DNA of 58,105 nt from Propionivibrio sp. Its GTDB lineage: Bacteria > Pseudomonadota > Gammaproteobacteria > Burkholderiales > Rhodocyclaceae. Shown here in pieces: positions 1 through 58,105 of this stretch. Below the pieces are notes generated by a model. That model was not told the DNA's origin. It was given only the letters and a program-made list of their open reading frames with translations, and made no database searches. The position numbers were made by a program, and so were the translations under genes. Positions within the stretch are counted from its first letter, which is position 1, and the number at the start of each line of letters is the position of its first letter. The stretch is from NCBI GenBank assembly GCA_029975435.1, contig JARKPC010000112.1:1-58105 (forward strand), in the 5' to 3' direction.

Positions 1-28
1 AAAAATGCAGCCGGCCGGCTGCATTTTT
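1..28. terminator. Bidirectional intrinsic terminator
   Basis: A perfect 28-nt palindrome: an A5 run, a GC-rich core (TGCAGCCGG and its complement) and a T-run. It would fold and terminate on either strand. It lies just beyond the slyD stop, so it can end the bcp-slyD transcript and any gene arriving from the left edge. Confidence 0.85.
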
Positions 29-65
29 TGTCTGGCGAAAGAGTCTGGCGGAAGATCTAGCCCGT

Positions 66-557
66 TCAGTCGTCCTCGCACTCACCGTCGTGAATGTGCC
101 CATGTTCGATTTCCTCTGCGCTGGCAGGCCGCACTGCGGTCACCGTGCAGGTGAATATCAGGGCCATGCCGGCCAAGGGATGATTTCCATCCAGCACCAC
201 TCGGTCATCGGCAACCTCGGTCACGCGGTATATCATGACTTCGTCCTCATCGCCTCCTTCCGGCAGGCCTTCGAATTGCATGCCGACCTGAAGTTCCTTG
301 GGAAACGACTTGCGCGGTTCGATCTGGATCAAGTCCGCATCGTATTCGCCGAAGGCATCGTCGGGCTGCATCTTGACGACGACCGATTCGCCGACCTTCT
401 TGCCCTGCAGGGCTTCCTCGATCATCGGAAAGATATCGTCGTAACCGCCGTGCAGATACACCAGCGGTTCCTTGCCGGCATCAACCAGTTCCCCATCGGG
501 ATCTGTGACGTTGTAGTCGAGGGTAACGACCGTGTTCTTGACAACTTGCATGTTCAT
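66..557 (-). CDS. slyD: SlyD-type FKBP peptidyl-prolyl cis-trans isomerase
   Basis: A 163-residue cytosolic FKBP-fold prolyl isomerase and chaperone. The N-terminal half-barrel (VVTLDYNVTDPDGELVD) and the FPMIEEALQGKKVGE segment are FKBP hallmarks. An insert-in-flap domain follows, then the returning strand GNHPLAGMAL. The C-terminus is only a short His/Asp/Cys tail (HGHIHDGECEDD), much shorter than the metal-binding tail of E. coli SlyD, so nickel delivery is uncertain. The ATG at 557 overlaps the bcp stop by 4 nt (ATGA), indicating translational coupling. The reading frame is open upstream, but that part does not resemble an FKBP. A second ATG lies two codons in. Confidence 0.87.
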   Translation of the reverse strand: MNMQVVKNTVVTLDYNVTDPDGELVDAGKEPLVYLHGGYDDIFPMIEEALQGKKVGESVVVKMQPDDAFGEYDADLIQIEPRKSFPKELQVGMQFEGLPEGGDEDEVMIYRVTEVADDRVVLDGNHPLAGMALIFTCTVTAVRPASAEEIEHGHIHDGECEDD

Positions 558-1024
558 GAATTGAGTTCCTTCACCGCGCGCAAGACTTCGAGCGCGTGGC
601 CCTTGGCGTTGACTCCGTACAGCACGAAACGGAGGACGCCCTGTTTGTCGATAACGAAAGTCGAGCGGACGATGCCGTGCTTTTTCACCCCGTCGACTTC
701 CTTCAATTGCCACACACCGTACTGCTTGCAGGCGACACCTTCCGAATCCGACAGCAAGCGCACCGAGATGCCATGCTTGTCGCGGAATTCGGCGTGCTTG
801 ATGCAATCGTCGCGGCTGATGCCGAATACGATGCACCCATGCCGCGAGAACTCGTCTTCATGATCGGAGAAATCGGTGGCTTCCAGCGTGCAGGTTGGAG
901 TGTCGTCTCTCGGGTAAAAGAAAAGGATGACATGATTCTTGCCCTGATACTGGGTGATATCGACGTTCTCCATATCCGCATCGGGGAGGACGAACATCGG
1001 TGCCGCTTGTCCCTCTTTCAGCAT
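554..1024 (-). CDS. bcp: Thioredoxin-dependent thiol peroxidase, Bcp/PrxQ family
   Basis: A 156-residue peroxiredoxin that reduces hydrogen peroxide and organic hydroperoxides using thioredoxin. The peroxidatic motif FYPRDDTPTCT places the catalytic cysteine at 45. The usual PrxQ resolving cysteine five residues on is Thr50 here. Cys64, Cys74 and Cys99 remain, and Cys99 matches a cysteine of E. coli Bcp, so an atypical disulfide or 1-Cys mechanism is possible. The length is normal. It is the first gene of a two-gene operon with slyD and is divergent from the SIMPL gene, with about 180 bp of shared promoter region. Confidence 0.9.
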   Translation of the reverse strand: MLKEGQAAPMFVLPDADMENVDITQYQGKNHVILFFYPRDDTPTCTLEATDFSDHEDEFSRHGCIVFGISRDDCIKHAEFRDKHGISVRLLSDSEGVACKQYGVWQLKEVDGVKKHGIVRSTFVIDKQGVLRFVLYGVNAKGHALEVLRAVKELNS

Positions 1025-1201
1025 GTTGCCTCCTCAAAGACCCTGACTTATCGCCGCGAAGCGATCAAGTTGGCCGGATTGTATCAATCTTCTGCCGCGC
1101 GACCACACGTTAACATTACATCAGGCGCGCTAGAATTAAACTGCTGACTTTGACGCAGACAGCGGGCAATCGAAATGATTCGATCACTGACCGGAGAAGC
1201 A

Positions 1202-1885
1202 ATGAACCGACTATCGATCCTGAAACAGACATTCGCTATTTTTTTCCTGCTGATGGTGGGTACCGTAACCGCGTCGGCTGGGCTCGTTGTGGAACTGTCG
1301 TCGGAAGCCAGCCGGCCGGCAAACAATGATCTGGCGCAGGCCACGGTTTCCGCGGAAGCAACGGGCGCAACTCCCGGCGAATTATCGAGGCAGATCAACA
1401 ACGCCATTTCCGAGGCGCTGAAAACGGCCAAGGGGTATCCGGCCGTCAAGGCCAAGACCAGCGGCACCAACACCTATCCGGTGTACGCGAAGAACGGGAA
1501 GATCGAGTCCTGGCGCATGCGTTCTGATATTTCGCTGGAGTCTGGAGACACCGCGGCGTTGTCGGAACTACTCGGAAAACTGCAAGCCTACCTGGGGGTT
1601 TCGAGCCTCAACATGCTCCCGGCGCCCGAAACGCGCCGAAAGGCAGAGAACGAGGCGATGCTTGACGCCATTGTCCTGTTCAAGGCGCGCTCAAAACTGG
1701 TGGCCGAGGCCATGGGAAAGAACTACAGCATCACGCACCTGACAGTCAGTACCGGGGGTCGTTTTGCTCAGCCGGTTATGCGAGCATCCAGGGCCATGTC
1801 CGCCGAAGCAGCGGTGCCCATGCCTATGGAGTCGGGCGAGTCGCTGGTTACCGTATCCGTTTCGGGAAAGATCGAGATCGAGTAG
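1202..1885 (+). CDS. Exported SIMPL-domain (DUF541) protein
   Basis: A 227-residue protein with a signal peptide (hydrophobic stretch IFFLLMVGTVTASA) followed by one SIMPL/DUF541 domain. Periplasmic or outer-membrane location is therefore likely. The start at 1202 is chosen because a GGAGA Shine-Dalgarno precedes it by a few bases; an in-frame ATG at 1175 lacks one. E. coli YggE of this family has been linked to oxidative-stress resistance, but no enzymatic activity is established. Its position divergent from the peroxidase bcp fits a stress role only by inference. Confidence 0.8.
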   Translation: MNRLSILKQTFAIFFLLMVGTVTASAGLVVELSSEASRPANNDLAQATVSAEATGATPGELSRQINNAISEALKTAKGYPAVKAKTSGTNTYPVYAKNGKIESWRMRSDISLESGDTAALSELLGKLQAYLGVSSLNMLPAPETRRKAENEAMLDAIVLFKARSKLVAEAMGKNYSITHLTVSTGGRFAQPVMRASRAMSAEAAVPMPMESGESLVTVSVSGKIEIE

Positions 1886-1915
1886 AAGCGCGATCGAGAC
1901 TGACGAACCTTGAAG

Positions 1916-2236
1916 CTACGGCTTGGCCCCTGAGGATTCCTTGGCCGGCCGCGCGTTGCCGGGAGCTGTTTCCGGAATCTGGACGAAGACTTCGTCCTGC
2001 CGGATCATGCCGAGTTCAAAACGCGCACGTTCCTCGATTGCGTCGTAGCCCTGCTTGAGATCGCGCACCTCGGCATCGAGTCCGGCATTGCGGATTTCCA
2101 GCTTTCGGTTGCCTTCTTTCTGCTGCTGCAGTTGCTGGTCCACTTCCCAGACGCGCAACCAACCGCCCTTGCCTAGCCAGAGCGGGTACTGCAGCATCAC
2201 GAGCAGGGCGATCAGGGCGATGGATAGCCAGCGCAT
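1916..2236 (-). CDS. ftsB: Cell division protein FtsB
   Basis: A 106-residue bitopic inner-membrane protein of the divisome FtsQ-FtsL-FtsB subcomplex. It has a short cytoplasmic start (MRW), one membrane helix ([17 protein letters not shown]) and a coiled coil ([20 protein letters not shown]), then the conserved [16 protein letters not shown] region. A Pro/Ala-rich tail ends it. It follows eno, as in many proteobacteria. The ATG at 2236 has no Shine-Dalgarno upstream; the minus strand there is a pyrimidine-rich 7-bp tandem repeat, so translation may be weak or coupled in an unusual way. Confidence 0.92.
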
Positions 2237-2243
2237 CGAATCA

Positions 2244-2278
2244 GTGAGGAGTAAGGAGTGAAGAGTGAGGAGCAAAGG
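2244..2278. repeat. 7-bp tandem repeat between eno and ftsB
   Basis: Five consecutive 7-nt units of the form GTRARGA: GTGAGGA, GTAAGGA, GTGAAGA, GTGAGGA, and a decayed GCAAAGG. The strand carrying ftsB reads this as a CTCCTCAC-type pyrimidine tract directly before the ftsB start. Such arrays are typical of slipped-strand length variation. Confidence 0.75.
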
Positions 2279-2324
2279 CCGCGGCCGCGCCCATCATTCG
2301 TCTCGCTCCCCCTCGCTCGCTCTC

Positions 2325-3620
<1,296 letters not shown>

Positions 3621-3668
3621 TTATCAAAGATGATCAAGCAAGCTGCCACCCGGAATTACCGGCGGCAT

Positions 3669-6280
<2,612 letters not shown>

Positions 6281-6313
6281 TCACACGAAACAATGCACTA
6301 TCCCGAGAACAAA

Positions 6314-6997
6314 ATGAATCGCTCGCATCGATCGACACAAACCGGCCATTCGCGCCCCGTATCGTCATGTCCGGCACGCCTGGCAATGGTCCTGGCGGCA
6401 TGCCTTCTCGCTCTCTCGCTCGCGGGATGCGGCAAGAAAGTCGAGAAACCCAAGGACACGCAGCCATTGGTCATGAACGGCAAGTTCCCCATAGCCGAAC
6501 CGGCCCTGTCCAACGCCGTCATTCGTGGCGACATTGCAGAAATCCAGAAGATTATTGGCAACGGCGCCGACATGGACACCAGGGATGCTCTTGGCCGCAC
6601 ACCGCTGCACATCGCTGCCTTCTACGGGCGCGTCAAGATCATTGAACTGCTCATTGACAGCGGCGCGGATGTCAATGCCAAGGACCATACCGGCATGACA
6701 CCGCTGCACGCCGCCGCAATCTCCGGGGGACGACCGAGCGTGCAAGCCCTGCTGGACAAACAGGCAGACATCGGCGTCCGGACCGAAGCCGGGCAAACGG
6801 CTCTGCATCTGTCAGCGGCAACCGGACAACCCAAATTGAGCCGATTTCTGATCGAACGCGGCGCCGATCCGCAGAAAAAGGATTTTGACGGCCACACGCC
6901 GCTGTATTTCGCCAAGAAGAACTACCACCCGCAGACAACCGCCACGCTAGAGCAAGCCATCGCCAAGAAGCCGTCCTCGCCGGCTGCGCAGAAGTAG
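6314..6997 (+). CDS. Ankyrin-repeat lipoprotein
   Basis: A 227-residue protein with a lipoprotein signal peptide: hydrophobic AMVLAACLLALSLAGC, lipobox LAGC, lipidated Cys39. About four ankyrin repeats follow between residues 64 and 200, with clear TPLHIAAFYGRVKIIELLIDSGAD-type units. It probably acts as a periplasmic or membrane-anchored protein-binding scaffold; the partner is unknown. An earlier in-frame ATG at 6293 exists but has no better ribosome-binding site. Its stop codon directly abuts the convergent lexA stop with no spacer, so the two 3' ends must interact transcriptionally. Confidence 0.83.
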   Translation: MNRSHRSTQTGHSRPVSSCPARLAMVLAACLLALSLAGCGKKVEKPKDTQPLVMNGKFPIAEPALSNAVIRGDIAEIQKIIGNGADMDTRDALGRTPLHIAAFYGRVKIIELLIDSGADVNAKDHTGMTPLHAAAISGGRPSVQALLDKQADIGVRTEAGQTALHLSAATGQPKLSRFLIERGADPQKKDFDGHTPLYFAKKNYHPQTTATLEQAIAKKPSSPAAQK

Positions 6998-7600
6998 TTA
7001 CATCGCCTCGCCACCGCGGATCAACCCGACGGCGATTCCTTCGATTTCCAGCGGCTGTCGGCGTGTGTCGACAACAATCGGGGCGAAGTCTGGATTTTCC
7101 GCAATGAGTTCGACAACGCTGCCATGCCGACGGTAACGCTTGACCGTCACATCGTCTTCGAGACGCGCCACGACGATCTGCCCGTTGCGCGCTTCGCTGC
7201 TCCGATGAACGGCCAACAAATCGCCGTCGAGGATGCCGGCATTGATCATCGACAATCCACGCACGCGCAGAAGGAAATCGGCACGCGGCTTGAACAGACT
7301 GGCATCGAGCGCATAACGCGCCTGCACGTTTTCCACGGCTAGGATCGGACTGCCCGCGGCGACACTGCCGATCAGCGGCAACCCCAGTTGCTCGACCAAC
7401 CGGATACCCCGCGCGGAACCGGGCTCCAAAACGATCACTCCCTTCTTGGCCAGCGCCCTGAGGTGTTCCTCGGCAGCGTTGTGCGAGGCAAAGCTGAAGG
7501 CGTTGGCAATTTCGGCTCGCGTTGGCGGCGCGCCAAGAACCTCCAACGAATTGCGGATGAAATCGAGTATTTCCTGCTGGCGCGGCGTAAGTTTCACCAT
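6998..7600 (-). CDS. lexA: SOS repressor LexA
   Basis: A 200-residue repressor of DNA-damage genes. The N-terminal winged helix ([27 protein letters not shown]) is followed by the autocleavage Ala82-Gly83 bond in VAAGSP and the S24-type Ser117/Lys154 dyad in RGLSMINAG and VTVKRY. The start is set by the family length and the conserved MVKLTPRQ. It should be autoregulated through the SOS box 24-39 bp upstream of the ATG. Confidence 0.97.
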
Positions 7601-7623
7601 GGCGGTTTTCTCCGAGTCGTATG

Positions 7624-7639
7624 CTGTATTTTTATACAG
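7624..7639. promoter_or_regulatory. LexA operator (SOS box)
   Basis: CTGTATTTTTATACAG matches the CTGT-N8-ACAG consensus exactly. It sits inside a longer 26-bp imperfect palindrome (7619-7644; 11 of 13 paired positions match). Its location between yvcK and the lexA start implies lexA autoregulation. Confidence 0.95.
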
Positions 7640-7677
7640 CATACGTAAAAACGCAAGCCGACCGCAACCGGGTCTGA

Positions 7678-8667
7678 TTATCTGATCCAGCCGCTGGCAA
7701 AATCCTCGATGGTGCGCGACAGTTTGTGCGGATCGTGGCGGATGTAGTCGGTTTCGCTGGTGAAATCGCGCTCCACGATCTTGATGCCCTTCTGTGCCAG
7801 CAACTGACGGTCCCGCAGGCGGACCGGGATCTTGCCCTCCGCCTCGTATTTCTGGACCAGGCTGCGGCGCAATTCGCCGTTGTTGACCAGCAGATAGTCG
7901 ATCGCTCCCTCCCCGAGATACTGTTCGAGCACCCGCACGAAATCCTCGACGGCGAAACCATCGGTTTCGCCATGCTTGGTCATGATGTTGCATACGTAGA
8001 TAATCTTGGCCGCAGAGTTGCGCAACGCGTCGACCATACCCTTGCACAGCAGGTTGGGAACGATGCTCGTATACAAATCCCCGGGGCCAATGATCACATA
8101 GTCCGAGTTATCGATCGCTTCCTTGGCCCGTGGGTTCAGGCATCCTCCCCCGAGCAGGAACGCATCGCGGATGGGAATGCTGGCATCGTGTTTCGGCACA
8201 TCGATATCCGTTTCGCCGAGGATTCTCTCGCCGTTCTCCAGCGTCACTCCCAGGCTGACATTGTCGAGCGTCACCGGGATGACCTTGCCATGTACGTTGA
8301 ACATTTCGGAGAGTTCCTCGATGCCGCGCTCGAAGTCCCCCACGATGTCGGTCAATGCGGTCAGCAGCAGGTTTCCGACGGTATGGCCGGCGATGCGCCG
8401 CCCCTCCTTGAAGCGATATTCGAACAACCGGCGGACAACCTCGGTATCCTCCGCCAGTGCCACGATCGCCCGGCGCACGTCGCCCGGCGGCAGAATGCCG
8501 AATTCGTCCCGCAGTTCGCCGGTCGACCCGCCCGAATCGGCAACCGTGACGATGGCCGCCAGATTCAGTCGCCGGTTTTTGCCGAGGCCTGACAGGACGT
8601 TGAACGTCCCGGTGCCGCCACCAATGGTGGTGATGTTGCATTTCAATTCCGAGTGCTGTTTGCGCAT
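7678..8667 (-). CDS. YvcK/CofD-like gluconeogenesis factor
   Basis: A 329-residue cytosolic protein of the YvcK (CofD-like) family, which binds UDP-sugars and links carbon status to cell-wall synthesis in Bacillus. Evidence: the N-terminal nucleotide loop [15 protein letters not shown], the motif [25 protein letters not shown], the segment [14 protein letters not shown], and [17 protein letters not shown] with [13 protein letters not shown]. Family length is normal. lexA follows 77 bp downstream on the same strand, behind its own SOS promoter, and dapC is divergent. Confidence 0.88.
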
Positions 8668-8776
8668 GGTGTCATGCCATCCCTTTTTTCATCCCCGCCG
8701 GCCACTGCTGCGGCACAGCCATTTGCGCGATGCTTCCTTTATAATCGCTTTCCCATCCCCGTTCCATGCCAAGACA

Positions 8777-9970
8777 GTGAATCCCAATCTCAGCAAGCTG
8801 CAAACCTACCCATTTGAAAAGCTGCGCCAGCTGATGGCCGGCGTGATCCCAAACCCCGATCTGTGTGAAGTCAAACTTTATATCGGCGAGCCACAACACG
8901 AGACCCCCGGATTCATCAAGGATGCCCTGATTGCCGGCTTGGGTGGCCTGTCGAGCTATCCTACCACGCTCGGACAACCGGCATTGAGACAAGCCATTGC
9001 CGCATGGATGAAGAATCGCTACGGGCTCGACGGCATCAACCCGGAGACCGAGATCATTCCGGTCAACGGCTCCCGCGAAGCGCTGTTTTCCTTCATCCAG
9101 ACGGCAATCGACCCGACTCGCGGCTACGTGCCGCTGGTCGTCAGCCCCAACCCGTTCTATCAGATTTACGAAGGCGGGGCCTATCTGGCCGGCGCCGATG
9201 TCCGCTTCCTCAACTCGGTACAGGAAAACAACTTCGCCTTCGACTATGCCTGCCTGTCGGAAGAGGAATGGCGTCGGGTGCAATTGCTGATTGTCTGCTC
9301 GCCCGCCAACCCGACCGGCAAGGTGCTGGATCTGAACGACTGGAAAGAACTTTTCGCCCTGTCCGACAAGTACGGTTTCGTCATCGCTTCTGACGAGTGT
9401 TATTCGGAGATCTACTTCGACGAGGCCAAGCCGCCGCTGGGCGGCATGCAGGCGGCAAAGTTGCTGGGGCGCAGCTTCGACCGCCTGGTCATGCTCTCCA
9501 GCCTGTCCAAACGATCCAACGTGCCCGGCATGCGTTCCGGCTTCGTGGCGGGCGACGCCGCGGTACTCAAGCAGTACCTGCTCTACCGTACCTACCATGG
9601 CAGCGCCATGAGCCCGGCAATACAGGCCGCCAGCATCGCCGCCTGGAAGGACGAAGCGCACGTCGTCGCCAACCGCGAACAGTATCGGCAGAAATTCGCC
9701 GCCGTCACCCCGCTGCTGAGCCAGGTGCTCGGCACTTCGATGCCCGACGCCAGTTTCTACCTGTGGGCGAGAACTCCGATTCCGGATACCGAGTTCGCCC
9801 GGCGGCTGGCCGCTGACTATAATGTCCATGTTCTGCCGGGCAGCTTCCTCGCGCGTCCCGCGCACGGAATCAACCCGGGTGCCGGATATGTGCGCATCGC
9901 CCTGGTGGCGCCGCTGGCGGATTGTCTCGACGCCGCCAACCGCATTCAACAGTTCGTTTCACACCTCTAG
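8777..9970 (+). CDS. dapC: Succinyldiaminopimelate aminotransferase
   Basis: A 397-residue fold-type I PLP aminotransferase converting N-succinyl-2-amino-6-ketopimelate to N-succinyl-LL-diaminopimelate for lysine and peptidoglycan. The PLP lysine is Lys245 ([16 protein letters not shown]); [10 protein letters not shown] and [12 protein letters not shown] are family motifs. Start is a GTG at 8777, where homology begins ([16 protein letters not shown]); no ATG is available nearby in frame. The function is supported by dapD 10 bp downstream and dapE two genes on. Confidence 0.92.
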
Positions 9971-9980
9971 GAAATATCAA

Positions 9981-10802
9981 ATGCAGCAATTCCAACAGAT
10001 CATCGAAGAAGCTTGGGAAGACCGCGCCTCCCTGCAGCCCGGGACCGCTCCCGCCAAGGTTGGCGAAGCCGTTGCAAAAGTACTTGCCGAACTCGACGCC
10101 GGCACACTGCGCGTGTCCGAGAAGGTCGACAGCGAATGGATCACTCATCAGTGGATCAAGAAAGCAGTTCTGCTTTCATTCCGCCTTGAAGACAACGTCG
10201 TAATGGACAACGGACCTATGCGCTACTTCGACAAGGTGCCGACCAAGTTTGCGCAATACAATACCGAGCAATTCAAGCGCGGCGGCTTCCGCGTCGTGCC
10301 GCCGGCCACAGTCCGCCGCGGGAGCTTCATCGGCAAGAATGTGGTGCTGATGCCCTCCTACGTCAACATCGGCGCCTATGTCGATGAAGGCACGATGGTC
10401 GACACCTGGGCCACCGTCGGTTCCTGCGCGCAGATCGGCAAGAACGTGCATCTTTCGGGCGGCGTCGGCATCGGCGGCGTGCTGGAGCCTCTGCAGGCCA
10501 ATCCGACGATCATCGAGGACAACTGCTTCATCGGCGCGCGCTCGGAAATCGTCGAGGGCGTCATCGTCGGCGAGGGGTCGGTGATCTCGATGGGCGTCTA
10601 TATCGGCCAATCGACCAAGATCTTCGACCGCGAGACTGGCGAGGTCAGCTATGGCCGCATTCCGCCCGGGTCGGTGGTGGTTTCCGGCAACCTGCCTTCG
10701 AAAGACGGCAGCTACAGCCTGTACTGCGCCGTGATCGTCAAAAAGGTCGATGCAAAGACGCGCGCCAAGACGAGCATCAACGATCTGCTGCGCGGCGACT
10801 GA
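9981..10802 (+). CDS. dapD: Tetrahydrodipicolinate N-succinyltransferase
   Basis: A 273-residue trimeric acyltransferase using succinyl-CoA to open and succinylate tetrahydrodipicolinate, the step before DapC. An N-terminal helical domain ([15 protein letters not shown]) precedes a left-handed beta-helix of hexapeptide repeats ([31 protein letters not shown]). The C-terminal ends [13 protein letters not shown]. The start is an ATG 10 bp after dapC. Confidence 0.97.
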
Positions 10803-10839
10803 TTTTTTCTTTTTTTCGCGTGAACGCGGCGGAGATAGC

Positions 10840-13160
<2,321 letters not shown>

Positions 13161-13175
13161 CTGCAGACAAGCCAC

Positions 13176-14081
13176 GTGACTCCCGACCTATACAAACAAG
13201 CCCAGAACGAACTCTCCACGCTGCGCGACCTGATGCGCTTTGCCGTCAGCCGCTTCAACGAGGCCGGCATCTTCTTCGGCCATGGCTCCGACAACGCGTG
13301 GGACGAAGCTGCCTACCTGCTCCTGCATTCCCTGCACCTGCCGGTGGACCAGCTCGATCCCTACATGGATGCGCGCCTGACCAGTGACGAACGTACCGCC
13401 GCTCTCGAGATCGTCCGGCGCCGCATCGCCGAGCGTCTCCCGGCAGCCTATCTGACCAAGGAAGCATGGCTCGGCGATTTTCGTTTTCATGTCGATGAGC
13501 GGGTTATCGTTCCCCGCTCTCACATCGCCGAACTTCTGCGCGAACAGTTGAGCCCGTGGGTCAATGATCCCTGGGCGGTGGGACGGGTTCTCGACATGTG
13601 TACCGGCTCGGGATGCCTAGCCATCCTGGCGGCCGACGCGTTCCCCGAAGCCGCTGTCGATGCGGTCGACCTGTCACCGGATGCCCTGGCTGTCGCCCGG
13701 ATCAACGTCGAGGACTACGGCCTCGGCGAACGTATTCGCCTGATCCAGTCGGATGCTTTTTCCGCGATTCCCGCCGAAAAATACGACATCATCATCTCGA
13801 ACCCGCCTTATGTAAACGCCGAGTCGATGGCCGGCCTGCCCGAGGAGTATCGGAGAGAGCCCGAGCTGGCCTTGGCCAGCGGAGAGGACGGCCTCGATTT
13901 CGTGCGCGTCCTGCTCAAGGAAGCGGCTCAGCATCTCAACCCCGACGGAATCCTGGTGGTCGAAATCGGCCACAACAAGGACGAACTGGAGCGCACGTTC
14001 CCCCGGCTTTCGTTCGTCTGGCTCGATACGAGCGCCGGCGACCGCTTCGTGTTCTTGCTTCGACACAAGGATCTGAAGTAA
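13176..14081 (+). CDS. prmB: Ribosomal protein L3 N5-glutamine methyltransferase PrmB
   Basis: A 301-residue SAM-dependent enzyme methylating a glutamine of ribosomal protein L3. It has an N-terminal helical domain, the SAM-binding loop DMCTGSGCLAILAADAFPEA and the diagnostic NPPY glutamine-methyltransferase motif (IISNPPYVNAESM). It is assigned PrmB rather than PrmC because of the long N-terminal region with AAYLLLHSLHLP and ERLPAAYLTKEAWLGDFRF. The start is GTG. It is the last gene of the dap run and convergent with the sensor kinase. Confidence 0.92.
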   Translation: MTPDLYKQAQNELSTLRDLMRFAVSRFNEAGIFFGHGSDNAWDEAAYLLLHSLHLPVDQLDPYMDARLTSDERTAALEIVRRRIAERLPAAYLTKEAWLGDFRFHVDERVIVPRSHIAELLREQLSPWVNDPWAVGRVLDMCTGSGCLAILAADAFPEAAVDAVDLSPDALAVARINVEDYGLGERIRLIQSDAFSAIPAEKYDIIISNPPYVNAESMAGLPEEYRREPELALASGEDGLDFVRVLLKEAAQHLNPDGILVVEIGHNKDELERTFPRLSFVWLDTSAGDRFVFLLRHKDLK

Positions 14082-14101
14082 GCAAACTTACCGACACACC
14101 A

Positions 14102-16441
14102 TTAAGCGGAGGAGTGCTCTCCCAACCCCAACCATTTTTCCAGACAATCCGCCAGCGTCTCGATGACCACCGGCTTGGTCAGATAGTCGTTCATCCCGGC
14201 CGCCAAGCATTTTTCCCTGTCTCCGCTGAGCGCATGCGCCGTCATGGCCACAACAGTAGTCGCAATACCCATGCCACGCAAACGCCGCGTGGCCTCGTAG
14301 CCATCCATTTTTGGCATCTGGCAATCCATTAGGATGCAATCGTAAGCAACTTTTCTGGCCGACTCCACGGCTTCCAGCCCATCGCCTGCTTTGTCCACGC
14401 GACTGAAACCAAGTTTGGCGAGGATACCTACCAGAACCATTGCGTTTATTGCATTGTCCTCGACAAGCAGAATACGGACTCGCTGTTTCCAGTCGTCAGC
14501 GGACACAACCGCACCGCCTTCCGACCCCTTCTTCAGTACGGAACACCCAAGGATCGAATGCAGACTTTCGAGCAGCATCGCCCTTCGTACAGGTTTTTGC
14601 AGACAGCACGTTATCTCCGCCCGCTCAAAGCGCCGCACGTCACACTTGGATCCGGAAGGCAGACACAGGACGAGCGCCGCACCTGAGCGGAGAGTGAGAT
14701 CCATCAGCCGTGAGTCCGGTTTTTCCCCACCAACGCAGGCCATATCGCTATCGACTACAACGCAGCGGTAGGGTTTACCCTCCGCAAGTGCGGATTCGAC
14801 CCTATTCAGCACGCCGTCGACGTCAGGCGCTCCGTCGACCGCAAAACCCCAATTCGCGAGCAATGTCACCATTCCCGTCAGCGTCGTCTGATTGTCATCC
14901 GCAATCAAGACTCTCTCCCCGCGGAATCTGGCCAGATCCGGTACTTTTCGATCTCCTGAATACGAACCATCCACCGGCAGTTCCAGGATGACCTCCACGC
15001 CAAAAGTCGTTCCCCTATTCTCCTCGCTGCTCACGCTGATCTGTCCCCCCATCAGTTCGACGAGTTGTTTGCAGATCGCCAGGCCAAGACCAGTTCCACC
15101 ATACTTTCGCGTCGTGGTGGAATCTGCCTGCTCGAACGGGACGAATATTTTCGACAGCTTGTCGGGCGATATTCCGATGCCCGTATCCTGGACTTCGATA
15201 TGCAGGACGAGACACCCATCCTTGTCCGGCAACCTCTTAAAGCGCACAGAAATCCCTCCGGTAGAGGTAAACTTGAGCGCATTGCCGATCAGATTGGTCA
15301 ATATCTGACGAAGCCTCCCGGGATCGCCACGTAAAACAACTGGAACATCCGGAGCCACGCTCCAGGCATATTCAAGAGATTCTTCCGCTGCACGCAAGGC
15401 ATAGAGGTCGGCCAATTCCTCAAGCAAGTCCAGCAGATTGAAATCGACCACTTCCAATGACAATTTATTCGCCTCGATCTTGGAAAAATCGAGAATGTCG
15501 TTAATGATCGACAATAGCGATTCGGAACTGGATCGAATGATATCCAAGTAGCGTTTCTGCTCTGCATTGAGTGGCGTATCGCGCATCAAGGCAGCCACTC
15601 CCATGACACCGTTCATTGGCGTGCGGATTTCATGCGACATCATGGCCAGGAACGCTGCTTTGGCCTGATTGGCTAACTCGGCCTTTTCCCGAGCAGCGAT
15701 AAGATCCTGCTCGATCCGGATGCGTTCTGTGATGTCGTAGAACCCGAAAACGCGTCCGATGATGCGTTCTTCAAGGTACTGAGGAAGCGACTTGCACTGG
15801 AAGACACGGCCATCCTTGAGATGCAATATATCTTCAATCTCATTGCTCTCGACGATTTCCCTCAGTCTGCGTCGAATTAGATCCTCATCAATGACACTGG
15901 AAGAGATGAAATCGATGATTACCGCATCGTCTTGTCGGAGCAGAAGGTCTTCACCAAGTTGCCACATGGCGCTGAACAGCCTGTTCATACTGGCAATGCG
16001 CCCCTGCCAATCGATAACCAGGATACCGTTGCCCGTCGACTCGAGCGTGGCTCGGAGTTGCGACGTGGTACGTGCCAGATCTTCCTCAATGCGGTGGTCG
16101 TCTTGCACTTCGCGTGCCTGAATGAGCAACCAGCGCTGATCACCTTGTTCGACCATCCTGATCGATTTTGTGGCTGAACGCATCGATCCGTCCGCACACA
16201 AATACAACCCCTCACCGCCTTCGATGCGAGAATACTGCCCGGCGCGCACCTCTTCCCAATAAAAGACGTCCTGAAGAGCGCTTTCCACATCGAGGATCGT
16301 CTTTCCGAGCAGTTCTTCCTCACTGTATCCGAGGCACTGCGCCGCAACCTTATTGGCCAAGACAATCCGCAGATCCTGCGGTTCGACCAGAAATATCATC
16401 TGATCAGCATGATCGAGCACCAATCGTTCAAGGGCGTTCAT
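14102..16441 (-). CDS. Hybrid sensor histidine kinase, PAS-PAS-HK-REC-REC
   Basis: A 779-residue cytosolic hybrid kinase with no membrane helix. Two PAS-like domains (about 1-115 and 120-245) precede the HisKA box with His270 (AMMSHEIRTPMNG). The HATPase domain follows with LIGNALKFTS, DTGIGISPDKL and GTGLGLAICKQLVELMGG. The first receiver is divergent (ADDNQTTLTG, VVVDSDM) and the second is canonical (LLVEDNAINA, ILMDCQMPKMDGYEATRRLR, LTKPV). No HPt domain is visible, so phosphotransfer must go to a protein elsewhere. Its start overlaps the stop of the upstream HD-GYP gene by 4 nt, so the two likely work in one c-di-GMP pathway. Confidence 0.88.
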   Translation of the reverse strand: MNALERLVLDHADQMIFLVEPQDLRIVLANKVAAQCLGYSEEELLGKTILDVESALQDVFYWEEVRAGQYSRIEGGEGLYLCADGSMRSATKSIRMVEQGDQRWLLIQAREVQDDHRIEEDLARTTSQLRATLESTGNGILVIDWQGRIASMNRLFSAMWQLGEDLLLRQDDAVIIDFISSSVIDEDLIRRRLREIVESNEIEDILHLKDGRVFQCKSLPQYLEERIIGRVFGFYDITERIRIEQDLIAAREKAELANQAKAAFLAMMSHEIRTPMNGVMGVAALMRDTPLNAEQKRYLDIIRSSSESLLSIINDILDFSKIEANKLSLEVVDFNLLDLLEELADLYALRAAEESLEYAWSVAPDVPVVLRGDPGRLRQILTNLIGNALKFTSTGGISVRFKRLPDKDGCLVLHIEVQDTGIGISPDKLSKIFVPFEQADSTTTRKYGGTGLGLAICKQLVELMGGQISVSSEENRGTTFGVEVILELPVDGSYSGDRKVPDLARFRGERVLIADDNQTTLTGMVTLLANWGFAVDGAPDVDGVLNRVESALAEGKPYRCVVVDSDMACVGGEKPDSRLMDLTLRSGAALVLCLPSGSKCDVRRFERAEITCCLQKPVRRAMLLESLHSILGCSVLKKGSEGGAVVSADDWKQRVRILLVEDNAINAMVLVGILAKLGFSRVDKAGDGLEAVESARKVAYDCILMDCQMPKMDGYEATRRLRGMGIATTVVAMTAHALSGDREKCLAAGMNDYLTKPVVIETLADCLEKWLGLGEHSSA

Positions 16442-17724
16442 TTCTTGGATTGATCCTTGTTCGGAGCACTGGCGTCGAAGTAATAACTGACCTGTTTGCG
16501 CGGACTGAGGTAGTTGTAGATATCCCGGGGCAACTGAGCTGGCCGGATGCCCTTCGATATATTGACGTCCGCTTCGCTTTCCAGATCGACCAGAATCGCT
16601 GCTTCCTTAGGAATTTCTCTGTCGTAGACCATAACCATCGGCTTCATCGGCTTGGCAGTATTGATACTGAGGACGATACCGACCAACCCGTTCGAGAGCT
16701 GGACAATGGTACCCGGCGGATACACTCCCAGGCAGCGCACAAAAATCTGCAACAGTTTTGGATCGAACTTGGTTCGTAATTTGGCAAACAAGGTCGCCAA
16801 GGCCTCGTGCGGTGTCAGCGCATTCAGCACATTGGGAGGATTGCACAACTCGTCGTAATGATTGGCAATAGCCACGATACGAGCCAGAAAATTGATCGAT
16901 TCGCCCTTCAGTTTTTGCGGGTAACCGCTTCCGTCGGCCAATTCATGGTGTTCCTGGATTATTGCCAGTGTCGCTGAAGGCAAGCCCAGTTTCCGCCCGG
17001 CATCAACACCGTACTGGCAATGCAACTCATAGTAGTTGCGTTCGGCCTGAGTGAGCGGCTCCAGTTTCAGCAGAATCTTGGTTGGAACATCGCGGCGTCC
17101 GATATCGTGGAACAGCGCTCCCATGCCCAGTTGTTGAGCCGCGTCTGGTGAGAGCTTGATATCGCGCGCTATCATGAGGGAGAGCATCGTGACGTTCAAC
17201 GAATGAAAATACATCTCCTCACCCCCGACTTTGTCACCCATAACATGAATTGCCAGTTCCGGAGCGGAGAGCATTGAATCAGCGATCTGCCCGACCAGTC
17301 TGTTGGCCTGATCGATTGTTTCTTCCGGATGCGTGAGCAGATTCTTCTCAACGTTATGGATCGTTTTGGCGGTATCGACAAATGCGCGCTCGACCCGCAC
17401 GGCGGCTTCCCGCTGAACCCTTATTTTCTCTATCAACGCACGCTTCGCTGCAAGCGCCGGATGCTCGGTCATCACAGGTTGCTCTGGTTCTTTTTCCTCG
17501 GGAGGTTGTTCCGGCGCGTTGGATGACGACTTCAGATCGCTGCGAGCCGGGTCGTAACGCACCTTTTTGAGGCCGAGACTACGGATGATCCGAATCTGTT
17601 CCTCGTCTTTTATTTTGAAATTATTAAGCGCAAAGGGATGCTCAAACCACTTCATGTCGAGCAACACATACAGACCGATCTGAAGCTGGTCCACCGCGAT
17701 GTACGAGTTTTCATTTCGCTGCAT
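16438..17724 (-). CDS. HD-GYP cyclic-di-GMP phosphodiesterase
   Basis: A 428-residue protein. The N-terminal DUF3391-like region (IAVDQLQIGLYVLLDMKW) is followed by a Pro/Glu-rich linker and an HD-GYP domain. It contains HD at 206-207 (LFHDIGRRDVP), and the full HHE (259-261) plus DGSGYP (264-269) signature. All metal and GYP residues are present, so c-di-GMP hydrolysis is likely. The start at 17724 (MQRNENSYIAVDQL) is chosen because conservation begins there; the frame is open for 28 more codons. It is coupled by 4 nt to the hybrid kinase. Confidence 0.86.
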   Translation of the reverse strand: MQRNENSYIAVDQLQIGLYVLLDMKWFEHPFALNNFKIKDEEQIRIIRSLGLKKVRYDPARSDLKSSSNAPEQPPEEKEPEQPVMTEHPALAAKRALIEKIRVQREAAVRVERAFVDTAKTIHNVEKNLLTHPEETIDQANRLVGQIADSMLSAPELAIHVMGDKVGGEEMYFHSLNVTMLSLMIARDIKLSPDAAQQLGMGALFHDIGRRDVPTKILLKLEPLTQAERNYYELHCQYGVDAGRKLGLPSATLAIIQEHHELADGSGYPQKLKGESINFLARIVAIANHYDELCNPPNVLNALTPHEALATLFAKLRTKFDPKLLQIFVRCLGVYPPGTIVQLSNGLVGIVLSINTAKPMKPMVMVYDREIPKEAAILVDLESEADVNISKGIRPAQLPRDIYNYLSPRKQVSYYFDASAPNKDQSKK

Positions 17725-17932
17725 TGATGAAACGATCCCACTTGTCTGAAAATCCCAAGCAATCGTCGAAACGCCGGAGCTACTGGCCCAACATTTCACC
17801 AAGAACATAAAGAATGGCTGTCGGCCATTATGCCCGCTCGACCGGGCAATTATTCAAGCTTATCGCGCGGGACCGCCAAGGTAACGTCCCTCTCGCTCTC
17901 TGCCGGCGATCGAAGAATTCGCATTCGACGCA

Positions 17933-20464
17933 TCAAACCCCCGACCGCAATGCCTCCAGCGGGGTCTTCTGCATCAGCTTCGTCGCCGCAAACCAGCCGG
18001 CGCCCATGACCATGAGGGCACCGCCGAGCATGGCCAGTGGAGGCAGCCACCATTCGAGCGCAACTTCGAGATTGAACACCTTCCGGGCCAGTACCTGCCC
18101 GACTGCCATCGCCGCCAGGGAAGCAATCAAACCCGATAAGCCTCCGATAGCCGCGAATTCCGCGAGCACGGCCCGTTGCAGCTGCTCGCGCCGCGCTCCC
18201 AACGCGCGCATGATCGACAACTCGTAGCGCCGTTCCTCGGCGGCCGAAGCCAGCGCCGCATACAGCACGATGATGCCCGCCACCAGAGTGAAGAGAAAAA
18301 CGAACTGCACCGCCTGGGCCACTTGGTCCATGATCGATTGCAGTTGCCGCACGATGGCCGCCACGTCGATCACGGTGAGATTGGGAAACTCGCGCACCAG
18401 CCGGCTGACGAAATCGGTCTTATCCGAGGCCAGGTGGAAACTCGTTATCCAGCTGGCCGGATATCCTTCCAGAACTGCGGGCGGCGTCAGAACGAAGAAA
18501 TTCACGCGCATCGAATCCCAGTTCAGCTTGCGCAGCCCGACCACCTGCATGTCCACTGATTCGCCCGCCACCGAGAACTCCAGGCGATCGCCGACTTTCA
18601 ACCCGAGCGTTTGGGCCAGTCCGTCCTCGACCGAGGCAACGCCGCTGCCGGATTCCGACGCGGAAAACCAGCGCCCCGAGGTCACCGCGTTTCCGGCCGG
18701 AAGATCGAACCGGTAGGAAAGGTTGAACTCGCGTTCGACAAGCCGCTTGGCGCGCTCGTCCTCGTACCGCTCTGGACCAACCGGGGCACCATTCACCTTG
18801 ACAAGGCGCCCGCGCACCATCGGCGCAAACTCGGGAGCCAAACCGTCCGTGGCAAAAAACTGCCGCACCGCGTCGCGCTGGTCCGGTTGGATATTGACCA
18901 CGAAGCGGTTCGGCGCATCCGCCGGAATGGCTCTTTGCCACGCGTCCAGCAGTTCATTGCGCGTCACGGTCAACAACAGGAGGGCCATGAAACCAAGAGA
19001 CAAGGCCACGATCTGCACGATGCTCGCCGCCGTATGACGCTGCAGGCTGGCGATTCCGTAGCGCCAACCGAAGCTCGCCCTGCCCACATTTCCGGCGGAG
19101 GCAAGACGCAGGAGCCGGGTCAGGCGGATGGTCAGCCAAGCCAGGGCGGTGAAAACCAGCATGGCCGCGGTGAAGCCGCCGACGACGTAGATCCCCAGGC
19201 GCACCTCTCCCGCTACCCAGAACATCAGGCCGGCCAGGGATGCGAGTCCGGCAGCGTACCCGCCAACCAGCCGGGAAGGCGGCATCGCGCCGGAAAAGAA
19301 CTCGCGGCGCAGGACGCGCAAGGTGGAAACGCGACGCAACTGCAACAGCGGCGGCAAGGAAAAGCCGAACAGCAACAGCAACCCGATAAGAATCCCCTGG
19401 ATCGCGGGAAGCGGTCCCGGAGGCGGCAGTACCGTCGTCAGCAGTTGGGACAGCCACGCATGCAGCGCGAAATGCGCGAGATATCCGAGGACACATCCGA
19501 GAGTCGAAGCCAGCAGCCCAAGCAGGACGAATTGCCCGAGGTAAACGCGCAACAGAAAAGCCTGCGTCGCGCCAAGGCAACGCATCACGGCACACGGATC
19601 GAGATGACGCTGCATGTAACGCCGGGAAGCCAGCGATACGGCGACCGTCGCCAGCACCACCGTCAACAAGGCCGCCAACCCCAGGAAGCGCTGCGCTCTT
19701 TCGAGCGCTGTGCGTATCTCCGGCCTACCGTTCTCGGCATCCTCAATGCGCTGTCCACGTTCAAGTGTTTTATCAACAAATATACGAAACTCTTTGATTG
19801 ATTTATATTCTCCAGAAAACAGCAAGCGGTACGAAACACGGCTTCCCGGTTGGATCAGCCCTGTGGCCCCGAGATCACCAAGGTTCATCAGCAGGCGCGG
19901 GGCAACGCTGAAGAAATTGAGGCCGCGATCGGGTTCATAGGTGAGGATGGAGCCAACCAGCAACCGCAGATTTCCAACGGAAAGAGAATCCCCAACCCGG
20001 ATGCCCAGCAAGGACGCCAGCCGTTCATCGACCCATACGGTGCCCGCTGCGGGGATCTCCCTGGCCGGCGCGTCCGCCGCATTCGCTTCGCTGGACACGC
20101 GCAACGCTCCACGCAGCGGGTAACCCGGAGACACCGCCTTGATCTCCGCCAGTTGCGCCCGTGCCACATCACCCTCGCCGTACATGACCATGCTCGGAAA
20201 CGTGCGCGTCTCGGCCACGAGCAGCCCGCGCCGACGCGCATCTTCGGCGGTCGCCGACGGCCAGGGACGATCTGCGGTCAACAGCAGATCGGCGCCGAGC
20301 AGCTGGTTGGCCTCCAACGTGAGCGCCTGCCGCACCCGGTCGGTAAAAAAACCGACGGCAGTCAGCGCCGCTACGGCCACGACCAGCGCAGCCACCAGCA
20401 GGTGCAACTCGCCGGCCCGCGCATCGCGGCGCAACATGCGCAGGAGAAAAGTAACGGTGTTCAT
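17933..20464 (-). CDS. FtsX-like ABC transporter permease (YbbP type)
   Basis: An 843-residue inner-membrane permease with two FtsX/MacB-type core domains. One TM helix near the N-terminus is followed by a large periplasmic domain. A TM cluster follows (FLGLAALLTVVLATVAVSLASRRYM), then a second periplasmic domain and a final three-helix unit ending RRYELSIMRALGARREQLQ and LMQKTPLEALRSG. This is the architecture of YbbP, linked to export of lipophilic or lipoprotein cargo. The cognate ATPase (YbbA-like) is not in the window. The start is MNTVTFLLRMLRRDA at 20464; the 14 codons upstream are not conserved-looking. Confidence 0.85.
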   Translation of the reverse strand: MNTVTFLLRMLRRDARAGELHLLVAALVVAVAALTAVGFFTDRVRQALTLEANQLLGADLLLTADRPWPSATAEDARRRGLLVAETRTFPSMVMYGEGDVARAQLAEIKAVSPGYPLRGALRVSSEANAADAPAREIPAAGTVWVDERLASLLGIRVGDSLSVGNLRLLVGSILTYEPDRGLNFFSVAPRLLMNLGDLGATGLIQPGSRVSYRLLFSGEYKSIKEFRIFVDKTLERGQRIEDAENGRPEIRTALERAQRFLGLAALLTVVLATVAVSLASRRYMQRHLDPCAVMRCLGATQAFLLRVYLGQFVLLGLLASTLGCVLGYLAHFALHAWLSQLLTTVLPPPGPLPAIQGILIGLLLLFGFSLPPLLQLRRVSTLRVLRREFFSGAMPPSRLVGGYAAGLASLAGLMFWVAGEVRLGIYVVGGFTAAMLVFTALAWLTIRLTRLLRLASAGNVGRASFGWRYGIASLQRHTAASIVQIVALSLGFMALLLLTVTRNELLDAWQRAIPADAPNRFVVNIQPDQRDAVRQFFATDGLAPEFAPMVRGRLVKVNGAPVGPERYEDERAKRLVEREFNLSYRFDLPAGNAVTSGRWFSASESGSGVASVEDGLAQTLGLKVGDRLEFSVAGESVDMQVVGLRKLNWDSMRVNFFVLTPPAVLEGYPASWITSFHLASDKTDFVSRLVREFPNLTVIDVAAIVRQLQSIMDQVAQAVQFVFLFTLVAGIIVLYAALASAAEERRYELSIMRALGARREQLQRAVLAEFAAIGGLSGLIASLAAMAVGQVLARKVFNLEVALEWWLPPLAMLGGALMVMGAGWFAATKLMQKTPLEALRSGV

Positions 20465-20535
20465 TTCATTTCCGGACAAACGCCATTCAAACCAACGAGA
20501 ACGCAACGCCAGCCCGCGCTATGAGTCGCGAACGC

Positions 20536-21900
20536 TCACTCGAGTTCGCGCAGTCTTTGGAATGCCTCCTCCACCCGCCGCACCGCGATGATTTCCATGC
20601 CCGCGATCGACTGCTTCGGTTTGTTGGCTTCCGGAATCATCGCTCGAGTGAAACCGAGTTTCGCCGCTTCCTTGAGCCGCTCCTGTCCGCGTGGCGCGGG
20701 GCGAATCTCGCCCGCCAGTCCAACCTCTCCAAATACTATAAGTTTATTGGGCAACGCCTTGTTTTTTAGAGAAGAAACAATAGACAACAGAACTGAAAGA
20801 TCGGCTGCCGGTTCGCTGATCTTGACGCCTCCGACAGCATTGACGAACACATCCTGGTCGAAACAAAGGATCCCGGCGTGGCGATGCAATACGGCCAGCA
20901 GCATGGCCAGCCGCTGGGCATCGAGCCCGACCGTCAGCCGCCGGGGATTGCCATGCGCCTGGTCGACCAGCGCCTGGACTTCGACGAGCAGCGGCCGCGT
21001 TCCTTCCTGGGTCACCAGCACGCAGGACCCCGGAACATCCTGCCCATGCTGGGAAAGGAACATCGCCGACGGGTTGTTAACGCCTTTCAGCCCCCGGTCG
21101 GTCATGGCGAACACGCCAATCTCGTTGACCGCGCCGTAGCGGTTCTTCACCGCGCGGATCAGGCGGAAACTCGAGTGCGTGTCGCCCTCGAAATACAGCA
21201 CCGTATCGACGATATGCTCCAGCACACGCGGCCCGGCCAGGGCGCCTTCCTTGGTCACATGCCCGACGAGGATTACCGTCACCCCGGTCTGCTTGGCCAG
21301 GCGGGTGAGTTGCGCGGCACACTCGCGCACCTGCGCCACCGAACCGGGCGCCGAACTGAGTTGCTCCGACCACAGTGTCTGGATCGAGTCGATCACCGCC
21401 ACCTGTGGTTTTTCCGCCTGCAGCGTAGCCAGGATCTTTTCCAGGTTGATCTCGGCCAGCAACTTGAGACGCTTGGTATCCAGCGCCAGCCTCCGCGCGC
21501 GCAGCGCTATCTGCTGCCCCGATTCCTCCCCGCTGACGTAAAGTACGTGGCTGCCTTCCGACATCGCCGCCAGCGCCTGCAGCAACAGCGTGCTCTTGCC
21601 GATACCCGGGTCGCCGCCGATGAGCACCACCCCGCCGGCCACCAGGCCGCCGCCCAGCGCCCGGTCGAACTCGCCGATACCCGTCGGCAGCCGGTCCTCC
21701 TCGCGCGCCTCGATTTCCGAAAGTGTCTGCACCGTTGCCGTGCCCGCCAACGCGGCAAAACGACGCGACGACGACGGCGCCGATTCGGCCACGGTCTCGA
21801 CCAGCGTATTCCACACCCCGCATCCCGGGCACTGCCCCTGCCACTTCGACGATGTGGCGCCGCACTCGGTACAGGAGTAAACCGTCTTCGCCTTGGCCAT
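20536..21900 (-). CDS. radA: DNA repair protein RadA
   Basis: A 454-residue RecA-like branch-migration helicase for recombinational repair. It has an N-terminal zinc finger (CTECGATSSKWQGQCPGCG), Walker A (GGDPGIGKSTL), the RadA motif as KNRYG rather than the common KNRFG, and a C-terminal Lon-like domain (VSSLKNKALPNKLIVFGEVGLAGEIRP). The start is set by the MAKAKTVYSC finger sequence. It is 2 bp downstream of alr, so the pair is an operon. No SOS box is seen. Confidence 0.96.
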   Translation of the reverse strand: MAKAKTVYSCTECGATSSKWQGQCPGCGVWNTLVETVAESAPSSSRRFAALAGTATVQTLSEIEAREEDRLPTGIGEFDRALGGGLVAGGVVLIGGDPGIGKSTLLLQALAAMSEGSHVLYVSGEESGQQIALRARRLALDTKRLKLLAEINLEKILATLQAEKPQVAVIDSIQTLWSEQLSSAPGSVAQVRECAAQLTRLAKQTGVTVILVGHVTKEGALAGPRVLEHIVDTVLYFEGDTHSSFRLIRAVKNRYGAVNEIGVFAMTDRGLKGVNNPSAMFLSQHGQDVPGSCVLVTQEGTRPLLVEVQALVDQAHGNPRRLTVGLDAQRLAMLLAVLHRHAGILCFDQDVFVNAVGGVKISEPAADLSVLLSIVSSLKNKALPNKLIVFGEVGLAGEIRPAPRGQERLKEAAKLGFTRAMIPEANKPKQSIAGMEIIAVRRVEEAFQRLRELE

Positions 21901-21902
21901 CG

Positions 21903-22991
21903 TCAGTTCCCGACCTCGACCACCGGCACGCGCCGCGCCAGTGCGCAAAACAACTCGTAGCTGATGGTCCCGGCGGCGGCCGCCACCTCGTCGGCCGGCA
22001 AGCCGGCGCCCCACAGAACCACCGGGCTGTCGACGCCGGCCTCGGGAAGATCGGTCAGGTCGCAGGCCAGCATGTCCATCGATACCCGACCGACGGTCAC
22101 CGTCCGTTTTCCATTGACCAGGATCGGACTTCCGCTCGGTGCGTGTCGGGGATAACCGTCGGCATAGCCGCAGGCGACGACCCCTACCCGCGTCGGCCGG
22201 ACAGCCTCGAAGGTCCCCCCGTATCCCACACGCTCACCGGGCTGGATCTCTTGCACCGCGATGATGCGGCTGGTCAGCGTCATCACCGGTTTCAGGTCCA
22301 GGCTTTCGGCATCGACATCGGCAAAAGGGCTCCCGCCGTACAACATGATGCCCGGACGCACCCAACCGCGCACGGTTTGCGGGTGATGCAGAATGGCCGC
22401 CGAATTGGCCATGGAAACCGGGAGGTTCCAGCCTTCGGTCATCCGGCGAAATCTCTCGAGCTGCCAGTCGACACCGCGCGCGCCGTCGGATTCGGCAAAA
22501 TGCGTCATCAGCGTCACCGAGGCCACGGCGGAAGTCTCGGCGAGTTCGCGCCTGACGGCGGGAATGTCTTCCGGCTTGAAGCCGAGGCGGTTCATTCCGG
22601 TATTGAGCTTGAGGTAGATCGGGAAACGAACCGGCAGCGCGGCTTCGCGCATCATGCGCAACTGTTCAAGCCGATGGATCGCGGTGGTCAAACCGTACTC
22701 GGCGCAGACATACAGATCCTCGGGATCGAAAAAGCCTTCCAGCAGCAGGATTGGCTGCCTGAAACCGGCTTCGCGCAACGTAACGGCCGCCTCGATATCG
22801 AGCAGGGCAAATCCGTCGGCAACTTCCCTCAGTGCATTCGCCACGCGCATCAGGCCGTGACCATAGGCGTCGGCCTTGACGACCGCCCAGGCCTTGACGG
22901 GCTCACACGAAAACGAGTTCTGCTGCCTGGCGACGTGATAGTTGTGTCGAACGGCGGAGATGTCGATGACGGCTTGAATCGGGCGGGGCAT
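21903..22991 (-). CDS. alr: Alanine racemase
   Basis: A 362-residue PLP enzyme interconverting L- and D-alanine for peptidoglycan. The PLP lysine lies in VVKADAYGHGL and the catalytic tyrosine in RVGYGGTFEA. The C-terminal VSMDMLACDLTDLP and LWGAGLPADEVA complete the family pattern. The start MPRPIQAVIDISAVRHNY at 22991 matches family N-termini; 14 upstream codons are left out. It is divergent from lplT. Confidence 0.96.
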   Translation of the reverse strand: MPRPIQAVIDISAVRHNYHVARQQNSFSCEPVKAWAVVKADAYGHGLMRVANALREVADGFALLDIEAAVTLREAGFRQPILLLEGFFDPEDLYVCAEYGLTTAIHRLEQLRMMREAALPVRFPIYLKLNTGMNRLGFKPEDIPAVRRELAETSAVASVTLMTHFAESDGARGVDWQLERFRRMTEGWNLPVSMANSAAILHHPQTVRGWVRPGIMLYGGSPFADVDAESLDLKPVMTLTSRIIAVQEIQPGERVGYGGTFEAVRPTRVGVVACGYADGYPRHAPSGSPILVNGKRTVTVGRVSMDMLACDLTDLPEAGVDSPVVLWGAGLPADEVAAAAGTISYELFCALARRVPVVEVGN

Positions 22992-23160
22992 TGGGCGAAG
23001 GATTCCGGAAAAGAAACACGCGGTTTTCAGCAAAGGACAGCCTCATATTCTGCCCTAAAGGCGCCCATCCTGTCCGTCCGGAGTGTGAAATCGTCGACAC
23101 ATTCCCCCTTGGGTTTCATGGTATAAAGCCGACACTTGATAAAAGCGGTACCGGATTTCA

Positions 23161-24426
23161 ATGCCCTTCGGCTTCTATATCATCATGGCAGCGCAATTTT
23201 TTTCCGCGCTCGCCGACAACGCCCTGCTGATCGTCGCCATTTCCGCCCTGCGTGAGATGCACGCCCCGGCGGCTTACGAACCGCTGCTGAAAACCTTCTT
23301 TACCGTCTCCTACGTTGCCCTCGCCGCCTTCGTCGGCGCTTTCGCCGACTCGATGCCCAAATGGCGGGTCATGTTCATCAGCAACGCCATCAAGATCATC
23401 GGCTGCGCGATGATGTTCTTCTCCGTCCACCCGCTGGTGGCCTACGCCATCGTGGGGCTGGGTGCCGCCGCATACTCGCCGGCCAAGTACGGCATCCTCA
23501 CCGAATACCTGCCGCACCGCCTGCTGGTCATCGCCAACGGCTGGATCGAGGGCCTGACCGTCGGCGCCATCATTCTCGGCGTGGTCATCGGCGGAACGCT
23601 GATCCAGCCGGGCGTTGCCTATCATTTGCTCGATCTGGATTTCCCGTATATCGACACTGGCATCAACACCGTCGGCGAGATGGCGTTGTGCTTCGTCGCC
23701 GGCTTCTACATTCTCGCTTCGGTTTTCAACCTGTATATCCCGGACACCGGCGTCGACCACAAGGTGCTGCACAAGAACCCCTGGTACCTTATTCGTGAAT
23801 TCAACCACTGCCTGGTGCTGCTCTGGCGCGACCGTTTGGGTCAGATATCGCTGGCCGTCACCACCCTGTTCTGGGGGGCCGGCGCAACTCTGCAATTCAT
23901 CGTGATCAAGTGGGCCGAAGTCTCGCTCCATCTCGATCTATCGAAATCGAGCATGCTGCAGGGAGTCGTCGCAGTCGGCGTGGCGATGGGAGCCGTCGCG
24001 GCGGCCCGGGCCATCACCTTGCGGAAATCGGTAAGAGTCATCCCGCTCGGCATTGCCATGGGCATCATCGTGCTGGTGATGAACTTCGTGCATCACATGT
24101 GGCTGGCCGTCCCGCTACTGATCATCATCGGAGCACTTTCCGGGTATTTCGTCGTACCGATGAACGCACTGCTGCAACATCGCGGGCACATCCTGATGGG
24201 CGCCGGCCATTCGATCGCCGTGCAGAACTTCAACGAGAACCTGTCGATCCTGATCATGACCGGCTTCTACTACGTGATGGTCAAGGCCAACTTGTCGATC
24301 TACTGGGTCATCACGCTGTTCGGTGTGTTCGTCAGCGGATCGATGCTGCTCGTCAAACGCAAGCACGAGGCCAACCAGCGCGAACACGACGACGTGATCC
24401 ACCTCGACGACCACGCGACGCACTGA
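23161..24426 (+). CDS. lplT: Lysophospholipid transporter LplT
   Basis: A 421-residue MFS-type flippase with about 12 TM helices. It moves lysophospholipids, mainly lysophosphatidylethanolamine, across the inner membrane for reacylation. The N-terminus (FYIIMAAQFFSALADNALLI) and GLGAAAYSPAKYGILTEYLP are family-specific. In enterobacteria lplT is paired with the acyltransferase aas, which is absent here. A charged His/Asp-rich C-terminal tail follows the last helix. Confidence 0.9.
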   Translation: MPFGFYIIMAAQFFSALADNALLIVAISALREMHAPAAYEPLLKTFFTVSYVALAAFVGAFADSMPKWRVMFISNAIKIIGCAMMFFSVHPLVAYAIVGLGAAAYSPAKYGILTEYLPHRLLVIANGWIEGLTVGAIILGVVIGGTLIQPGVAYHLLDLDFPYIDTGINTVGEMALCFVAGFYILASVFNLYIPDTGVDHKVLHKNPWYLIREFNHCLVLLWRDRLGQISLAVTTLFWGAGATLQFIVIKWAEVSLHLDLSKSSMLQGVVAVGVAMGAVAAARAITLRKSVRVIPLGIAMGIIVLVMNFVHHMWLAVPLLIIIGALSGYFVVPMNALLQHRGHILMGAGHSIAVQNFNENLSILIMTGFYYVMVKANLSIYWVITLFGVFVSGSMLLVKRKHEANQREHDDVIHLDDHATH

Positions 24427-24445
24427 TCCGGTCTTCTGTTTCCGT

Positions 24446-25231
24446 CTATTTCCCTTGCAGCTTTCTCATCAGCGCCCTCGCCCGGCACAGGTCTTCCCAC
24501 GCCTTGGCCTTGTCGGGAAGATTGCGCAGCAGGTACGCCGGGTGATAGGTCGCCAGTACCGGAATTTCGCGATCGCCCTCCCGGAAAGCCAGCGTCTTGC
24601 CGCGCAGGCTGGCCAGCGAGCCCTCTTCTCCCAGGACCGAACTGACTGCGGCGCGACCGAGCAGGACGATCAGTTTCGGCTGGATGAGCGCAATCTGCCG
24701 TTTCAGGAACGGGAAACACGCCGCCATTTCCGCCGACTCCGGCGTGCGATTGCCCGGTGGGCGACATTTCACGGCATTGGCGATATAGACATCCTCGCCG
24801 CGCTTGAGCCCGATGGCTGCCAGCATGGCATCGAGCAGCCTGCCCGCCTGACCGACGAAAGGTTCGCCGCGCGCATCCTCCTCGGCTCCCGGCCCCTCCC
24901 CGACGAACAGCCAGCCGGCGTTTTCATCGCCCACGCCGGGAACGGCCTGCTGTCGCTCGGCGCACAGGCCACAGGCGCGGCACTCGGAGATACTCCGGCG
25001 CAACAGATTCCAGTCCATGCGTTCGACACCGACCGACGGATCCACTGCCCCGATAGTGCTCGAGGTGGCGGCTGACCTATTCTCCTCGCGGACCGGCGGA
25101 GCACGCTCGTCGCCCCTGGCTGCCGTGCCGGCATCCGTAGGCGCCCGCCGCGCAACCGGTGGACCATCGCGCCGGACCCACACCGGCGAGAGCCCCATCT
25201 CCTCGAGGACTTCCTTCCTTGACAAGCTCAT
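24446..25231 (-). CDS. Family 4 uracil-DNA glycosylase
   Basis: A 261-residue iron-sulfur uracil-DNA glycosylase that removes uracil from DNA. Motifs: cluster cysteines in CRACGLC, KCRPPGNRTPE and ACFPFL; motif 1 VGEGPGAEEDARGEPFVGQAG; and the HPAYLLR loop. The first 75 residues are a low-complexity Ala/Arg/Pro/Glu extension beyond the catalytic core and look disordered. The start overlaps the rimI stop by 4 nt, giving a tsaB-rimI-UDG operon. Confidence 0.9.
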   Translation of the reverse strand: MSLSRKEVLEEMGLSPVWVRRDGPPVARRAPTDAGTAARGDERAPPVREENRSAATSSTIGAVDPSVGVERMDWNLLRRSISECRACGLCAERQQAVPGVGDENAGWLFVGEGPGAEEDARGEPFVGQAGRLLDAMLAAIGLKRGEDVYIANAVKCRPPGNRTPESAEMAACFPFLKRQIALIQPKLIVLLGRAAVSSVLGEEGSLASLRGKTLAFREGDREIPVLATYHPAYLLRNLPDKAKAWEDLCRARALMRKLQGK

Positions 25232-25704
25232 GCCCGCGCCTCTTCCAGCTTATGCGTCAGGACCAAAGCATCCTCCCGGCCACCGATCGCCGGATAGTAG
25301 CCTCGACGAACGCCGATCTGCCGAAAGCCGAAATGTCGATAGAGCGCCAAGGCCCTTTCGTTGGAAGGGCGGACTTCCAGCAGGAGCGTCGAGGCTCCGG
25401 CCGCTCTGGCAGTATTCATCGCCTGGCGCAACAGGCGGGCGCCAAAACCCAGGCCCTGGCGCTTCTCGGCAACCGCGACGTTGAGCAGATGCGCCTCGTC
25501 CACGGCCATCATGAGCACGTAGTATCCGACCAATTCGCCCCCGATGCGGCAAACCCAGCAGCTGTAGCCGCTGGTGATCGAATCGGCAAAGTTGGCCCGG
25601 CTCCACGGATGGGAATAGGCGCGGTACTCAATGCGCAGAACCTCATCCAGGTCGCACTCGGACATGGGCAGCAATTCGACGGCCGGTTCAAGCACGGCGC
25701 TCAT
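25228..25704 (-). CDS. rimI: Ribosomal protein S18-alanine N-acetyltransferase
   Basis: A 158-residue GNAT acetyltransferase modifying the N-terminal alanine of ribosomal protein S18. The acetyl-CoA loop reads EKRQGLGFGARLLR, followed by LEVRPSNERALALYRHFGFRQIGVRRGYY, the RimI C-terminal signature. It overlaps tsaB by 1 nt (TGATG) and the UDG gene by 4 nt. The tsaB-rimI adjacency is common in proteobacteria. Confidence 0.95.
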   Translation of the reverse strand: MSAVLEPAVELLPMSECDLDEVLRIEYRAYSHPWSRANFADSITSGYSCWVCRIGGELVGYYVLMMAVDEAHLLNVAVAEKRQGLGFGARLLRQAMNTARAAGASTLLLEVRPSNERALALYRHFGFRQIGVRRGYYPAIGGREDALVLTHKLEEARA

Positions 25705-26381
25705 CAGGCGCGGCCTCCTTCAGCCAGGCGCTCGGCCACCGTCTTGGCCACCTTGTCGCGCACGTAGAGGGGTGCGGCGTCAGCCGGATCGATCCGCTCT
25801 CCGCGCTCGATGCGCGGCGCGGCCAGACGAACGACAAATTCGGCATGCGGCATGATCTCCGGCCGCCATTCGGCGACCACCGCGGAAAGGCGCTCCCGCA
25901 GCACCGGATAAGCGGCGAGTCCGTTTCCGCAGGCAAGCCAGCCGGTGGAATCCGGCACCGGCACGCTATCCGGCGCGTAGACGCCGATGCTACCTTGCAG
26001 GACGCCGCTGGCAAAAACTCCGAAATAGACTTCGCCCATGCGCGCATCCAGGGCCACGATGACGCGCTCGCCCCCGCTCGCCAACGCCATGGCATCGAGC
26101 GTACCGACCCCCAGGAGCGGCAGGTCGCGCGCAAAAGCCAACCCCTGCGCCACTCCGCAGGAAACGCGCAATCCGGTAAAGGAGCCCGGCCCCATGCCGA
26201 AGGCGATCCCGTCCAGTTCGGCAAACCCCAAACCGGCTTCCTTGATAGCCTCTTCGGCAACAGGCAGCAATGTCGCGGAATTGGACAGATTATCCGGGCA
26301 GCGGCGCGCGATGACCTTCCCATCAAGCCATAGGGCTATGGAACCGGGATCGGTCGCGGTTTCGAGAGCGAGGATTTTCAT
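25704..26381 (-). CDS. tsaB: tRNA threonylcarbamoyladenosine biosynthesis protein TsaB
   Basis: A 225-residue ASKHA-fold partner of TsaD in formation of the t6A37 modification of ANN-decoding tRNAs. The N-terminal MKILALETATDPGSIALW and the conserved AFGMGPGSFTGLRVSCGVAQGLA are diagnostic. It is first in the operon with rimI and the UDG gene. Confidence 0.95.
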   Translation of the reverse strand: MKILALETATDPGSIALWLDGKVIARRCPDNLSNSATLLPVAEEAIKEAGLGFAELDGIAFGMGPGSFTGLRVSCGVAQGLAFARDLPLLGVGTLDAMALASGGERVIVALDARMGEVYFGVFASGVLQGSIGVYAPDSVPVPDSTGWLACGNGLAAYPVLRERLSAVVAEWRPEIMPHAEFVVRLAAPRIERGERIDPADAAPLYVRDKVAKTVAERLAEGGRA

Positions 26382-26426
26382 GGGGAGCTATTTTACCCGC
26401 AGACATCCCCCCCTCCTACCTCGCAT

Positions 26427-26552
26427 TCACATCTGCAGTGAGGCCCCAGCCGCCTGGCCGGCGACTGTGGCATCCTGAACGAACTGGCTGCCGCCGCACA
26501 CGACGAGGGATGCGCTTGCCACGAAGAGGACCCAACATAATTTCGTTCGCAC
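26427..26552 (-). CDS. Possible 41-aa membrane or secreted peptide
   Basis: A GTG-initiated frame encoding VRTKLCWVLFVASASLVVC followed by a short Gly/Ala/Gln-rich tail. The shape (two basic residues, about 14 hydrophobic residues, a Cys) resembles a signal peptide, but the residue before Cys is Val, so it is not a proper lipobox. No convincing Shine-Dalgarno is present. It lies in the 250-bp gap between tsaB and the pirin gene, which otherwise shows nothing recognisable. It could be chance. Confidence 0.2.
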   Translation of the reverse strand: MRTKLCWVLFVASASLVVCGGSQFVQDATVAGQAAGASLQM

Positions 26553-26631
26553 CCCAACCGGAACTCGGCAACTCGCCTGGCGTCCTATTGCCATATTGAG
26601 AGTCCACTGAATCCCTGTTGAGGACAATCTT

Positions 26632-27723
26632 GTGAACGTCCTGAATCAGTGCCGGCAGCAAGACCCCGGCAACCGTCACCAAGCTGCCCATTCGCCGGCA
26701 CCGCAAGTCATCCCGACACGCGATGCGCTGCTCGGCGATGGCATGACCATCCGTCGCGCCCTGCCCAGCACCCCGTGCCGCATGATCGGCGCGTGGTGCT
26801 TCCTCGATCACTTTGGACCGGTAGACGTAACGCGTGGACACGGCCTGCGTGTCGGGCCGCATCCGCACACCGCGCTGCAAACGTTCACTTGGCCGCTGGC
26901 CGGTGAGATCCTGCATCGCGACAGCTTGGGGTACGAGCAGATCATCCGGCCCGGTCAGGTCAACCTGATGACGGCCGGTCGCGGCATCAGCCATTCCGAG
27001 GAGTCGCCCGGCACGCGCTCGTCGCAACTGCACGGCGCACAACTGTGGATTGCTCTCCCCGAGGCCGTGCGCCACTGCGAACCGGCGTTCGATCACTACC
27101 CGAAATTGCCGGTTATCGAGCGCGACGGTTTCCGCATCACGTTACTCGTTGGTGAAGCACTTGGCGAGCAAGCTCCGACGCGGGTCTTCACTCCGCTGCT
27201 GAGCCTGGATTTCATGACTGGCGGTGAGGCCGCAACTACGCTGGATGTGCCCGCAGGCTTCGAATTTGGCGTGCTGATGCTGGAAGGACAAGCCACTATC
27301 GACAGCCAGGTGCTGCACGTCGGTCAGTTGCTTTATTTGGGCAGCGGAAGTGATCAGTTGCGGGTGAGCAGCACAAGCCCGGCGCGCCTGCTCCTGATCG
27401 GTGGCGCGCCTTTTGGGGAAGAAATACTGATGTGGTGGAATTTCGTCGGGCGTAGCCGGGAGGAACTGACACGCGCCGCCGCCGAATGGGACTCCGGCGA
27501 TGCCCGCTTCGGAACGGTGCGCGGTTATCCCGGCGAACGTCTGAAGGCGCCCCTGCCACCCTGGACAACAACCTGGCCGCCGAATGGAGGACACGATGTC
27601 CCCCCGAAAACTCCCGTTCCTCTGGTTCTCGGCCCTGTTAGTGGCGTCGTTTGTATGCATCGCCAATGGTGCCGCCGATGCCCCCAGCTATTTCGACGTC
27701 AAACCCGGATCGCACCCACATGA
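26632..27723 (+). CDS. Pirin-family bicupin protein
   Basis: A pirin-like protein, 363 residues as read. The first cupin has the metal motif VGPHPHTALQTFTWPLAGEILHRDSLG and the pirin signature MTAGRGISHSEESP. The second cupin is degenerate. Some pirins are iron-dependent quercetinases or redox-sensing cofactors; the substrate here is unknown. The start is GTG with GAGGA upstream. The C-terminal 40 or so residues past KAPLPPW do not look like pirin and overlap the next gene by 128 nt, so the natural stop may have been lost or the end shifted. Confidence 0.78.
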   Translation: MNVLNQCRQQDPGNRHQAAHSPAPQVIPTRDALLGDGMTIRRALPSTPCRMIGAWCFLDHFGPVDVTRGHGLRVGPHPHTALQTFTWPLAGEILHRDSLGYEQIIRPGQVNLMTAGRGISHSEESPGTRSSQLHGAQLWIALPEAVRHCEPAFDHYPKLPVIERDGFRITLLVGEALGEQAPTRVFTPLLSLDFMTGGEAATTLDVPAGFEFGVLMLEGQATIDSQVLHVGQLLYLGSGSDQLRVSSTSPARLLLIGGAPFGEEILMWWNFVGRSREELTRAAAEWDSGDARFGTVRGYPGERLKAPLPPWTTTWPPNGGHDVPPKTPVPLVLGPVSGVVCMHRQWCRRCPQLFRRQTRIAPT

Positions 27724-28576
27724 TGTGGCGGCCGCGCCGGAAGCCAATGGCCCCGTGTACTACACGGCGCAACACACCGGCAAGCTCGGCATCCTCGAAC
27801 CGCGCACCGGTCGGGTTGACGAAATTGCGCTCGGCGCCGGTTCGTCGCCGCATGGCGTGATCGTCGGCCCCGATGGCGCGGCATGGATTACCGACAGCGG
27901 ACTGAATGCCATCGTACGTTACGACCCGAAGAACCGCACCTTACGCTCCTGGTCTCTCCCGGCCGACGCTGCCGGAGCCAATCTGAACACCCTCGCTTTC
28001 GACCGGCGCGGCCGCGTGTGGTTTACCGGACAAGGCGGCTACTACGGTCGACTGGTGATCGACAGCGGCGACATGAAAGTCTGGAAGTCCCCACGCGGGC
28101 GCGGCCCGTACGGCATTGCCGCCACTCCGGACGGAGACGTGTATTACGCATCTCTGGCCGGCAGCCATATCGCGCGCATCGACATGGACACAGGCGAAGC
28201 AACCGTGATCGATCCTCCGACGCCGCGCCAAGGCGCTCGGCGCGTATGGTCCGATTCGCGCGGAAAAATCTGGGTCAGCTACTGGAATACGGGCCATGTA
28301 GGTCGCTACGATCCGGCCGGCCGGACATGGAAGGAGTGGAAATTGCCGGGTAACGCACACGCCTATGCGGTGTGGGTCGACGAGCACGACAAGGTGTGGC
28401 TCACCGAATGGGAGAGCAACGCCATCGTTCGCTTCGATCCGCGCAGCGAGACGTTCGAGAGCTATCCGTCGAACCGCGCCGGCGCCACCGTGCGGCAGTT
28501 GCTGGGCCGCCATGGCGAGGTTTGGGGGGCCGAATCGGGCAACGACCGCCTGGTGCGGATAGTATCGCGCCCCTGA
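27596..28576 (+). CDS. Secreted beta-propeller protein, virginiamycin-B-lyase-like
   Basis: A 326-residue exported protein: a signal peptide (LPFLWFSALLVASFVCIANGAA), then repeated propeller blades of the Vgb/NHL type (GVIVGPDGAAWITDSGLNAIVRYDP, LAFDRRGRVWFTGQGGYYGRL, YAVWVDEHDKVWLTEWESNAIVRFDP). Vgb enzymes linearise streptogramin B, but most chromosomal relatives are uncharacterised, so antibiotic resistance should not be assumed. The start at 27596 has a strong GGAGG nearby and lies within the end of the pirin frame. Confidence 0.8.
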   Translation: MSPRKLPFLWFSALLVASFVCIANGAADAPSYFDVKPGSHPHDVAAAPEANGPVYYTAQHTGKLGILEPRTGRVDEIALGAGSSPHGVIVGPDGAAWITDSGLNAIVRYDPKNRTLRSWSLPADAAGANLNTLAFDRRGRVWFTGQGGYYGRLVIDSGDMKVWKSPRGRGPYGIAATPDGDVYYASLAGSHIARIDMDTGEATVIDPPTPRQGARRVWSDSRGKIWVSYWNTGHVGRYDPAGRTWKEWKLPGNAHAYAVWVDEHDKVWLTEWESNAIVRFDPRSETFESYPSNRAGATVRQLLGRHGEVWGAESGNDRLVRIVSRP

Positions 28577-28830
28577 CGACAGCCGCCCCCATTGCAAGGC
28601 AAGGCGTGGCGGAGTCTGCGCGGGATATCCCGGACAATTCCGACCAGGCCAGCCCGATCCGTGTTAGGATCGCGCCTCCTCGTAGCGCCATTCATCAGTC
28701 TTGGCGCTCGTCAGATCGAGCCTGGCAACTCCGCCGGGCCTGACTCAACAATCCCTGCGCATCTGCCCAGACTGGTTCGTGCATCAGCGTTCATCCGCGC
28801 ACGCATGGCAGATGCCTGGAGTTCTCACCC

Positions 28831-30147
28831 GTGAAATTCACCGAACTGGGTCTCGCCCCCGAGATCCTGCGTGCCATTGCCGATCAAGGCTATGAAATTC
28901 CCACTCCGATCCAGGCCCAGGCCATTCCCGTCGTTCTCGCCGGGCATGACCTGATGGCGTGCGCCCAGACGGGCACCGGCAAGACCGCCGGCTTCACGCT
29001 GCCGATCCTCAACCGCCTGGCGGCCGGAAAATCCACCGGCCCGCGCAAGATCCGCGTACTGATCCTGACGCCCACGCGCGAACTCGCGGCGCAGGTCGAA
29101 GATAGCGTGCGCACCTACGGCGCCCACCTGCCCTTCAAGTCGCTGGTGATCTTTGGCGGCGTCGGCATCAACCCGCAGATCGCCGCGCTCAAGAAAGGCG
29201 TCGACATCCTGGTAGCCACACCGGGCCGACTGCTCGACCACGCGCAGCAGCGCACCGTCGACCTCTCCGGCATCGACGTGCTGGTCCTCGACGAGGCCGA
29301 CCGTATGCTCGACATGGGCTTCATCCACGACATTCGGAAGGTGCTCGCCCTGCTGCCGAAAAAGCGCCAGAACCTGCTGTTCTCGGCGACCTTCTCCGAC
29401 GAGATCCGCACGCTGGCCGGCAGCTTCCTGGTCAATCCCGAATACGTCGAATCGGAACGCCGCAACACCGCGCCCGAACTCGTCACTCAATACGTTTACA
29501 AGGTTGACCGGGAGCGCAAGCGCGACCTGCTGGTCGACCTGATCAAGGAGAAAGGCTGGTACCAGGTACTGGTGTTCACCCGCACCAAGTGGGGCGCCAA
29601 CGGGCTGGCGGAAAAACTGCTCAAGGCCGGCATCGAGGCCGACGCCATCCACGGCAACAAGAGCCAGAACGCCCGCACGCGAGCGCTGGCCAACTTCAAG
29701 ACCGGCAAGCTGCACGTACTGGTCGCTACCGACATCGCGGCACGCGGCATCGACATCGACGAACTGCCGCACGTGGTCAACTACGAGTTACCGAACGTGC
29801 CCGAGGATTATGTGCACCGCATCGGCCGCACCGGCCGCGCCGGGTCCGAAGGATCGGCGATTTCTCTGGTCTGTGTCGATGAGCACAAGCTGCTCAAGGA
29901 CATCGAGCGGTTGATCAAGAAGCCGATCGACGTAATGGCGCATCCCGGTTACGAGCCGGACCCGACTATCCGTCCCGAACCGATCCAGATGCGCTCGGCC
30001 GGAGCGCGCGGCGGACAACGCCCGGCGGGCGGACGGCCGGGAGGCGCGTCGCGGACGAGCAAACCCAAGGCTCCGGCCAGGACAGCCGCCCCGGCAGGCA
30101 AGCCCGGCAGCGGCGCGGCACATCGTAACGGGAGCCGCCACCGCTAA
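28831..30147 (+). CDS. rhlE: DEAD-box RNA helicase RhlE
   Basis: A 438-residue ATP-dependent RNA helicase for rRNA and mRNA remodelling. The Q motif ([13 protein letters not shown]), Walker A ([11 protein letters not shown]), PTRELAAQ, the DEAD box ([13 protein letters not shown]), SAT, and [13 protein letters not shown] are all present. The tail is Gly/Arg/Pro/Ala-rich and basic, as usual for RhlE RNA-binding tails. The start is GTG with GGAG about 11 nt upstream. The 254 bp before it contain no recognisable gene; they may hold a 5' leader. An intrinsic terminator follows. Confidence 0.93.
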
Positions 30148-30182
30148 CCGGCAGTCACGCTGAAGCAAAGGAATCCTGAAGA

Positions 30183-30219
30183 AGCCGTTATTCCGAGTTC
30201 CACCGGAATAACGGCTTTT
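30183..30219 (+). terminator. Intrinsic terminator after rhlE
   Basis: A 12-bp perfect stem (GCCGTTATTCCG and its complement, arms 30183-30194 and 30203-30214) with an 8-nt loop, followed by TTTTCTTT. It lies in the 91-bp convergent gap between rhlE and dmsB. Confidence 0.92.
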
Positions 30220-30238
30220 CTTTCGGTATCAGTCCGTA

Positions 30239-30859
30239 TCAGTCCTCAACCGGCAAGGGCCACACGGCCCCCAGCTTGTCGCCGACCGGGCGGGCCTTGC
30301 GTGGCGGCCTGATTACCAGCGACGGCTTGGTCGTGGCGGCATCCGGCAACGGCGCCACCGCCGCCAGCGTGCCGTGCACCCGGCGCAACTCGCCGATATC
30401 GCCGAATTCGATCGCCCGCTGCGGGCAGGCATCGACGCAGTTCGGCTGGGCGCCACCCACCAGGCGGTCCTGGCAGCCGTCGCACTTGGTCATGCGACGG
30501 ATCGCGCGGTTGTACTGCGGCGCTCCGTACGGACACGCGTCTTCGCAGTCGCGGCAACCAATGCATTTGTTCTGGTCGATAAGCACCAGCCCGTTGTCGG
30601 CGCGCTTGGCCAGCGCGCCTTTCGGGCAAACCTCGACGCAGGCCGGCTGCGCGCAATGGTTGCACGCGATGGAAACGTAATAGGCGAAAACGTCCTGCTG
30701 CCAGGCGCCATGGACTTCTTTCCAGGTGCCGCCCGCGTACTCGGAAACGCGCCGGAAGTTGCGTCCGACTTCGAGGTTGTTCATGTCCTTGCAGGCCACC
30801 TGGCAGGTCTTGCAGCCGGTGCACTTCGACATGTCGACGAAAAAACCGTATTGAGCCAT
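30239..30859 (-). CDS. dmsB: DmsB-type four-cluster iron-sulfur subunit
   Basis: A 206-residue electron-transfer subunit that should pass electrons to the molybdopterin subunit encoded just upstream. Four ferredoxin-type cysteine groups are seen: CTGCKTCQVAC, CNHCAQPACVEVC, CIGCRDCEDAC and CDGC...CVDAC. The last 40 residues are a Pro/Arg-rich extension. It follows dmsA by 12 bp. No membrane-anchor gene (dmsC or NrfD type) follows; the gene ends at a terminator. Confidence 0.9.
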   Translation of the reverse strand: MAQYGFFVDMSKCTGCKTCQVACKDMNNLEVGRNFRRVSEYAGGTWKEVHGAWQQDVFAYYVSIACNHCAQPACVEVCPKGALAKRADNGLVLIDQNKCIGCRDCEDACPYGAPQYNRAIRRMTKCDGCQDRLVGGAQPNCVDACPQRAIEFGDIGELRRVHGTLAAVAPLPDAATTKPSLVIRPPRKARPVGDKLGAVWPLPVED

Positions 30860-30871
30860 GTTTGTTCTCCC

Positions 30872-33322
30872 TCAAGCCTTGGCGACCTGGACCAGGTTGG
30901 TGTGTTGTGGATTGGCCTTGGCCAGCGGCGACGGCCGCAGGCTGGTCAGCGTGTTGATGCATCCGCCCTCGTCGACACCGGCCTTGTTGGGCTTGTACCA
31001 GGCGCCCTGCGGGAAGGCGACGACGCCGGGCATGATCCGTGGCGTGACCTTGGCCGGTAGCAAGACGGTGCCGCGATCGTTGAACACGCGTACCGGGTCG
31101 CCGTTCTGAAGGCCGCGCTTGGCAGCATCGACTGGGTTGATCAGCAACATGTCCGGGTGCAGTTCGCGCAGCCACTTGACGTTGTGGTAGGTCGAGTGGG
31201 TGCGGCCGTGGCCGTGCAGGCCATAGAGCTGCAGCGGGTACTTGGCGGCTTTCGGGTCGAGATGGCTCTCCCAGGTCGTCACGTACTGCGGCAGCGGCGT
31301 GATCACGTCGCCCGGCGGCAGTTCCCACTCGGCGGCGATCCTGGCCAGGCGTTCGGAGTAGATCTCGATCTTGCCCGACGGCGTCTTCAGCTTGTTCTTC
31401 ATCGGATCCTTGCGGAACCCTTCCAGCGCGATGTTCGCCTTGCCCTTGTTGTACATCTTGGCGATGCCCTGTTTCTGGAATTGGGCGAAGTCCGGCAGCT
31501 CAGGATGCTTCTTGCGCGTCTCGTTGTAGCACCACTCGACCCACTGCTCCTGCGTGCGGCCTTCGGTGAATTTCTCCTCCACACCGAACCGCTTGGCGAT
31601 GCCACGGCAGATTTCGAACGAACTCCTTTCTTCGAAGCGCGGCTTGACGGCCTGCTGCAAGGCGACGAGGAAGCTGCCGGTTCCCGAGGCGTATCCGTCG
31701 GCGGCGTAGTCGAAGTTTTCCTGCGACATCAAGTCGGGCAGCAGGATGTCGGCGTAGCGTGCGGAGGCGGTCATCTGGTTCTCGATGACCAGCACGAACT
31801 CGCATTTCGTTTCGTCGCGCAGGATCCTGTCGGTGCGGTTGAGGTCGGAATGCTGGTTGGCCAGCACGTTGCCGGCGTAATTCCACATGAACTTGATCGG
31901 CGCTTTCAGCTTATCGACGCCGCGGATGCCGTCGCGCTTGGCGGTCATTTCCGTGCCGCGCTCGATTGCGTCGGTCCACAGGAAGAACGGAATCACCACC
32001 TTGACCGGATTCGCGCCGGTCGGCAGGCCGACAGCGCCCATTTCCACGTCGCCCTCGCGCGCGCCGGTATTGGTGCCGGGCAGGCCGATGTTGCCGGTCA
32101 AAATCGGCAGCATGGCGATCGCACGCACCGATTGCTCGCCGTTGGCCTGGCGCTGCACGCCGTAGCCCTGCGAAATGAATACCGGCTTGGTGTCGCCGAT
32201 CTCGCGGGCCAGGCGAACGATCGTCGAGACCGGGATGCCGGTAATCTGCGAAGCCCATCCGGGCGTCTTGGCGAGCTTGTCGGCGCCGTTGCCGAGAATG
32301 TAGTTCCGGTAATCACTCTTGGCGGGCGCTCCGGCAGGCAGCGTTTTCTCGTCGTAGCCGACGCAGTAGTTATCGAGGAAAGCCTGGTCGACCTTGTTCT
32401 CGGTTATCAGCACGTAAGCGATGCCTTCGCACAGCGCCGCATCGGTGCCGGGCCGGATCGGAATCCATTCGTCTTCCTTGCCGAGCATCGAGTCGGTGTA
32501 CATCGGGTCGATCAGGATCGTGCGCACGTTACCCGCATCCTTGGCGCACTGCCACTCGTAGCCCTTGCCGCCGCCGGACTGACGGGTGTTCAGCGGACTG
32601 TTGCCGAAACTGATGTACAGCCTGGCGTTGGCCACCTCGGTCATGTAGCTGCCGTTGCCGCCGTCGCCGTAGGTATAGGGCATGCCTTCGCGGATCTGTG
32701 CGCTCGAATACGTTCCGTACTGATTGAGATAGCCGCCGAGCAGGTTGAGCAGGCGGAAGTTTGGTGCGCGGCCGGCGACGAGTTGGTAGGTACCGGAGCC
32801 GTACTGGTAGTAGATAGCATCGTTACCGTATTTCTCGATCGTTTTTCTCAGGGCGGCGGCGACTGTATCGAAAGCCTCGTCCCAGGAGATGCGCTCGAAC
32901 TTGCCCTCGCCGCGCGCGCCGACGCGTTTCATCGGATACTTGAGACGCTCCTCGCTATACAGGCGCTGGCGCATCGCCCGGCCGCGCACGCAGGCGCGCA
33001 CGTGTGGCGTACCGCAGCTGTCGGTGCCGGAGTTCTCGGCCTCGATGCGCACCACTTCCCCATTCCTGACGACGACCTTCAGCGGGCAGCGGCTGCCGCA
33101 ATTGACGACGCAGGAACTCCAGAAAGTCTGCTCGCTCCCCATCGTCACGGCCTCCACCGCCAACGCGGCCCCCGAGCGCAGGAACGGCGGCACCACCAGC
33201 GTGGCCGTCACCGCCGAGCAGGCCGTCATGAACTGCCGCCGCGATACACCTTGGCGCGCAAGGTGTTCGACCATCGAGTATTCACCACGCTGTTCAGGCA
33301 CTGCCTCATTTTGTTTGGACAT
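30872..33322 (-). CDS. dmsA: DMSO-reductase-family molybdopterin catalytic subunit
   Basis: An 816-residue TAT-exported molybdo-bis(MGD) enzyme. The twin-arginine signal reads SRRQFMTA at 28-34 and is followed by a hydrophobic stretch. A [4Fe-4S] ligand set begins CVVNCGSRC (Cys71, 75, 79). The predicted Mo-ligand serine lies in QYGTYSSAQIREG, as in DmsA. The C-terminal molydopterin-binding domain carries LYGLHGHGRTHSTYHN. The likely activity is reduction of an S- or N-oxide in the periplasm, but the substrate cannot be fixed from sequence. The start at 33322 has GGGAGAG upstream. The frame is open further upstream, but that part is a decayed GGDEF gene, not DmsA. Confidence 0.88.
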   Translation of the reverse strand: MSKQNEAVPEQRGEYSMVEHLARQGVSRRQFMTACSAVTATLVVPPFLRSGAALAVEAVTMGSEQTFWSSCVVNCGSRCPLKVVVRNGEVVRIEAENSGTDSCGTPHVRACVRGRAMRQRLYSEERLKYPMKRVGARGEGKFERISWDEAFDTVAAALRKTIEKYGNDAIYYQYGSGTYQLVAGRAPNFRLLNLLGGYLNQYGTYSSAQIREGMPYTYGDGGNGSYMTEVANARLYISFGNSPLNTRQSGGGKGYEWQCAKDAGNVRTILIDPMYTDSMLGKEDEWIPIRPGTDAALCEGIAYVLITENKVDQAFLDNYCVGYDEKTLPAGAPAKSDYRNYILGNGADKLAKTPGWASQITGIPVSTIVRLAREIGDTKPVFISQGYGVQRQANGEQSVRAIAMLPILTGNIGLPGTNTGAREGDVEMGAVGLPTGANPVKVVIPFFLWTDAIERGTEMTAKRDGIRGVDKLKAPIKFMWNYAGNVLANQHSDLNRTDRILRDETKCEFVLVIENQMTASARYADILLPDLMSQENFDYAADGYASGTGSFLVALQQAVKPRFEERSSFEICRGIAKRFGVEEKFTEGRTQEQWVEWCYNETRKKHPELPDFAQFQKQGIAKMYNKGKANIALEGFRKDPMKNKLKTPSGKIEIYSERLARIAAEWELPPGDVITPLPQYVTTWESHLDPKAAKYPLQLYGLHGHGRTHSTYHNVKWLRELHPDMLLINPVDAAKRGLQNGDPVRVFNDRGTVLLPAKVTPRIMPGVVAFPQGAWYKPNKAGVDEGGCINTLTSLRPSPLAKANPQHTNLVQVAKA

Positions 33323-33394
33323 TTTTTCTCTCCCTTTCCACAAGAAAATCCTCTCAGTCGCGTATCGCCCATCCGCCCGATCTACCGCAAAGGC

Positions 33395-33875
33395 GCGGCC
33401 GCAGTTGCGCCCTTCGTTCTTGGCGGCACAAAGAGCCTTGTCGGCATTTCCCAGCATAGTGTCGATGTTGGTGTTCCGCGAGGACAACGACGCGGCGCCG
33501 ATCGACACCGAGACGATGAGCGGCAGGCCGTGTTCAAGCGGAATCCCTGTGTGCTCCACGGCTCGACCCAGGCGCTCTGCCACCTCGATCGCCGGCCTGG
33601 TGCCCGTGGGTGTCGTTGACATGCTTGAAGTGGTCGATATCAAGCATCAGCGCCCCGGCCGCCAAGATTGAAAGCAGATCGGGAATCGAGTTGCGCAGGA
33701 CAATCGGCGACATGCCGGCGAATTGCATGAACAAGCTGCGCAACCAATAACCGACAGCGGGAAAACGGCTGCAGCAGTGCCTCCAGGCGACCGCCATGAC
33801 CATGACGCAGATGGAAAGGCAAGCGACGTTGCCCACCAGAAGAGTCCGCATGTCGAGGACGTTGATGAACTGCAT
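33395..33875 (-). pseudogene. Decayed membrane GGDEF (diguanylate cyclase) gene
   Basis: The first part reads MQFINVLDMRTLLVGNVACL with two hydrophobic segments and SIPDLLSILAAGAL, typical of multi-TM diguanylate cyclases. It then jumps directly into LMLDIDHFKHVNDTHGHQAGD, the start of a GGDEF domain. At about 33588 the frame shifts and resumes at IEVAERLGRAVEHTGI...VSVSIGAASL...ADKALCAAKNEGRN, the end of a GGDEF domain. The GG(D/E)EF motif, about 60 residues of the domain and several TM helices are missing. The frame then runs into dmsA without a stop. Not functional as a cyclase. Confidence 0.85.
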
Positions 33876-34029
33876 GGAGTCAATTATGGCGCAATGGCCA
33901 CCAGGTTGTACAAAAGGTTTTGTGGAAACCCTTTTGTAACCGAGCTGAACGGTCATCCCTGGGTATTGGGCAATCCCTCATCTGGGAACAGCGGATTTGC
34001 AAGTCAATGAAATCATGTATATTGATTCA

Positions 34030-37000
34030 ATGCCCCTGCCGAATATGCCATCCAGCAACAGCAGACCGCTCCGCCAAAGCCTGCTCGTCCGCGTGGGAAT
34101 GCTCGTCACCGGCGCCGTATTGCTGGCAGGCGTGGTTTTTTTCCAGTTCGGAATGGAACCCCTGGTACAGCGCATCGCCGAAAGCCAGTTCGCGGAAGCC
34201 GCCGCACGCGTTGAGTCGGATCTTGATGGCGTCTTTGGACCGGCGGAACAGATCCTCAAGATGAGCCGGCGATGGATTGGCGACAATCCGCCGACTTCCG
34301 GTTCCGCGGAAGCGTTCAACAGGCTTTTCATGCCCGTTCTCGAAACGCTGCCGGAAGCCACCTCGGTCGTGGCCGGAACGTCTTCCGGCGATGGCTGGAT
34401 GCTGATGCAGCGCGCGGAAGGGGGCTGGCGCAACCGTATCACCGACTTGGCGCGCTGGGGGGACAAGCATCTGTTCCTCGACTACGAAACCGACGGCAGC
34501 GTCCGGCAATACCGCAAGACCGTCGACTACGATCCGCGCCAGCGCGCGTGGTACAAGGCCGCCGAGTCCCGGCCAAACGCGGTGCATTGGACGCTGCCCT
34601 ACACCTTCTTCACCACCGGCGACCCGGGAATCACCGTCTCGAACAGTTTCCGGTTGCCGGACGGTCGAACCATCGCGATCGGCATCGATCTGATGTTGCG
34701 CGACCTGTCACAGAAGACCATGGGCGCAAGGCTGGGGCAAAACGGCCTCGCTCTGGTGCTTACGGGCGATCAGCGGGTTCTGGCGCTCCCCGCGCCGCCG
34801 CCGGGCATATCGCGCGGAGACTGGCTTGGCAAGGTCATGAGCCCGGCGGCCGATCTTGGACTCCAAGCGGTTTCGGGCGCCCTGAGACAGGCAAGTGGAA
34901 CCCACCGTGAAGAAACCCGCTCGTTTACCGCCGACGGAACGACATGGCTGTCGCGCATGCACCCCTATGTGCTTGGCGAGCAGAAGCTCTGGGTACTCAC
35001 CCTGGCCCCTGCGGCGGATTTCGCCCCGCAGTGGCAGCCGATCCTCTGGCCGATGGCCGTGGCCCTGGTCATGCTCCTGATGCTGGTCGCCGCCTTCGCC
35101 AGACAGCAGGCAAAGCGCATCGCCCGCCCCTTGGAAGCGCTGACGGAAGTCAGCGAAAAAATCGGCCAACTCGATTTCGCTCATTCCGCCATGCCGGAGA
35201 CTGAAATCGGCGAAATCAGGCAACTCGCGGCTGCCCAGGAAAGAATGCGCGATTTGCTGCTGCGCCATCAACAGCAGATTTCCAGCCAGGAGACCCGCCT
35301 GCGTTGCCAGATCGAAGCGCTTTCCGCAGCCGAGCAAAAAATTCGGGAAAGCGAGGAGTACAACAAGGTCTTGTATTCCGATTCCCGCATACCGCTGCTG
35401 ATCCTCGACCCGGAGTCGGGGCGTTTCATTGACTGCAACCCCGCCGCCGCAAGACTGTTCGGCCTGCCCAGCATGGACGCAGTGGTCGGAACGAAGCCCG
35501 AAGAGCTCTCCCCACCGCGCCAGTACGATGGCACGCCTTCCGACATTGCCGCCGCCGAAGCCATCAAGGCCGTGCTCGAGCGTGGAGCAACCGTCCGCGA
35601 GTGGCATCATCGGCGTCCCAACGGCACCGAATGGGACAGTGAAGTACATCTGATGCCGTTCCACAAGGCGGGGAGAATGCTCATACAGTGCAGCATTCAG
35701 GACATCACACAACGCAAACAGTCAGTCCTGGCCTTGAAAGAGCTTGCCCTGCACGACACGCTCACCGGACTGTTCAATCGTTCTCTGTTCCTTGATCGTC
35801 TGCGTCAGGCTCTCCATTGGGCGCAAGAGAAAGGACAGTGCATCGCCGTGCTGTATCTCGACCTTGATCGATTCAAAGAAATCAACGACACCCAGGGACA
35901 TACCGTAGGTGACGATGTTCTCCGCGAAGCGGCGCGGCGCTTCGGCAGCGTATTGCGTGACGGCGAAGTGCTGGCGCGCCTGGGCGGCGATGAATTCGCC
36001 GTCCTGGCCCCTGTTGCCGACCTTTCCGCCGCGGCTCTCATCGCCGAACGGATCATCGGCACGCTGGCTACCCGGATCGAAATCGGCAGCCACGCCTTTG
36101 CCCTGGGAGTCAGCGTGGGCATTTCGCATTTCCCGACGGATGGTGATACTCCCGACACCCTGCTGCGCCATGCCGACATCGCCATGTACCGCGCAAAATC
36201 CGGTGGGCGCGGCTATATGCATTACACGCCTGAGATGAGCTCGGGTGTCGCCGAAAGCATTGCCTTGGCGCGAGACCTCAAGGAGGCGCTTCGCCATCGA
36301 CCCGAGGAGTTGTCGCTTTTCTACCAGCCGATGTTCGACCTGCGCAGCGGCCGGTTGCTGGGCGCCGAAGCCCTGATGCGCTGGATGCATCCTTCGCACG
36401 GGCTGGTCGGCCCGACTGTATTCATTCCCGTCGCAGAGGCGCGGGGCATGATGACCATGATCGGCAACTGGGTACTGAAGGAAGCCTGCCGGCAGATTCT
36501 GGCGTGGCGGGATGCCGGTTTGCATTTCTCCGGCCGACTGTCCATCAACATTGCTGCCCAACAGATCGAGGATGCCTCTTTTCCGGATCAGGTCAACGAA
36601 ATCATCCGCTCGGGCGGACTCGAGCCCAGGCTCTTCGAACTTGAACTCACCGAGAGCGGCATGATGAAGAACATCGAGCAGTCGATCGACATGTTCACCC
36701 AGTTGAATGCCGTGGGGTTTTCACTCGCCATCGACGATTTCGGCACCGGCTATTCGTCCCTGGCCTATCTCAAGCGCCTGCCCGCCAGAAAACTGAAGAT
36801 CGACAAATCATTCGTGCAGGACATGGTCGACGACATCAACGATCACACCATCGTCGCCACGGTCATCGCCATGGGCAAGACTCTGGGCATGCGCACGATT
36901 GCCGAAGGCGTCGAGACTCACGCCCAGGCGGACGCCCTGCTGGCGCTCGGTTGCGATGAAGTGCAGGGGTACTATTTCGGCCAACCGGAACCGGCTGCCG

Positions 37001-37050
37001 CGTTTGCGGAAAAATGGCTGCGCGCGCCGCAGTCCGAGACACGCCGCTGA
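34030..37050 (+). CDS. Membrane GGDEF-EAL cyclic-di-GMP enzyme with Cache and PAS sensors
   Basis: About 1006 residues. An N-terminal TM helix (MLVTGAVLLAGVVFF) precedes a periplasmic dCache-like sensor (about 45-340). A second TM helix (WPMAVALVMLLMLVAAF), a HAMP segment and a PAS domain follow. The GGDEF domain is intact (LARLGGDEFAVLAP) with a degenerate inhibitory site (RDGE instead of RxxD). The EAL domain is intact (LLGAEALMRW, DDFGTGYSSLAYLKRLP). It could make or break c-di-GMP in response to a periplasmic ligand. Starts at 33997 and 34015 are also possible; none has a clear Shine-Dalgarno. It is divergent from the decayed GGDEF gene. Confidence 0.88.
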   Translation: MPLPNMPSSNSRPLRQSLLVRVGMLVTGAVLLAGVVFFQFGMEPLVQRIAESQFAEAAARVESDLDGVFGPAEQILKMSRRWIGDNPPTSGSAEAFNRLFMPVLETLPEATSVVAGTSSGDGWMLMQRAEGGWRNRITDLARWGDKHLFLDYETDGSVRQYRKTVDYDPRQRAWYKAAESRPNAVHWTLPYTFFTTGDPGITVSNSFRLPDGRTIAIGIDLMLRDLSQKTMGARLGQNGLALVLTGDQRVLALPAPPPGISRGDWLGKVMSPAADLGLQAVSGALRQASGTHREETRSFTADGTTWLSRMHPYVLGEQKLWVLTLAPAADFAPQWQPILWPMAVALVMLLMLVAAFARQQAKRIARPLEALTEVSEKIGQLDFAHSAMPETEIGEIRQLAAAQERMRDLLLRHQQQISSQETRLRCQIEALSAAEQKIRESEEYNKVLYSDSRIPLLILDPESGRFIDCNPAAARLFGLPSMDAVVGTKPEELSPPRQYDGTPSDIAAAEAIKAVLERGATVREWHHRRPNGTEWDSEVHLMPFHKAGRMLIQCSIQDITQRKQSVLALKELALHDTLTGLFNRSLFLDRLRQALHWAQEKGQCIAVLYLDLDRFKEINDTQGHTVGDDVLREAARRFGSVLRDGEVLARLGGDEFAVLAPVADLSAAALIAERIIGTLATRIEIGSHAFALGVSVGISHFPTDGDTPDTLLRHADIAMYRAKSGGRGYMHYTPEMSSGVAESIALARDLKEALRHRPEELSLFYQPMFDLRSGRLLGAEALMRWMHPSHGLVGPTVFIPVAEARGMMTMIGNWVLKEACRQILAWRDAGLHFSGRLSINIAAQQIEDASFPDQVNEIIRSGGLEPRLFELELTESGMMKNIEQSIDMFTQLNAVGFSLAIDDFGTGYSSLAYLKRLPARKLKIDKSFVQDMVDDINDHTIVATVIAMGKTLGMRTIAEGVETHAQADALLALGCDEVQGYYFGQPEPAAAFAEKWLRAPQSETRR

Positions 37051-37132
37051 TCCACGACAAGTCGGGAACCAAGTCTCCAGCCGGATATCGAAGTTGCCGT
37101 GCCTCCATATCCGACAAAAATTGTCAACATCC

Positions 37133-37161
37133 GGGAATAAAACCAAACCAGAACACGTTAA
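37133..37161 (+). promoter_or_regulatory. Candidate ECF-sigma promoter
   Basis: GGGAAT (37133-37138), a 17-nt spacer and CGTTAA (37156-37161) form an ECF-like -35/-10 pair, 38 bp before the first gene of an operon that encodes its own ECF sigma factor. Autoregulation is inferred. No second copy is seen within the operon. Confidence 0.4.
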
Positions 37162-37198
37162 CGCAGGTGCAAGCCCCTCAATCTCACAGGAGATCGCC

Positions 37199-37576
37199 AT
37201 GAATACCCGCACTCTCGCCTGCCTGACCCTGCTTTCGGCCTCACTTGCCGCCTGCTCTGCCTATGCAACCCGCCCGACCATGGTTTCCGAAGGCATGCTT
37301 ACCGGCGGCAACGGCATGACCCTATACACATTCGACCGCGATACCGCCGGCAGCGGCAAGAGCGTATGCAACGGCCCCTGCGCCACCAATTGGCCGCCGC
37401 TGATGGCCAAGGCCGACGACGTGGCCAGCGGCGATTACAGCATCGTCACCCGCGATGACGGCAGCAAGCAATGGGCGTACAAGGGCAAGCCGCTCTACTA
37501 CTGGATCAAGGACCAGAAGCCCGGCGACAAGACCGGGGACGGCGTGAATAACGCCTGGCGCATCGCCAAGCCCTGA
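37199..37576 (+). CDS. Exported COG4315-type repeat lipoprotein
   Basis: A 125-residue protein with a lipoprotein signal (LTLLSASLAAC). The family repeats then follow: GGNGMTLYTFDRDTAGSGKSVCNGPCATNWPPL and KQWAYKGKPLYYWIKDQKPGDKTGDGVNNAWRIAKP. Members are secreted or envelope proteins of unknown biochemistry, often next to ECF sigma/anti-sigma pairs. AGGAGA lies before the ATG, so the start is firm. It is the first gene of a four-gene operon. Confidence 0.85.
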   Translation: MNTRTLACLTLLSASLAACSAYATRPTMVSEGMLTGGNGMTLYTFDRDTAGSGKSVCNGPCATNWPPLMAKADDVASGDYSIVTRDDGSKQWAYKGKPLYYWIKDQKPGDKTGDGVNNAWRIAKP

Positions 37577-37608
37577 TCCCGAAACGCTGAATCCAGCCCC
37601 GACAGATC

Positions 37609-38115
37609 GTGGACAGCCGCTCAATCCTCGCCGAGATCCCCCGCCTGCGCCGCTACGCGCGGGCACTCCTCGGCGACCGCGCGGCGGCCGACGATCTGGT
37701 CCAGGATACGCTCGAGCGCGCGTGGTCGCGCATCGACCAGTGGCGGGTGGGCAGTGACCTGCGCGCCTGGCTGTTCGGCATCATGCACAACCTGCGCGTC
37801 GACCAGTTGCGCCGCCCGCCGCCACCGACCCGCCCGGTCGAGGAAGGCGATTGCGATCTGCCCACCCGTCCCACCCAGACCGACGGGCTGGAACTGAAGG
37901 ATCTCGAATCCGCGCTGAACCAGCTACCGGACGAACAACGCGAAGTGGTATTGCTGGTGGCGCTGGAGGATATGGCTTATGCGGACATCGCTGCCATGCT
38001 CGGCATTCCCGCCGGTACGGTGATGTCCCGGCTGGCGCGCGGACGCGAGCGTTTGCGGCAGATCATGGCGGGACTGGCCGAGACGCCCGCATCACGATTG
38101 AGAGTCGTCAGATGA
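37609..38115 (+). CDS. ECF RNA polymerase sigma factor
   Basis: A 168-residue sigma-70 family protein with region 2 (RRYARALLGDRAAADDLVQDTLERAW, GSDLRAWLFGIMHNLRVDQLRR) and region 4 (LNQLPDEQREVVLLVALEDMAYADIAAMLGIPAGTVMSRLARGRERL). A short Pro-rich linker joins them. The start is GTG. Its stop overlaps the anti-sigma gene start by 4 nt (ATGA), the usual arrangement for a coupled sigma/anti-sigma pair. Confidence 0.95.
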   Translation: MDSRSILAEIPRLRRYARALLGDRAAADDLVQDTLERAWSRIDQWRVGSDLRAWLFGIMHNLRVDQLRRPPPPTRPVEEGDCDLPTRPTQTDGLELKDLESALNQLPDEQREVVLLVALEDMAYADIAAMLGIPAGTVMSRLARGRERLRQIMAGLAETPASRLRVVR

Positions 38116-38936
38116 ACCCGAACACTGTCAAGGAAAGCGATCTGCACGCCTACGTCGACGGCGCCCTGCCGGCCCCGGAACGCGAAGCAATCGCGCGGCT
38201 CCTGGCGGAACTTCCGGGGGAGGCGAAACGGGTGCGCGACTACCAGGAGCAGAAGCAGGCGATCAACCATCTGTACGGCGCGACGCTCGACGAACCGATA
38301 CCGGATCGCCTGCGCGCCATGGCGACTCCTCCCCACCTCCCCGATTCGACGGCCTCGGCGGCCCTGCCGCATGGACACCCGGGCCGCCTGCCGAGCTGGT
38401 CGCTGCAACGCATCGCCGCCGGAATCCTGATCGCCATACTCGGCGGCGCCGCCGGCTGGATGGCACATGGCCAGTATCCGTCGGCAGAGCGGATCGCCGC
38501 TGCGGTGCCGCTGCCCCGGCAGGCCGCCATCGCCCATGCCGTCTACTCGCCGGACGTGCGCCGTCCCGTCGAGGTCAGCGGCGAGCAGGAAGAGCAACTC
38601 GTCACCTGGCTGTCGAAGCGCATCGGCACCCCAGTCAAGCCACCGAAACTCGGCAAGCTGGGGTACGAACTGGTCGGCGGACGCCTGCTGCCCGGCAATA
38701 TCGGCCCGGTTGCCCAGTTCATGTACCAGGACGGCACCGGTCAACGCCTGACGCTGTTCGTGTCTACCGAAAACACCGCCAACCAGGAGACCGCCTTCCG
38801 CTTCGCCCAGGAAGGTCCGGTCAACGTCTTCTACTGGATCGACGGTAAATTCGGCTACGCCCTCTCGGCCACCATCGACAAGGGAGAACTCGCCCGCCTG
38901 GCCACGGCGGTCTACGAGCAGATCGAGGGCAAGTAA
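38112..38936 (+). CDS. Membrane anti-sigma factor
   Basis: A 274-residue single-pass protein. The cytoplasmic N-terminal anti-sigma domain (ESDLHAYVDGALPAPEREAIARLLAE) lacks the His-x3-Cys-x2-Cys zinc motif. One TM helix (IAAGILIAILGGAAGWMA) follows, then a periplasmic domain (WLSKRIGTPVKPPKLGKLGYELVGGRLLP) of the type seen in many proteobacterial anti-sigma factors. It presumably holds the preceding sigma factor at the membrane until a periplasmic signal releases it. Confidence 0.87.
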   Translation: MNPNTVKESDLHAYVDGALPAPEREAIARLLAELPGEAKRVRDYQEQKQAINHLYGATLDEPIPDRLRAMATPPHLPDSTASAALPHGHPGRLPSWSLQRIAAGILIAILGGAAGWMAHGQYPSAERIAAAVPLPRQAAIAHAVYSPDVRRPVEVSGEQEEQLVTWLSKRIGTPVKPPKLGKLGYELVGGRLLPGNIGPVAQFMYQDGTGQRLTLFVSTENTANQETAFRFAQEGPVNVFYWIDGKFGYALSATIDKGELARLATAVYEQIEGK

Positions 38937-38986
38937 CAATCGGACAATCCCTCATCGTACCTTGCCATTCAAAAAGGAGTGTCACC

Positions 38987-39652
38987 ATGAAAATCGCAAA
39001 GCACCTGCCCTTCGCCGCCGTGTTGGTTTTGCTTACAGCCGCTCCGTCCGCCGCCCTGCATGCCGCCGACGCCAGGACAAGTTTCTTTGTCACCAGTGAA
39101 GGCTCCGGGAAAGGCGGCGACCTCGGCGGACTCGCCGGTGCGGACAAGCACTGCCAGTCGCTGGCCGAAGCAGCCGGTATCGGCAAGCGCACTTGGCGCG
39201 CCTACCTGAGCACCAGCGCCACGGCCAGCACTCCGGCGATCAACGCCCGCGACCGCATCGGCAAAGGCCCTTGGTACAACGTCAAGGGCGAATTGATTGC
39301 GCGCAATGTCGATGAGCTGCACCGCGAAAACAACCTCAACAAACAAACCGCACTTACCGAAAAAGGCGAGATCGTGAACGGGAGGGGCGACAATCCCAAC
39401 CAGCACGACATCCTGACCGGATCGGATTCGATGGGCATGGCTTTCCCAGCCGGCGAGGACACCACGTGCGGCAATTGGACCAGCAGCGCCAGTGGCGGCT
39501 CGGCCCAGGTCGGCCACCACGACCGCACGGGACTGGATCTGAAGCAACCGGCCAAGTCGTGGAACCACTCGCACCCATCGCGAGGCTGCAGCGTGGACGC
39601 TTTGCGCAGTTCGGGCGGGAACGGACGCCTCTATTGCTTCGCGGTGAAGTGA
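38987..39652 (+). CDS. Secreted lectin-like (C-type-lectin/endostatin fold) protein
   Basis: A 221-residue exported protein with a signal peptide (LPFAAVLVLLTAAPSAALHA). The mature part begins FFVTSEGSGKGGDLGGLAGADKHCQ and contains WRAYLSTS, CGNWTSSAS and a final GCSVDALRSSGGNGRLYCFAVK. The spaced Cys/Trp pattern suggests a C-type-lectin-like fold stabilised by disulfides; the ligand is unknown. AAGGAG precedes the ATG. It is the last gene of the ECF sigma operon and so a likely member of that regulon. Confidence 0.72.
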   Translation: MKIAKHLPFAAVLVLLTAAPSAALHAADARTSFFVTSEGSGKGGDLGGLAGADKHCQSLAEAAGIGKRTWRAYLSTSATASTPAINARDRIGKGPWYNVKGELIARNVDELHRENNLNKQTALTEKGEIVNGRGDNPNQHDILTGSDSMGMAFPAGEDTTCGNWTSSASGGSAQVGHHDRTGLDLKQPAKSWNHSHPSRGCSVDALRSSGGNGRLYCFAVK

Positions 39653-39724
39653 TTCGAGACAGAAACGGCAATGCCCGCGCGCAACGCCGGGGGTTGCCGT
39701 AGTCGTTGACCTGTTGAGGACTAC

Positions 39725-39744
39725 GGCAATCGTCCGATTGCCGC
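39725..39744. repeat. Inverted repeat in the 395-bp gap before the PEP-CTERM gene
   Basis: CGGCAATCG, a 2-nt spacer and its exact complement. There is no T-run after it, so a DNA-binding site or cruciform is as likely as a terminator for the preceding operon. Confidence 0.5.
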
Positions 39745-39805
39745 CGTCGATCCAGGCTGGACATCAGAGCATTCCGAAACAAAGGCCAGTGTGATTGAGA
39801 TCTGT

Positions 39806-39827
39806 AAGTGCTGCTTTGACAGCACTT
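39806..39827. promoter_or_regulatory. Candidate upstream activator site of the sigma-54 promoter
   Basis: AAGTGCTG, six nucleotides, CAGCACTT: a perfect 8-bp inverted repeat centred about 150 bp before the predicted transcription start. This is where enhancer-binding activators of sigma-54 promoters normally bind. The activator is not in the window. Confidence 0.45.
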
Positions 39828-39874
39828 GCCTCTGCTGGACGCGTGTCGGTTTTATTTACACAAATTGACAATAA

Positions 39875-39887
39875 AATCAATATATTT
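39875..39887 (+). promoter_or_regulatory. IHF-like site
   Basis: AATCAATATATTT matches the IHF consensus WATCAANNNNTTR except for the last base. It lies in an AT-rich tract between the upstream palindrome and the -24/-12 element, as expected for DNA bending at a sigma-54 promoter. Confidence 0.4.
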
Positions 39888-39943
39888 TTTTGCGGCCAAA
39901 TAAACCTTTGTTTAAATGTGGTTATTTCTGGGCGATCTGTTTG

Positions 39944-39957
39944 GGCACATTCTATGC
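39944..39957 (+). promoter_or_regulatory. Sigma-54 (-24/-12) promoter of the PEP-CTERM gene
   Basis: GGCACATTCTATGC: the invariant GG and GC are separated by exactly 10 nt, GGCAC is perfect and the -12 element is ATGC against TTGC. The predicted start is near 39969, giving a leader of about 80 nt. RpoN control of PEP-CTERM genes through PrsK/PrsR has been reported in floc-forming Betaproteobacteria. Confidence 0.6.
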
Positions 39958-39981
39958 GTCCCCCGAAAGCACAACCGCAAC

Positions 39982-40002
39982 AACCTCGGGCGCGAGGTTT
40001 TT
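39982..40002 (+). terminator. Hairpin with T-run in the PEP-CTERM leader
   Basis: AACCTCG and CGAGGTT arms around a 4-nt loop, followed by TTT after the stem. It lies only about 45 nt before the ATG and downstream of the predicted start site, so it could be an attenuator or a 5' stabilising hairpin. Confidence 0.45.
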
Positions 40003-40047
40003 CTGTGGGTGCAAAATTCTCGATAAACAACTCGAATAGGGGGCATC

Positions 40048-41307
40048 ATGAAAAGATTGACAAGGTTGGCAACTGTCATCTCGGTTGCCTGTGCAACATT
40101 ATCGGCGCCAGCGTTTGCTGCAACGGAAGCGGAGAAACAGGCCGCTATCCAAAGCGGCTTGGCGTGGATGGCGGCCAATCAGCAAGCTGATGGCCGCTGG
40201 AACTATGGCGAATACGGAGCCGGAGACGTCGCGGCTACCGCCGCCGCGCTTCTCGCCTTCCAGGAGCAGAAAGCCAAAGCAGGCGGCTGGTTCGGTGCGG
40301 ATTACTCCACTGTTGTCGCCAAAGGCTATCAGTACCTGATGAGCAATGCCCAGGCCGTCACCATTGGAGCTCAGCCAGCCGGGAACCCGGATACGAACAG
40401 CAACGGGATCGGAGTCAAGTTCGTTCTGGGAGGCGCCAATGGCCGGGACACCTATGTAACGGGATTGGTCCTTCCTGCCTTGGCCAAATACGGGAATCTG
40501 AACGACACGATCGCCGTCGGATCGCAAGCTGGAAGAACCTACGCTGCGGTGATCCAGGACACTGTCGACTATTTTGCTTGGGGGCAAAATGACAGCGGAT
40601 ACGCGCGGGGGGCATGGCGTTACTATGCAAATTCGGGCGATGCGGACAACTCCACAGCCCAGTGGCCGGTGGTCGGCATGCTCTACGCTCAGGCGGCTGG
40701 CGCCACGATCCCGACCTTCGTAAAAACGGAACTGAAGACTTGGATCGACTATATCCAGCATCCAAACGGAGGATCTGGTTACGATTCGCCGTATAGCTAT
40801 ACCAATGAGTCAAAGACCGGTGGCTTGCTGGTGGAGATGGTGTTCGCCGGATATGACGGCTACAAGGCTGGGGATACGCTGGGTAAGCAGGAAGCGCTCA
40901 ATTTCCTGGACACCAACTGGAAGAATGGCCCGAGCGATTGGTATGGAAACTTCGGACATCCGTACGCAATGTGGGGAATCTACAAAGGGCTGCAACTGAC
41001 GATCGGCCTTGACGACACTACCGAAATAGCCAATCTCCACGCTCCGGGCGATCTGGACGCCGGCAAGGTATGGAACTGGTGGGAAGACTACACTGACTAC
41101 TTGGTCCATAGCCAGAACTCCGATGGTTCGTGGACAGGTTATTGGTACTGGGGCAATGTTCTCGCCACTCCTTGGTACATCAACATCCTGAACGCCACGG
41201 AAATTGACGATGGCGGGAATGATGTTCCCGAACCGGGTACGCTGATGCTCCTTGGCGCAGGTTTGCTGGGAGTGCTGTCCATCCGACGCCGGCGTCAAAC
41301 GGTATGA
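40048..41307 (+). CDS. PEP-CTERM protein with prenyltransferase/squalene-cyclase-like repeats
   Basis: A 419-residue secreted protein. A signal peptide (ATVISVACATLSAPAFA) precedes an alpha/alpha-toroid region. It has QW-like repeats: QQADGRW at 45-51 and SQNSDGSW at 355-362, with Trp/Tyr/Gly-rich repeats between them. The C-terminal PEP-CTERM sorting signal starts VPEPGTLMLLG at 393, with a hydrophobic helix and RRRR tail, so exosortase should process it at the inner membrane. The catalytic DXDD motif of hopene cyclases is not seen, so a binding or structural role is more likely than cyclisation. A run of G residues before the ATG serves as Shine-Dalgarno. No exosortase gene is in the window. 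Confidence 0.85.
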   Translation: MKRLTRLATVISVACATLSAPAFAATEAEKQAAIQSGLAWMAANQQADGRWNYGEYGAGDVAATAAALLAFQEQKAKAGGWFGADYSTVVAKGYQYLMSNAQAVTIGAQPAGNPDTNSNGIGVKFVLGGANGRDTYVTGLVLPALAKYGNLNDTIAVGSQAGRTYAAVIQDTVDYFAWGQNDSGYARGAWRYYANSGDADNSTAQWPVVGMLYAQAAGATIPTFVKTELKTWIDYIQHPNGGSGYDSPYSYTNESKTGGLLVEMVFAGYDGYKAGDTLGKQEALNFLDTNWKNGPSDWYGNFGHPYAMWGIYKGLQLTIGLDDTTEIANLHAPGDLDAGKVWNWWEDYTDYLVHSQNSDGSWTGYWYWGNVLATPWYINILNATEIDDGGNDVPEPGTLMLLGAGLLGVLSIRRRRQTV

Positions 41308-41339
41308 TTGCGGTCTGAAGGTCGCAATAAAAATGACAG

Positions 41340-41361
41340 AGCCCGGCCAAGCTGGGCTTTG
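41340..41361 (+). terminator. Hairpin after the PEP-CTERM gene
   Basis: AGCCCGGC and GCTGGGCT arms (one G-U pair) around a 3-nt loop, then TTTGTC. The weak T-run suggests partial termination before the TPR gene. Confidence 0.55.
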
Positions 41362-41412
41362 TCGTATTAAATGTCCATACAATCGATGCCGGATTCAGAC
41401 GAGGAGCATTGC

Positions 41413-42228
41413 ATGTCGAAGTTTGCGTATCACACACAGCAACTGATTCTGACCGTGTTGACGGTTGTCACGCTTCTCGGCACAGGAACGGCGCGCGGAG
41501 CACTGGCGCCGGACAACGAAAAGCGACCGGCCCCCACCCTCGTTCCGCTGCTTGATGGCGGGACCACCGACGTCCAGCCGCTGATCGGTGACACGGAACT
41601 CCGCAATCTCGCCCCATCTCATGTCACCGAAGCCCTCAGCAAAGGTTTGTGGAACTCGGCATGCGCCGGCGCCACGATTATGCTGGCGAAACAACAACCG
41701 GTGATGGACGCCCTCGGGGTATTCGCGATGTGCGCCGCCCTGCGTAACGACACGAAAGCCCTCCATTCCGCCATGAAGCGCCTCGAGCAAGCGGAATTTC
41801 CCCCACGTTACTACGAACAACTCACTCAGGGCATTCTGCTGCTTAGGAAAAAGTCACCCGACAAGGCGGGCGCCATCTTCAGAAACGTGTTAGTGCAGCG
41901 TACCGACGATCCGCTCGCTCTGTATTTCGAGGGAGAGGCTTTGCACGCCCAGGGGAAAGACGCTGAAGCCATCGCCAGTTTCAAGTCCAGTCTGAAAGGC
42001 TGGCCCGACCATGCGCCGGCGCACTCTGCCGTAGCGCGCCTGACCACTACCGGCAATGCCTCGAAGAGCGCGCTCCAATCCGCTATTGCGTCGACCGAAC
42101 GCGCCACCAAGATCGATCCCACCAACCGGGCCTACTGGCAACAACTCGCGGACCTGTGTGATCGGGCAGGAGAAACGGGCCGGGCGAGCGCCATCCGGCT
42201 ACAGTGGCTGACACGTCGCAGCCCCTGA
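41413..42228 (+). CDS. Exported TPR-repeat protein
   Basis: A 271-residue protein with a signal peptide (LILTVLTVVTLLGTGTARGA) and TPR-like helical repeats in the second half (PLALYFEGEALHAQGKDAEAIASFKSSLKGWPDHAPAHS and a final AYWQQLADLCDRAGETGRASAIRLQW). It is probably a periplasmic scaffold. The ATG at 41413 has GAGGAG upstream; an earlier ATG at 41371 does not. It sits 105 bp after the PEP-CTERM gene in the same direction, so joint function is plausible but not shown. Confidence 0.72.
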   Translation: MSKFAYHTQQLILTVLTVVTLLGTGTARGALAPDNEKRPAPTLVPLLDGGTTDVQPLIGDTELRNLAPSHVTEALSKGLWNSACAGATIMLAKQQPVMDALGVFAMCAALRNDTKALHSAMKRLEQAEFPPRYYEQLTQGILLLRKKSPDKAGAIFRNVLVQRTDDPLALYFEGEALHAQGKDAEAIASFKSSLKGWPDHAPAHSAVARLTTTGNASKSALQSAIASTERATKIDPTNRAYWQQLADLCDRAGETGRASAIRLQWLTRRSP

Positions 42229-42257
42229 GAACGGAAAGACCGTGTCGACAATGGTCT

Positions 42258-43664
42258 TCAATGGATTGCTTCACCCTCGGCGAAGAGCCACACGCTGAAA
42301 CACGTCACCCCATTTTCCGACCGCACGGAAACGCGCCCGCGATGGGCCTCAACAATCGACTTGACGATGGCGAGACCCAGACCGGAATGTGATCCCTCGC
42401 CGGTGCGCGAGGGATCAGCCCGATAGAAGCGATCGAAGAGCCGCGAAAGGTGCTCGGCCGCAATGGTTTCCCCTGTATTGGCGATGTCGATCGCCACGTG
42501 TCCGGTTTCCGGGGTACGGATGGAGACCGTGACGCGCCCACCTGGCGGCGTGTGGCGGATGGCATTGGAGAGCAAATTGCTGATCGCGCGCCGGATCATC
42601 AGCGGATCGCCCCGGATTGCACCTTCGCCTTCGTGAATGAGAGCCACACCCTTTTCGTCAGCGGCCAAGCGATAAAACTCCACCAGGTCGACGATGAGAA
42701 CGGCCAGATCAAGCCGCTCCTGCGTGGGCACGATCTGCCCCTCGTCGGCTTTGGCGAGGAACAGCATGTCGGCAATCATTCGCGAGAGCCGCTCGTATTC
42801 CTCGATGTTCGAGACCAATACCTCGCGGTATTCGTCCAGTGTGCGCGGCAGTGACAGCGTGACTTGCGTCTGCGTCATGAGATTGCTGATCGGGGTGCGG
42901 AATTCGTGTGCGAGGTCGGAGGAAAAGTCGGACAGCCGGCGGAATGACGCCTCCAGGCGCGCCAGCATGTCGTTCAAAGTCGCAGCCAGATCGGCCAACT
43001 CGACCGGAACGGCGTCTACCGCCAGACGGGAGTGAAGGCGCTGCGCCGTGATGCTCTCGGCTTTCTGCTTCATCGCGTTTAACGGAGCGAGTCCGCGCTT
43101 CGCGGCCAGCCAGCCGAGGACACCGGTCAACAACGCTGCGATCGCCACGAACGACCACAGCGTCACGCGAAAGCTGTCCATGAAGTGCTCATGGTGGGAA
43201 ATATCCGTAGCCACGCCAACCACCACCGGCGCTGCTCCGTCGATACCGGTAGGGACGCGCGCCGAGATGCCGCGCATCGGCGTGTTGCGGGCGGTACGCC
43301 AGACGTAGGGACGCGACGCTCCTTCCCCTACAGGTCGCATCAGCAACTGCGCCGGAAACTCGGCACCGCTCGTGGCGAACAGCAACTCACCATCGGGCGA
43401 CACCACCACGACGGCCAGGCCCTGATGACCGATCAGCGAGTCGTCCAGTTGCTGCGGAATATGGACCAGATCAACCTCCGAGCGGACCTTCGCGAGAGCA
43501 TGTCGTGTCAGGTCCAGTTTGCCTGCCAGCACCTGGACGTCCTGTTCGACGAAATGCTCTTCGACGGTGCTGCCGATCAAGTAACCGAGGACCAGCAGAA
43601 CCATCGTCGAAACGGTGGCAAAGAGCGCCGTGAGGCGCAGCGTGATCGAAACGCGAGTAATCAC
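42258..43664 (-). CDS. cusS: Heavy-metal sensor histidine kinase CusS
   Basis: A 468-residue inner-membrane kinase sensing periplasmic copper or silver. TM1 ([21 protein letters not shown]), a periplasmic domain, TM2 ([20 protein letters not shown]), HAMP, HisKA ([15 protein letters not shown]) and HATPase ([30 protein letters not shown]) appear in order. The GTG start at 43664 overlaps the cusR stop by 4 nt (GTGA), which decides the start; the frame upstream is a shadow. Confidence 0.9.
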
Positions 43665-44344
43665 GCCCCCTCCGGAACTTCCAGAACGTAACCCATCCCA
43701 CGCACGGTACGGACCAGCTTCACCTCGAAATCGTCGTCGATCTTGGCACGCAGGCGGCGCACAGCGACTTCGACCACGTTGGTGTCGCTGTCGAAGTTCA
43801 TGTCCCACACCTGTGAAGCGATCAGCGAGCGGGGCAACACCTCGCCCTGGCGACGCAGCAACAGTTCGAGCAGCCCGAATTCCTTGGCCGTGAGATCGAT
43901 GCGTCTCCCCCCACGCATCACACGGCGGCGCAGCAAATCAAGCTCCAGGTCGGCGGCACGCAGAAATTCGGCATCCTTGGCCTTCGTCCCCCGCCGCAAC
44001 AGCGTACGCACACGCGCCAGCAGTTCGGTAAAAGCGAAAGGCTTGACCAGATAGTCGTCGGCACCAAGTTCCAGCCCCTTGACGCGATCCTCGACCTGAT
44101 CCCGCGCCGTCAGAAAAAGCACCGGCATGTCGTTGCCGGCACGGCGGATGCCTTGCAGGATCTGCCAGCCGTCGATGCCGGGAAGCATCACGTCAAGGAT
44201 CGCCAAGTCGTAGCTTTCGCTGCACGCCAGGTGCAGCCCGTCGAAGCCGTTGGTCACCAGATCGACCACAAATCCCGCCTCGATCAGCCCTTGCTTCAGG
44301 TAGGAGCCGCTCTTGGTCTCGTCCTCAACCACCAGAATTTTCAT
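43661..44344 (-). CDS. cusR: Copper/silver response regulator CusR
   Basis: A 227-residue OmpR/PhoB-type regulator. The receiver has phospho-acceptor Asp51 ([14 protein letters not shown]) and [12 protein letters not shown]; the winged-helix DNA-binding domain contains [49 protein letters not shown], which is typical of CusR/CopR. It is divergent from the copper genes and shares a 190-bp promoter region holding a perfect palindromic box. Confidence 0.93.
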
Positions 44345-44409
44345 TGAACTCCCCGTCCCGAAACCATCGATGAGCGATTGTCCTGCGTTTGCCCGGTTCG
44401 TCGCAAAAG

Positions 44410-44425
44410 ATTACAGAAATGTAAT
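44410..44425. promoter_or_regulatory. Candidate CusR box 1
   Basis: ATTACA, four nucleotides, TGTAAT: a perfect palindrome in the cusR/cusF divergent region, followed after 5 nt by GGTCAGC. The identical arrangement recurs at 45802. Confidence 0.75.
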
Positions 44426-44606
44426 GCCCGGGTCAGCATTACGTCACATGGTTTCCAGCATGATCCCGGCGACGAACGCTTGCCATCGGAGCGCAGGGAG
44501 TGCGCACACGTGTTTTATGGAAAGGAGTGACACTGTGATCCGAAGACTTCTGTGCCGGACAATCTCCAGTCTGGTTCTGGCCGCCGCCTTCGCACAGGCG
44601 TCAGAC

Positions 44607-45218
44607 AGACACTTCCGGCAAGCGAGTGGCTGGCCTTTTTACCCGTCAGGACTTCATCTATGACGCGGATCAGGACGAGTATCGCTGTCCGGCAGGAGAG
44701 CGCGTGATCAGGCGCTTCAGCGCAGTCGAGAGGGACATCCTGCTACACAAATACTGGTCCTCGGCCTGTTCCAAGTGCGCCATCAAGGCACAATGCACAA
44801 CCGGTGACTATCGGCGTATCAGTCGCTGGGAGCACGAGGATGTTCTGGAGCGGATGCAGGCTCGCCTCGCCGCCACGCCTGACGCGATGAAAGTTCGCCG
44901 ACGAACTGTCGAGCATGTCTTCGGAACGTTGAAATCCTGGATGGGATCAACTCATTTCCTGACAAAGACACTGCCGCGTGTCAGCACGGAAATGAGCTTG
45001 CATGTACTGGCGTACAACTTGAAGCGGATGATAAAGATATTCGGAGTACAGCCGCTAATCCGAGCAATGGCGGGGTAATCCCCCGCATCGACCATTACTT
45101 CCTGCTTCGTTTGCTCATTATCGGCATTGAATCACGACAAGAAAGACTGCTATGCCACCGCTCCGACTTGTTCGTATCGGGCAAAACAATCGAGTTTTCA
45201 CACGGCCTCGGTCGATGG
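44607..45218 (+). mobile_element. IS1182-family remnant (transposase C-terminus plus right end)
   Basis: From about 44611 the frame reads TSGKRVAGLFTRQDFIYDAD, then CPAGERVIRRFSAVER, the four-Cys region (CSKCAIKAQC) and VEHVFGTLKSWMGSTHFLTKTLPRVSTEMSLHVLAYNLKRM, ending at 45078. This is the last 155 residues of an IS1182-type DDE transposase. The N-terminal two thirds and the left end are missing. The tract to about 45218, including TTTTCACACGGCCTCGG, may be its right end. Confidence 0.8.
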
Positions 45219-45404
45219 CGGTCAAAAAATCGAGAATCACTGGTCATGTTTGACCAGAACGCGCGGTCAACTTGAGGCGAATCCGCAGTGTGGACATTAG
45301 CGCCGGTATCGGCTGTAAAACGCCATTTCATGTGGACATCGCTACCCTTGCTAAGTGTGTCTGTGTTTATGGACGATTCGCGCCATATCCACACCCCGTC
45401 GTCT

Positions 45405-45599
45405 CGCACTTCCGAGGAAAACGCCGATCTGGTCGGCGCGATCAATATTTTAGCGGCAGGACATGCCGTGTTGGCCTGTGGAGGAATGGCGCAGTCGGGC
45501 CGTCCAGCGAAGCAGGAACCCACCGAAGCGACTACTCAGGGGCTTGCCCTTGTTTAGCGCAGTAGGAATCGTCTTCCTTCAGGTAGGCGAGGACGTCAA
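45405..45599 (+). mobile_element. IS200/IS605-type tnpB remnant and right end
   Basis: The frame reads [19 protein letters not shown] followed by [21 protein letters not shown], the C-terminus of a TnpB/OrfB protein, ending at 45557. It is followed by TTCCTTCAGGTAGGCGAGGA and GTCAA, resembling the subterminal hairpin and right end of this family with decayed pairing. Everything upstream of the zinc-finger end is lost or scrambled. The right end abuts the resumed cusF frame at 45600. Confidence 0.7.
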
Positions 45600-45801
45600 A
45601 AGGAGTCAGGCAAGATCACCATCAAGAACGGCCCGATCAAGCATCTGGACATGCCGCCAATGAGCATGGTCTTCACCGCCAAGGAACCTGCCCTGCTCGA
45701 CAAGGCCAAGGTCGGCGACAAGATCCGCTTCCACGCCGTCGACGAAGGCGGAAAGCTGGTCGTCACCGACATCCAGCCGGCGAAATGACCGGGGCTGGAA
45801 G

Positions 45802-45817
45802 ATTACAGGAATGTAAT
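45802..45817. promoter_or_regulatory. Candidate CusR box 2
   Basis: ATTACA, four nucleotides, TGTAAT, again followed after 5 nt by GGTCAGC. It lies 69 bp before the DUF411 gene and should drive it and the genes downstream. Confidence 0.75.
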
Positions 45818-45885
45818 TTTCCGGTCAGCTTGGCGTCGGGATAGCCTCACCATACTGCCCCTATCCAATAACGAGGAGCAGTTAC

Positions 45886-46326
45886 ATGGCACGGAAAATC
45901 TCGATCCTGCTGGCGATGATGGCGTTGGGAACCGCCGGCGCAAGCATCGCCCAGACGGCGGGAACGATCGAACTTTACAAGAACCCCTATTGCGGATGCT
46001 GCGGGAAATGGGCCGAGCATATGACCAAGGCCGGCTTTTCCGTCAAGACCCATGAGGTGGATGACGTACCGGGCACACGCAAGAAACTGGGCATGCCCGA
46101 CAAGCTCGGCTCGTGCCACACGGCCAAGATAGGCAACTACCTCCTCGAGGGCCACGTACCCGCCGAAGACATCAAGCGGCTGCTCAAGGAAAAGCCCAAG
46201 GCGATTGGGCTCGCCGTTCCCGGAATGCCGCAAGGATCCCCCGGCATGGACATACCGAACGCGCCCCCCTATGAAACCCTGCTGGTCCACAACGACGGCA
46301 GCACACGTGTATTTGCGAAACACTGA
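45886..46326 (+). CDS. Periplasmic DUF411 metal-binding protein
   Basis: A 146-residue protein with a signal peptide (ISILLAMMALGTAGASIA). It has the DUF411 signature YKNPYCGCCGKWAEHM, the second-Cys region GSCHTAKIGNYLLEGHVPAEDIKRLL and GLAVPGMPQGSPGM. The thioredoxin-like fold with a CGCC cluster suggests copper or silver binding. Such genes regularly accompany cus/cop loci. GAGGAG precedes the ATG, and CusR box 2 lies upstream. Confidence 0.9.
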   Translation: MARKISILLAMMALGTAGASIAQTAGTIELYKNPYCGCCGKWAEHMTKAGFSVKTHEVDDVPGTRKKLGMPDKLGSCHTAKIGNYLLEGHVPAEDIKRLLKEKPKAIGLAVPGMPQGSPGMDIPNAPPYETLLVHNDGSTRVFAKH

Positions 46327-46344
46327 CCCCTTGGAGAACTCGTT

Positions 46345-46704
46345 ATGAAAACCACGATCACCGCCATAGTCGCCGCTATTGCCACCGCCGCCACCATCCT
46401 CCCGGCGTCAACCATGGCTGCCAGCGACCACGCTGGACACGGCGCCATGCCGTCGCACCAAGCTGCTCCCAACGCTACAAAGATGGTCGATGGGCAGGTG
46501 AAGAAGATCGACAAGGCCGCCGGCAAAGTTACGCTGGCCCACGGACCTCTGGTCAATCTGGGCATGGACATGCCGATGACAATGGTCTTTCGCGTCAAGG
46601 ACGCCACCTGGCTCGATCAGATGAAGGAAGGCGACAAGATCCGCTTCACCGCAGAAAACGTGAATGGCGCCATCACGGTCGTGCAATTCGAACCGGCCAA
46701 ATGA
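46345..46704 (+). CDS. cusF: CusF-like periplasmic copper-binding protein
   Basis: A 119-residue protein with a signal peptide (ITAIVAAIATAATILPASTMAA), a His/Met linker (SDHAGHGAMPSHQ) and a CusF domain (GQVKKIDKAAGKVTLAHGPL, PMTMVFRVKD). His and the two Met ligands (MTM) are kept. The Trp that caps Cu(I) in E. coli CusF is not: the loop reads NLGMDMPMTM. It is likely a periplasmic metallochaperone handing copper to CusB or CusC. It lies 18 bp after the DUF411 gene. Confidence 0.88.
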   Translation: MKTTITAIVAAIATAATILPASTMAASDHAGHGAMPSHQAAPNATKMVDGQVKKIDKAAGKVTLAHGPLVNLGMDMPMTMVFRVKDATWLDQMKEGDKIRFTAENVNGAITVVQFEPAK

Positions 46705-46871
46705 TTCCCGGCATCCGGTTGCATGACCGATAGCAAATTGGCGCGGCGCATCCCGGTCAGCTAGGTTGGTCTTGTGAGGGCAAGAAAGGCAGCGTGCCCC
46801 CCGAGATGGCCGGATCCAATCATCCGCAGCCAGATAACAAAACAAACGATTCTTGGTAATCGGAGATATTC

Positions 46872-48143
46872 ATGCCAAAACGCTTTTCCCTGCAAACACT
46901 GACGGTGGTGTTGGCGGTCCTGTCGGCACCTGCCGTACTCGCCCAGGACGCTGCGCCCGGGCGCACCGTCGCCAGCCTGCTCGACTACGCCCGGCAGAAC
47001 AACCCCGAATACGCGTCGATGCGCCACGAGGCAGACGCCGCCGGCGAGCGCGTGACGCCGGCCGGTGCCCTGCCGGATCCCAAGCTCCGGGTCGAACTGA
47101 TGGACATCACCCGCATGGGCGAGCAGAGCCCTACCCTTTCCCCGAGCCGCGCAGGAAGCACCAAATACACGATCACCCAGGAACTACCCTGGTACGGCAA
47201 GCGCGACCTGAAGCGCGAGATCGCCGAACTCGACGCTGACGGCGCGCAGGGCCGTTATCGCGGTACGTGGTCCGAGATCGCCGCGCGCCTGAAGACCTCC
47301 CACGCCCAACTCTACGTCCTGCACGGCAACGAGCAGCTCACCCGCGAAATCCTCGACCTGATGGTCCGGCTGGAGCAGATCGCCCAAGCGCGCTACGCCG
47401 GTGGCCTCGCCATGCAGCAGGACATCGTCCGCGCCCAGGTCGAACAGACCGCCATGCGCAACGACCTGATCATGCTGGAGAACGAAGGCAACATGCTGCG
47501 TGCGCGCATCAACATGCTGCTCTCGCGTCCGGCCAACGCCCCGCTGGCCACACCCGAGGCGCTGCGCCCGCTGCCAACGCCGGCCAAGCTCGACTACGCC
47601 GCGCTCGAAGACCGCGTGCGCGGACGCAATCCCCGTCTCTTCGCCGACGACGCCGCAATCAAGTCGGCCGAGAAGAAACGCGAGCTCGCCTACAAGGAGC
47701 GCTACCCCGACTTCATGCTCGGCGTGACGCCCGTGCAGTACAGCAACTCGGTCAAGGAATGGCAGTTGATGGTCGAATTCAACATCCCGCTGCAGCAATC
47801 CACGCGCCGCGCCATGGAACGTGAATCCGAGTCGATGCTCTCCGCGGCCCGGGCGCGCAAGGACGCCACGGCCAACGAAGTACTCTCTGGACTGGCCGAG
47901 AACCTCTCGGGCATCGAAGCGGCGCGGCGCACCGAAATGCTGGCCACGACCAGCCTGCTGCCGCAGGCCGAACTGACCTTCAACTCCGCGCTCGCCGCCT
48001 ACGAAAACGGCAAGGTCGACTTCGCCACTCTGCTCGAAGCGCAGCAGCAGATTCGTAAGGCGCGCCTGAATCAGATCAAGGCGCAGGGAGAGGCGCAGAT
48101 TCGCCTTGCCGAAATCGAAAAACTCCTGGGAGAAGACCTATGA
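46872..48143 (+). CDS. cusC: Outer-membrane efflux protein CusC (TolC family)
   Basis: A 423-residue TolC-type channel subunit. The signal peptide (LTVVLAVLSAPAVLAQ) has no lipobox, unlike E. coli CusC. Two OEP repeats follow with long coiled-coil helices; typical pieces are QELPWYGKRDLKREIAELDADG, QARYAGGLAMQQDIVRAQVEQ and YENGKVDFATLLEAQQQIRKARLN. It starts 167 bp after cusF. That gap holds a GGTCAGC match but no palindromic CusR box. It overlaps cusB by 4 nt. Confidence 0.9.
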   Translation: MPKRFSLQTLTVVLAVLSAPAVLAQDAAPGRTVASLLDYARQNNPEYASMRHEADAAGERVTPAGALPDPKLRVELMDITRMGEQSPTLSPSRAGSTKYTITQELPWYGKRDLKREIAELDADGAQGRYRGTWSEIAARLKTSHAQLYVLHGNEQLTREILDLMVRLEQIAQARYAGGLAMQQDIVRAQVEQTAMRNDLIMLENEGNMLRARINMLLSRPANAPLATPEALRPLPTPAKLDYAALEDRVRGRNPRLFADDAAIKSAEKKRELAYKERYPDFMLGVTPVQYSNSVKEWQLMVEFNIPLQQSTRRAMERESESMLSAARARKDATANEVLSGLAENLSGIEAARRTEMLATTSLLPQAELTFNSALAAYENGKVDFATLLEAQQQIRKARLNQIKAQGEAQIRLAEIEKLLGEDL

Positions 48144-49726
48144 AGCAAGGAACGGGATTGGCCGTCGGCATCGTGGTTGGCGCATTGGTCGCCGGCGCCG
48201 GCGCCGGCGGCTACTGGCTGGGTACCAAAGGCGGCGGCACCGCGCAGACGGTTGGCGCGGGCCCCGCCGCTGAAGGCGGCAGGAAGGAGCGCAAGATCCT
48301 CTACTACCGCAACCCGATGGGCCTGCCCGATACCTCCCCGACGCCCAAGAAGGACCCGATGGGCATGGACTACATCCCGGTCTTTGAAGGCGGCGAGGAA
48401 AACGAACCGGCGTCGGCCAACCAGATCAAGATCGGCACGGAGAAGGTCCAGAAGCTCGGCGTGCGCACCGAAGCGGCGCAACTGCGCGCGCTCGACCGGA
48501 TCGTGCGCGCGGCTGGCCGCGTCGAACCGGACGAGCGGCGGACCTACGCCATCTCCCCGAAATTCGAAGGATACGTCGAACAGTTGCACGTCAATGTCAC
48601 CGGCCAGCCGGTCGGCAAGGGACAGCCGCTGTTCGAGGTCTATAGCCCGGAACTCGTCTCGGCGCAACGCGAGTACGCCATTGCCGCGCAGGGGGTCGAA
48701 GCGCTGAAGGGTGCTGATGCCACGGCGCAGGCCGGGATGAAACAACTGGCCGAATCGAGCCTCGCACGCCAGAAGAACTGGGACATCTCCGAGGCACAGG
48801 TCAAGGCGCTGGCACAGTCGGGCGAGACGAAGCGCACGCTGACCTTTCGTTCGCCGGTGTCCGGCGTCATCACCGAGAAGAAGGCGCTGCAGGGCATGCG
48901 CTTCATGCCCGGCGAGGTGTTGTACCAGGTTGCCGATCTTTCTTCGGTGTGGGTCGTCGCCGACGTTTTCGAGCAGGACATCGGTTTCGTGAAGACCGGG
49001 GCGAGCGCTAAGGTGCGCATCAACGCCTATCCGGACAAGGTATTCGAGGGCAAGATCAGCTACGTCTACCCGACGCTCAACGAAATGACGCGCACCGTCC
49101 CGGTCCGCGTAGAACTGGCCAATCCGGGGCTGCTGCTGAAACCCGCGATGTTCGCCCAGGTCGAACTGCCGGTCGGCGCACGCGGTACCGTGGTCACCGT
49201 GCCGGTTTCCGCCGTGATCGACAGCGGTACGCGGCAGATCGTTCTAGTTCAGTTGGGCGAAGGCCGCTTCGAACCGCGGGAAGTCAAACTCGGCGCACGC
49301 AGCGACAACCACGTCGCGGTCATCGACGGAGTGAAGGACGGGGAACAGGTCGTCGTCGCCGCCAACTTCCTGATCGACGCCGAGAGCAACCTCAAGGCGG
49401 CGGTCAGCGGATTCAGCGCACCGGAAGCGAAGGTTGGCGCCAGCAAACAGGTGGGGCACCAGGCCAGCGGCCGTATTGACGACTACGACCCGAAAACGGG
49501 AACGGCCACCATCGAGCACGGGCCGATCGACAGCCTCAAGTGGCCGGCGATGACTATGGAGTTCAAAGTCGCCAACGAAGGACTGGTGAAAGAACTGAAA
49601 CCAGGTTCGCGCATCGACTTCGAGTTCGTGGAGCGTGGGCAGGGCGACTGGGTGATCACCGCGATCAAGCCAGCCGGCAACGCGAAGCCCGCACCTGCCG
49701 CTGCCAGCTCTCACAGCGGTCACTGA
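48140..49726 (+). CDS. cusB: Periplasmic adaptor CusB with N-terminal HMBD and C-terminal CusF domain
   Basis: A 528-residue membrane-fusion protein. The N-terminal helix (LAVGIVVGALVAGAGAGGYWLG) is followed by a heavy-metal-binding domain (YYRNPMGLPDTSPTPKKDPM, then GMDYIPVF). The usual barrel, lipoyl and hairpin domains come next (GYVEQLHVNVTGQPVGKGQPL, VSGVITEKKALQGM). Residues about 440-511 are a fused CusF domain with the full site: His460, Trp468, Met471, Met473 (EHGPIDSLKWPAMTMEF). A His/Ser tail ends it. It bridges CusC and CusA and can deliver Cu(I) or Ag(I) itself. Confidence 0.93.
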   Translation: MKQGTGLAVGIVVGALVAGAGAGGYWLGTKGGGTAQTVGAGPAAEGGRKERKILYYRNPMGLPDTSPTPKKDPMGMDYIPVFEGGEENEPASANQIKIGTEKVQKLGVRTEAAQLRALDRIVRAAGRVEPDERRTYAISPKFEGYVEQLHVNVTGQPVGKGQPLFEVYSPELVSAQREYAIAAQGVEALKGADATAQAGMKQLAESSLARQKNWDISEAQVKALAQSGETKRTLTFRSPVSGVITEKKALQGMRFMPGEVLYQVADLSSVWVVADVFEQDIGFVKTGASAKVRINAYPDKVFEGKISYVYPTLNEMTRTVPVRVELANPGLLLKPAMFAQVELPVGARGTVVTVPVSAVIDSGTRQIVLVQLGEGRFEPREVKLGARSDNHVAVIDGVKDGEQVVVAANFLIDAESNLKAAVSGFSAPEAKVGASKQVGHQASGRIDDYDPKTGTATIEHGPIDSLKWPAMTMEFKVANEGLVKELKPGSRIDFEFVERGQGDWVITAIKPAGNAKPAPAAASSHSGH

Positions 49727-49756
49727 CGTCATCTCCAAGCGAATCAGCCAATACTT

Positions 49757-49828
49757 CGTCATCCCGGCGAAAGCCGGGATCCAGCCACGCCACAACCATT
49801 CTGGATTCCTGCTTTCGCCGGAATGACG
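49757..49828. repeat. Paired inverted repeat in the cusB-cusA gap
   Basis: Two 28-nt arms (49757-49784 and 49801-49828) are inverted copies with 25 of 28 positions matching, around a 16-nt spacer. Each arm itself contains a CCCGGCGAAAGCCGGG-type palindrome. This CGTCAT...GCGAAAGC...ATCCAG class is a dispersed intergenic repeat in many proteobacteria. Confidence 0.8.
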
Positions 49829-49850
49829 CCCCAAGAATCGGAAAAACGCC

Positions 49851-52800
49851 ATGCTCGCAAAAATAATCGAATGGTCCGGAAAGAACCGTGCTCTCGTCCT
49901 GCTGGCCACCCTGTTCATCGTTCTCGGCGGCGTCATCGCCGTGCTGCGCACCCCGCTCGACGCCCTGCCCGACCTCTCCGACGTGCAGGTCATCGTCTAT
50001 ACCGAATATCCCGGTCAGGCGCCGCAGGTGGTCGAGGACCAGATCACCTACCCGCTGACCACGGCCATGCCCTCGGTGCCCAAGTCGAAGGTCGTGCGCG
50101 GCTTCTCGTTCTTCGGCGCCTCGTTCGTCTACATCATCTTCGAGGACGGCACCGACATCTACTGGGCGCGTTCGCGCGTACTGGAATACCTCAACTTCGC
50201 TTCCGGACGCATGCCCAAGGGCGTCACGCCGCAGATCGGACCGGACGCCACCGGCGTCGGCTGGGTCTACCAGTACGCCTTGCTGGCCAAGGACAAGACG
50301 CTCGCCGAGCTGCGCTCGATCCAGGACTGGTTCGTGCGCTACCAGCTGACCAAGGCGCACGGCGTCTCCGAGGTCGCCTCGGTCGGCGGTTTCGTGCAGA
50401 CCTACCAGGTCACCGTCGATCCGGTGAAGCTGCGCTCCTACGGCATTCCGCTGATGAAGGTGGCGCAGGTGATCCGCGACTCGAACCGCGATGTCGGCGG
50501 GCGAGCCGTGGAAATGGCCGAGACCGAGTACATGGTGCGCGGCAAGGGTTACCTGCGCGGCATCGGCGATATTGAAAACCTCGTCGTCAAAAGCGAAAAG
50601 GGCGTTCCCGTCCTGATCCGCGACATCGCGCGAGTCGAGCTGATTCCCGACGAGCGGCGCGGCCTGACCGAACTCAACGGCGAGGGCGAAGTCGTTTCCG
50701 GCATCGCCATGGCGCGCTACGGCGAGAACGCACTCGAAGTGATCCATAACCTGAAGGAGAAGATCAAGGAGGTCTCGGCCGGCCTGCCGGAGGGGGTCAG
50801 CATCGAAAGCGTTTACGACCGTTCGGATCTCATCCACCGCGCGATCGATACCCTGAAGCGCACGCTGATCGAGGAATCGCTGATCGTCGCGCTGGTCTGC
50901 ATCGTCTTCCTGCTGCATGTACGCAGCGCGCTGGTGGCCATCCTGATGCTCCCGGTCGGCATCCTGATCGCCTTCATCTCCATGCGCCTGCTCGGCATGA
51001 ACTCCAACCTGATGAGCCTGGGCGGCATCGCCATTGCCATCGGCGCGATGATCGACGCGGCCATCGTGATGATCGAGAACGCGCACAAGCATCTCGAACG
51101 CCTGCCGGAGAAGCACTCCAAAGCAGAGCGCGCCACCGCCATGATCGACGCCTGCAAGGAAGTCGGCCCGGCACTCTTCTTCTCGCTGCTGATCATCACC
51201 GTCTCGTTCCTGCCGGTGTTCAGCCTCGAAGGCCAGGAAGGACGCCTGTTCTCGCCACTGGCCTACACCAAGACCTTCTCGATGGCCGGCGCCGCCTTCC
51301 TGTCGGTCACGCTGGTGCCGGTGCTGATGATGTACTTCATCCGCGGCAAGATCATGCCCGAGGCGAACAACCCAGTGAACCGATTCCTGATCTGGGTCTA
51401 CCGCCCGATCATCCGCGGCGTCATGCGCTGGAAGAAGCTGACCATCGCGTTCGCCGTCCTGGCCTTGGGCCTCACGGTTTTTCCGGCCTCGAAGCTCGGT
51501 TCCGAATTCATGCCGACGCTCAACGAAGGCACGCTGTTCTACATGCCGGCCTCGCTGCCCGGCATGTCGATCACCAAGGCCGCCGAGCTGCTGCAGACGC
51601 AGAACAAGATCATCAAGAGTTTCCCGGAAGTCGCCTCGGTTTACGGCAAGGCCGGGCGCGCCAACACCGCGACCGATCCGGCGCCGACCGAGATGTTCGA
51701 GACGGTGATCAACCTCAAGCCCGAATCCGAATGGCGCGCCGGCATGACCATCGACAAGCTGGTCGCCGAAATGGACAAGGCGATGCAGTTCCCCGGCGTC
51801 TCCAACGCCTGGACGATGCCGATCAAGGCGCGCATCGACATGCTGTCCACCGGCATCCGCACGCCGATCGGCATCAAGGTCTTCGGCAAGGACCTGAACG
51901 AGATGGAACGGCTGGCCAAGGAAATCGAAGCGGCCGTCAAGGACGTGCCGGGCACCTCCAGCGCTTTCGCCGAACGCATCACCGGCGGCTTCTACCTCAA
52001 CATCGAGCCGGACCGTGGGCAACTGGCACGCTACGGCCTCTCTGTCGGCGAACTGCAGGACGTGATCGGCAGCGCGCTCGGCGGCGAAATGGTCACGACG
52101 ACGGTCGAGGGCCGCGAGCGCTACGGCGTGACGGTGCGCTACCCGCGCGAATTGCGCTCCGACCCGCAACTGATCGCCCGCGAAGTGCTGGTGCCGACGA
52201 TGGGCAGCGGCATGATCCCGCTCGGCCAGTTGGCCAAGGTCGAGATCGCCAAGGGCACGCCCGGTATCCGTACCGAGAACGCCCTCCTGTCGGCGTATAT
52301 CTACGTCGATACCCGCGACGGCGACCTAGGTGGTTACGTAGCCCGGGCAAAGAAGGCCGTAGCGGAAAAGGTCAAGTTCCCTTCAGGCTACTACATCACC
52401 TGGAGCGGCCAGTTCGAGAACATGGAACGCGCGATCGAGAAGATGAAGGTGGTCGTGCCGGTCACGCTGCTGTTGATCTTCCTGCTGCTGTACCTCAACT
52501 TCCGGCGTATGACCGAAACGCTGATCGTCATGCTCTCGGTGCCCTTCGCGCTGGTCGGCGGCATCTGGCTGATGTGGTGGCTGGGTTACCACATGAGTGT
52601 TGCCGTGGCCGTCGGCTTCATCGCGCTCGCGGGTGTCGCGGCAGAAACCGGCGTGGTAATGCTGATCTACCTCGACCACGCCTGGGAGGAGGTCAAGGCC
52701 CAATGCAGCGCCGCCAAGCGCACGCCGACCGTTGCCGACCTCTACGACGCGATCATGGAAGGCGCCGTCGAACGCGTGCGCCCGAAGATGATGACCGTCG

Positions 52801-52985
52801 TCGCCATCATGGCGGGTCTACTGCCGATCATGTGGGGCACCGGCACCGGCTCCGAAGTCATGAGCCGTATCGCCGCGCCGATGGTCGGGGGGATGGTCTC
52901 CTCGACGGTGCTGACGCTGGCCGTCATCCCGGCGATCTACGCGCTGGTCAAGCAGTGGCGTCTGAAGCGCGGGATGGAGGGATAA
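49851..52985 (+). CDS. cusA: Cu(I)/Ag(I) RND efflux pump CusA
   Basis: A 1044-residue inner-membrane proton-driven pump of the heavy-metal RND type, close to the family length. HME markers: LDALPDLSDVQVIVYTEYPGQAP near the N-terminus and GGIAIAIGAMIDAAIVMIENAHK with the proton-relay Asp in TM4. FYMPASLPGMS lies at the start of the second half, and IALAGVAAETGVVMLIYL and PIMWGTGTGSEVMSRIAAPM at the end. Met residues are frequent in the periplasmic cleft. It lies 124 bp after cusB, with a repeat element between. Confidence 0.97.
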   Translation: MLAKIIEWSGKNRALVLLATLFIVLGGVIAVLRTPLDALPDLSDVQVIVYTEYPGQAPQVVEDQITYPLTTAMPSVPKSKVVRGFSFFGASFVYIIFEDGTDIYWARSRVLEYLNFASGRMPKGVTPQIGPDATGVGWVYQYALLAKDKTLAELRSIQDWFVRYQLTKAHGVSEVASVGGFVQTYQVTVDPVKLRSYGIPLMKVAQVIRDSNRDVGGRAVEMAETEYMVRGKGYLRGIGDIENLVVKSEKGVPVLIRDIARVELIPDERRGLTELNGEGEVVSGIAMARYGENALEVIHNLKEKIKEVSAGLPEGVSIESVYDRSDLIHRAIDTLKRTLIEESLIVALVCIVFLLHVRSALVAILMLPVGILIAFISMRLLGMNSNLMSLGGIAIAIGAMIDAAIVMIENAHKHLERLPEKHSKAERATAMIDACKEVGPALFFSLLIITVSFLPVFSLEGQEGRLFSPLAYTKTFSMAGAAFLSVTLVPVLMMYFIRGKIMPEANNPVNRFLIWVYRPIIRGVMRWKKLTIAFAVLALGLTVFPASKLGSEFMPTLNEGTLFYMPASLPGMSITKAAELLQTQNKIIKSFPEVASVYGKAGRANTATDPAPTEMFETVINLKPESEWRAGMTIDKLVAEMDKAMQFPGVSNAWTMPIKARIDMLSTGIRTPIGIKVFGKDLNEMERLAKEIEAAVKDVPGTSSAFAERITGGFYLNIEPDRGQLARYGLSVGELQDVIGSALGGEMVTTTVEGRERYGVTVRYPRELRSDPQLIAREVLVPTMGSGMIPLGQLAKVEIAKGTPGIRTENALLSAYIYVDTRDGDLGGYVARAKKAVAEKVKFPSGYYITWSGQFENMERAIEKMKVVVPVTLLLIFLLLYLNFRRMTETLIVMLSVPFALVGGIWLMWWLGYHMSVAVAVGFIALAGVAAETGVVMLIYLDHAWEEVKAQCSAAKRTPTVADLYDAIMEGAVERVRPKMMTVVAIMAGLLPIMWGTGTGSEVMSRIAAPMVGGMVSSTVLTLAVIPAIYALVKQWRLKRGMEG

Positions 52986-53006
52986 CCCGCAGCGCCACCG
53001 TCAGGC

Positions 53007-53029
53007 AGGACGGTAACGACTACCGTCCT
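53007..53029. terminator. Hairpin in the cusA/dehydratase convergent gap
   Basis: AGGACGGT and ACCGTCCT arms around a 7-nt loop, lying between two converging genes. There is no clear T-run, so efficiency is doubtful. Confidence 0.4.
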
Positions 53030-53049
53030 CCTCTCGACCAGCTCAGGTC

Positions 53050-54216
53050 TCACACGTAAAAATTGTTCCTGGCCTTCAGCTCACGTACGCCGGGATGCTT
53101 GGCAAGCTCGTCTTCAACCAGATCGACCCCAAACCCGGGGCGATCCGAAAGGTGCAGGATTCCTCCACGCACATCCAGCGGATGGCTGATGACCTGATCG
53201 CGCCAGGGCACATCGTTCACCATGAATTCGCAGCGGAAGAAATTGGGAATGCTGGCGCAGACATGAGCGCTGGCCAGAGTACTCAACGGCCCGTTCGGAT
53301 TGTGCGGCGCCACCAGAACGCCGTAGGCTTCCGCCATGGTGGCGATCCGCTTCATTTCGCTCGGACCGCCGCAGCGGGTAATGTCCGGCATGATCACGTC
53401 GCAGATGTGGTTTTCCAGCACCGGACGGAACCCGTGCCGTGTGTAGTGGCGTTCGCCGACGCAGATCGGGACATTCGACGGCAGTCTTTCCCTGAAGGCG
53501 CGTAGCGTCTGGGCGCTTTCCGGACCGGCCGGCTCCTCGTACCAGGTGACGCCCAAGGGTGCCAGCCTTTCCGCCATCTTGATCGCCACTTCGAAATTCA
53601 GCATGGCATGGGTCTCGATCATCATGTCGAATTCGGGACCGACCGCGTCGCGAACCGCATTGGTGACTTCGAAGGCCAGATCCTGCTGGTTCTTGGTCAG
53701 CGTCAGGTTGGTGTGCAGGTCTTCCCCGTAGAGGTAGTTCGTATGCGCAAAGGGGTCGAACTTGAGGCCGGTAAAGCCCAGTTCCTTCACCCGCCGCGCC
53801 TGCCTCGCATACTCCTCGCCGGTATGGCCGCCGCCGGTAAACCAGTAGTTGGCGTACAGCAGAATGTCCTTGCGGAACGCGCCCCCCAGCAACTCATAAC
53901 AGGGCATGCCGTACGCCTTGCCTTTCAGGTCGAGGAGAGCCATGTCCAGCCCGCTGATGGCGCAAAGACTGGCGCCGTAGGGGCCGATCCAGTTGAGGTC
54001 GCGGTAGAGCTTCGTCCAGATGAAGTCGGTCCGGAGCGGATCGAGGCCGATCACACGTTCGCCGACATGTTTCGCTGCGGCTTCGATGATCGGACTGCCC
54101 GGCCAGTTGGTCGCTTCACCCACCCCGGTCAAACCGGTGTCGGTGTAGACCTTCATCATGGTCCAGTTGTATTTCACGCCTTCGACAAGCCAGACCTTCA
54201 CATCGGTGATTTTCAT
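53050..54216 (-). CDS. Enolase-superfamily sugar-acid dehydratase (galactonate dehydratase group)
   Basis: A 388-residue mandelate-racemase/galactonate-dehydratase-type enzyme. The capping domain begins MKITDVKVWLVEGVKYNW; the barrel has GFTGLKFDPF, metal ligands in MIETHAMLNFE, WYEEPAGPES and VGERHYTRHGF, and the catalytic-His loop VAPHNPNGPLSTLAS. The D-galactonate dehydratase subgroup fits best, but other acid sugars are possible. The start at 54216 has GAGGAAGG upstream; 54 open codons before it are not family-like. It follows the rraA-like gene by 68 bp. Confidence 0.85.
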   Translation of the reverse strand: MKITDVKVWLVEGVKYNWTMMKVYTDTGLTGVGEATNWPGSPIIEAAAKHVGERVIGLDPLRTDFIWTKLYRDLNWIGPYGASLCAISGLDMALLDLKGKAYGMPCYELLGGAFRKDILLYANYWFTGGGHTGEEYARQARRVKELGFTGLKFDPFAHTNYLYGEDLHTNLTLTKNQQDLAFEVTNAVRDAVGPEFDMMIETHAMLNFEVAIKMAERLAPLGVTWYEEPAGPESAQTLRAFRERLPSNVPICVGERHYTRHGFRPVLENHICDVIMPDITRCGGPSEMKRIATMAEAYGVLVAPHNPNGPLSTLASAHVCASIPNFFRCEFMVNDVPWRDQVISHPLDVRGGILHLSDRPGFGVDLVEDELAKHPGVRELKARNNFYV

Positions 54217-54284
54217 CGGTGCACCTTCCTCGGAAAAACTGCTCGGGACGCCAGGCCCACTGCCCGGCATCGAATTCAATCGGG

Positions 54285-54992
54285 TTACAGGATGCCGAAC
54301 TTGTCCCAGGCCGCCTGGGCACCCATGCCGCCCTTGATCGCCTCGAATACCCGCTTCTCGCCATGCGCCTTTTGCCATGCGGCCTCGATGACATCTTTCT
54401 CAATTTCCTGCGGAATGACGCAGACGCCATCCAGATCACCGAACAGGATGTCGCCCGGCCTGACCGTTACGGCACCCACCTGGATCGTGCAGCGAAAATC
54501 GATGACCTTTCCGCGCGGACGCTGGTCTTGGGCAAACCGACCGTAGGAGAACACCGGGAAGCCGATTTGCAGGATGCCGCGGGTGTCGCGCGAATAGCCA
54601 TCGACGATGGCGCCCGCCGCGCCGCGGTTCTGGGCGCAGGTGCTCATGAGTTCGCCCCAGAGCGCATACTCCGGGGATGCCCCGGTACAAATATAGATTT
54701 CGTGCCTTTGCAGGTCGTCGAGCGCACGCAACATCAGGCCGAACGGCCCATTGAAGAGATCGTTGACGCGGCCCGGTCCTTCCCCGCCGTGGTCATCCGC
54801 CTCAAGAACGGGCATGGCCCGCCCCACGAGAACCATGTCATCGCGCAGCGGCTGAATTCTCGGCGACAGGAACTGGTGGGTGCGTCCCATGAGGTCCATG
54901 ACATCGCCGATCACGGCGCTGAACAGCCCTTCGCGGCAAAGTCTGAAAAGTTCGTCATCGTCACGCCACTGAGGCTTGGTGAACGCATTCAT
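54285..54992 (-). CDS. RraA-like / 4-hydroxy-4-methyl-2-oxoglutarate aldolase family protein
   Basis: A 235-residue RraA-fold protein. Family motifs: GDVMDLMGRTHQFL, GELMSTCAQNRGAAGAIVDG followed by YSRD (the G-x20-R-D active-site pattern), and FGDLDGVCVIP. These point to an aldolase or decarboxylase on oxo-acids rather than to the RNase E inhibitor. Next to a sugar-acid dehydratase, it could cleave the 2-keto-3-deoxy product. A GGGAGG lies before the ATG. A long palindrome lies 21-63 bp upstream. Confidence 0.82.
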   Translation of the reverse strand: MNAFTKPQWRDDDELFRLCREGLFSAVIGDVMDLMGRTHQFLSPRIQPLRDDMVLVGRAMPVLEADDHGGEGPGRVNDLFNGPFGLMLRALDDLQRHEIYICTGASPEYALWGELMSTCAQNRGAAGAIVDGYSRDTRGILQIGFPVFSYGRFAQDQRPRGKVIDFRCTIQVGAVTVRPGDILFGDLDGVCVIPQEIEKDVIEAAWQKAHGEKRVFEAIKGGMGAQAAWDKFGIL

Positions 54993-55012
54993 GTGAAACC
55001 CTCCCGGTAAGA

Positions 55013-55055
55013 TTTACGTTACCGAACTATACTCCTGTAGGATAGGTAACGTAAA
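55013..55055. promoter_or_regulatory. Candidate operator/promoter of the rraA-dehydratase operon
   Basis: Perfect 11-bp inverted repeat TTTACGTTACC ... GGTAACGTAAA (arms 55013-55023 and 55045-55055, 21-nt spacer). On the minus strand TATAGT (55026-55031) lies between the arms as a candidate -10, 17 nt from TTACGT. The FadR-type regulator is encoded next door. Confidence 0.6.
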
Positions 55056-55139
55056 GATATGAAGGCCCGCACAAAAATCTCGAAAAGAAGATCGAACCGC
55101 CATGCCCGCCCGATTCTTTGCCGCCCCCACTCGACGCAA

Positions 55140-55913
55140 TTACGATTGGCGACTCTGATGCTGGATTTTCTCTTCCTTCAACTTGGCGACGCCCATGTTC
55201 AGCATGGCAGAGACCGGCGCCACAAAGTGCTGTTCCATCGCGTAAGCCGCCGCGACGGAATCACGGCTGCAGATTGCCTGAACCAGGCGATCATGAAGCA
55301 CGACGATACTGCTTTCGGTGTGACTGCTGATCATGCTCTGCATTCCGACACGCATCGATTCTTCGAGCGGGGCTCTTAAGGCGAGCAACTGGATCGGGAA
55401 CAGCGGATTGTGGACAGCCTCCGCTATAGCCAGATGCAGCGCGTAGTCGAACTGAATCCACTGCGGATCAGACAACGGCAGTTCGTGCAGGCGTTGCCCT
55501 GCCTCCCGAATACGTTGCAGTTCTTCGTCAGTCGCATTGGACGCTGCCAGTGCCGCGGCCTGGATGGCGATGACCCGGCGCAACTCGAGAATTTGCTGAG
55601 CGCTGACTTGGCTGGTTGCGGCGGCATAGGAAAAAAACTGCGCCAGCACGTTCGGGTCAATTTCCCTGATTCTGGGCTTCTTTCCGCTCTGAACGGAGAG
55701 TACGCCAACGACAGCAAGCGCTCGATAGGACTCCCGGACCACATTGCGGCTGACCTTCAGCAATTCCGCAACCTGGCCCTCGCTGGGGACGGGGTCACCC
55801 ACCTTGAGTTGTCGATCGGAGATCAATCCGAGTAGAAATCGAATGACCTGATCCGACAAGGTGTCTTTTTGCACAACGGGAACCGAATAGCCTTCCATCG
55901 ATTTGGCATCCAA
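55140..55913 (-). CDS. FadR/GntR-family transcriptional regulator
   Basis: A 257-residue regulator. The N-terminal winged helix (LKVGDPVPSEGQVAELLKVSRNVVRESYRALAVVGVL) is followed by an FCD ligand-binding domain. FCD metal/ligand pieces are visible: FDYALHLAIAEAVHNPLF and HTESSIVVLHDRLVQAI. It probably represses the neighbouring rraA-dehydratase genes until an acid-sugar ligand binds. The start could also be the internal ATG at 55898. It is transcribed in the same direction, upstream of them. Confidence 0.88.
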   Translation of the reverse strand: MDAKSMEGYSVPVVQKDTLSDQVIRFLLGLISDRQLKVGDPVPSEGQVAELLKVSRNVVRESYRALAVVGVLSVQSGKKPRIREIDPNVLAQFFSYAAATSQVSAQQILELRRVIAIQAAALAASNATDEELQRIREAGQRLHELPLSDPQWIQFDYALHLAIAEAVHNPLFPIQLLALRAPLEESMRVGMQSMISSHTESSIVVLHDRLVQAICSRDSVAAAYAMEQHFVAPVSAMLNMGVAKLKEEKIQHQSRQS

Positions 55914-56048
55914 AAGGAGGGAACGATTCTACCCGAACATGTCCACCTTACCTACAGGTTCCGCCATAACGCGACGACCGAAGCCCGGCACGACCCCGGC
56001 CACCACGCCGCGACGGGTCCGGAAGACGCGCCGGTTGCCTTGGGCGAG

Positions 56049-56255
56049 TCAAGCAGCGTCGAATCCGGCGTTCTCGACTGCCTCGACCAGTTCGGCGCGG
56101 TCCACCTGCTCCGGGTCGAACTCGACCACGGCCCGCCCCCGCTCCAGAGACACCTCCGCTTTTGCCACGCCAGGCAACGCGACCAGTACCCCGGTTATGC
56201 TTTTCACACAACCGCCGCAAGACATCCCGCCGATATTGATGATGGTTGTTTCCAT
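56049..56255 (-). CDS. copZ: Heavy-metal-associated domain copper chaperone (CopZ-like)
   Basis: A 68-residue cytosolic protein, the whole length being one HMA domain. The metal motif is GGMSCGGCVKSITGVL, with the two cysteines that bind Cu(I). It should pass copper to the P-type ATPase encoded 2 bp upstream on the same strand. Confidence 0.92.
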   Translation of the reverse strand: METTIINIGGMSCGGCVKSITGVLVALPGVAKAEVSLERGRAVVEFDPEQVDRAELVEAVENAGFDAA

Positions 56256-56257
56256 TG

Positions 56258-58105
56258 CTATTCCTTTCCTGGTTTCCAGTTTTTGAGAAGTAACGAACTG
56301 CCGACTACCGACACCGAACTCGCCGCCATCGCCGCGCCCGCAACAACCGGGTTGAGCAGGCCGAATACCGCCAGAGGGATTCCGAGTACGTTATAGATGA
56401 AGGCGAAGAACAGGTTCTGGCGAATCTTCGACAGCGTGGCGCGTGACAGTGAGATGGCATCGGCCACCCCGTTGAGATCGTCGCGCATCAGCGTCACGTC
56501 CGCCGCCTGCATCGCCACGTCCGAACCGGCGCCCATGGCGAAACTGACGTCGGCGGCGGCCAGCGCCGGTGCGTCGTTGATGCCGTCGCCGGCCATCCCC
56601 ACACGCCTGCCGCCGTTGCCGGCCTTGAGACGGTTCACCGCGGCCGCCTTGTCGCCCGGCAACACCTCGGCTTCGTAGCGCGTGATGCCCGCCTCGCGGG
56701 CGATTGCCGCGGCGGTGCCGGCATTGTCCCCGGTCAGCATGACCACCTCGACGCCCAGTCGCTGCAGGCGCCCGACGGCGCGCCGGGAACTCGCGCGCAG
56801 GGGGTCCGCGACGCCGATCAAACCGAGCACTTCCTCGCCGGCGGCGACCGCCACGACGCTGCGCCCCTGCTGCTGCAACGCCGCCGCTTCGGAGGGAACG
56901 GCAAGTCCTTCCAGCGCGAACCAGGCCGGCGAGCCGGCACGCACGTGTTGGCCGCCGACATCGCCACGCACACCCCGCCCGGCGACGGCCTCCATGTTCT
57001 GCGGAACGCCGAGTTCAATACCTTCGTCCTTGGCCCGCGCCACGATGGCCGCCGCGAGCGGATGCGTCGATCCCTGTTCCAGGCTGGCGGCCAGCATCAG
57101 CAACCGCCCGGCGTCGGCGCTGCCTCCGGCGGGAACCACCTCGGTCACCACCGGCCGGCCTTCGGTCAGCGTACCGGTCTTGTCCACCGCCAACACCCCG
57201 ATCCTTTCCGCCAGTTCCAGCGCCTCGGCGTTGCGGATCAGCACCCCGGCGCTGGCGCCCCGCCCGGTGCCGACCATGATCGCCGTCGGCGTCGCCAGTC
57301 CGAGGGCGCAGGGACAAGCGATGACCAGCACGGCCACCGCATTGACCATGGCCGCGCTGAAGTCGCCGCTGACCAGCCACCAGCCGATGAAAGTGGCGCA
57401 CGCGATCGCCACCACGACCGGCACGAAGACGGCGGAAACCCGGTCGGCAAGACGCTGGACCGGCGCCTTGGAACCCTGCGCCTCCTCGACGAGGCGGATG
57501 ATGCCGGCCAGCAGCGTATGTGCCCCGACGCCGGTGGCGCGGCAGCGCAGCAGCCCTTCGCCATTGACCGTGGCGGCGAAGACCCGGCTGCCGGGCGCCT
57601 TGGCCACCGGCATGGCTTCGCCGGTAAGCATGGCCTCGTTGGCGTTGGACGTGCCGTCAAGCACTTCGCCGTCGACCGGCATCGCCTCGCCGGGGCGGAC
57701 GACGAACACGTCGCCGGGAATGAGTTGCGCGACCGGCACGTCGACCAGTTGCCCGTCGCGTTCGAGGCGCGCCGTCTGCGGCTGCAGGCGCACCAGCGCC
57801 TCGATCGCCGCCGAAGTACGCGCCTTGGCCCGCGCCTCCAGCAGCTTGCCGAGCAGCACCAGCGTGATGACCGTCGCCGAAGCCTCGAAATACACATGCT
57901 GGTGCGCCCAGCCGGCCAGCGTCACGGCCACGCTGTAGCCCCAGGCCATGGTGGTGCCCAGCGCCACGAGGACATCCATGTTGCCGGCCCGGTTGCGCAG
58001 CGCGTTCCAGGCGCCGCGGTAGAAGCGCCCGCCGATCCACAGTTGCACGGGCGTCGCCAGCGTCAGTTGCAGCCAGCGCGGGACGATATCGGTGTGCGTA
58101 TCGGT
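56258..58105 (-). CDS. copA: Cu(I)-translocating P-type ATPase CopA (partial)
   Basis: 616 codons (615 residues and the stop) are visible; the frame stays open to the window edge, so the N-terminus with its HMA domains lies outside. Present: the CPx transport motif VIACPCALGLATPTAIM, phosphorylation site VDKTGTLTEG, HP motif (GSTHPLAAAIV), GDGINDAPALAAADVSFAMG and the last two helices (YNVLGIPLAVFGLLNPVVAG and SSVSVV). It exports Cu(I) from the cytosol. It is 2 bp from copZ. Confidence 0.95.
   Translation of the reverse strand, partial: TDTHTDIVPRWLQLTLATPVQLWIGGRFYRGAWNALRNRAGNMDVLVALGTTMAWGYSVAVTLAGWAHQHVYFEASATVITLVLLGKLLEARAKARTSAAIEALVRLQPQTARLERDGQLVDVPVAQLIPGDVFVVRPGEAMPVDGEVLDGTSNANEAMLTGEAMPVAKAPGSRVFAATVNGEGLLRCRATGVGAHTLLAGIIRLVEEAQGSKAPVQRLADRVSAVFVPVVVAIACATFIGWWLVSGDFSAAMVNAVAVLVIACPCALGLATPTAIMVGTGRGASAGVLIRNAEALELAERIGVLAVDKTGTLTEGRPVVTEVVPAGGSADAGRLLMLAASLEQGSTHPLAAAIVARAKDEGIELGVPQNMEAVAGRGVRGDVGGQHVRAGSPAWFALEGLAVPSEAAALQQQGRSVVAVAAGEEVLGLIGVADPLRASSRRAVGRLQRLGVEVVMLTGDNAGTAAAIAREAGITRYEAEVLPGDKAAAVNRLKAGNGGRRVGMAGDGINDAPALAAADVSFAMGAGSDVAMQAADVTLMRDDLNGVADAISLSRATLSKIRQNLFFAFIYNVLGIPLAVFGLLNPVVAGAAMAASSVSVVGSSLLLKNWKPGKE

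Follow-up and report, generated by a model that had tools for sequence, protein, structure and literature searches.

The region from position 39844 to 39958 is very probably a promoter of the sigma-54 type that belongs to the PEP-CTERM/PrsR regulon, in which the likely site of the activator is the box TGTCGGTTTTATTTACA and not the palindrome that lies farther upstream. The box, the -24/-12 element, their co-occurrence and orientation, the periodicity of the distance between them and an enrichment of IHF-like sites are seen here, and from these we infer PrsR binding, IHF binding and transcription. The promoter is a member of a known regulon and site type, whose enhancer was misidentified in the preliminary description of this DNA. 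The periodicity of the box-to-GG distance and the enrichment of IHF-like sites describe the promoter class and appear to be new.

The box and the sigma-54 element

The window, meaning the whole stretch of 58,105 nucleotides that was analysed, is the complete contig G000:C250 of a 4.39-Mb assembly (292 contigs, 81.9% complete). Its PEP-CTERM gene is preceded by a gap of 395 bp (39653-40047), in and after which the following features are located.

39806..39827, no strand: palindrome AAGTGCTG-N6-CAGCACTT, a perfect 8-bp inverted repeat, unsupported as a PrsR site
39844..39860, + strand: PEP-CTERM box TGTCGGTTTTATTTACA (Haft motif 1), candidate PrsR site, 12/12 to consensus
39875..39887, + strand: IHF-like site AATCAATATATTT of the preliminary description, 8/9 positions, 69 bp before the GG
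39901..39913, - strand: second IHF-like candidate AAACAAAGGTTTA, 8/9 positions, 43 bp before the GG
39943..39958, + strand: -24/-12 sigma-54 element GGGCACATTCTATGCG, matching the consensus at 8/11 positions, its GG 83 nt from the box
39969, + strand: predicted transcript start, placed 12 nt after the GC
39982..40005, + strand: hairpin resembling a terminator, with a T tail, within the predicted leader, from the terminator scan
40048..41307, + strand: PEP-CTERM protein gene, 419 aa

The gene product carries a PEP-CTERM tail (PF07589, 34.8 bits against a cut-off of 20.7) and an N-terminus that, judged by eye, resembles a signal sequence. A Pfam search of the 40048-41307 product gave no family at an E value of 0.001 besides this tail. 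Six weak matches were obtained in a sequence search of the PDB, all of them chains of squalene-cyclase C-terminal domains (best E 0.046), and the predicted structure has a mean pLDDT of 35.3. The next gene (41371-42228) encodes a TPR protein that is weakly PrsT-like (TIGR02917, 41 bits against a cut-off of 312). An Rfam scan of 39600-40100 returned nothing at the gathering threshold, and the plasmid collection searched gave no match.

The box was not among the elements listed in the preliminary description. Its consensus, TGTCRR-N5-TTTACA (17 nt), was derived from 39 instances in the genus aligned on TTTACA, and the 5' half (TGTCRR) comes from this alignment and not from the published Haft logo. 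In their passages on the site, Haft et al. (2006; PMC1569441) report it upstream of 99 among 167 PEP-CTERM genes from Proteobacteria, as a 17-nt motif 1 that ends in TTTACA and is followed by a -24/-12 motif; the spacer between them has a mean of 62.8 nt (SD 10.6, range 32-92), and PrsR is proposed as the reader of motif 1. The site in the window shares the 17-nt motif ending in TTTACA, has its -24/-12 motif 2 at 83 nt, inside the published 32-92 nt, and likewise lies upstream of a PEP-CTERM gene with predicted PrsR control.

Exact copies of the box occur nine times in the assembly, compared with none for a reversed control pattern. Seven of the nine precede PEP-CTERM genes, always in the sense orientation, and GG-N10-GC lies downstream of all nine. 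The other two (on contigs C223 and C246) precede a 120-aa ORF and an ORF named by eye as hydrolase-like, and have their GG-N10-GC at 64 and 65 nt. When boxes with 11 or 12 of 12 positions are counted, 9 of the assembly's 10 PEP-CTERM genes have both a box and a -24/-12 element; for the tenth (L043), whose start codon is badly chosen, no good pair was seen. The orientation bias extends to the genus, where exact boxes in 108 upstream regions number 44 in the sense and 2 in the antisense direction.

The -24/-12 element had been described as GGCAC-N5-ATGC with 10 nt between GG and GC, and it is indeed present at 39943-39958, with the GG at 39944-39945 and the GC at 39956-39957, exactly 10 nt apart. 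Elements at least as good (8/11) appear in 281 of 2000 shuffled gaps, and the one in the window is convincing only together with the 12/12 box. A second GG-N10-GC (39920-39933) was judged weaker by eye. The expectation that -24/-12 elements would be found before other PEP-CTERM genes is borne out, since they recur together with TGTCRR-N5-TTTACA, and this co-occurrence supports the reading as a PEP-CTERM/PrsR-type sigma-54 promoter. The assembly also contains an rpoN gene.

Homologues of the gene have the same arrangement, with a box and promoter separated by 63 nt in L022, 96 nt in L024 and 95 nt in L025; the promoter of L024 is weak (7/11) and its leader is long. The window protein (40048-41304) is 75% identical to that of L022 (Deltaproteobacterium HGW-12) across distant lineages, and both genes carry the box-promoter pair upstream. 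Relatives at an E value of 1e-10 are found in 3 of 297 genomes of the family, the source genome included. This high identity with a distant organism, combined with such rarity within the family, suggests horizontal transfer of the gene. The same region is also present in the metagenome-assembled genome (MAG) of Candidatus Accumulibacter sp. UBA704, at 99.4% identity over 7257 bp. At such closeness, DNA conservation between the two is uninformative.

The upstream palindrome

The preliminary description proposed a design of three elements, in which the palindrome AAGTGCTG-N6-CAGCACTT would be a PrsR-type enhancer. The elements and their order are present, but the role of enhancer was assigned to the wrong sequence. 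The inverted repeat itself is real: its 8-bp arms at 39806-39827 are perfect, and the roughly 150 bp between it and the predicted start are a normal distance for an enhancer. In the assembly, however, the palindrome scan that had been suggested as a check found no other site with at most 2 mismatches. Sites with 3 mismatches number 33, compared with 21 for a reversed control pattern. Before 106 of the 108 PEP-CTERM genes of the genus set, the best match covers at most 12 of 16 positions, and the regions that exceed this value are those of the window and its 99.5% identical UBA704 copy. Upstream of the homologues L022, L024 and L025 the match is also at most 12/16. The sequence is thus absent before the other PEP-CTERM genes tested and before the homologues, the outcome that the preliminary description had itself named as refuting, and its status as a PrsR-type enhancer is extremely improbable.

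As DNA, the palindrome is not beyond chance, because a perfect 8-bp inverted repeat arises in 88 of 1000 gaps under mononucleotide shuffling (spacers of 0-20) and some such repeat is present in 27 of the 108 PEP-CTERM upstream regions. As RNA, it would form a fairly stable hairpin, and equally good folding was obtained in 3 of 200 shuffles. A role as terminator of the upstream gene was rejected, as no T run follows the hairpin and the terminator scan does not include it. Two near-identical inverted repeats of another sequence, AAGTGCATRACCCACTGCACTT, are located elsewhere in the assembly (G000:C68:38454-38475 and C117:26576-26597), and are possibly a small repeated element.

Spacing and IHF-like sites in the promoter class

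The spacing, measured between the box end and the GG, was compared among promoters with a box of at least 11/12 and a combined box and promoter score of at least 18. The genus set comprises 108 upstream regions (98 from other genomes and 10 from this one), hand-picked among the matches listed; in 28 genus genomes, the summed table gives 155 PEP-CTERM matches. The family set has 38 regions, hand-picked among the matches listed, and the class set has 20 of the 24 rows from outside this genome, likewise hand-picked. The family and class regions are mostly shorter domain matches (60-72 nt) and were chosen before their upstream sequences had been seen. Some upstream regions end at contig ends (19 nt in the case of L131). 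The start codons come from a simple rule based on hydrophobicity, which gives a wrong internal start in, for example, L043, L065, L068, L081 and L088, so real box-promoter pairs may be missed.

Qualifying pairs are found in 49/108 regions of the genus, 21/38 from other genera of the family and 13/20 from other families of the class, and the lack of a pair in part of the PEP-CTERM genes counts against the regulon interpretation. Three genus pairs that passed on the total and failed the box limit were dropped, and an earlier, different pairing rule had given 40/108 for the genus. With L094, the UBA704 copy of the window promoter, left out, 82 promoters were analysed.

Their spacings crowd at 51-55, 62-66, 74-76, 82-88 and 95-99 bp, with one at 43, so that clusters lie near 53, 64, 75, 86 and 97 bp in promoters drawn from the genus, the family and the class. 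The best period is 11.02 bp (R 0.778, n=82; bootstrap 10.78-11.24, with relatedness ignored), and in 74 of the 82 promoters the spacing is at most 2 bp out of phase. The genus, family and class sets share a phase centre near 64 (64.0, 63.9 and 63.8). When the phase is taken from the genus, the other sets are predicted with V 0.83 and u 6.82 (n 34), although these Rayleigh figures ignore relatedness. In each of five genus and family groupings, none of 20,000 sets of jittered spacings reached the observed value. Two controls in the 48 genus promoters gave much lower values, with R 0.13 for the distance from box to start codon and R 0.24 (n 91) for other GGs; sets of decoy GG/GC pairs had 1, 7 and 6 members, too small for use.

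Relatives often share a spacing, so the periodicity might have been inherited from a small number of ancestral promoter types and need not be a function of the helix face. Also pointing in this direction, related genes with unlike spacing differ by 9, 11, 12, 16, 18 and 20 bp, which is not always a whole turn. However, the periodicity survives when one promoter is retained per protein cluster (genus n 35, R 0.75; the cluster test covers genus and family), the same phase is found in other genera and families, and the distance from box to start codon shows no comparable periodicity in the same promoters. Ancestry is therefore improbable as the explanation.

For short loops, testing the helical phase is a standard approach (PMC8053113), and the in vivo fits of lac loops presented in PMC1762422 give helical repeats of 11.60 and 11.08 bp per turn, and 10.95 without HU. 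The likeness of 11.02 bp to the lac-loop repeat is suggestive only. At 10.5 bp, R is 0.70, 0.76 and 0.77 for genus, family and class, slightly below R at 11. Relaxed DNA has a repeat of 10.5 bp. It is quite possible, though we stop short of calling it probable, that proteobacterial PEP-CTERM promoters hold a PrsR box, an IHF bend and a sigma-54 promoter in phase on one face of the helix, with spacing classes whole turns apart, and that the period of 11.02 bp, greater than 10.5 and matching the 11.08 of lac loops in E. coli, would make it possible to measure, from genomes, how DNA is twisted in vivo in uncultured bacteria. Our confidence in this reading is lowered because R at 10.5 nearly equals that at 11.0 and because the spacings of related genes are in some cases not whole turns apart.

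The IHF consensus is WATCAANNNNTTR. Strict matches occur in 18 of 69 spacers (14/48 in the genus, 4/21 in the family), whereas a first-order Markov null gives 0.56 expected and a maximum of 4 in 300 draws. Mononucleotide shuffles yield about 8.7 spacers of 69 with an IHF-like site of at least 8/9 positions, whereas the observed number is 38; in 25 of these, the best site begins 30-34 bp before the GG. In the 60 nt that precede the box, none of the 69 promoters has a strict site. The involvement of IHF in the promoter design is therefore plausible.

The spacer in the window holds no strict site and two 8/9 sites, at -69 and -43 relative to the GG. The first, AATCAATATATTT, had been described as an IHF-like site near -90; it is present, with one departure from the consensus (its last base is T and not R), and such sites are enriched throughout the class, but its position is unusual, as it is the only one at -69 among the 38 best sites. 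The second lies near -44, where two other spacers have their site.

The spacing of 83 in the window is 3.0 bp off phase, the second-worst fit of the 82. This spacing, together with the -24/-12 score of 8/11 (most of the 82 score at least 9) and the unusual place of the first IHF-like site, makes the window promoter a poor representative of its class. The spacing and the score might mean that the promoter is weak, decayed or little used, and that the gene is transcribed from a sigma-70 promoter or in some other way. A sigma-70-like match (39857-39886, 9/12), which overlaps the box, and the terminator-like hairpin in the leader also fit such a situation. This hairpin, possibly a leader attenuator, begins 13 nt after the predicted start, and such hairpins occur in 2 of 48 leaders. 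On the other side, homologues retain the box and promoter, and the exact box and GG-N10-GC are kept in UBA704, though this MAG is too close to show selection. A weak or disused promoter is unlikely on balance, and the sigma-54 reading is preferred.

The regulators and the proposed mechanism

Profile searches of the 82% complete assembly found no PrsR or PrsK over cut-off, and a search for exosortase (PF09721) in the same assembly gave no match, which weighs against the regulon interpretation. In UBA704, epsB2, prsK, prsR and prsT are adjacent, and a hydrolase associated with the exosortase A system is near prsK-prsR. (The prsT gene of UBA704, L146 9720-12447, is split into two overlapping frames, by a frameshift or an assembly error.) A 7001-bp stretch of UBA704 compared with the assembly gives only 16 matches, of 64-83% identity and within the prsR part, so the prsK-prsR stretch looks unassembled; true loss is possible too, since gap and loss are indistinguishable at 82% completeness. 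Among 28 genomes of the genus, PrsK is over cut-off in 16.

About 20 proteins of the assembly score at least 250 bits to the PrsR model while remaining below its cut-off. Given these, and the failure to find PrsR itself, another NtrC-type activator could be imagined to work the promoter. The best TIGR02915 match, on contig C179 (455 bits against a cut-off of 502.6), was rejected as PrsR; it lies beside a kinase gene and acetoacetate-type genes (named by eye) and is probably AtoC. Activation by an NtrC-type protein other than PrsR is very unlikely, because the box corresponds to Haft motif 1 and because the sister MAG UBA704 has prsK-prsR, in the stretch that looks unassembled here. PrsR is accordingly retained as the presumed activator.

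Two genomes of the genus depart from the usual pattern. G304 (85% complete, no PrsK over cut-off) has a box-promoter pair in 0/7 tested upstream regions, and G299 has PrsK yet has pairs in 2/17. The two genomes have 10 and 36 PEP-CTERM matches, and the domain matches of their genes (L048-L071) are often 75-78 nt long. Perhaps their PEP-CTERM genes belong to another exosortase class with other regulation.

A closely related known system is pepA of Aquincola tertiaricarbonis RN12, which is RpoN-dependent and has a mapped start, mapped TGGCAC and CTGCTT elements and a predicted upstream enhancer (PMC9850573). Both pepA and the window gene encode PEP-CTERM proteins and have sigma-54-type elements with a predicted enhancer upstream, but pepA was studied by primer extension and in an rpoN1 mutant, whereas the window promoter is known from its sequence alone. 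Moreover, the window protein is unlike RN12 PepA (floc_PepA model, 30.3 bits against a cut-off of 80). In Desulfovibrio vulgaris, a distant organism, the sigma-54 response regulator DVUA0057 was located upstream of PEP-CTERM genes by DAP-chip, and a motif was predicted later (PMC3333781, PMC4641369); the likeness to the window consists in a sigma-54 regulator, here a presumed one, upstream of such genes.

Neither a prsK plasmid nor a prsK-prsR plasmid restored flocs to an epsB2 mutant (PMC9850573), the binding motifs of PMC3333781 are called unvalidated by that report itself, and the motif in PMC4641369 is unassignable to DVUA0057 alone. Within the portions of the literature that deal with these systems, control of PEP-CTERM genes by PrsR is not proven in print. 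Regarding spacing, the passages of PMC1569441 on the site give a mean and SD and mention neither helical phase nor IHF. A text search found "helical" absent from PMC3333781 and PMC4641369 and "IHF" absent from PMC4641369. Among the matches listed in a search of titles and abstract openings, which leaves aside most subscription journals, helical phasing or IHF is unreported for the PEP-CTERM site.

In the mechanism that we propose, a closed complex of RNA polymerase and RpoN would be poised at GGGCAC-N5-ATGCG. The oriented box TGTCGG-N5-TTTACA, which precedes the GG by 83 bp, would be bound by the phosphorylated form of PrsR, an NtrC-type protein paired with the kinase PrsK. The spacer, which is AT-rich, would then bend, with IHF probably helping in many promoters, so that the AAA+ domain of PrsR could reach sigma-54, hydrolyse ATP and open the promoter. 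The exported PEP-CTERM protein would thereby be switched on along with the rest of the regulon. With a loop as short as some 5-9 helical turns, box and promoter would function best on the same helix face, which may be why the spacings are grouped about 11 bp apart.

An IHF-assisted sigma-54 promoter with an enhancer, an IHF bend and a -24/-12 element is familiar from nifH. Compared with nifH, the enhancer here is close (81 of 82 promoters have it 51-99 bp ahead of the GG, and one has it at 43 bp), and the presumed activator is PrsR.

For tests of PEP-CTERM control, the DNA to mutate is the 17-bp box rather than the palindrome. With this natural series of promoters, one can readily test whether a sigma-54 activator works from one face of the helix, and the series possibly provides an estimate of the in vivo helical repeat from genome data. 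For the organism itself, the corrected assignment of the enhancer bears on PEP-CTERM proteins related to flocs and biofilms, in a bacterium akin to Accumulibacter, which accumulates phosphate.
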